DNA of 33,073 nt, from the NCBI GenBank assembly GCA_937858275.1, contig CALLZK010000014.1, positions 1 to 33,073 on the forward strand, read 5' to 3'. The position numbers and the translations under genes are program-made. The notes under the pieces were generated by a model. That model searched no databases and had not been told where the DNA came from. It saw only the letters and a program-made list of their open reading frames with translations. Each line of letters begins with the position of its first letter. The first letter of the stretch is position 1. The DNA is from an uncultured bacterium (lineage in GTDB: Bacteria > Patescibacteriota > Minisyncoccia > Phycocordibacterales > JAACPR01). Positions 1-33,073 of the stretch are shown here, in pieces.

Positions 1-2142
1 ATCTTCGTTTGTGATTGAGATTGTTGGGGCTGGTAAGGCAGTTCCACTACCATCACCAGTTCCAGAACCTCCATCAGTTCCAGAACCGCCGCCGTCACCA
101 GTTCCAGAACCGCCGCCATCGTCAGTTCCGCCAGAATTACCGTCTCCCGGATCAATATAAGGTCTTTCACAAGAGGCATAGGATACATTATCTACAATAT
201 TCCAATCTGTATGACATGTCCATGTCCAAGGACCCGAACCAGAAAGACTCGAGCTGGATCCGGGCAAACAAAGTGGCGATTGTGGTGCAGTACTTCCTGC
301 AACAATAGCACTTGGATGACATTGACCGTATGATTTTACAACATAAGGATAAGAACCTATAGCCGGTTCAGCTTCCCACCACCAATCAGAAGATCCACAA
401 CTAGATGTTCCGGCAATACAACCAAGAACCATTCTGTAATTTATATTTTTTGTACCGGTAGTATTTGGTGCGGTCAAATTATTTCTAGAATAATCTGTAT
501 ATCCTGTAAAATAATATGTTGAACCGGCCGTACCGCCACCCACATGTTGCCAACTCTCTGTGCGGTTATTATCAAAATTAGATTTTATAGAATTAAAACC
601 ATTGTTACAAGCCCAAAAAGAAATTGAGCCTGAAGTAGAAAACTTTGATCCTGGAGTTTGATTTGGAATTGCATTTGCCGTAACTATAATATATCTATTT
701 CCTATCAAATTATGTCTTTGAGAATATGCATTAGCATTATGCATCTTTGATAAATAAATTAATCCCAAAACAATCAATAAAACAAAAGCTAATATCAAAA
801 CGGTTTTGTTGTTAAGATTTTTTTTGGATAGTAAAAATAAAATAATTAAAATTAGTAAAATTATTAACATTAATATATAAAACCAATTATTTTTTATTAG
901 ATTAAATATTGTATTTTGATTTGTAAATATAATTTCATCGTTAATTGTTTTTGAACTATATTTTGCCAAAATATTACCATCTTTTGACAAAATAACTTCT
1001 GTTTCTATTGAATTTGAATTTACTTTTGATTTAATTTGAACATCTTTAATTGATTGCTGATAAAAATCATGTTCGAACTTTAATTCACCTATCAAATCAC
1101 CTTTCTCATTTTTTGATATTACATAAACTTCAACAGAACCTTCTCGATCTTCAATATTGCCCTGATTAAGAAAAAATTCTCTCATATCTAGAGGGTTTCC
1201 AGATGCAAATATGTTTATATTTAAGATTTCACCTGCAGAAATATAATTTTTGTCGTGTTTAATGTGATGTATTACAAATAAATCACCATCGGATACAATA
1301 TATCTTGCCGGTATCATTGGAGAAACAATCTTATTATCTTGATTTCTAATTATTGTTTCAGATAGAAAAACATTCTTTCCCAATTCTTTATTAGTTGGTA
1401 AATTTAAAAGTACTTTTTTCGACTCATTTGGTGAAAGTAATATTTTATCTTGATTTACTATATTTATTGGATCTTTTCTGTTTGAATCTCTTTCGAAAAT
1501 AGCTGTTTGTGGATACAATTCATGTGTTAAGTTAGAAGAATTTACAATCGTAAAAGTTAAAAAAACTTTTTCATTTTCATAAATAAACGGCCCCTCAGAA
1601 ACAAAAAATTCTTGTTCTTGATTGGTATCGTTTTCTATAACTAATATTTTTGGATTTAAAACATCAAAAAATTGAGCACTGTTTTTTATTTCAATTTTTT
1701 GATCTATAAAACCAAGAGAAATTCCATCTTTGTTAGTTACTCTTATTTTTATACCCGCATCTTTTTCTGATCTAATTGCTTCTGGTAATTTTATAGAAAA
1801 ATTAACAATTTTAGACTCAAGAGGTTTAAAATTTTCTGGACCAATTATGTTATATAAGTAGGTCATTTTTGCAACACCATTTTCGTCATAATTACCATCC
1901 ACGGATATTCTATAATAAATATCAGATTCTATAAAATTTCTACTATTTTTAACCTCAAAACTTCCCGACAAAATTTCTCCAGCATTATACACATCGCCAT
2001 TCAATGTAATTGATGTTGGCTGAACAAACGGCAAAACATTTTCAGAACTTGTTTGAGAATTAACTCTTATATCGAAACTCAAAAACAGAAATACGGGAAT
2101 TAAGAAAATGACCAAAAAACACAGCAATTTTTTAATTTTCAT
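1..2142 (-). CDS. Large exported surface protein, 3' end outside window
   Basis: An uninterrupted reading frame of 714 codons runs from an ATG at 2142 to the window edge, so only the N-terminal part is visible. Residues 1-30 look like a signal peptide (KIKK, then a hydrophobic run, then Ser-Gln). Residues 30-415 are a beta-rich, Asn/Lys/Glu-rich extracellular stretch without recognisable catalytic motifs, probably Ig-like or surface-layer-like domains. Two hydrophobic segments follow at 420-438 and 447-466, and the second ends in an ANA-Y (472/473) signal-peptidase-like site. A Cys-containing segment comes next, with a WWW run and SGSGPWTWTC ending at Cys643. I know that last module from repeats in large Patescibacteria surface proteins. 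Residues about 670-701 are a Gly/Ser/Thr/Asp linker built from repeats of GSGTGDGG type. Start choice: the ATG gives a normal signal peptide, and a TATAAT lies 35 nt upstream. Function unknown; surface adhesion or cell-wall display is inference. Confidence 0.85.
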   Translation of the reverse strand, partial: MKIKKLLCFLVIFLIPVFLFLSFDIRVNSQTSSENVLPFVQPTSITLNGDVYNAGEILSGSFEVKNSRNFIESDIYYRISVDGNYDENGVAKMTYLYNIIGPENFKPLESKIVNFSIKLPEAIRSEKDAGIKIRVTNKDGISLGFIDQKIEIKNSAQFFDVLNPKILVIENDTNQEQEFFVSEGPFIYENEKVFLTFTIVNSSNLTHELYPQTAIFERDSNRKDPINIVNQDKILLSPNESKKVLLNLPTNKELGKNVFLSETIIRNQDNKIVSPMIPARYIVSDGDLFVIHHIKHDKNYISAGEILNINIFASGNPLDMREFFLNQGNIEDREGSVEVYVISKNEKGDLIGELKFEHDFYQQSIKDVQIKSKVNSNSIETEVILSKDGNILAKYSSKTINDEIIFTNQNTIFNLIKNNWFYILMLIILLILIILFLLSKKNLNNKTVLILAFVLLIVLGLIYLSKMHNANAYSQRHNLIGNRYIIVTANAIPNQTPGSKFSTSGSISFWACNNGFNSIKSNFDNNRTESWQHVGGGTAGSTYYFTGYTDYSRNNLTAPNTTGTKNINYRMVLGCIAGTSSCGSSDWWWEAEPAIGSYPYVVKSYGQCHPSAIVAGSTAPQSPLCLPGSSSSLSGSGPWTWTCHTDWNIVDNVSYASCERPYIDPGDGNSGGTDDGGGSGTGDGGGSGTDGGSGTGDGSGTALPAPTISITNED
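41..133 (-). repeat. Gly/Ser/Thr-rich linker repeat within the surface protein
   Basis: In-frame imperfect repeats of about 24 and 15 bp encode a flexible linker (residues about 670-701 of the surface protein) with the recurring peptide GGGSGT or GGSGTGD. The repeat is GC-richer than the surrounding gene. Such linkers separate domains in exported proteins. Slippage here could vary the linker length. Confidence 0.7.
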
Positions 2143-2177
2143 AAATTTATTTTTATTATTAATAATTATATAGATTT

Positions 2178-2183
2178 ATTATA
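2178..2183 (-). promoter_or_regulatory. Possible -10 box for the surface-protein gene
   Basis: A perfect TATAAT on the minus strand lies 35 nt before the surface-protein ATG and just past the groEL terminator. No good -35 hexamer is visible at 16-18 bp. In DNA this AT-rich, such matches also arise by chance. Confidence 0.35.
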
Positions 2184-2187
2184 CACT

Positions 2188-2214
2188 AAAAAACCGCCGA
2201 TTTGGCGATTTTTT
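2188..2214 (-). terminator. Rho-independent terminator after groEL
   Basis: A hairpin with a CGCC/GGCG core is extended by A/T pairs on both sides and followed on the minus strand by a run of six T. It lies about 40 bp past the groEL stop codon. Because the flanks are A and T tracts, it could also work on the other strand. Confidence 0.7.
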
Positions 2215-2252
2215 AAATAAATGTGGATAAGATTTGGAAAAATAACCCCAAA

Positions 2253-3905
2253 TTACATCATGCCCGGCATTCCGCCCATTCCGTGATCGTGATTATGTTC
2301 TTGTTTTGGTTCTGGTTTATCAGCAATTGCGACTTCTGTAGTCAACAAAGTTCCAGCAGCACTAGCCGCATTTTGAACACCTGTTCTTGTAACTTTTACA
2401 GGATCAATTATTCCAGCCACAAACATATCGTCAACCATTTTATCTTTTAGAGCATCATAACCAAAATTTGCTTTTCCATTCATTACATTTTCAACAATAA
2501 CAGAACCGTCATCCTTTCCAGCATTCATTGCAATTTGTTTAAGTGGTTTTTTCAAAGCATTAATAACAATTTTGTAACCAATTTTTTCTTCTTCAGTCAT
2601 CTTTGATTCATTTTTTGAAAGATTTTCAGAAAGTTTTTTTGATGCTTTTGCCAAAGCACTACCACCACCCGCAATAATTCCCTCATCAATTGCGGCCTTT
2701 GTGGCATTTACCGCATCTTCTATTTTTAGTTTAAGATACTTCATTTCTGTTTCGGTTGCTGCTCCAACTTTTATAACCGCAACTCCACCAGAAAGTTTCG
2801 CAACTCTTTCTTCTAATTTTTCTTTATCATAATTTGAAGTAGTAGATTTTATTTGAGCTTTTATTTGATTAGCCCTTTCTTCAATTTCTTTTTTCTTTCC
2901 GGCACCACCAACAATAACAGTTTTGTCTTTTGTTGAAATTACTTTTGTGGCTTTACCTAATACTGAAATATCAGCATTTTCAAAAGTCATACCAATATCA
3001 GAACTTATAACAGTTGCACCAACAGTCACGGCAATATCTTGAAGTAAATCTTTTTTACGATCTCCATATCCCGGAGCTTTTATTGCCAAAACATTAAATA
3101 TGCCTCGCAACTTATTAACAACAAATGTCGCAAGTGCTTCGCCTTCTATTTCGTCTGCCATAATTACCAAATCTTTTTGTCCAGCTTTGGCAATTTGTTC
3201 TATTAGAGGTAGAATTTCTTTTATATTTGAAATTTTTTTATCTGTAAGCAAAATTGCGGGATTTTTCATTTCTGATTCCATTCTTTCGGCATTGGTAACC
3301 ATATAAGGAGAAACATATCCCTCGTTAAATTCTAATCCCTGAGCAATTTCAGACTCAACCTCAAAACTTTGGGATTCGTCAACAGTCACAACTCCATTTG
3401 ATCCAACTTTTGAAATTGTTTCTGCAATTATTTTACCCAATTCTTCAGATTCGGCAGAAATTGTTGCCACTTGTTTTATTTCTTCTTTATTTTTGATTGG
3501 TTTTGCTGAAGCTTTTAAAAATTCAACAGCATCACTTGCGGCTTTTTCAATAGCATTTTTTATACCAATAGCATTTGCACCCATATTTGTATATTGCAAA
3601 CCCTCTTCAACCAATGACTCAGTCAAAACTATTGAGGTTGTGGTTCCGTCTCCTGCGATATCATTTGTTTTTGAGGCAACTTCTTTTATAATTTCTGCTC
3701 CCATATTTTCAAATTTATCTTCTAGAGAAATATCTTTTGCAATAGAAACACCATCATTTGTAATTGTCGGAACACCGTAACCCTTATCCAAGACAACATT
3801 TCTACCTCGCGGACCAAGAGTAAATTTGACCGCATCAGCAACAACACTAATTCCATTTTTTAATCTTTTTCTTGCTTCCTGATTAAAAATTATTTGCTTT
3901 GACAT
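2253..3905 (-). CDS. groEL: Chaperonin GroEL (60 kDa)
   Basis: Large-ring chaperonin that refolds proteins in an ATP-driven cage capped by GroES in the cytoplasm. The 550-residue length fits the family. Visible hallmarks are the N-terminal TLGPRGRNVVLDKGYG, the ATP-binding/catalytic GDGTTT near residue 88, IIAGGGSAL in the second equatorial segment, and a Gly-Met tail ending GGMPGMM. The tail also carries an unusual His/Asp patch (HNHDHG) before the GGM repeat. The gene lies 72 bp downstream of groES in the usual order and is followed by a terminator. No Shine-Dalgarno precedes the ATG. No CIRCE element was seen, so HrcA control is not supported. Identification is certain. Confidence 0.98.
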   Translation of the reverse strand: MSKQIIFNQEARKRLKNGISVVADAVKFTLGPRGRNVVLDKGYGVPTITNDGVSIAKDISLEDKFENMGAEIIKEVASKTNDIAGDGTTTSIVLTESLVEEGLQYTNMGANAIGIKNAIEKAASDAVEFLKASAKPIKNKEEIKQVATISAESEELGKIIAETISKVGSNGVVTVDESQSFEVESEIAQGLEFNEGYVSPYMVTNAERMESEMKNPAILLTDKKISNIKEILPLIEQIAKAGQKDLVIMADEIEGEALATFVVNKLRGIFNVLAIKAPGYGDRKKDLLQDIAVTVGATVISSDIGMTFENADISVLGKATKVISTKDKTVIVGGAGKKKEIEERANQIKAQIKSTTSNYDKEKLEERVAKLSGGVAVIKVGAATETEMKYLKLKIEDAVNATKAAIDEGIIAGGGSALAKASKKLSENLSKNESKMTEEEKIGYKIVINALKKPLKQIAMNAGKDDGSVIVENVMNGKANFGYDALKDKMVDDMFVAGIIDPVKVTRTGVQNAASAAGTLLTTEVAIADKPEPKQEHNHDHGMGGMPGMM

Positions 3906-3977
3906 ATTTTTTATAATTTAATTTAAAATTGATAATAAAAATTATATTTTAACTTTAAAAAGTATTCTTTATTAAAT

Positions 3978-4310
3978 TTATTCTGACAAAATTGCAGAAA
4001 TATTTGCAGATCCGACCAAAACATACTTTTTACCTTCAACCTGAATTTTATCTCCCCATGTATATAACACCAAATCACCCACAGAAACTTCTGGCTTCAC
4101 CAATTTTCCATCTATTACACTTCCCGGACCAACAGCTATGACTTTGCCTTTTTTGGTTTCATCCTCTCCCCCAACTCCAACTGGAATAATTATACCAGAA
4201 GCAGTTCTGCTTTCTTCCTTGGAGTCAAAATCTTCTATCAAGACTCTGTCGCCCAATGGTTTTATACCAACATTTATAACTTTGTCTTTTTGATTTTTTT
4301 GTTTTGACAT
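3978..4310 (-). CDS. groES: Co-chaperonin GroES (10 kDa)
   Basis: Heptameric lid of the GroEL cage. The 110-residue protein has the family core (IKPLGDRVLIE, the mobile loop around SRTASGIIIP, GKVIAVGPG, and VGDLVLY near the C terminus). It carries about 14 extra polar residues at the N terminus (KQKNQKDK) compared with the usual form of about 95 residues. It is the first gene of the groESL operon, with a full-consensus promoter about 75 bp upstream. The leader of about 68 nt lacks an SD. Confidence 0.97.
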   Translation of the reverse strand: MSKQKNQKDKVINVGIKPLGDRVLIEDFDSKEESRTASGIIIPVGVGGEDETKKGKVIAVGPGSVIDGKLVKPEVSVGDLVLYTWGDKIQVEGKKYVLVGSANISAILSE

Positions 4311-4384
4311 AAATTTTATTTACAAATTAAATTAATAAAAATCAAACATTAATAAAATTCCTGAACAAACCGATTGACTGCAAA

Positions 4385-4412
4385 ATTATACCTTTAGATT
4401 TTTTACTGTCAA
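4385..4412 (-). promoter_or_regulatory. Consensus promoter of groESL
   Basis: TTGACA (4412-4407), a 16-bp spacer and TATAAT (4390-4385) on the minus strand match the housekeeping sigma-70 consensus at all twelve positions. The predicted transcript start is near 4378. No CIRCE inverted repeat lies between it and groES. Confidence 0.85.
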
Positions 4413-4435
4413 CAAATATATGTTGTAATAAAAAC

Positions 4436-4464
4436 TTGCTTTTATTTTTAAAACTTGCTACTAT
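4436..4464 (+). promoter_or_regulatory. Promoter of secG
   Basis: TTGCTT, a 17-bp spacer and TACTAT (4459-4464) on the plus strand. The predicted start near 4471 is about 10 nt before the secG ATG at 4481. This argues against a longer reading from a TTG at 4436, which would start inside the promoter. Confidence 0.6.
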
Positions 4465-4480
4465 TGAGTTTACTAAATTT

Positions 4481-4708
4481 ATGGCTACTACACTGCCAAT
4501 AATACAAATAGTGCTTTCAGTGATTTTAATCGCTGGAATATTGCTTCAAACAAATGCCGCTGGATTAGGCGGTGCTTTGGGTGGTTCTGATAATATAGAT
4601 GCAGGATATCATACTCGCAGAGGATTTGAAAAATGGTTATTTAACGGAACAATTATCGTGGCCGTATTATTTGTAATAGTTTCATTTATAAACTTTATTG
4701 GTATATAA
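4481..4708 (+). CDS. secG: Preprotein translocase subunit SecG
   Basis: Small membrane subunit that assists SecYEA-driven export. From the ATG at 4481 it is 75 residues. It has two hydrophobic helices (about 5-24 and 51-73) separated by the family's glycine-rich cytoplasmic loop (GLGGALGGSD) and the typical LLQ after helix 1. I preferred this ATG to an in-frame TTG 45 bp upstream, because that would add a non-conserved leader and overlap a promoter. The next gene on the same strand encodes an exported solute-binding protein. Confidence 0.9.
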   Translation: MATTLPIIQIVLSVILIAGILLQTNAAGLGGALGGSDNIDAGYHTRRGFEKWLFNGTIIVAVLFVIVSFINFIGI

Positions 4709-4779
4709 TAGTTACAAAACTTATAGAATTTAGTATTTATTCTGTCATCTACACAAATAAAAATCTAGAAAAATTCGTC

Positions 4780-6549
4780 GTGAATACACAAGAAAATCAA
4801 AAATTAATAAATAAACATTTTCATTTTAAACCACTCAAAAAAATAGAGCAGGTTATAAAATCCTTTTCCGTTTTAGAAAAAATAATTTTTTGGACACTAA
4901 TCACAATTACATCAATCACTGCTTTTGTATTATTTATTAATGTAAATAAAGAATTTTTAATTGATACACCAGCAAGAGGAGGAACTTTAAATGAGGGGGT
5001 TATCGGTACACCAAGATTTATAAATCCACTTCTTGCAGTATCATCGGTTGATCGAGATTTAACATCTCTTATATATTCTGGTCTTTTGAAAAAAACTGCT
5101 TCCGGAGAATTTATTACTGACATAGCAGAAAGTTATAAAATAAGTGATGACAAATTAGAATATAATTTTAAAATAAAAAATAATTTAAAATTTCACGACG
5201 GCAAACCCTTAACTGCCGAAGATGTAATTTTTACAATCTTAAAAGCCAAAGATGCAGAAACTGATAGCTCAAAAAGGGCTGAATGGGACGGTGTTACAAT
5301 TGAAAAAAACAGTGAATTTGAAATAGTTTTTAGATTAAGACAACCGCAAATAAATTTTTTAGAAAGTGCCACCTTGGGAATTTTACCAAAACATCTTTGG
5401 GAAAATATTCCAGCCGGAGGATTTGGTTTGAGTAAATTTAATACAGAACCAATTGGATCTGGTCCTTACAAACTAAAAAATATAAAAAGAGATTCTACCA
5501 ACATTCCAATCAATTACACCCTTTCAGCTTTCAAAGATTATTCTTTAGGAAAACCTTTTATAGACAAAATAGTATTTCATTTTGCCAAAAACGAATTAGA
5601 GCTTCTAAAAATGATTGAGGACAAAAAAATAAATTCAGTTAGCGGTATAAAACCAGAAAATGCCAGTTTATTTTCGAATACAAAAAATATAAATAAAATA
5701 CCACTTCCAAGAATTTTTGGTTTATTCTTTAACCAAAATGAATCAAAAGCACTTGCAGATACAGCGGTCAGAAATGCTCTTGATTTATCAATTTCAAAAC
5801 AAAATATAGTGAATCAAATTTTATTTGGTTTTGCACAAGTAACAGAATCTTCTATTCCCCCACATCTACAAAGTAACCCAAACATATTTTCAACAGAAAA
5901 AGACTTATCAGAAATAGAAAAAGAAAGTGAGGAAAAAATATCAGAAGCTCAAAAAATATTAGAAAGGGCTGGTTGGAAAAAGAATGAGGATGGAATTTAT
6001 GTAATAGAAAAAAATAAAGAAAAAATAATTTTATCAATCACCGTTTCAACAAGTAATGTGCCAGAGCTTTTAAATATCGCAGAATATATTGCACAAACAT
6101 GGAGAAAATTAGGTGCCGAAGTTTCTGTAAAAAGTTTTGAAACACAAGAACTTAATCAGGCAATAATTAGACCCAGAAACTTTGAAGTTCTACTTTTTGG
6201 AATGATAATCAATAATTATTCAGATTTGTATGCATTTTGGCACTCATCTCAAAGATTAGACCCTGGAATAAATATCACAAATTACACAAACATCACAATT
6301 GATAGAATTGTAAGTGAACTGAGAGAAGCTACAGATCTTGAAAGAATAAAAGTTTTGATAGAACAATTTAATCAAGAATTACAAAAAGAAAAACCTGCAA
6401 TATTTTTGTACACACCAGATTTTATATATATAACTCCAAAAAATTTATCTGGCATAGAAAATAAAAAAATCAAAAGTAGCGAAGAACGATTTATAAATGT
6501 TCATAAATGGTTTATGAAGATTGATAAAGTTTGGAAGATATTTAATTAA
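4780..6549 (+). CDS. Membrane-anchored family 5 extracellular solute-binding protein (oligopeptide type)
   Basis: The 589-residue protein starts at GTG. It has a cytoplasmic basic N terminus, one transmembrane anchor at about 34-54 and an external SBP_bac_5 domain from residue 66 onward. Family signatures are RGGTLNEGVIG, FINPLLA, DLTSLIYSGLLK, YNFKIKNNLKFHDGKPLTAEDV and GSGPYKL. Known members bind oligopeptides or nickel and pass them to an ABC importer. No permease or ATPase gene is in this window, so partners must be elsewhere or it acts otherwise. It lies 71 bp after secG and 17 bp before rnj, likely in one transcript. The family is certain; the substrate is unknown. Confidence 0.9.
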   Translation: MNTQENQKLINKHFHFKPLKKIEQVIKSFSVLEKIIFWTLITITSITAFVLFINVNKEFLIDTPARGGTLNEGVIGTPRFINPLLAVSSVDRDLTSLIYSGLLKKTASGEFITDIAESYKISDDKLEYNFKIKNNLKFHDGKPLTAEDVIFTILKAKDAETDSSKRAEWDGVTIEKNSEFEIVFRLRQPQINFLESATLGILPKHLWENIPAGGFGLSKFNTEPIGSGPYKLKNIKRDSTNIPINYTLSAFKDYSLGKPFIDKIVFHFAKNELELLKMIEDKKINSVSGIKPENASLFSNTKNINKIPLPRIFGLFFNQNESKALADTAVRNALDLSISKQNIVNQILFGFAQVTESSIPPHLQSNPNIFSTEKDLSEIEKESEEKISEAQKILERAGWKKNEDGIYVIEKNKEKIILSITVSTSNVPELLNIAEYIAQTWRKLGAEVSVKSFETQELNQAIIRPRNFEVLLFGMIINNYSDLYAFWHSSQRLDPGINITNYTNITIDRIVSELREATDLERIKVLIEQFNQELQKEKPAIFLYTPDFIYITPKNLSGIENKKIKSSEERFINVHKWFMKIDKVWKIFN

Positions 6550-6566
6550 CAAATAATAGAAATAAT

Positions 6567-8477
6567 ATGTATAACGCATCAAATAATAATAGAAGTAATT
6601 ACAACAGAGATTCTAGAAATAACTATAGAACAAATTCAACAACAGGAAATTATCAAAATAGAAACAATCATCATCACAGTAAAACAACCGGCGGTTCGAG
6701 AGTGTCAAGAGTTTCTAGAAAAGCTCCTTCGCTTAGATCAACTCTTAGACAGCAAAGAAATACAAAAATAGCCGATAGACAAAGGGGGATAATGCCTATT
6801 CCACCAGTTGATCAAAACATTAGAATAATAACAATTGGAGGAGTTGAAGAAATCGGAAAAAACATGTTGGCTATAGAAATTGGGCAAGACATCATAATAA
6901 TTGATGCCGGGTTTCAATTTAAAGATGCATCAACTCCCGGAATTGACTACATTTTACCAAATACAAAATATTTAGAAGAAAGAAAAGACAAAATCAGAGG
7001 ACTTTTTGTGACACACGGACACCTAGATCATATAGGGGCGATTCCTTACATATTGGGCAAAATTGGTAATCCGCCTATTTATTCCAGAAAATTCGGAGCA
7101 ATAATGATTCAAAAAAAGATGGAAGATTTTCCCCATCTACCAAAACCAGATATTAGAATTATTGACGGCGACGAGACAGTAAGAGCTGGAGAAATTAGAG
7201 TTGAAACTTTTCCAATTTCACATACTATACCGGATTCAATGGGTCTTATAGTAAAAACAGAACATGGTGATTTGGTTATAATAGAAGATGTTAGAGTTGA
7301 TAACATAGAAGGTGTTCCAACAGAAGAAGAAGTTGAGCACTACAAAAGATTCAAAGACAGAAAAATTCTATTATTAACAATGGATTCAACATCTATAGAA
7401 AAAGCAGGTTTTTCTATTTCAGAAAATGTTGTTATAAAAAATATAGAAAAAATAATTTCTGAAACAAAAAACCGTTTGATTATAGGAACATTTGCCTCTC
7501 AGGTAGAAAGAATCTTAGCAATTATTGATATTGCAAATAGATATGGCAAAAAAGTAGTAGTTGAGGGCAGATCAATGAAATCTAATTTAGAAATTGTAAA
7601 ATATCTTGGACTTATAAAAACAGACAATGTTATACCTGTTTCCGAAATAGAAAAATATCCACCAGATAGAATTGTAATGCTTGTTACGGGAGCCCAGGGA
7701 GAAGAATTTGCCGCACTTATGAGAATGGCAAACAAAAGTCACAAATACATTACCCTAAGAAAAACAGATACCATTTTATTATCATCATCAATTATTCCAA
7801 CCAACTACATGGCAGTTGTAAAATTAAAAGACAGTCTGTACCGCTCTGAAGCAAAAGTTATTACATATTTGGATTCTGATATTCATGCCTCAGGACACGG
7901 TAATCGTGGAGAATTAAAATGGATTCATCAACAAATTCCATACAAATTCTTTGTTCCACTTCACGGAAATCATTTTATGCTAAGACAACATGCTGAGATG
8001 GCAGAATCTATGGGGGTAAAACCAGAAAATATTATAGTTCCAGATAATGGATCAATAATAGAACTAACTGATTCGGGACAAAATATTACAAAACTACCTG
8101 TAAAAGCTCCAAATGAGCCGGTTACGGTTGATGGTTTGGCAGTTGGAACAATACAAGATGTTGTGCTTGAAGATAGACAGCTTTTGGCAGAAGCTGGAAT
8201 ATTTGTGATTGTGGCTAGTGTAAATATCAGAACTGGAAAATTAAAGAAATCACCGGATATAATTTCTCGTGGTTTTGTATATCTGAGAGAGTCTCAGGAA
8301 CTACTAAGAAAAGCACGATTTATAACTCAAAAAAATGTTGAGAATTATTTGGCCAAAAATCAAGGTCCTGTAGATTTTGACAAAATCAAAAAAATATTAA
8401 GTGACGACTTAAGCAAATTCCTGTTTCAGGAAACAGCAAAACAGCCTTTGGTTATACCAGTTATAATTGGTGTATAA
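6567..8477 (+). CDS. rnj: Ribonuclease J
   Basis: Metallo-beta-lactamase/beta-CASP nuclease with endonuclease and 5'-3' exonuclease activity on mRNA and rRNA precursors. The 636-residue protein shows the metal-binding THGHLDH (His150, His152, Asp154, His155), His219 in ISHT, and a bridging Asp241 in EDVRVD, where most relatives read GDFKFD. The beta-CASP part has HASGHG and PLHGNHFML. The C-terminal part includes IISRGFVYLRES. The first 80 residues are a low-complexity Asn/Ser/Arg tail (with HHH at 35-37) rather than part of the fold, probably disordered RNA-binding. Start: ATG without SD, 17 bp after the preceding stop. Confidence 0.95.
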   Translation: MYNASNNNRSNYNRDSRNNYRTNSTTGNYQNRNNHHHSKTTGGSRVSRVSRKAPSLRSTLRQQRNTKIADRQRGIMPIPPVDQNIRIITIGGVEEIGKNMLAIEIGQDIIIIDAGFQFKDASTPGIDYILPNTKYLEERKDKIRGLFVTHGHLDHIGAIPYILGKIGNPPIYSRKFGAIMIQKKMEDFPHLPKPDIRIIDGDETVRAGEIRVETFPISHTIPDSMGLIVKTEHGDLVIIEDVRVDNIEGVPTEEEVEHYKRFKDRKILLLTMDSTSIEKAGFSISENVVIKNIEKIISETKNRLIIGTFASQVERILAIIDIANRYGKKVVVEGRSMKSNLEIVKYLGLIKTDNVIPVSEIEKYPPDRIVMLVTGAQGEEFAALMRMANKSHKYITLRKTDTILLSSSIIPTNYMAVVKLKDSLYRSEAKVITYLDSDIHASGHGNRGELKWIHQQIPYKFFVPLHGNHFMLRQHAEMAESMGVKPENIIVPDNGSIIELTDSGQNITKLPVKAPNEPVTVDGLAVGTIQDVVLEDRQLLAEAGIFVIVASVNIRTGKLKKSPDIISRGFVYLRESQELLRKARFITQKNVENYLAKNQGPVDFDKIKKILSDDLSKFLFQETAKQPLVIPVIIGV

Positions 8478-8500
8478 ATATTTTATTAAAGAGATTTTTT

Positions 8501-8509
8501 TGATATAAT
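8501..8509 (+). promoter_or_regulatory. Extended -10 promoter, leaderless MFS gene
   Basis: TGATATAAT is a perfect extended -10 box. Only six bases separate it from the ATG at 8516, so the start codon would be at or next to the transcript 5' end. Confidence 0.7.
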
Positions 8510-8515
8510 CTCAAA

Positions 8516-9742
8516 ATGCCATCTGGACAAACAGAACCAGTTTTTATAAAACAAAATTTAAATTTAGCATCTTCTATTTCAAAAAATAAAAGAATTATTT
8601 TGTATATAACCTCTTTTCTAATAGCCCTACACAATACTCCGGCAGTTTTTATAAACTCCAGCATGGTAGAACAATTTGTTGGTGACAAATATGTTGGTTA
8701 TATTTTTGCAATTTCATCTTTGCTTTCACTAATTCTTTTATCAAAAATAAAAAATTTTCTAAACAAAATAGGAAATTATAAAACTTTTGCAACCGCACTT
8801 GTAGTCAATTTTATTTGTTTATCAATAACTTCCCTATCGTTATTTGTAGAACATCATTACTATGGACCAATCTTTGTGTCAGCATACATAATTGGTCATA
8901 TGGCCAGAATTGCGATGATTTTTTGTATGGATGTATTTTTGGAAAATGCATCTCAGGATAAAGACACTGGCGGAATTAGGGGTATTTTATTAACTTCAAT
9001 AAATTTATCTTTTATTATTGGACCGTTGCTTGCAAGTTCAATGATTACAAGCACAAAAGATGCTGGGGTTGTTTATATTTGGGGATTAACACTTTTGATA
9101 CCGATTTATTTAATTATAAAAAGAAATTTCTCTAATTATATAGATTCAAATTACACCAAAAATGATATATCTGAAATGGTTTTCAAAATTTTTAGAAACA
9201 AAGATATTTATAATGTATGCAGAACAAATTTTACCTTAGCATTTTTTTATTCTTGGATGATAATTTATACTCCAATATACCTTAGAACAATTTTTGCTTT
9301 AAGCGAAGTTGCCATGATTATTGGTTTTGGTCTTTTGCCTTTTATATTGTTGCAAATTCCACTTGGTAAAATAGCAGATAAAATTCTTGGTGAAAAAGAA
9401 ATTATGACTGCCGGTTTTATAATTGCCGGAATTTCCACTTCTTTAATAAGTTTTATAAATTCAGATTCAATGCTTGTTTGGATTGCAATTATTTTTATGA
9501 CTAGAGTCGGAGCAAGTATGATTGAGGTTATGAACGAAACTTATCTGTTTAAAAAAGTAAACGATTCTGATATTGATATTTTAAGTGCATACAGATCAAT
9601 TGAAGGTTTGGCATATATTGGCGGACCAATTCTGGCTTCCCTGTTATTAATTTTTATAGATATAAAATTTATATTCTTAGTGTTAGCAATTATTGTGATA
9701 CATGGAATAAAATTTAGTCTTAGAATAACAGACACAAAATAA
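8516..9742 (+). CDS. Major facilitator superfamily transporter
   Basis: A 408-residue polytopic membrane protein with about 11-12 hydrophobic segments in two halves around a polar, charged middle (about 200-225: Lys/Asn/Asp-rich). The second half has the MFS-like loop GKIADKILGEKE. The length and the two-half pattern fit MFS; no substrate motif can be read. The ATG follows an extended -10 box by six bases, so the mRNA is probably leaderless. The gene sits between rnj and the two-component genes on the same strand but has its own promoter. Confidence 0.75.
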   Translation: MPSGQTEPVFIKQNLNLASSISKNKRIILYITSFLIALHNTPAVFINSSMVEQFVGDKYVGYIFAISSLLSLILLSKIKNFLNKIGNYKTFATALVVNFICLSITSLSLFVEHHYYGPIFVSAYIIGHMARIAMIFCMDVFLENASQDKDTGGIRGILLTSINLSFIIGPLLASSMITSTKDAGVVYIWGLTLLIPIYLIIKRNFSNYIDSNYTKNDISEMVFKIFRNKDIYNVCRTNFTLAFFYSWMIIYTPIYLRTIFALSEVAMIIGFGLLPFILLQIPLGKIADKILGEKEIMTAGFIIAGISTSLISFINSDSMLVWIAIIFMTRVGASMIEVMNETYLFKKVNDSDIDILSAYRSIEGLAYIGGPILASLLLIFIDIKFIFLVLAIIVIHGIKFSLRITDTK

Positions 9743-9793
9743 AAGGTTAAATTAAAATTAAAAAAATATTCACACTTTTTTAACAAAAACATA

Positions 9794-9822
9794 TTGACTG
9801 ATTTTTTATATTTTGATACAAA
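9794..9822 (+). promoter_or_regulatory. Promoter of the two-component operon
   Basis: TTGACT (9794-9799), a 17-bp spacer ending in TGA, and TACAAA (9817-9822) form a promoter with a TGN extension. The ATG at 9832 is nine bases past the -10 box, predicting a leader of only about two nucleotides. Confidence 0.65.
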
Positions 9823-9831
9823 TAGGCTTTA

Positions 9832-10500
9832 ATGAAACTATTAATAATTGAAGATGACATTTCAATAAGAAATGTTTTGAGATTGGGTCTTGAAGAATTA
9901 TCGTATTCAGTTGATGAAGCTGAAGACGGTGAAAGAGGTTTGTATTTAGCAAAAATTAACAAGTACGATTTAATAATTTTGGATAATATTTTACCGAAAA
10001 AGTTAGGTAAAAAAGTTTGTGAAGAAATTAGAAATTCGGGTATAAACACCCCGATTTTATTATTATCAGCAAAAAATGATGTAAATTCAAAAATAGAATT
10101 ACTGGATAGTGGTGCGGATGATTATCTAACAAAACCGTTTTCTTTTGCGGAATTACAAGCAAGAATAAAAAGTTTATTAAGACGCCCTCATAAAATTGAG
10201 GGTATTATTTTAAAATCAAAAAATATTATTTTAAATACAGACACGGGAGAAGTGTTTTTTAAAAACAAAAAAATATATTTGACCAGAAAAGAATTTTGTT
10301 TATTAGAATTTTTAATGAAAAACTCAAACAAAATTTTAAATAGAACAAAATTAATTGAAAATATTTGGGATATGAATGGTGATCCGTTTTCAAATACGAT
10401 AGAAACACACATTAGCAATCTTCGGGGCAAAATAAAAGATTCAAACAAAAAAATTATTTTAAATGTTCCCGGAAGAGGATATAAATTTGTATCTGATTAA
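9832..10500 (+). CDS. OmpR/PhoB-family response regulator
   Basis: DNA-binding output protein of a two-component system. Receiver domain (1-115): acidic pair Asp8/Asp9, phospho-acceptor Asp51 in YDLIILDN, Thr/Ser position in LLLSAKND, and conserved Lys in DDYLTKPF. A winged-helix trans_reg_C domain follows (about 125-222) with LTRKEFCLLEFL, ETHISNLRGKI and the terminal PGRGYKFV. The 222-residue length is typical. The histidine kinase gene follows after two bases, so they are co-transcribed and probably translationally coupled. Targets unknown; autoregulation is common in the family but not shown here. Confidence 0.95.
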   Translation: MKLLIIEDDISIRNVLRLGLEELSYSVDEAEDGERGLYLAKINKYDLIILDNILPKKLGKKVCEEIRNSGINTPILLLSAKNDVNSKIELLDSGADDYLTKPFSFAELQARIKSLLRRPHKIEGIILKSKNIILNTDTGEVFFKNKKIYLTRKEFCLLEFLMKNSNKILNRTKLIENIWDMNGDPFSNTIETHISNLRGKIKDSNKKIILNVPGRGYKFVSD

Positions 10501-10502
10501 AT

Positions 10503-11237
10503 ATGATAAACAACAAAGATAATATAGATCAGATAATGTGCCTTGCTGAAATGGGTAGATCTTCTTTTGGATTATTTCATGATATTTTAAATCCAATCAG
10601 TAGTTTGATTTTGTATCTTGATCTAATTACCAAAAAAAATTTTGAGGATCAAAAAATAAAAAACGATCTAAAACCAATTCTAAAATCTAGCAAAAAAATA
10701 GCCAGTTTTATAAAAATAATTCAATCAGACTTTGCTGATCAAAAAATAAAACACGAACATAACAAAATAGATGACATAATATCAAATTGTATAAAAATAC
10801 TATCCCACAAATCAAAACAACAAAATGTATCTATATTGTTTATAAGAGAAAAAAATTGCACATTATTTTGTCAAAAAACCAAAATATATAGATTGGTAAT
10901 GAATTTTTTATCAAACTCGATTGATTCTTTTGAATCTATCAAAGATAGCAGAAAAAGAAAAGTTATTATAAAATTATATGAAAATAAAAAAAATATCTTT
11001 ATAGAATTTAATGATAATGGTTGTGGAATAAAAGATGAAGAAAAAAATAAAATTTTTAATCTATTGTATACAACAAAAAAACACGGAAACGGAGTTGGTT
11101 TATATCACATCAAAAAAATTATAGAAAAAGATTTGTCAGGAAAAATTACATTTGATAGTAAATTATTTTTTGGAACAAATTTTAAAATACAAATTCTAAA
11201 AAAACAAAGTCACTATTTTGAAACAGAATCTTTTTGA
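10503..11237 (+). CDS. Soluble sensor histidine kinase
   Basis: Partner kinase of the preceding regulator. The 244-residue protein has a dimerisation/phospho-acceptor region with His26 in GLFHDILNPIS, then the HATPase_c boxes: N (NFLSNSIDSFESI), G1 (DNGCGI), F (NLLYTTKKHG) and G2 (GNGVGLYHI). It has no transmembrane segment, no periplasmic sensor and no PAS/GAF domain. Only about 15 residues precede the H-box region, so the stimulus must be intracellular or come from a partner protein. The TGA stop is embedded in typA, with a 25-bp convergent overlap. Confidence 0.9.
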   Translation: MINNKDNIDQIMCLAEMGRSSFGLFHDILNPISSLILYLDLITKKNFEDQKIKNDLKPILKSSKKIASFIKIIQSDFADQKIKHEHNKIDDIISNCIKILSHKSKQQNVSILFIREKNCTLFCQKTKIYRLVMNFLSNSIDSFESIKDSRKRKVIIKLYENKKNIFIEFNDNGCGIKDEEKNKIFNLLYTTKKHGNGVGLYHIKKIIEKDLSGKITFDSKLFFGTNFKIQILKKQSHYFETESF

Positions 11238-13039
11238 ATTTTTTCGGCTTTTTTGCGATCATTATCGGTCAAATATTTTTTTCGAAGTCTTATGTTTGTT
11301 GGTGTAACTTCTAGATATTCGTCGTGTCTCATCATGCCCATCGCTTTTTCTAAAGTTAAATCAAATTTTGGGGCCAAAAGGACTAACCCATCAGAACTTT
11401 TCGATCTGACATTTGTAAGAGCCTTGCCTTTTGTTGGATTAACATACATATCTTCCCCTTTTACCGTATAACCTATGACCATTCCTTCATAAACCTCGTC
11501 TCCGGGCTCAATATACAAAACCGCTCTTTCTTGTAAATTTTCCAAAGCAAAAGCAAGTGCTTTTCCTGTCGCCATAGAAACCATAGATCCATATTCTGTT
11601 TTTTTGACTTCACCAGCCATCGGACCAAAAGCACTAAAAACGCTTGTCATTATACCTTCCCCTTTTGTATCAACAATAAATTCATTTCTATAACCAAGCA
11701 ATCCTCTTGTTGGAACAATAAAAATCATTTTTACTTGTCCGTGAATTTTTTCCATATGATTCATAATACCTTTTCTGTTTCCGAGTTTTTCTATTATTGC
11801 ACCAGAAAATTCTTCTGGGGCTAAAATTGAAACCTCCTCAAACGGTTCGCACAAAACTCCGTCAATATTTTTTATGATAACCTCTGGTTGAGAAACGGCC
11901 AATTCAAATCCTTCCCTTCTCATATTTTCTATCAAAACCGATAAGTGCAATTCCCCCCTCCCATAAACTTTAAATTTTGAGCCACCAGGACCACCTTTTG
12001 GATCAGAAAAATCAACTCTTAGACCCACATTAACTTCTAATTCTTTTTCTAGTCTTTCGCGAATTTGTCTGGATGTCAAAAATTTTCCAGTTTTTCCAGC
12101 AAATGGTGAATCATTTATAAACATATTGAAAGAGAGAGTTGGCTCGTCAACAACTATTGCTGGCAAAATTTCTGCTGATTCATTTTCGACAATAGTTTGA
12201 CCAATATAAATTTCTGGTAAACCGGCAATCATCACAATATCACCAGTTGTGGCTTGTTTTTCTTCTTTTTTGTTCATACCTTCAAATGTGAAAAGTTTTG
12301 TGATTTTTCCAGAAAAAATATTACCGTTATTGTCTTTGGCAAAAACCTGTTGACCATCACGAATCGTACCAGAATATATTCTACAAATTCCCATTCTTCC
12401 AAGAAAATTATCGTATGCCAAATTAAATACTTGTGCCTGTAATTGTTCGGCGGATTTTTGTGGATTTGATGCTGGTGGAACTTTTTCTAAAACCATATCA
12501 AGAATTGGGGATAGATCTGTTGCTTGATCTTCCATGTTTTTCTTTGCAACACCATCTCTACCAATGGCATACAATGTCTCAAAATTTAATTGTTCTTCTG
12601 AAGCTCCCAAATCAAAGAATAGTTCAAAAACCTGATCGTGAGCAATTTTTACATTTGCAGTTGGTTTGTCTATTTTGTTTAAAATTAAAATTGGTTTTAG
12701 ACCAAGTTCCAATGATTTTTTTAGAACGAATTTTGTCTGAGGCATCGGACCTTCTGCCGCATCAACAACAAGCAAAACAGAGTCAACGCTTCTCAAAACT
12801 CTCTCAACCTCCGATCCAAAATCAGCATGTCCCGGAGTATCTAATATATTTATTTTTGTATTTTTATAAAAAACTGAAGTGTTTTTTGCATAAATAGTAA
12901 TACCCCTCTCTCTTTCAAGATCGTTTGAATCCATTGAAACACCGTCTTCGACCATACCGGTTTGCTTTAAAATTGCATCGGTTAAAGTAGTCTTTCCGTG
13001 ATCAACATGGGCAATAATCGCTATATTTCTAATTTCCAT
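11213..13039 (-). CDS. typA: Ribosome-associated GTPase TypA/BipA
   Basis: Translational GTPase related to EF-G and LepA that assists ribosome assembly and stress adaptation. From the ATG at 13039 it has 608 residues. The G motifs are AHVDHGKT (10-17), RERGITI (switch I), DTPGHADFG and NKIDK, followed by EF-G-like domains and the BipA-specific C terminus ([47 protein letters not shown]). An upstream in-frame ATG at 13060 would add seven residues but lies within the -10/spacer region of a good promoter, so I reject it. The 3' end overlaps the convergent kinase gene by 25 bp. Confidence 0.97.
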
Positions 13040-13050
13040 ACAAGGAGAAA

Positions 13051-13079
13051 ATAATAACATTTTTTCAACAAAATAGCAA
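13051..13079 (-). promoter_or_regulatory. Promoter of typA
   Basis: TTGCTA (13079-13074), a 17-bp spacer and TATTAT (13056-13051). The start codon at 13039 is 11 bases past the -10 box, giving a leader of roughly 4-5 nt. This decides the start in favour of 13039 over 13060. Confidence 0.6.
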
Positions 13080-13135
13080 TTTTATTGGACAATTTTTAAG
13101 GTAATATCTTCAATATGTTTTTTGGGTTAGAAATT

Positions 13136-13897
13136 TTATTTAATGAAAATCTTTGTTCTATTTAACTTTAAAAGCGTTGTCGGAAAATCAAAATTCTCTG
13201 TCAGTCCGCGAATAAAAGTTCCGGATGTGACTTGTGTTTTTATTTCAAAAGTAAAAATTTGATTGGAAATATTTTTGAAAAACCAATTCCAATTCTCCAA
13301 AATTTCTGCTTGGCGAAAATCACCAGAAACAGAGTTTATGGAATTTTTAATATATTCATAAATATCATCAGTTTTGTTTATTTCTAATTTTAAAAGTTCA
13401 AATGAATTTATTTTGATTTTTTGTGACGGTCTTTCGATATCAAAATTTCCCATTTTAAAATGATCAAATAATTTTATACCAGAAACAGTTTTACCAGAAA
13501 ACCAAGGATATTTTTGTTCTGTAATTTTTAAAAAATTTTCTTCATTTTTTTTAATTTTTTCTTTTAAATCTAAAAAATTTTGTCTTAAATCCTCTTCTGT
13601 TTGTATTGAAAAAAATTTTTTTTGTATAGAATCTTTTTTTATTAAACCTAATATATCACCGGTATCTGTATAAAATCCGATTAAAAAAGTGGCGACATAC
13701 TCTTTGTCGAAATTCATATATTTTTGACGATTTTTATTTTCTTCTTCACCAATCAAAATTAGGGTTTGTCCTTCAGCCATTGGGTCAAGTCTACCAGCAT
13801 AAGACATTTTTTGATTTTTTAATTCTGAATTTTCAAGACGAATTCTTTCGATTAATTGAAGTGGTGTTTCGCCGACTTTTTTATTTAAAATAAGCAT
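13136..13897 (-). CDS. truB: tRNA pseudouridine-55 synthase TruB
   Basis: Converts U55 of the tRNA T-loop to pseudouridine. The 253-residue protein has the catalytic motif YAGRLDPMAEG with the nucleophilic Asp at residue 38. It also has KEYVATFLIGFYTDTGD, KYPWFSGKTVSGIKLF and the C-terminal QVTSGTFIRGLTENF, in the family order. The N terminus is shorter than in E. coli TruB, and there is no PUA domain. It lies 68 bp downstream of the DEAD-box helicase on the same strand. Confidence 0.9.
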   Translation of the reverse strand: MLILNKKVGETPLQLIERIRLENSELKNQKMSYAGRLDPMAEGQTLILIGEEENKNRQKYMNFDKEYVATFLIGFYTDTGDILGLIKKDSIQKKFFSIQTEEDLRQNFLDLKEKIKKNEENFLKITEQKYPWFSGKTVSGIKLFDHFKMGNFDIERPSQKIKINSFELLKLEINKTDDIYEYIKNSINSVSGDFRQAEILENWNWFFKNISNQIFTFEIKTQVTSGTFIRGLTENFDFPTTLLKLNRTKIFIK

Positions 13898-13965
13898 ATC
13901 AAAAAAATACTTTTAATTATTAAAATAATAACATTTTCAAATCAGTCTTGCATTTTGATTAAAAA

Positions 13966-15288
13966 TTAATCAATAAAAGTGAGTGCTTTTCCAGCTTTTC
14001 CGGCTCTACCGGTTCTGCCAATTCTGTGAATATAATCTTCGTGAGTAGCAGGCATATCATAATTTATAACATGAGAAACTCCAGAAATATCAAGCCCTCT
14101 TGCTGCCACATCTGTAGCGACTAAAATTTTTACATTATCAACCTTGAACATTGAAAGAGCTTTTTGTCTTTTGCCTTGAGTTTTGTTGCCGTGTATTGAT
14201 TCGGTTTTAAATCCTAAAGAATTTAATTTTTTTGAAAGATTTTCTACACCGTGCTTTGTTCTTCCAAAGATTAAAATTTTATCAAAGCCCGGTTGTTTTA
14301 ATAGATTTACCAAAACATCAAATTTTGTTGAGTTTTTGTCGATCTTTACAACATCCTGATCGATATGATCAGAAGTAATTCTTGAAGCCACCCGAATACG
14401 AATTGGCGAATTCAAAAAATCTTTTATTAAAATCTCAACTTCATTTGACAATGTTGCAGAGAAAAATAATGTTTGACGATTTTTTGACATTTTACTCATT
14501 ATAAACTTCATATCATTTATAAAACCCATATCAAGCATTCTATCTGCTTCATCCAAAACAACTGTGCTAAAATTTTCTAATTTAATTTTTGATCTATTTA
14601 CTAAATCTTTTATTCGGCCCGGTGTTCCTATTATGAAATTATTAAAATTTCTAAGGGAATTTATTTGTGGACCAATGCTAATTCCCCCAACACAACAAAC
14701 AGAATTTATATACAAACCTTTTGTGAAAGATTTTAATTCATCACTTATTTGTGTTGCCAATTCTCGAGTTGGAACAATAATCATTATTTGTTCACTTTTA
14801 GAAATTAAAACTTTATTTATAAGCGGTATCAAAAATGCACCAGTTTTACCAGTTCCAGTTTGGGCGATACCAACCAAATCAACACCTTTTAAAATATATG
14901 GTATTGTTTTGTCTTGAATTGGAGTTGGTATTGAATATCCTTTTTCAGAAATATTATTTTTTAATCTAGAATCTATTTGAAAATCAAGAAAATTGTGTTC
15001 TGGAATAAATTTTTCAGATTCTTCAGTTATTACAGCTTTATTTATAAATTTAGCATGATCTATTCTGGCAGAAGAATGAAAACGTCGTCCGCCTGATCTT
15101 TTATTATTTTTATTAAAACTTCTAAATCTTCCAGGGGCAGAAGACCGGCCAAAAGAATTGCTACTTTTTTTTGAATAATTATCAGAATCACTTTTTTTAC
15201 GAAAAGAGCCGGATGAAGCTTTTTTAAAAGAATAACTCGAAGAATTTCTTCTATTTTTATTTGAACTAGAATCTTTTTTAAAAATCAT
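13966..15288 (-). CDS. DEAD-box RNA helicase with basic disordered N-terminal tail
   Basis: ATP-dependent RNA remodelling enzyme. Motifs in order: Q motif with PTPIQ (121-125), I AQTGTGKT (142-149), Ia PTRELA, GG, Ib GTPGR, II DEAD, III SAT, IV IFGRTKHG, V ARGLDISGVSHVINYD, VI HRIGRTGRAG. The first 76 residues are almost entirely Ser, Lys, Arg, Asn, Gly and Phe. The protein stops about ten residues after motif VI (GKALTFID), shorter than most relatives, so the helicase core has little or no C-terminal extension. A full-consensus promoter lies about 66 bp upstream of the start. The role (mRNA decay, ribosome assembly or cold shock) cannot be read from sequence. Confidence 0.94.
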   Translation of the reverse strand: MIFKKDSSSNKNRRNSSSYSFKKASSGSFRKKSDSDNYSKKSSNSFGRSSAPGRFRSFNKNNKRSGGRRFHSSARIDHAKFINKAVITEESEKFIPEHNFLDFQIDSRLKNNISEKGYSIPTPIQDKTIPYILKGVDLVGIAQTGTGKTGAFLIPLINKVLISKSEQIMIIVPTRELATQISDELKSFTKGLYINSVCCVGGISIGPQINSLRNFNNFIIGTPGRIKDLVNRSKIKLENFSTVVLDEADRMLDMGFINDMKFIMSKMSKNRQTLFFSATLSNEVEILIKDFLNSPIRIRVASRITSDHIDQDVVKIDKNSTKFDVLVNLLKQPGFDKILIFGRTKHGVENLSKKLNSLGFKTESIHGNKTQGKRQKALSMFKVDNVKILVATDVAARGLDISGVSHVINYDMPATHEDYIHRIGRTGRAGKAGKALTFID

Positions 15289-15353
15289 ATTTTATTGAAA
15301 ACAACCAACATTCTGTTAAACCATTAATAAAGTTAGAATATTAAGTTATTATA

Positions 15354-15382
15354 AGTATAATATAATTTGATTACATTGTCAA
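15354..15382 (-). promoter_or_regulatory. Promoter of the helicase gene
   Basis: TTGACA (15382-15377), a 17-bp spacer and TATACT (15359-15354). The predicted leader of about 58 nt is among the longer ones in this window. Confidence 0.8.
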
Positions 15383-15419
15383 ATGATGTAAAATTACAAT
15401 TAAAGAAAAATAGAAAATT

Positions 15420-15566
15420 TTACTCTAAACCTTTTTTTGATCTAATTTCACCAATATCTGTACCAGCTTCTTGTTGGAAATTTTTTGTTTGATCATAAAT
15501 AAAATAAATAAAAAAAACCAAAGCAACTATAAACAAAATTAGGCCAATAAAACCTTTTTGCTTCAT
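15420..15566 (-). CDS. 48-residue single-pass membrane protein
   Basis: A short ORF below usual length cut-offs, supported by a perfect extended -10 box eight bases before its ATG. The product begins MKQKGFIGLILF, has one hydrophobic helix (about 5-24) and a polar tail (QQEAGTDIGEIRSKKGLE). The KGFIGLI start resembles the type IV prepilin-like leader, or the small KGFIGLI-type proteins I recall from Parcubacteria, but the prepilin Glu at +5 is absent. Function unknown. It lies between the 86-residue membrane protein gene and the helicase promoter. Confidence 0.6.
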   Translation of the reverse strand: MKQKGFIGLILFIVALVFFIYFIYDQTKNFQQEAGTDIGEIRSKKGLE

Positions 15567-15574
15567 ATATTAAA

Positions 15575-15583
15575 ATTATATCA
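15575..15583 (-). promoter_or_regulatory. Extended -10 promoter, 48-residue ORF
   Basis: TGATATAAT on the minus strand, eight bases before the ATG at 15566. This predicts a leaderless or nearly leaderless mRNA and is the main support for the tiny ORF. Confidence 0.65.
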
Positions 15584-15615
15584 TTCAAAAATAAGATAAT
15601 CAAATACAAAATATT

Positions 15616-15876
15616 TTAATCGAATGACCAATATATACCAAATAAAATCAAATAAATTATCAAATAAAATCTATAAAAATTTCTAACTTTGACATATTCT
15701 TCTTTTTCAGGGTATATATTAAAAAATAACCCCTTAATTTCAAGCCAAAATACTGGCTTTATAGAAATTTTCCAAGAATTTGTATCATAAACAAGTTTTC
15801 GAAAATTTGTTCTAAATTTGAAAAATGGAAAACTCCAAATCAAAAAACAAATTAAGAAAAACATTTTTAAACTCAT
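15616..15876 (-). CDS. 86-residue membrane protein, unknown function
   Basis: Two hydrophobic helices (about 5-20 and 67-83) flank a basic, aromatic loop (LVYDTNSWKISIKPVFW). I do not recognise the family. The ORF is credible because TGTTATAAT lies seven bases before its ATG and its composition matches membrane proteins rather than a shadow frame. No gene lies opposite it. The 48-residue ORF follows 49 bp downstream with its own promoter. Confidence 0.65.
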   Translation of the reverse strand: MSLKMFFLICFLIWSFPFFKFRTNFRKLVYDTNSWKISIKPVFWLEIKGLFFNIYPEKEEYVKVRNFYRFYLIIYLILFGIYWSFD

Positions 15877-15883
15877 GTTTTTT

Positions 15884-15892
15884 ATTATAACA
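15884..15892 (-). promoter_or_regulatory. Extended -10 promoter, 86-residue ORF
   Basis: TGTTATAAT on the minus strand, seven bases before the ATG at 15876, with no room for an SD. Confidence 0.65.
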
Positions 15893-15911
15893 TTATATTA
15901 AAAAATGACAT

Positions 15912-15939
15912 TTGAAAAAACACTCAAAAATTGTATAAT
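15912..15939 (+). promoter_or_regulatory. Promoter of valS
   Basis: TTGAAA (15912-15917), a 16-bp spacer and TATAAT (15934-15939). The ATG at 15948 follows after eight bases, so the mRNA is predicted to be leaderless. No T-box-like leader can fit. Confidence 0.75.
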
Positions 15940-15947
15940 TACAAAAC

Positions 15948-18131
15948 ATGCATCAAAAATTTACAAAACCATACGATCCGACATCTGTAGAACAAAATAT
16001 TTACCAAAAATGGGAAAAATCTGGCTATTTTAATCCAGACAAATTAAAAAACACTGTCGGAGAAACTTTTACGGTGGTTTTACCACCACCAAATGTCACC
16101 GGGGTTTTACACCTAGGTCATGCATATGAGGATTCTTTGCAAGATGCGGTTATTAGATATCAAAGAATGAAAGGTAAAAAAACTCTCTGGATCCCTGGAA
16201 CCGATTCGGCAGCAATTGCGACACAGGCCAGAGTTGAAAAAAACATTTTAAAAGACGAGGGCAAAAGTCGTCACGATTTGGGTAGAGATGAATTAGTAAA
16301 AAGAGTTTCTGAATTTGCAAAAAATAGCGAATCGACAATTTTAAATCAGGTTAAAAGAATGGGATCATCTTTAGACTGGAGCAGATATGCTTATACACTA
16401 GATGAAAAAAGAAATTTTGCAGTCTCAACTGCTTTTGTAAATATGTACAAAGCTGGTTTGATATATAGAGGCAACAGAATTGTAAATTGGGATCCAAAAG
16501 GACAAACCACCATATCCGACGACGAAATTGAATACGAAGAAAGAATTGCCAAATTTTACACCTTCAAATACTCAGCGGGCTTCCCCATTTCAATTTCCAC
16601 AACAAGACCAGAAACAAAAGTTGGAGATACGGCCGTGGCGGTTCATCCAGAAGATGAAAGATACAAAAAATTTATTGGAAAAGAATATGATTTAATTTTT
16701 TGTGATGTACCATTAAAAATAAAAATAATTGCTGATCAATCAATAGACAAAGATTTTGGAACTGGAGCAATTGGAGTTACTCCAGCACACAGTCAAATTG
16801 ATTGGGAAATAGCAGATAGACACAATCTACAAAGACCGCAAGTTATAAACGAATATGCAAAAATGACCGTTGAGGGTTTTTTAAAAAATCAAAAAACCAC
16901 AATTGCACGAGAATCTGTCGTTAATTGGCTTAAAGAAAATAATTTACTAGAAAAAGAAGAGGATATAAAACAAAACATTTCCATTTCCAGCAGAACCGGA
17001 GCAATAATAGAGCCCCTACCAAAATTACAATGGTGGATTGATGTAAACAAAAAATTCAAAATTGAAAAATCAGAAATTCCTAGCATAAAAGATGGTGATT
17101 TAATTTCACTAAAAGAAATAATGAGAATAGCTGTTGAGAATAATTTTATTGAGATGCCACAAGAAAGATTTAGAAAAACATATTTTCACTGGATTGAAAA
17201 CCTAAGAGATTGGTGTATCTCAAGACAAATTTGGTTTGGCCACAGAATTCCTGTTTGGTATAAAGGAGAAGAGATTTATTGTGACACAACTCCCCCAACA
17301 GATTCTGGTTGGACTCAAGAAGAAGATGTTTTGGACACATGGTTTTCTTCTGCTCTTTGGACATTTTCAACACTTGGTTGGCCAGAAAAAACAGCTGATT
17401 TTGAAAAATTTCATCCAACAAATTTTATGTGTCCGGCATATGAAATTCTACAATTATGGGTTTCTAGAATGATTTTGATGAGTGGTTTTCATTTGGGACA
17501 AATACCCTTTAAAAAGGTTTTAATTCACGGATTAGTTAGAGATAAAAGTGGCAGAAAATTTAGTAAGTCATTAGGAAATGGTATAGATCCGATAGAAATG
17601 ATTGAAAAATACGGAGCAGATGCTCTTAGAATGGGTCTTCTTGCCGGAACAGCAATTGGTAATGATATAAAATTTGATGAAAGCAAAGTAAAAGGATACA
17701 AACATTTCGCCAACAAAATTTGGAATATAACTAGATTTATTTTGGAAAATATAGACAAAGAAAAAATATCAGAAGAAAATTTTAATAATTTTACAAAAGA
17801 CGATCTAAAATTATTAAAAGATTTTGATGATGTAATTGTTGAGGTTACAAAAGATTTTGACAATTACAATATTCATCTTGCAATAGAAAAAATTTATCAT
17901 TATATTTGGCATCAACTAGCAGACAATATAATAGAAGATTCAAAAGCAATTTTCAAAAATGCAGATGAAAATTCAAAAGTATCAAGACAAAATACTTTAT
18001 TCAAAATATTAAAAAATAGTTTAAAAATACTTCATCCCCTTATGCCATTTGTCACTGAAGAAATTTGGTCAGAAATATCTTTAAAAGAATCTGACATGTT
18101 AATTATTTGTGATTGGCCAAAAACTAATTAA
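15948..18131 (+). CDS. valS: Valyl-tRNA synthetase, compact form
   Basis: Charges tRNA-Val. Class I signatures: HLGH (55-58) in PPPNVTGVLHLGH, and KFSKS (537-541) in place of KMSKS. The editing (CP1) domain is present with TTRPET, GDTAVAVHPEDERY and GTGAIGVTPAHSQIDWEIADRHN. DWCISRQIWFGHRIPVW and EEDVLDTWFSSALW are typical of ValRS. At 727 residues it is about 150 shorter than the Bacillus or E. coli enzymes. The segment after GHRIPVWY that often holds a zinc-binding knuckle is reduced, and the sequence ends soon after the anticodon-binding domain, without the C-terminal coiled-coil arm. Confidence 0.96.
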   Translation: MHQKFTKPYDPTSVEQNIYQKWEKSGYFNPDKLKNTVGETFTVVLPPPNVTGVLHLGHAYEDSLQDAVIRYQRMKGKKTLWIPGTDSAAIATQARVEKNILKDEGKSRHDLGRDELVKRVSEFAKNSESTILNQVKRMGSSLDWSRYAYTLDEKRNFAVSTAFVNMYKAGLIYRGNRIVNWDPKGQTTISDDEIEYEERIAKFYTFKYSAGFPISISTTRPETKVGDTAVAVHPEDERYKKFIGKEYDLIFCDVPLKIKIIADQSIDKDFGTGAIGVTPAHSQIDWEIADRHNLQRPQVINEYAKMTVEGFLKNQKTTIARESVVNWLKENNLLEKEEDIKQNISISSRTGAIIEPLPKLQWWIDVNKKFKIEKSEIPSIKDGDLISLKEIMRIAVENNFIEMPQERFRKTYFHWIENLRDWCISRQIWFGHRIPVWYKGEEIYCDTTPPTDSGWTQEEDVLDTWFSSALWTFSTLGWPEKTADFEKFHPTNFMCPAYEILQLWVSRMILMSGFHLGQIPFKKVLIHGLVRDKSGRKFSKSLGNGIDPIEMIEKYGADALRMGLLAGTAIGNDIKFDESKVKGYKHFANKIWNITRFILENIDKEKISEENFNNFTKDDLKLLKDFDDVIVEVTKDFDNYNIHLAIEKIYHYIWHQLADNIIEDSKAIFKNADENSKVSRQNTLFKILKNSLKILHPLMPFVTEEIWSEISLKESDMLIICDWPKTN

Positions 18132-18147
18132 TTAAAAACTAAGTAAT

Positions 18148-19302
18148 TTAGAATACAAAACCATCTTCAAAATCCTGATCAATAAAATTCATGCCACCAA
18201 ACATGCTTCCCAGTATTTCTTCTATTTTTATACTATTTTCTGGTAATTGTATTTTTGGTACATCTTGAAATTTTAAATTTTCCATTTTTGCACTAAATTG
18301 CATAGACTGATTAGTGTCTATAACAAAAGTTTCAAATTCTGCACCACGAATAACGAATTTGTTGTCAATAAAGTATGTCATACTTATATTCATAGAATTC
18401 AACAAATCTTTAGTTTCTGGTGGAAAATCTTGTAAATCAAGTACAGATTCTGGTTCGGTCAATTCCAAAATACTATTTGATAAATTAAAAATATCATTAC
18501 CTTTTATAGAATAAGTAATGAAAATTCCATCAGAATTTCTTTTTGTGGAGACATTTTTGGAAATGTTTTCTTTAAAGAATTTTGAAACAACTTCTAAGAC
18601 TTGTTGTTTTTCTTCATCTGACAAAACTTTATTTTGTATTCTTATATCTGGTGAAATATTAGAAATACCCATTTCTTCTGTGGAGTTTTGATCAATATAT
18701 ATCCATTTATTAACAAAAGCATCACCAACAAAAAACATAATCATTTCTGGTAAATTATTTATTCTAAAAAAAACTTTGTCTGTGGAAACAATAGCTTCTG
18801 CACCAAACTTCATGTCTTCCAAAATAAAACCAAAATCATTTTCGGGTTGATATTTTAGAGTTGCATCTTCGATTATAAAATGTATTTTTGTTTTTTCTGT
18901 ATTTATATCATTTGCAATTATTTTGGTTTTTATATTTGCATCAATTTTTACATTTTCGTCAGACATTGGATCTAACATATTTCCATTTAATCTATAAACC
19001 ACATCGGCAGAAAAATCACTTTCAGAAATTTTTAAAAAAGTATTTTGAAATGCCTTAAAAGAAATTTTCTCTGGCGACATAAAAACAAAAGGATTTACAA
19101 ATTGTGCATATACAAAAAATCCTCCAGCAAATACAATTATTAAAACTAAAATCGAAAGAGCTATTTTGGAAAGACTGCTTTTGTTATTTTCTTGAGGCAT
19201 ATTCAAAGAAGCATCAGTAACAGGTTGCTCATTTTGAGGAATTTGTGTGTTTTCCTGATTCAAAACATTATTCAGATTTTGTTCATTATTTTCTTGATCC
19301 AT
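18148..19302 (-). CDS. Membrane-anchored extracytoplasmic protein, unknown function
   Basis: A 384-residue protein with a Gln/Asn/Glu-rich cytoplasmic N terminus (1-43), one signal-anchor helix at about 47-66, and a large external domain from about 72. The external part alternates short beta-like strands (FSADVVYRLNG, KTKIHFIIEDATLKY, FAAEAIVSTDKVFF-type pattern), as in lipoprotein-like sandwich folds such as LppX/LolA. That similarity is only inferred from pattern. No catalytic motif was seen and I do not recognise the family. The gene converges on valS (16 bp between stop codons) and diverges from dedA. Confidence 0.85.
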   Translation of the reverse strand: MDQENNEQNLNNVLNQENTQIPQNEQPVTDASLNMPQENNKSSLSKIALSILVLIIVFAGGFFVYAQFVNPFVFMSPEKISFKAFQNTFLKISESDFSADVVYRLNGNMLDPMSDENVKIDANIKTKIIANDINTEKTKIHFIIEDATLKYQPENDFGFILEDMKFGAEAIVSTDKVFFRINNLPEMIMFFVGDAFVNKWIYIDQNSTEEMGISNISPDIRIQNKVLSDEEKQQVLEVVSKFFKENISKNVSTKRNSDGIFITYSIKGNDIFNLSNSILELTEPESVLDLQDFPPETKDLLNSMNISMTYFIDNKFVIRGAEFETFVIDTNQSMQFSAKMENLKFQDVPKIQLPENSIKIEEILGSMFGGMNFIDQDFEDGFVF

Positions 19303-19330
19303 TTTATTTTTTAATATTAATTAATAAATT

Positions 19331-19339
19331 TGATATAAT
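19331..19339 (+). promoter_or_regulatory. Extended -10 promoter of dedA
   Basis: TGATATAAT on the plus strand; predicted start near 19346, giving a leader of about 24 nt before the dedA ATG. No -35 match was seen. Confidence 0.55.
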
Positions 19340-19369
19340 ATTAAATTGTAACACAAATAACTAAGTAAT

Positions 19370-19981
19370 ATGAATTTATCCACAGAAATATTTAACTTAA
19401 TACAAAATTATGGATATTTTTTTGTATTTATAGGTGGCTTACTTGAAGGAGAAAGCATTTTGATACTTTCTGGTTTTTTGGCACAACAAGAACATCTAAA
19501 ATTACCCCTTATTTTAATATTTGCATTACTTGGAGCATTGATAAGTGATTACATTTGGTTTTTTGCTGGTAGATATTATGGCAATAAAATAATGCAAAAA
19601 TATGCAATAATAAAAAAAATATCAAATCAAAGTCTCTCTTCAATAGACAAAAATTCTAAAATAATTTCTTTTGGTCTTAGATTTATGTATGGTTTTCGTT
19701 CCATAATCCCCTTTACACTAGGCCTATCAAAAATAAAAGCAATTCATTTTTTATTTTTAAATTTTTTGGGTGGAATATTTTGGGTTTTAATTTTTAGCAA
19801 ATTAGGATATATGCTCGGTGATATTACCGAAAATCTGTTTGGGCAAATAAAAAAATACAACTTGGCTATCATAATTTTTGTTATATTAATATTTATTTTT
19901 ATAAATTTTGCTATCAAAATAATAAAATATTTTGTAAAGAAAAAAATTAATATTGTTAGTGGTGATGATGTGAATGTTTAG
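19370..19981 (+). CDS. DedA-family (VTT domain) membrane protein
   Basis: Polytopic inner-membrane protein of the DedA/SNARE-associated family. Members move undecaprenyl-phosphate or phospholipids across the membrane. The 203-residue protein has GLLEGESILILSGFLA (the conserved acidic G-xxE region), ALISDYIWFFAGRYYG, and the F-x-R-GF-R motif RFMYGFRSIIPFTLGLSK, then two more helices. The length is typical. The last 26 bp overlap the convergent yibE/F gene. Confidence 0.92.
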   Translation: MNLSTEIFNLIQNYGYFFVFIGGLLEGESILILSGFLAQQEHLKLPLILIFALLGALISDYIWFFAGRYYGNKIMQKYAIIKKISNQSLSSIDKNSKIISFGLRFMYGFRSIIPFTLGLSKIKAIHFLFLNFLGGIFWVLIFSKLGYMLGDITENLFGQIKKYNLAIIIFVILIFIFINFAIKIIKYFVKKKINIVSGDDVNV

Positions 19982-21077
19982 ATTTATAGCCCTTCAAAAA
20001 ATATACTGCCAAAAATGTAACTATTGGAACTGTCAAAACCAACCCAATACTTCCAACAATTGTTCTAACTATTTCTGTCGCAAAAATTTCTAAATTTATA
20101 ATTGTTTCAAAATCATATTTGTAAACATTAACCAAAAGCATCACCGGCAAAGCAGCTCCTGTGTAGGCCAAAACTAATGTGTTTACAAGCGCTCCAACAT
20201 GTTCTCTGCCGACTCTCATAGCTCTTTTATAAACTTCAATACGAGAAATATTTTTGTTGCTATCATAAAGTTCTGAAACAACTGCTGCCTGAGTAATTGC
20301 AATATCGTCCAAAACTCCCAAAACCCCAACTATTATCGCCCCAAGTAACAATCCGGTAAAATTTAATTCTCCACCAGTATTAAAATTTAAATATAAAGCC
20401 GAATCGTCAGATAATCCTGATAATTTTGTAAAAGAAACAGCAAATAGTGCCAGAAGACTGGTTAACATCACAGCAATCATTGTGCCAGAATATGCAACAA
20501 GTGATTCTTTGTTGAAGCCATGAGTAAAAAATATAGCAAAAAACAAAATAGCTGATGCAATTAAAACTGAAACAAAAAGCGGATGCCATCCAGATAAAAT
20601 TGATGGTAACAAAACATAAAGTATTACAATAAAACTACCAATCAAAGCAATTAAAGAGCGAAAGCCTTGCCAACCACCAAATAAAATTATTACCAATATA
20701 AATAAAATTATAAGAAACCAAATTTGATTTGTTCTATCAATGTTTGTAATTGAATAGGTTTCTTTTCCCCCAACATCAATCAAATAATTTACAAAGATCC
20801 TATCGCCTTTGGAAAGCTCTGGAAAATCTGTTTCGATATTTACAGTTACTCCTTTTTTGGGACCTTCTAAAAATTTTAAATCAATATTTCTATAAGTACT
20901 AAGAACATTATTCCAGCCAACATCTTTTTTTTCTTCTGATATGACTTTTATTATTTTTGCTTTAAATGTGCCCTGATAATCATTGTGTATTTCTTGTGAA
21001 AAAGTTTGTGTTGGGAAAAAGAAAGTAAAAATAAATATTAAAAATAATAATACTTTTGAAAGACTACCAATTAACAT
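19956..21077 (-). CDS. YibE/F-family membrane protein
   Basis: A 373-residue protein: a signal peptide (1-28, ending FSQ), an extracytoplasmic beta-rich domain to about residue 120 (SGD-like RIFVNYLIDVGG), then about seven or eight transmembrane helices with family motifs GGWQGFRSLIALIG, GVLDDIAITQAA and REHVGALVNTLVLAY. Function in the family is not firmly established. It ends in SKHSHHHH, a natural His cluster on the last cytoplasmic or periplasmic tail. The ATG at 21077 begins two bases after the 3' end of tRNA-Gln, with no space for an SD. The 3' end overlaps dedA by 26 bp. Confidence 0.9.
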   Translation of the reverse strand: MLIGSLSKVLLFLIFIFTFFFPTQTFSQEIHNDYQGTFKAKIIKVISEEKKDVGWNNVLSTYRNIDLKFLEGPKKGVTVNIETDFPELSKGDRIFVNYLIDVGGKETYSITNIDRTNQIWFLIILFILVIILFGGWQGFRSLIALIGSFIVILYVLLPSILSGWHPLFVSVLIASAILFFAIFFTHGFNKESLVAYSGTMIAVMLTSLLALFAVSFTKLSGLSDDSALYLNFNTGGELNFTGLLLGAIIVGVLGVLDDIAITQAAVVSELYDSNKNISRIEVYKRAMRVGREHVGALVNTLVLAYTGAALPVMLLVNVYKYDFETIINLEIFATEIVRTIVGSIGLVLTVPIVTFLAVYFLKGYKSKHSHHHH

Positions 21078-21078
21078 G

Positions 21079-21149
21079 TTGCCAGACTTGGATTCGAACC
21101 AAGATACCCGCCTCCAAAGGGCGATGTCCTACCATTAGACGATCTGGCA
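21079..21149 (-). tRNA. trnQ: tRNA-Gln (anticodon UUG)
   Basis: Complete cloverleaf on the minus strand: acceptor TGCCAGA/TCTGGCA (with the U1-A72 pair usual for glutamine), a D arm containing AATGGTA, anticodon stem TCGCC/GGCGG around loop CTTTGGA (anticodon TTG), a four-base variable loop, and T stem CTTGG/CCAAG with loop TTCGAAT. Discriminator base is A. CCA is not encoded (the next bases are C-ATG), so it must be added by the nucleotidyltransferase. Confidence 0.95.
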
Positions 21150-21158
21150 ATACTTAAT

Positions 21159-21187
21159 AGATTAACTTTTTTTTAAAAGAAAATCAA
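21159..21187 (-). promoter_or_regulatory. Promoter of tRNA-Gln and yibE/F
   Basis: TTGATT (21187-21182), a 17-bp spacer and TAATCT (21164-21159). The predicted start is only a few bases before the tRNA 5' end at 21149. The match is moderate. Confidence 0.5.
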
Positions 21188-21208
21188 ATCTAAAATACTA
21201 AAAATAAA

Positions 21209-22267
21209 CTAACTTAGATCGGCAATGAAAATTTCCAAAGGCAAAAACGGCAAAGGTGAGTTTATTGATTTTTCATATACCTCAAGTAAATTCAAAATTA
21301 TTTTTGAATTTATATTTTGGGTGTTTTCGGAAACTAATTGTGTCAAAAATTTTAAATCGTCTTCTGAAACTGTGTCTATGTACAAATCCTTATCTTCTTT
21401 TGAAACTTTCAAAATCAAAGCAATTCTCATTTTATCAATTAGTAATTTTAGAAAAATTTTTGAATCAATATTTCTCTCTTTTGCAAAAGAAATAGATTTT
21501 AGACCCAAAATGCTTTCTTTTTTCAAAATAGAACAAACAACATCGTTTATAAGGGCGGATTTTGGAGCACCAACAACTCTTTCAACTTCTTCTGCTGATA
21601 TTTTTTTATCATCAGAAGCTCTAATTAATTTTTGAAGACTGGTGTGAGCATCTCGAAATGATCCGTCACCCAAAATTGCAAGAAGTTCGGCGGCATCATT
21701 ATCCAAATCATATCCTTCAGATTTTGCTGTTTTTATAATCATCTTTTTTAAAACATTTGTGTTTGGAGATTTGAAATTATAATGTTCACATCTTGAAATG
21801 ACTGTCTCTGGTAATTTTTCTGGCTCTGTTGTGGCCAAAACAAAGACAACATGTTTTGGTGGCTCTTCTAAAGTTTTTAACAAAGCATTAAAAGCCGATT
21901 TTGAAAGCATATGAACCTCATCCAAAATATAAACTTTGTATTTTGATTCAAAAGGTAATGTCAAAACAGATTCAGTTAATCGACGAATTTCTTCTACACC
22001 GTTATTTGAAGCAGCATCGATTTCATACAAATCACTATCTAATGTTCCAATTTCATTAGCCAAGATTCGTGCCACAGAAGTTTTACCAGTTCCCCTTGTG
22101 CCAGAAAAAAGATATGCATGTGAAATATTTCCAAGTTTTAAAGAGTTTTGCAAAACAGTTGTGACTTGTTCTTGACCCAAAACATCAGAAAATTTTTGTG
22201 GACGATATTTTGTGTATAAAGCAATATTAAAATCATTATTTTCTGAATTTTTTGTGTTTTTTGACAT
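21209..22267 (-). CDS. dnaX: DNA polymerase III clamp-loader subunit (gamma/tau), short form without zinc module
   Basis: AAA+ motor that loads the sliding clamp. N-terminal YTKYRPQKFSDVLGQE, Walker A GTRGTGKT (56-63), EIDAASNNGVEEIR, Walker B LDEVHML (115-121), EEPP, ATTEPEKLPETVISRC with the SRC motif (158-160), and FRDAHTSLQKL. The four-Cys zinc module that normally lies between Walker A and EIDAAS is missing: about 20 residues are deleted and no Cys is present there. The 352-residue protein ends with the collar domain, lacking the tau-specific C terminus. TGATATAAT lies six bases before the ATG, so the mRNA is probably leaderless. Confidence 0.94.
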   Translation of the reverse strand: MSKNTKNSENNDFNIALYTKYRPQKFSDVLGQEQVTTVLQNSLKLGNISHAYLFSGTRGTGKTSVARILANEIGTLDSDLYEIDAASNNGVEEIRRLTESVLTLPFESKYKVYILDEVHMLSKSAFNALLKTLEEPPKHVVFVLATTEPEKLPETVISRCEHYNFKSPNTNVLKKMIIKTAKSEGYDLDNDAAELLAILGDGSFRDAHTSLQKLIRASDDKKISAEEVERVVGAPKSALINDVVCSILKKESILGLKSISFAKERNIDSKIFLKLLIDKMRIALILKVSKEDKDLYIDTVSEDDLKFLTQLVSENTQNINSKIILNLLEVYEKSINSPLPFLPLEIFIADLS

Positions 22268-22273
22268 TTAAAG

Positions 22274-22282
22274 ATTATATCA
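22274..22282 (-). promoter_or_regulatory. Extended -10 promoter of dnaX
   Basis: TGATATAAT on the minus strand, six bases before the dnaX ATG at 22267. The spacing equals that of the MFS gene. Confidence 0.7.
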
Positions 22283-22315
22283 AATTTTCAATTTTTTTTA
22301 AAATATTTAAAATAA

Positions 22316-22349
22316 AGGGCCCGATCAGAAAAAGTCTGACCGGGCCCAG
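22316..22349 (-). terminator. GC-rich terminator of the 28-residue ORF unit
   Basis: A 12-bp stem (GGGCCCG, then one pair, then TCAG) with a seven-base loop, followed on the minus strand by TTTATTTT. The single non-Watson-Crick position is a G-U pair in minus-strand RNA but an A-C mismatch in plus-strand RNA, so the functional transcript is the minus strand. Confidence 0.85.
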
Positions 22350-22357
22350 GTTTGGTC

Positions 22358-22444
22358 TCAGCGGCGACTCTTAGGCCATGAGACACCGCGGTTCATCGTG
22401 GTTTTAGTACAAAGACGTCGTCGATGAATTTTTCCAAGGAACAT
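22358..22444 (-). CDS. 28-residue basic peptide with perfect SD
   Basis: A very short ORF starting at an ATG preceded by AGAAAGGAGGTGAG at ideal spacing, and ending in TGA 9 bp before a strong terminator. The peptide starts MFLGKIHRRRL and ends WPKSRR. It is very basic, has one Cys and no hydrophobic helix, so it is unlike type I toxins. Codons such as CGC, CGA, CGT and CGG are used, unlike the AGA-dominated neighbours. I do not recognise it; it is not bL36, bTHX or the Aurora-kinase-interacting small protein family. It could be a small ribosome- or RNA-binding protein or a regulatory leader peptide. A longer in-frame ORF back to 22753 crosses a terminator and hairpins and is rejected. Confidence 0.55.
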   Translation of the reverse strand: MFLGKIHRRRLCTKTTMNRGVSWPKSRR

Positions 22445-22448
22445 TTTT

Positions 22449-22462
22449 CTCACCTCCTTTCT
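22449..22462 (-). promoter_or_regulatory. Full-length Shine-Dalgarno of the 28-residue ORF
   Basis: AGAAAGGAGGTGAG is complementary to the complete usual 16S 3' tail, with about four bases to the ATG. Almost no other gene in this window has an SD. Confidence 0.8.
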
Positions 22463-22487
22463 GTATTTTAATCGGGTTTGAATTTTG

Positions 22488-22654
22488 GTGATGCTTTTGG
22501 ACATCACCCTTTTCTTTGACAATTTTGAAAGTCCATTCAAGATTGTCAAAATTGAAAAATGGTCGCGGTGAACTTTGTCCTCAAACAATTTTGAAACAAA
22601 AAAATTGTCAAAATGTTTCAATCCACACACAAAGTCACCGCGATAATAAAGAAC
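22488..22654 (-). ncRNA. Structured RNA leader with three hairpins (candidate cis-regulatory RNA)
   Basis: Between an extended -10 box and the SD of the 28-residue ORF, three hairpins follow each other. Stem I joins TCGCGGTGA (22563-22571) to TCACCGCGA (22635-22643) over 9 bp, continued after a one-base bulge by CTTTGT/ACAAAG, and encloses an 8-bp TTGAAACA/TGTTTCAA stem. Stem II (22515-22550) has 9+5 bp around one non-canonical position. Stem III (22488-22509) has a 7-bp GGTGATG/CATCACC stem. TTTTGACAAT and TTTCAAAATTG occur in both stem I and stem II, so the two copies could exchange partners. The stem I arm CACCGCG can also pair with CGCGGTG inside the ORF. Caveat: the odd position in stem II pairs as U-G on the plus strand and is an A-C mismatch on the minus strand. 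No known RNA family was recognised. Confidence 0.5.
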
Positions 22655-22660
22655 AAAAGT

Positions 22661-22669
22661 TTTATAACA
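22661..22669 (-). promoter_or_regulatory. Extended -10 promoter of the structured-leader unit
   Basis: TGTTATAAA on the minus strand; predicted start near 22654, about 10 bases before stem I. It lies downstream of a terminator, so the unit is probably independent of the gene before it. Confidence 0.5.
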
Positions 22670-22711
22670 CAATATCAAAAATCTAATTAAAATACAACCC
22701 CGCAAATTTAA

Positions 22712-22742
22712 AAACACCCGCAGTCTTTCGATTGCGGGTGTT
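22712..22742 (-). terminator. Terminator of the 103-residue ORF unit
   Basis: ACACCCGCA pairs with TGCGGGTGT (9 bp, 10-base loop), followed on the minus strand by TTTTAAATTT. The plus-strand side lacks a T tract, so it works for minus-strand transcription. Confidence 0.85.
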
Positions 22743-22761
22743 AAGGTCACCATTTTTTTAA

Positions 22762-22785
22762 GGGGGTTAGAATTCCCCCATTTTT
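22762..22785. repeat. GGGGG/CCCCC hairpin in the intercistronic region
   Basis: Five G and five C separated by eight bases. On the plus strand it is followed by ATTTTT, so it is terminator-like in that direction. On the minus strand it lies between the second SD and the terminator, and overlaps a four-codon ORF (ATG GGG GAA TTC TAA). Confidence 0.45.
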
Positions 22786-22791
22786 AGCTCA

Positions 22792-22833
22792 ACGGAATCA
22801 CCTCCTTTCTGAGTCAGAATTGACTCATTTTTT
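22792..22833 (-). promoter_or_regulatory. Orphan full-length SD plus hairpin after the 103-residue ORF
   Basis: Directly after the stop codon comes a TGAGTCA/TGACTCA hairpin (22810-22827). It is followed by AGAAAGGAGGTGATTCC, again fully complementary to a 16S 3' end. The only start codons at sensible distance give minimal ORFs: TTG AGC TAA eight bases on, or a four-codon ATG ORF about 18 bases on. On the plus strand the same hairpin is followed by six T, so it is terminator-like there. Confidence 0.5.
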
Positions 22834-23143
22834 ACCGGGGGAGCTTTTTGTCGTCAAGCTCCCGATCCAAGATTGTTTTCCGCCAATTTTCGTTTTGTTG
22901 GCGAAGATAATCCAAATCTTCTTCAGTTATCGGTCCATCCAGAACGATGACCTTAAGATTGGGATATTTTTCATTGTGGGCATCAATTGCCCATCGATGA
23001 AGTAGCGACCGATCATAGGTCACTGGTCGAACACCTATTTGACCCAGAGTGTCCCACTTAATCGTCCAACCAAAGTTAGTGAAAAACAGGAAACCCGCAG
23101 CAACCAGCACCAGCAGAAAAATATTTTTAAAAAATTCCTTCAT
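22832..23143 (-). CDS. 103-residue signal-anchored protein, unknown function, atypical codon use
   Basis: The ATG at 23143 is chosen because GAAGGAG lies six bases upstream; an in-frame ATG at 23197 would add 18 charged residues and cross a hairpin. The product has an N-terminal anchor (about 7-22), a short linker with GWTIKWDTLGQIG, then a soluble domain (LLHRWAIDAHNEKYPNLKVIVLDG) and a charged helix (ITEEDLDYLRQQNENWRK). I do not recognise the family. Codons such as CTG, CGG, CGC and GGT are common here but rare in the flanking genes, and the GC content is visibly higher. This suggests recent acquisition or selection for strong translation. Confidence 0.7.
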   Translation of the reverse strand: MKEFFKNIFLLVLVAAGFLFFTNFGWTIKWDTLGQIGVRPVTYDRSLLHRWAIDAHNEKYPNLKVIVLDGPITEEDLDYLRQQNENWRKTILDRELDDKKLPR

Positions 23144-23153
23144 TCTTTTCTCC

Positions 23154-23171
23154 TTCGCCAGTTTGTCTGGC
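23154..23171 (-). repeat. Leader hairpin next to the SD of the 103-residue ORF
   Basis: GCCAG/CTGGC with a five-base loop ends directly before GAAGGAG on the minus strand, so it could affect access to the SD. On the plus strand it is followed by TTTATTATTTT. Confidence 0.4.
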
Positions 23172-23205
23172 TTTATTATTTTACTTAAAAACATCAAAGA
23201 TCATT

Positions 23206-23233
23206 CCACAAAAAACAGTTTTGTGGTTTTTTT
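23206..23233. terminator. CCACAAAA/TTTTGTGG hairpin with T7 tail on the plus strand
   Basis: An 8-bp stem with a five-base loop, followed on the plus strand by seven T. No plus-strand gene precedes it. On the minus strand it forms the first hairpin of the 103-residue ORF leader. Either role is possible. Confidence 0.45.
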
Positions 23234-23243
23234 ACTGCTTATA

Positions 23244-23271
23244 AGTATAACATATATGTAATTTTTGTCAA
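23244..23271 (-). promoter_or_regulatory. Promoter of the 103-residue ORF unit
   Basis: TTGACA (23271-23266), a 16-bp spacer ending TGT, and TATACT (23249-23244) on the minus strand. It combines a perfect -35 with an extended -10. The predicted leader is about 94 nt and contains two hairpins. Confidence 0.8.
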
Positions 23272-23344
23272 ATAATAAAAGGTAATTTTTTTCTATTTTT
23301 CATACAATTTAATATTACACAAATTGCATTTCAAAGAAGGGTTT

Positions 23345-24322
23345 TCATTTGTGTTCTTTTAACCATAAATTTATGATTTCAGAAACTTCTTCTGCAGAAT
23401 TTGTATCCATCAATTTGTGTCTTAATTCTTTTGCCCCATCAAAACCTTCAATATATGCCTTAAAATGTTTTTTCATAACTGCAAAATTTTTATATTCAAT
23501 TTCTTTTTCAAAAAGTTTTGCATGTTCTACAGCAACTATTAATTTTTCTTTAATTGTTGGTGTGTAACCACTAAAAAACCAAGGATTACCAAAAATTCCC
23601 CTACCAATCATCACACCGTCACAATTAGTTTCTTTAAATTTATCATATGCCATTTGTAAACTTGTAACATCACCATTTCCAAAAATTAAAGTGTTTGATT
23701 TTAATTCGTCCCTGATTTGTACAGCGGTTTTTATTCTATGCCATTTTGCTGGAACTTTAGACATCTCTTTTCTTGTTCTGGCATGAATTGTTATAACTGA
23801 AGGATTAGTTTTTAATAAAAATTTTAACCAATCTTCCATATTGTCTTGATTATATCCAAGACGAATTTTTACAGAAACTGGCAAATTTGGAGCACCGTCT
23901 TTTGCCGAAAGAATAATTTCTTTGGCAAGATCTGGATTTTTAATCATGGCTGCTCCACAACCCTGTTTTTCAATACTACGATCTGGACAACCCATATTTA
24001 TATCAATTCCATCAAAACCCAAATCTTGTACCAATTTGGCAGATTTTTTCATGTTTTCTGGTTTTGAACTAAATAATTGAGCAACAATCGGATGTTCTTT
24101 TTTGCTGAATTTTAAACCCTCTAGCAATTTCTTTTTGCCTTCCTCTGGAGCCAAAACTAATCCATCAGCAGATACGAATTCTGTCCAAAAAACATCTGGT
24201 TTGCCATATTTTGCAATTATTTTACGAAAAGCTGAATCTGTAACATCAGCCATTGGAGCCAAGACAACAATGGGCTTTTTGTCTTTATCTTTGTCTTTTT
24301 TTAATTTTTGCCAAAAATCCAT
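23345..24322 (-). CDS. dus: tRNA-dihydrouridine synthase
   Basis: FMN enzyme that reduces uridines in tRNA D loops. The 325-residue TIM-barrel protein has LAPMADVTDSAFR, DGIDINMGCPDRS with the catalytic Cys112, the flavin-binding HARTRKE, NGDVTS, and MIGRGIFGNPWFF, then a small helical C-terminal domain. It resembles DusB most, but the subtype is not certain. It is the last gene of the serS-ftsQ cluster, with its ATG seven bases after the preceding stop. TATAAA six bases before the ATG could give a leaderless internal start. Confidence 0.93.
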   Translation of the reverse strand: MDFWQKLKKDKDKDKKPIVVLAPMADVTDSAFRKIIAKYGKPDVFWTEFVSADGLVLAPEEGKKKLLEGLKFSKKEHPIVAQLFSSKPENMKKSAKLVQDLGFDGIDINMGCPDRSIEKQGCGAAMIKNPDLAKEIILSAKDGAPNLPVSVKIRLGYNQDNMEDWLKFLLKTNPSVITIHARTRKEMSKVPAKWHRIKTAVQIRDELKSNTLIFGNGDVTSLQMAYDKFKETNCDGVMIGRGIFGNPWFFSGYTPTIKEKLIVAVEHAKLFEKEIEYKNFAVMKKHFKAYIEGFDGAKELRHKLMDTNSAEEVSEIINLWLKEHK

Positions 24323-24329
24323 TTGGGTT

Positions 24330-25244
24330 TTATATTCTTTTATGCTCTACATTTCTCAACAAATAAAATAAAGTGTCCCTAACATCTTTTTCTATTTTGG
24401 AAGATTGCAATATTATAATCGCAATTTTTCTATTTTCAACCTCTGAAAGAGGTAAATCAAACAAAGAAATAATTGTCAGTTTGGCAGCTTCGGTATAACC
24501 ATTTTTGCCACCAATATAATTTTTATCATTTATAAATCTGCTATTATTTCGCCAAATTCTTCTACCAAGTCTATAATCTTTCTTTTTAGTAATATTCCAA
24601 AGCTCTGGATAATTTTTGTTTATATACATAGTCAAATTCAACAAATCATTTGCAGTTGATAAATTTAGAGCAGACAAACCACTAGCATCATCAAAATTTG
24701 TTTTTGACATTCCAAGAGAAATGGCTTTATTGTTCATATTTTTTAAAAAATTATTTCTACCAGCAAAAATTGCGAGTGCTTCAGAGGCATCGTTACTTGA
24801 TTCCAACAAGAGTGGATATAATAATTCATTTGCAGACAATATTTCTCCAACTCTCAGATTGCCTTGTTGTCCATAAGTATCAACTGCCTGTTTTGTAATA
24901 TTAACTGGCGAATATTGATCTATAGTATCAACCGACACAATTGCAGTCATCATTTTAGTCAAACTAGCGATAGCATAAATTTCATCCGCATTTTTGCTTT
25001 CGATAACTTCACCAGTTTCCAAATCTGCCACAACATAAACATCGGAAGTTAATTTTGGAAAATCCAATTTTTGATCTATTTTGGAATATTCACCAGAAAC
25101 TTTTATAATTTCCAAGCCACCATAAAATTCTTCAGATTCGACATTTTGTTTTTTGAAAAAAGATAAATCATCAACATAATAAGTCAAAGTTCCAGCAATT
25201 CCCCACATTATTAATAATATAAAAATATAAAATCTAATTTTCAT
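24330..25244 (-). CDS. D-alanyl-D-alanine carboxypeptidase (peptidase S11)
   Basis: Low-molecular-weight penicillin-binding protein that trims peptidoglycan stem peptides outside the membrane. The 304-residue protein has an N-terminal membrane anchor (5-23), the catalytic SLTK (Ser94, Lys97), SSN (149-151) and KNG (247-249) in GGKNGYTEAA. The usual third motif is KTG, so Thr to Asn is a variation at an active-site edge. The C-terminal beta domain of longer PBP5-type enzymes is absent. The start overlaps the upstream gene by 11 bp, implying translational coupling. Confidence 0.92.
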   Translation of the reverse strand: MKIRFYIFILLIMWGIAGTLTYYVDDLSFFKKQNVESEEFYGGLEIIKVSGEYSKIDQKLDFPKLTSDVYVVADLETGEVIESKNADEIYAIASLTKMMTAIVSVDTIDQYSPVNITKQAVDTYGQQGNLRVGEILSANELLYPLLLESSNDASEALAIFAGRNNFLKNMNNKAISLGMSKTNFDDASGLSALNLSTANDLLNLTMYINKNYPELWNITKKKDYRLGRRIWRNNSRFINDKNYIGGKNGYTEAAKLTIISLFDLPLSEVENRKIAIIILQSSKIEKDVRDTLFYLLRNVEHKRI

Positions 25245-26769
25245 TGTTGATTGAAATAATTCTATTTACATCTTTTTCAGTCACAAAATAATTTTTTTCT
25301 TTTATACATGTTTCTGAAATTTGATCTAATAAGTATAACATTTTATCAAAATACTGCTCCTTTGAATAAAAATTTTGAGCGATTTTTGTAATTGAAAAAA
25401 GAGATTGATAAGTAAAAAATAAATTTGATTTTTGCTCTAGAATAATGGCCTTTTTTTCCAAAATATTCATTGCAAATTTTGAATCAAAATCTTCTATTGA
25501 AATTTTTGTAAAAAGTCTTATAAGATCAAAATTTGTTTCCAAACTTGAATAAAATTCTTCCTGATTAGATATGGCCAAACATTGAACATTTGTGGATTTT
25601 AAAATATTTTTTATCAGATCAAAAAAGTTAACACCAAAATCATGACAAAGTTCAGAAGTTTTTGAAATGTCAGGAAAAACCAAAATAATGTCTCCGATTT
25701 TTTCTGCTTCTTCAAAAATAAGATTAAATATTTTGATAATTTTTTCTGATTCGGTTTTTTGTTCTTTGAATAAATCAAAATTTTCTTCAATATTATTGGT
25801 ATTTGGATTAATAATTTTTTTTACAAAATCTAAAATTTTATCATTATCAATAAAAAATATTTTTTTATTTTCGATATTTGAATATGCATTTCCTGCAAAG
25901 ATAAATTTTGCAAAACAGTTTACAATATATTTACCAAAACTAACATCTGGTGTTAAAAGTAAAATATTTGCGGAATCATCAGAAGTCAAATCATTTTCTA
26001 AATTTTTTATAACATCATCATAAATTTTAAAATCATCACTGATTTGTTGAAATCCGACATCTTCAAAAGAAAAGTGGCCAAAATTAAAAAGTTTTGACAC
26101 AAAAATTATATTCCAATTTCTTCCAAGACTTTTTATTCTAGACAGATTTTCTTTTAACCAAAATCTGTTTTTGTCTCTTGACCACCACTCAACATCATCA
26201 ATCCATGAAACTGCTCCAATAAAAATATTTCGATCAATTCTGTATCTATTTAAAAAATTTGAAAAATCTTTATCAAAATTATAAATAGCACAACAATACT
26301 CTTTTATGCCAACAAATTTATTATTTGGATTTTCAAAGATATCAATTGCACCGTCACCGATCTTTTTTCGATTTGAATTTAAAAATTCATTTATATCTTT
26401 TGATTTTAAACCAAGTCTAAGCATTGTAAAATAACCCATTTGAGAATTCAAAAAACTACCAGTCAAATCATCCTCATCTGATGAATGTGCCAACTTTGCA
26501 ACCTCAAAATCAATATCGTTTTTTGAAAAATAATAATACAAATACATTGCTTCTAAAAAATAAAAAATCATCCAAATTGAAAGTGACACAAAAATTCCAC
26601 CCCTGATTTTTGTATTTTCAAAATAAATAACTGGAATCAGTAAAATTACAGTCAAAATTAATAGAAAAGTTCTGATTATTTTTCTTTTTTTACGATCAAT
26701 ATACTTATCCAAAAGTATTGCTGGATATAAGCCACCTGATTTATTTTTTAATTCTGTAAAAGTTATCAT
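25234..26769 (-). CDS. Membrane-anchored degenerate ClpC-like (pseudo-AAA+) protein
   Basis: A 511-residue protein with two transmembrane helices at about 33-50 and 58-80. Residues about 86-180 resemble a Clp N-domain (FLNSQMGYFTMLRLGL). Next comes SLGRNWN, similar to a linker I recall from Patescibacteria Clp-type proteins. Residues about 265-505 follow the ClpB/ClpC D1 AAA+ order. At the Walker A position it reads TPDVSFGKY (273-281) instead of GxxGxGKT, and at Walker B IILVFPD (361-367) without DE. Then come VQCLAISNQEEFYSSLE (like the IGATT-DEYRKY stretch) and a helical lid ending VTEKDVNRII. ATP hydrolysis is therefore unlikely. Function unknown; a scaffold or adaptor for envelope proteolysis or division is inference. 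It is the fourth gene of the serS-ftsQ cluster. Confidence 0.65.
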   Translation of the reverse strand: MITFTELKNKSGGLYPAILLDKYIDRKKRKIIRTFLLILTVILLIPVIYFENTKIRGGIFVSLSIWMIFYFLEAMYLYYYFSKNDIDFEVAKLAHSSDEDDLTGSFLNSQMGYFTMLRLGLKSKDINEFLNSNRKKIGDGAIDIFENPNNKFVGIKEYCCAIYNFDKDFSNFLNRYRIDRNIFIGAVSWIDDVEWWSRDKNRFWLKENLSRIKSLGRNWNIIFVSKLFNFGHFSFEDVGFQQISDDFKIYDDVIKNLENDLTSDDSANILLLTPDVSFGKYIVNCFAKFIFAGNAYSNIENKKIFFIDNDKILDFVKKIINPNTNNIEENFDLFKEQKTESEKIIKIFNLIFEEAEKIGDIILVFPDISKTSELCHDFGVNFFDLIKNILKSTNVQCLAISNQEEFYSSLETNFDLIRLFTKISIEDFDSKFAMNILEKKAIILEQKSNLFFTYQSLFSITKIAQNFYSKEQYFDKMLYLLDQISETCIKEKNYFVTEKDVNRIISINNEN

Positions 26770-26778
26770 AAAATTAAA

Positions 26779-27138
26779 TTAATTAAATAAAGCAATTAAA
26801 CCCGAAATTAAAATAAAAGGGATAAGAATTGGTAAAATTAACCAAGTAAGAAAAAAAATCGTTCCAATAAAAAACATAATTGAAATTACAAACAAAGCAA
26901 TAATTAATACAAATGTTTTCACAAAAAAACCAAAAAATATCCTTAGAAGATTATTTGATTTTTTGATTTTTATAATTTTTACATAACCAATTGGATGAAA
27001 AAATTTTTTTAAAAATATTTCTACAGAAAAGAAATCATAAGCAAACCAAATAAAATTATTCAAAATCAAAATAATATTTGAAATTGCAAGAGTATAGTGC
27101 CAAACCACATAATATGGAATTAACAATAAAAATTTCAT
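26779..27138 (-). CDS. 119-residue membrane protein of the WHY type, unknown function
   Basis: Hydrophobic N-terminal segment with VVWHYTLAI, a middle FFSVEIFLKKFFHPIG (compare the F-x-LF-PW pattern I remember in Parcubacteria homologues), then two long helices (about 66-90 and 92-117). The family has no assigned function that I know. It lies between ftsQ and the Clp-like gene, nine bases before the latter, so a joint membrane role is plausible. TGATATAAT lies nine bases before its ATG, in addition to any read-through from serS. Confidence 0.75.
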   Translation of the reverse strand: MKFLLLIPYYVVWHYTLAISNIILILNNFIWFAYDFFSVEIFLKKFFHPIGYVKIIKIKKSNNLLRIFFGFFVKTFVLIIALFVISIMFFIGTIFFLTWLILPILIPFILISGLIALFN

Positions 27139-27147
27139 TTGAATTAT

Positions 27148-27156
27148 ATTATATCA
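27148..27156 (-). promoter_or_regulatory. Internal extended -10 promoter in the serS-ftsQ cluster
   Basis: TGATATAAT lies between ftsQ and the 119-residue ORF, nine bases before the ATG at 27138. It could drive the last four genes separately. Confidence 0.55.
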
Positions 27157-27160
27157 AATT

Positions 27161-27961
27161 TTATTTAATTTTATAGTAAGCTTTTCCACGAAATCTCAAA
27201 TCTACATATTCTATATTTTTAAATTGAATTTCATGTATTGATTCTTGTTCGATTGTGGTTTTTAAATTATTTACAACTTCAACTGGATCATTTTTTGAAT
27301 CTATAAATAGTTTTGGACCGTCTTTGGTTTGTAAAATAAAAGTTTGATAATCCTTAGTAGTTATTTGAGAAATTGAAACATTAATCTTTCTTAGTAATTT
27401 TTCAATTCTAACAAACTTTGAAAAAACATCTTCTGAGACAAAATTATTCCCCAAAATATCTTTGTTTTTGTCGTCAGAAATTTTTATTAAATCTTCAAGA
27501 ATTATTTCAGGAGCGGATACAAATGCTAAACCATTTTTGTTAACAAGATAACATTTTGTATTTATGTTTTCACACCAAATTCCCCACGGCTCATGTTCAA
27601 CAATTTCTACTCTCAAAATATCCGGAAATTCTCTTCTGATAGAAACATTTTCGACAGACAAAATGTCTTTTATATTATTTGAAATAATACTTTCCGAAAA
27701 GAACAAAATATTATTTTTGGAAAATAAATTGACATGTTTTCCGCTTGTATTTAGTTCAAAGATTTTTAGTATTACAGCCTTTTCGGTATATTTTAAATCT
27801 TCAATCTCTATATTTTTAATTTGAAATTTTGGATGATTAAAAAAATAATAAATTCCATAAGATAAAGAAGAAATCATAAAAATAAAAATAAAAATTCTCA
27901 AAAAAAATCTTCGTCGCTTTTTTCTAGAAAGTTCTGTGATTTTATTTTTATGCATTTTCAA
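27161..27961 (-). CDS. ftsQ: Cell division protein FtsQ/DivIB
   Basis: Bitopic divisome protein linking early and late division proteins. The 266-residue protein has a strongly basic cytoplasmic N terminus (RKKRRR), one transmembrane helix (about 20-40) and an external POTRA domain (about 46-117: FQIKNIEIEDLKYTE, VENVSIRREFPDILRVEIVE), followed by the FtsQ beta domain (EPWGIW, YLVNKNGLAF). It begins nine bases after the serS stop, so it is co-transcribed with a tRNA synthetase rather than with mur/fts genes. Confidence 0.88.
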   Translation of the reverse strand: MKMHKNKITELSRKKRRRFFLRIFIFIFMISSLSYGIYYFFNHPKFQIKNIEIEDLKYTEKAVILKIFELNTSGKHVNLFSKNNILFFSESIISNNIKDILSVENVSIRREFPDILRVEIVEHEPWGIWCENINTKCYLVNKNGLAFVSAPEIILEDLIKISDDKNKDILGNNFVSEDVFSKFVRIEKLLRKINVSISQITTKDYQTFILQTKDGPKLFIDSKNDPVEVVNNLKTTIEQESIHEIQFKNIEYVDLRFRGKAYYKIK

Positions 27962-27970
27962 AATTTAAAT

Positions 27971-29233
27971 TTATTGTTTGGAAATTAAGTCTTTACCAAA
28001 ATATGGCACCAAAACATCGGGAATTTTTATGGTTCCATCTTTTTGTTGATAATTTTCAATTATTGGCACCAAAATTCTAGGAAATGCAACAGCAGTATTA
28101 TTTAGGGAATGAGCAAAGTTTTTGTTTTGTCCATCTGTATATTTTATATTTAATCTGCGAGTTTGAAAATCATGAAAATAAGAAGCGGAGTGTGTTTCTC
28201 GATATTGTTTTTGAGATGGAACCCAAGTTTCAACATCGTATTTTTTGACTTGACCCAATCCTAAATCGCCACCCGCATTTATAACGACACGATATGGCAA
28301 ACCAAGATCTTGTAAAATTTCTTCTGAGTTTTGCAAAAGTTCTTCGTGCAATTTTACAGATTCTTCATGACTGGCCTCGCACAAAATAACTTGTTCTAAT
28401 TTGTGAAATTCATGAACTCTGATTAATCCTTTTGTGTCTTTACTGTGACTTCCGGCTTCTCTGCGATAACAAGGAGAGTAACTAATAAATTTTAGAGGTA
28501 AGACAGTTTTGTCCAAAATCTCATCAGAATAATAATACATTGTAGAAACCTCTGCGGTTCCAGAAAGATAATCTTCATCTTGAGTTTTATATAAATCATC
28601 TTCACCTTGTGGCAAATATCCCGTACCTATAAGTGGAGCTTTTTTAACCAAAGAAGGAACAATCATTGGCTTGTAACCTTTTTTGACCATTTTGTTTAAA
28701 ACAAATTGAGAAATTGCCCACTGCAACATGGCACCGTCATTTTTCAAAACATATCCACGAAAACCAGATATTTTTGTACCTCTTTCAAAATCAGCCAAAT
28801 CGAGATCTTGCATCAATGAAATGTGATCTTTTGGTTCAAAATCAAAATTTTTGACTACTCCGACTTTTTTGATTTCTAAATTAAAAGAGTCGTCGGCACC
28901 ATCTGGAACTGAAATGTCTGGAATATTTGGAACTCTGATCATTAATTTTCTCCATTCGATATTTATTTCTTCTAATTTTTTTTCTAATTCAACCAAAGAG
29001 TTTTTTAGAACTTTCATTTGATCTAAAACTTTGACCTTATCAAGATCTGGAACAGAAACAAGTAGTTTGCTTGTTTCATTTTGTTTTGCCCTCATTTCTT
29101 CTACCCTCTTTAACAAATCTCGTCTTTGGTCATCAACAGAAATTAAAGTATCAACATTAAAATCAATATTTTTTTTCTTGGCTCCGGCAGAAATCAGATG
29201 TTTATTTTCTCTAATAAATTTTATATCAAGCAT
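27971..29233 (-). CDS. serS: Seryl-tRNA synthetase
   Basis: Charges tRNA-Ser (and tRNA-Sec where present). The 420-residue protein has the N-terminal coiled-coil arm (about 25-105). Class II motif 2 is YRREAGSHSKDTKGLIRVHEFHKLEQV in pieces, with TAEVSTMYYYS before it and NAGGDLGLGQVKKYDVETWVP after. Motif 3 includes SLNNTAVAFPRILVPIIENYQ. The C-terminal sequence IPDVLVPYFG is typical. It is the first gene of a six-gene cluster ending at dus. Confidence 0.97.
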   Translation of the reverse strand: MLDIKFIRENKHLISAGAKKKNIDFNVDTLISVDDQRRDLLKRVEEMRAKQNETSKLLVSVPDLDKVKVLDQMKVLKNSLVELEKKLEEINIEWRKLMIRVPNIPDISVPDGADDSFNLEIKKVGVVKNFDFEPKDHISLMQDLDLADFERGTKISGFRGYVLKNDGAMLQWAISQFVLNKMVKKGYKPMIVPSLVKKAPLIGTGYLPQGEDDLYKTQDEDYLSGTAEVSTMYYYSDEILDKTVLPLKFISYSPCYRREAGSHSKDTKGLIRVHEFHKLEQVILCEASHEESVKLHEELLQNSEEILQDLGLPYRVVINAGGDLGLGQVKKYDVETWVPSQKQYRETHSASYFHDFQTRRLNIKYTDGQNKNFAHSLNNTAVAFPRILVPIIENYQQKDGTIKIPDVLVPYFGKDLISKQ

Positions 29234-29270
29234 ATTTTTTAATTTTTATTTAACTTTTCTTTATGAAAAT

Positions 29271-29279
29271 ATAATAGCA
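29271..29279 (-). promoter_or_regulatory. Possible promoter of serS
   Basis: TGCTATTAT resembles an extended -10 box about 37 bases before the serS ATG. There is no clear -35. Confidence 0.4.
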
Positions 29280-29311
29280 GATTTGTAATAATTGGGCTAC
29301 TAATAAATAAT

Positions 29312-29317
29312 TATAAT
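29312..29317 (+). promoter_or_regulatory. -10 box of dprA-topA
   Basis: TATAAT on the plus strand, 12 bases before the TTG start of dprA, divergent from serS. No good -35 at standard spacing. Confidence 0.45.
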
Positions 29318-29329
29318 AAAAAAATAAAA

Positions 29330-30223
29330 TTGCAAAAAAATGAAAATGAAAAAATTAGCGAATGGGACAAAAAATTCTGGCCCGAGAGCTTATTTCAAAT
29401 TCCACAGATTCCAAAAAGTTTAAAAATTAGAGGCGAATTCAACAATTATTATGGTTCGGCTGATTTTGTTAGATTATGTGTTGTTGGACCAAGAAAATAT
29501 TCTGATTATGGCCAAGCGGTTTGTCAAAAAATCATTTCAGGATTATCCAATTTTCCAATTACTATAGTATCTGGTCTAGCATATGGAATAGATTCAATAG
29601 CTCACCAAACCGCTCTTGAAAATAATATTCATACAATTGCCGTTTTGGGTTCGGGTTTGTCAGACGAAACAATATATCCAAAAGCCAATCTCTCACTGGC
29701 AAAACAGATATTAGATTCTGGCGGATGTCTTATTTCCGAATTTGAAAACAATTTTTCTGCTACCAATTGGTCGTTTCCTCAAAGAAATAGAATTATGGTA
29801 GGAATTTCTGATGCTGTTTTGATAATAGAAACTTCACAAAAATCAGGAACAATGATTACCGCCAGACTGGCGACAGATTACAACAAAGAAATTATGACCG
29901 TCCCAGGATCAATTTTTTCAGAAAATAATTCTGGTTCAAATTTGTTGATAAAAGACGGGGCAAATGTCATTTTAGAATCAAAAGATGTTTTGGAAATATT
30001 GGGATTTGAAATAAAAATAAAAAATGATTCAAGCATCAGCAAAAATTTTGCTAATTTGTCAGAAAATGAAATAAAAATATTAAATTGTATAAATATACCA
30101 AAAACAATTTCCGAGATTATAGCCGAAACAAAATTATCAATTGCAACAATAAATGCCACAATTTCTCTCTTGGAATTTAAAGAATTAATTCATTTTTTAG
30201 AAGATAAAATTTGCAAAAAATAA
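29330..30223 (+). CDS. dprA: DNA-processing protein DprA
   Basis: Loads RecA on incoming single-stranded DNA during natural transformation. The 297-residue protein has the Rossmann-like DNA_processg_A domain: VVGPRKYSDYGQ, VSGLAYGIDSIAHQTAL, TIAVLGSGLSDETIYPKAN, FPQRNRIMVGISDAVLIIE, SGTMITARLA and GSNLLIKDGANVI. A C-terminal winged-helix (about 240-297) follows. The start is a TTG at 29330; no in-frame ATG precedes the conserved part. The gene order dprA-topA is widely conserved. Confidence 0.95.
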   Translation: MQKNENEKISEWDKKFWPESLFQIPQIPKSLKIRGEFNNYYGSADFVRLCVVGPRKYSDYGQAVCQKIISGLSNFPITIVSGLAYGIDSIAHQTALENNIHTIAVLGSGLSDETIYPKANLSLAKQILDSGGCLISEFENNFSATNWSFPQRNRIMVGISDAVLIIETSQKSGTMITARLATDYNKEIMTVPGSIFSENNSGSNLLIKDGANVILESKDVLEILGFEIKIKNDSSISKNFANLSENEIKILNCINIPKTISEIIAETKLSIATINATISLLEFKELIHFLEDKICKK

Positions 30224-30247
30224 CAGAATCGGTTAATAATTGTATTA

Positions 30248-32479
30248 ATGTCAAAAAAATTATTAATCGTCGAATCACCATCAAAAGCCAAAACCATTCA
30301 AAAATATTTGGGTAAAGATTTTACAGTTTTGTCTTCAGTTGGACATGTTCGTGATTTACCAAAAAATAATAAAAAAGCCATTGATATAGAGGCAGGTTTT
30401 GTGCCAACTTATGAAATTTCTGTAGGAAAAGAAAAAGTTATTTCTGAAATAAAAAAGGTCGCAAAAACAGCAGAAGAAATATTTTTGGCAACAGACCCCG
30501 ATCGAGAAGGTGAAGCAATCGCATGGCATCTAAAAGAAGTCTTAAAATTAGAAAATGCAAAAAGAGTGACTTTTAATGAAATTACAGAGTCAGCTGTAAA
30601 CGAAGCGATCAAAAATCCACGAGAAATAGATATGAATTTGAAAACCGCGCAAGAAGCCAGAAGAATTTTGGATAGACTTGTTGGTTATGATTTGTCTGGA
30701 TTGATTTGGAAAAAAGTTAGATATGGATTGTCTGCCGGAAGAGTTCAGTCCCCTGCCCTGCGAATTATAATGGAAAGAGAAAGAGAAATCCGAGCATTTA
30801 TTCCAGAAGATTTTTGGATTATAAAAGCAAAAGTTGATACAGCAGAAAAAAAGAAAGATGGAGAAAAAATAGAAATGTTTTGCGATGTGGAACCAAAAGA
30901 TCAGAACACTGTTGATAAAATTTTGGAAATTGCAAAATCTGGAAATTGGAAAGTTGCCGACATAAAAGAAACGGAATTAAATCGCTCACCAAAACCACCT
31001 TTTATTACATCAACACTACAGCAAGTCGCAAGCACAAGACTTGGCTTTTCACCCTCAAGAACAATGCAGGTAGCTCAAAAATTATATGAATCTGGACATA
31101 TTACATACATGAGAACTGACAGTCCAACACTTAGCGGACAAGCTATTGCTCAAGCAGTAAAAGAAATAGAAAAAGAATATGGAAAAGATTTTGTACAAAT
31201 TAGAAATTTTAAAGCAAAATCCAAAAATGCCCAAGAAGCACATGAGGCCATCAGACCAACCAAAATTTCTATTAAATCTGCCGGCTTTAATGAAGAACAA
31301 AAAAAATTATATTCATTAATCAGAAACAGAACAATTTCATCACAAATGAAAGATGCAAAATTATTGAGAACAAAAATTTCTGCTTCAATAAATAATGGCG
31401 AGATTCCCAATTTTTCTGCAAACGGACAAAGAGTTTTATATCCAGGATGGCTTTTGGCAGATCCAATTTCAAGATCAGAAGATGTTGAATTACCAAAAGT
31501 TTCTGAGGGGCAAAATTTGAATTTACTAGAAATAAATTCTGAAGCAAAACAAACAGAACCACCAAGCAGATACACAGAGGCCGGATTAATCAAAGAACTT
31601 GAAAAAAGAGGAATTGGCAGACCTTCTACTTATGCTTCTATTATGAAAACTTTGGCGGATAGAGAATATGTTGTTCGACAAGGAAAGACACTTATACCAA
31701 CAGATACGGGTGATGTGGTTTCCAGTTTTTTGGAACAAAATTTTGCAAAATATATTAGTGATGATTTTACCGCAGAAATGGAAAATGAATTAGATGAAAT
31801 TGCAAACGGACAAAGAGATTATACAAAAACCATGAAAGATTTTTATAGTCCATTTACAGCCGAAATAAAAAGCAAAGAAGATATTGCAAAATTAACAACT
31901 CTTGGTGATGCAGAAAAGCACTTTGTTTGTCCAAAATGTAAAAGTGAAATGAATGTCAAATTGGGACGAGGTGGAAAATTTTTGTCCTGTTCAAAATATC
32001 CAGAATGTATGGGTGCATTAACTATTGATGGTCAAGAAATAAAATCCGATGAACCGATTGGAAATCATCCAGACACCGGAGAATCTGTTTTTGTAAAAGT
32101 AGGTAGATTTGGACCATATGTTCAGCTTGGAAATGGTGGTTTGGTAGATGGTGGAATTGGAAAAAACGGCAAAAAATTAAAACCAAAAAAAATAAAGCCC
32201 AAAATGGCAAGTATTCCGAAAGGAAAAAATATTGAGGAAGTTTCCATTGAGGATGCGATCAAATATTTAAGTCTCCCAAAAGCACTTGGCAGTCATCCAG
32301 ACACCGGTGAAGAAATAATCGCAAATATTGGCAGATTTGGGCCTTATATAGTGCATCAGGGGGATTTTAGATCATTAAAAACTGATGATGTATATGAGAT
32401 AACATTTGATCGTGCAATACAGATTTTGGCGGAAGAAAAAAGGGTTGGGAGGAGAGGTGGAAAGAAAAAAGAAAAATAA
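30248..32479 (+). CDS. topA: DNA topoisomerase I (type IA)
   Basis: Relaxes negative supercoils. The 743-residue protein has the Toprim domain (LLIVESPSKAKTIQKYLG, DPDREGEAIAWHL), LSAGRVQSPALR, and the active-site Tyr287 in ITYMRTDS. Next come the EAHEAIRPT and GIGRPSTYASI signatures. The C-terminal part has one four-Cys zinc ribbon (CPKC, then CSKYPEC) and two Toprim C-terminal repeats (HPDTGESVFVKVGRFGPY, HPDTGEEIIANIGRFGPY), with a basic tail ending KKKEK. It starts 24 bp after dprA and shares its transcript. Confidence 0.97.
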   Translation: MSKKLLIVESPSKAKTIQKYLGKDFTVLSSVGHVRDLPKNNKKAIDIEAGFVPTYEISVGKEKVISEIKKVAKTAEEIFLATDPDREGEAIAWHLKEVLKLENAKRVTFNEITESAVNEAIKNPREIDMNLKTAQEARRILDRLVGYDLSGLIWKKVRYGLSAGRVQSPALRIIMEREREIRAFIPEDFWIIKAKVDTAEKKKDGEKIEMFCDVEPKDQNTVDKILEIAKSGNWKVADIKETELNRSPKPPFITSTLQQVASTRLGFSPSRTMQVAQKLYESGHITYMRTDSPTLSGQAIAQAVKEIEKEYGKDFVQIRNFKAKSKNAQEAHEAIRPTKISIKSAGFNEEQKKLYSLIRNRTISSQMKDAKLLRTKISASINNGEIPNFSANGQRVLYPGWLLADPISRSEDVELPKVSEGQNLNLLEINSEAKQTEPPSRYTEAGLIKELEKRGIGRPSTYASIMKTLADREYVVRQGKTLIPTDTGDVVSSFLEQNFAKYISDDFTAEMENELDEIANGQRDYTKTMKDFYSPFTAEIKSKEDIAKLTTLGDAEKHFVCPKCKSEMNVKLGRGGKFLSCSKYPECMGALTIDGQEIKSDEPIGNHPDTGESVFVKVGRFGPYVQLGNGGLVDGGIGKNGKKLKPKKIKPKMASIPKGKNIEEVSIEDAIKYLSLPKALGSHPDTGEEIIANIGRFGPYIVHQGDFRSLKTDDVYEITFDRAIQILAEEKRVGRRGGKKKEK

Positions 32480-32495
32480 TTTTTTTCAGACGAAA

Positions 32496-32771
32496 CTATC
32501 TAAATAATTGAGAATGATTTCCAATATTTATTAAAATCAAAATCAACTTATCTTTTTCAATTTTATATATCAAAAGTAAATCAGTTTGAATGTGACATTC
32601 TCTATAACCAAGCCAATCACCTTTTAGGGCATGATGATTGTATTGCTTTGGTATTATTTTTTCATTAGATAAAATACCAATAACCTCTTCAATTTTAGAC
32701 AATTTTATGTTTCCAGACAATAATATCTTTTTAAGTGATTTATCAAATTGTTTACTTCGATAAACGATCAT
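32496..32771 (-). CDS. YafQ/RelE-family mRNA interferase toxin
   Basis: Ribosome-dependent mRNA endonuclease toxin. The 91-residue protein aligns with E. coli YafQ around HHALKGDWLGYRECHIQTDLLLIY and GNHSQLF. The catalytic set His50, His63, Asp67 and His87 of YafQ corresponds to His47, His60, Asp64 and His86 here. The Trp after Asp67 is Leu65. The start overlaps the antitoxin by 20 bp, so the toxin is coupled to it. Confidence 0.92.
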   Translation of the reverse strand: MIVYRSKQFDKSLKKILLSGNIKLSKIEEVIGILSNEKIIPKQYNHHALKGDWLGYRECHIQTDLLLIYKIEKDKLILILINIGNHSQLFR

Positions 32772-33036
32772 ATTGTTTCTTTCCTAATATATCAATCATC
32801 AATTCTTTTGATGAGGTAAAACCTTTTCCATATTTTAAAGCCCAAGCCACCTCCCTATCCCATTGTGATCTTATTTTTTTGGGATCGTTTGTTGGTGTAA
32901 AAGGAAGTCCTTTTTCTTTTACAACTTGTGTCAAAAACATTTTTACAGCAGAAGATGTGTCAATTCCAAGAGAGGCGAGTGTTTTGCTTGCTTGTTTTTT
33001 TAATTTTGGATCAATTCTGATATTTAATGTAGTCAT
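32752..33036 (-). CDS. RelB/DinJ-family antitoxin
   Basis: Ribbon-helix-helix antitoxin and autorepressor. The 94-residue protein starts with the strand TTLNIRIDPKLKKQA and helices SLGIDTSSAVKMFLTQVV, then GLPFTPTNDP, typical of DinJ/RelB. The C-terminal half (WALKYGKGFTSSKEL) is expected to wrap the toxin. It lies upstream of the toxin gene in the usual antitoxin-first order. Its promoter holds a palindromic operator, and the ATG is eight bases from the -10 box. Confidence 0.93.
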   Translation of the reverse strand: MTTLNIRIDPKLKKQASKTLASLGIDTSSAVKMFLTQVVKEKGLPFTPTNDPKKIRSQWDREVAWALKYGKGFTSSKELMIDILGKKQYDRLSK

Positions 33037-33044
33037 AATGTATT

Positions 33045-33072
33045 AGTATACACAATGTGAGTACTTTGTCAA
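33045..33072 (-). promoter_or_regulatory. Promoter and operator of the toxin-antitoxin operon
   Basis: TTGACA (33072-33067), a 16-bp spacer and TATACT (33050-33045) on the minus strand. A 21-bp imperfect palindrome, AGTA-N2-CACA-T-TGTG-N2-TACT (33045-33065), covers the -10 and most of the spacer, where an RHH antitoxin would block the polymerase. Confidence 0.75.
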
Positions 33073-33073
33073 T

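Follow-up and report, generated by a model that had tools for sequence, protein, structure and literature searches.

A putative orphan small-protein gene with a strongly folded leader and a perfect Shine-Dalgarno sequence between dusB and dnaX in a patescibacterial genome

The gap between dusB and dnaX in this contig of an uncultured member of the Patescibacteriota carries a compact minus-strand arrangement, which raises the question of whether it encodes a small protein or acts as an RNA in its own right. The original prediction had described it as either a regulated small-protein unit or a switch-like RNA. Here, we analysed the window (the whole stretch of 33,073 nt) and compared it with related genomes. 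The reading that we prefer, and to which we give about an even chance of being correct, is that of an independent minus-strand transcription unit of ~340 nt for an orphan basic peptide, ORF28, located together with a second small gene, ORF103, in an accessory islet. The evidence suggests that ORF28 is an accessory small gene, either young or acquired.

The predicted elements, namely the -10 box, three hairpins, the Shine-Dalgarno (SD) sequence, a 28-codon reading frame and a terminator, were all located on the minus strand (Table 1). The extended -10 has no good -35 and was missed by a consensus promoter scan, and judged by consensus this putative promoter constitutes weak evidence; transcription is expected to start near 22655, with a leader of ~190 nt before the SD. 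The complementarity of the SD to 16S rRNA proved as perfect as had been claimed, its length being 13 contiguous nucleotides and not 14. Its duplex with the 16S tail, taken from a relative (L027) because this assembly yielded no 16S gene, has an energy of -22.7 kcal/mol, and the ATG follows the GGAGG at ~8 nt. The encoded peptide contains nine lysine or arginine residues and no acidic ones (net charge +9) and lacks a hydrophobic stretch; this charge suggests that it may bind nucleic acid or a membrane. The repeated segments noted earlier in two of the hairpins were recovered (ACAATTTTGAAA at 12/12 and AA(G/A)ATTGTCAAAAT at 13/14 positions), with the 3' arm of stem II able to pair 12/12 with the loop of stem I, and so was the CGCGGTG copy shared by stem I and the reading frame, which belongs to a 10-nt direct repeat with 90% identity.

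Table 1. Elements of the dusB-dnaX gap in window coordinates.
Feature	Position	Strand	Details and basis
dusB-dnaX islet	22268..23344	.	1077 bp, atypical composition
dnaX -10 box	22274..22279	-	TATAAT, 6 nt before the dnaX ATG
Intrinsic terminator, ORF28 unit	22317..22347	-	GGGCCCGGTCAGACTTTTTCTGATCGGGCCC then TTTATTTT; 13 pairs, 9 of them G-C
ORF28	22358..22444 (with stop; codons 22444-22361)	-	28 codons, MFLGKIHRRRLCTKTTMNRGVSWPKSRR; orphan
Perfect 13-nt SD	22450..22462	-	AGAAAGGAGGTGA; the genome has one further exact copy
Stem III	22487..22508	-	hairpin GGTGATG-TCCAAAAG-CATCACC; sequence and folding
Stem II	22515..22550	-	hairpin, 14/15 pairs, copy 2 of the repeated element; folding
Stem I	22563..22643	-	long hairpin with imperfect pairing, bounded by outer arms CGCGGTGA / TCACCGCG; carries the first copy of the TTTTGACAAT...TTTCAAAATTG element; in MFE and centroid folds
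Extended -10, ORF28 unit	22661..22669	-	TGTTATAAA; read from sequence, inferred
Terminator, ORF103 unit	22712..22745	-	AACACCCGCAATCGAAAGACTGCGGGTGTTTTT
Second perfect SD	22798..22810	-	after ORF103; followed by TTG AGC TAA and a terminator
ORF103	22832..23143	-	orphan small protein, hydrophobic N-terminal stretch
ORF103 promoter	23244..23271	-	near-consensus TTGACA-16-TATACT with TG

Folding of the whole unit on the minus strand is far more stable than that of shuffled sequences (z = -5.8; leader alone, -4.9). Because the plus strand folds about equally well (-6.3 and -4.8), the sense strand cannot be told from folding. It follows instead from the terminator, the SD and the start codon, which as read from the sequence give the minus strand. 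The wobble in the terminator favours the same strand, and the odd position in stem II (C.A on the minus and G.U on the plus strand) does not, both as originally stated. Leader structure as a general trait of genes with a perfect SD was rejected, since z ranged from -3.3 to +2.8 in 18 other such leaders; compared with those of orphan small-protein genes in related Patescibacteria, the ORF28 leader is unusually strongly folded.

The comparable folding of both strands, the duplicated inverted repeat and the non-native composition would also fit a relic or a DNA-level element, that is, a decayed gene or a duplicated inverted-repeat element such as an operator or a mobile remnant, with ORF28 forming the end of an open frame of 131-141 codons. 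A 141-codon open frame in the gap is indeed somewhat longer than expected (P = 0.023, 1000 shuffles). However, the start of this frame would lie upstream of the promoter and beside the preceding terminator, and the frame matches no family; the SD and the terminator of ORF28 are intact, and no other copy occurs in the genome, all of which makes such an origin decidedly unlikely.

Could the leader instead gate translation? Alternative pairings responding to a ligand, to temperature or to ribosomes might do so, the candidates being pairing of a stem II arm with the loop of stem I, of CATTTTTC with GAAAAATG at the start codon, and of a stem I arm with the reading frame. According to the predicted ensemble, CATTTTTC, which lies just after stem I, covers the start codon about half of the time (P about 0.5), and the masked and open forms differ by only 0.1 kcal/mol; the 12/12 alternative pairing is likewise what a switch would offer. 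Yet the 8-nt complement that masks the start occurs in 541 of 2000 dinucleotide shuffles (27%), and being at chance level it is no evidence for a switch. Moreover, AT-rich repeats make alternative pairings easy, much of the SD is open in the predicted ensemble, and unusual folding is absent from most of the other leaders with a perfect SD. We therefore see little chance that the leader is switch-like and find this reading unsupported so far.

A covariance model of the leader retrieved, among 297 genomes of the order, only the leader itself and its own stem II on the plus strand, the nearest of these genomes belonging to other genera. Neither a DNA search with the unit in 59 genomes nor a search for the peptide in the three-genome family gave a convincing homologue, and phage and plasmid collections yielded no match. 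The leader thus stands as a single sequence that provides no covariation in favour of a switch. The claim of a regulated unit is weakened by this lack in relatives, with the reservation that the nearest genomes compared represent other genera (dnaX 58-63% identical) and are too distant for a fair test of homology. At the gathering score, Rfam 15 identified only a tRNA in the window, and a permissive scan of the gap gave chance-level matches far below the gathering scores (best E about 0.1), in agreement with the initial statement that the element could not be matched to a known family. Similarly, Pfam and NCBIfam assigned no family to ORF28, to ORF103/121 or to the 131-codon frame. Thus, the small-protein half of the original alternative is supported by the anatomy and by the comparison with other SD-led frames described below (20 of 26), whereas its regulated or switch-like half is not supported, with neither a homologous leader nor an Rfam match.

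Speaking against a translated peptide, the codon statistics of ORF28 resemble those of shuffled sequence (P = 0.66), and a run of 28 open codons is not an unlikely event. One alternative is that the transcript is a dual-function or purely regulatory sRNA, the structured 5' part of which pairs with other RNAs, the reading frame being secondary or incidental. Its size, its own promoter and terminator, the folded 5' part (z -4.9) and the short frame at the 3' end would all suit such a role, and coding frames within sRNAs are common (PMC5521070). A pure sRNA, however, needs no perfect SD at suitable spacing, and neither an Rfam match nor a conserved RNA in the 297 genomes was found, so that we consider this explanation unlikely, if still a serious one.

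As for its surroundings, the ORF28 unit is separate from dnaX because dnaX has its own promoter and a terminator intervenes. A dnaX attenuator or leader peptide was rejected on the same grounds, the terminator being followed by dnaX with its own TATAAT, and from the position of this box dnaX looks leaderless. On the other side lies ORF103, with an SD AAGGAG (-9.9 kcal/mol), a GC3 of 0.43 and a longer TTG frame (ORF121) beginning at 23197; its codon statistics carry a weak signal (P 0.02), while those of ORF28 carry none. ORF103/121 (22832-23197) is preceded by two leader hairpins, and no convincing homologue was found in the roughly 300 genomes of the order searched (297).

The islet between dnaX, which ends at 22267, and dusB, which begins at 23345, stands out in size and composition. 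Its 1077 bp compare with 327 bp for the next largest gap and less than 100 bp for most others among the genes listed in the window, whose starts come from an open reading frame list and not from a trained gene finder. GC3 reaches 0.43 in ORF28 and ORF103 versus 0.15-0.26 in 24 housekeeping genes. At the far end of the window (1-2150, minus strand), inspection by eye revealed a long protein frame that runs off the contig end and has a proline-rich repeat close to where it is truncated. Across 66 loci in which dusB lies directly upstream of dnaX, our own included, the gap measures at most 20 bp in 13 and at least 200 bp in 52. At the junction loci L037-L122, the two genes either abut or leave 0.1-2.2 kb of orphan DNA between them, for the most part unrelated from locus to locus and containing short SD-led reading frames. 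When the gap contents were compared all against all, matches were few and short, and the best of these fell in a region resembling a promoter. AGGAGG is biased towards the sense strand in the gaps (29:9), where short SD-led frames recur with differing sequences, and the gap is GC-richer than its flanks in 23 of the 33 genomes with flanks below 45% GC (P 0.016). Terminator calls in these gaps are incomplete. We infer that dusB and dnaX were directly adjacent in the ancestral state and that accessory sequence has entered their junction repeatedly.

The 25 housekeeping genes analysed in the window all lack a recognisable SD, their duplex energies being no stronger than -6.3, compared with -22.7 for ORF28, and in relatives the SD duplexes of 80 dnaX and 43 dusB genes are at background. 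In six of the 25, TATAAT is found 4-12 nt upstream of the start codon, compared with a background of 1.5% per 21 nt, and by this arrangement these six genes look leaderless. The exact 13-mer AGAAAGGAGGTGA has two copies in the 600 kb genome, both inside the islet, and AAGGAGGT occurs six times genome-wide versus 25 times for the reversed word. Another orphan, ORF93 on contig C8 of the same assembly (G000; L198 / L136), has a strong SD, AGAAAGGAGGCAA, and a GC3 of 0.40; since the adjoining ORF164 has an SD with a native GC3 of 0.20, the link between a strong SD and raised GC3 is not strict. The 10-mer AAAGGAGGTG was uninformative as an SD marker, most of the examined sites falling inside coding frames. 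The literature searched contained no treatment of SD usage in this bacterial group.

Extending the comparison to 147 genomes of the order, the 13-mer had 37 listed sites as opposed to seven for a reversed control. We read 31 sites in context: four lie in long coding sequences, one is antisense to 16S, and 20 of the remaining 26 combine a suitably spaced start codon with a reading frame of 10-392 codons, mostly shorter than 100, although several of these class counts were made after seeing the data. Ten such proteins (some cut to 80 residues) had no match in a Pfam scan, and in 13 of 18 cases the frames of this class exceeded the DNA around them in GC content (P 0.013). With its 13-nt match to the L027 16S tail 8 nt from the start, ORF28 fits a class of SD-led orphan small genes, as far as sequence features can assign it. 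Strong SDs also occur directly before terminators, with no reading frame or one of two codons, often just after a stop codon (22798-22810 in the window, G000:C4:14806 (L130), L004, L017, L049, L090 and L097). The recurrence of such sites, and the second perfect SD of the islet with its two-codon frame, are compatible with an untranslated ribosome-binding element that recruits the 30S subunit without useful translation, as a STAB-SD-like sequence or a 16S sponge, the start codon of ORF28 then being incidental. However, a perfect SD in this order is in most cases followed by a reading frame, and SDs in dusB-dnaX gaps showed no significant preference for positions immediately ahead of terminators (P about 0.3), which renders this explanation highly improbable.

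Returning to the preferred reading, in which ORF28 is an accessory small gene with its own transcript, the unit would be transcribed from the extended -10 and the peptide would be made. The three hairpins and the very strong SD may then act passively, by keeping a 30S subunit bound and protecting the 5' end against RNase J, so that a short and weakly promoted mRNA would become long-lived and well translated. Such stabilisation by leader and SD is proposed by analogy with STAB-SD and the aprE leader, and because the window contains an RNase J gene (6567-8477, TIGR00649 above cut-off). STAB-SD blocks RNase J1 (PMC4113751), and the aprE leader is stabilised by a 5' stem-loop plus ribosome binding, according to a title cited in PMC3997798. 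A broader and much more speculative proposal, in which we place little confidence, is that this patescibacterial order reserves strong SD initiation for a separate layer of accessory small genes, along with 3' elements that dock ribosomes, and that its core genes either are leaderless or lack an SD; the ORF28 leader, with its mutually exclusive start-codon pairings, would be a dedicated regulatory device of that layer. If right, these very small genomes would retain an intact anti-SD that is spent mainly on short, fast-turning-over accessory genes, and a perfect SD, raised GC3 and the dusB-dnaX junction would offer a sequence handle for unannotated small proteins in uncultivated symbionts. The claim of a switch would itself matter only if homologues in close relatives showed covariation.

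Several known systems resemble the ORF28 unit in part. Type I toxin-antitoxin units share with it a short peptide gene and a structured mRNA, but their toxins are hydrophobic membrane peptides, whereas the ORF28 peptide is basic and has no hydrophobic segment. Between 22150 and 23300, the plus strand shows weak promoter-like sites (9/12), and no promoter for an antisense RNA was found. SR1/SR1P, SgrS/SgrT and RNAIII are examples of dual-function sRNAs. The first two have in common with the ORF28 unit a short RNA, an own promoter and terminator, a structured part and a short SD-led reading frame, and differ from it in that the ORF28 unit has no homology, known target or Rfam match. The STAB-SD of Bacillus thuringiensis cry3A and the aprE leader with its 5' stem-loop and ribosome-binding site likewise combine a very strong SD and 5' hairpins with a genome encoding RNase J. 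STAB-SD, however, is situated near the 5' end and starts no translation, while the SD of ORF28 lies ~8 nt before a start codon and after a leader of ~190 nt. Finally, the orphan small-protein genes of related Patescibacteria (L008-L036 and the dusB-dnaX gaps), although without sequence similarity to ORF28, share with it a perfect or near-perfect SD and a short reading frame of no family, and, like the ORF28 unit, often have their own terminator and raised GC.
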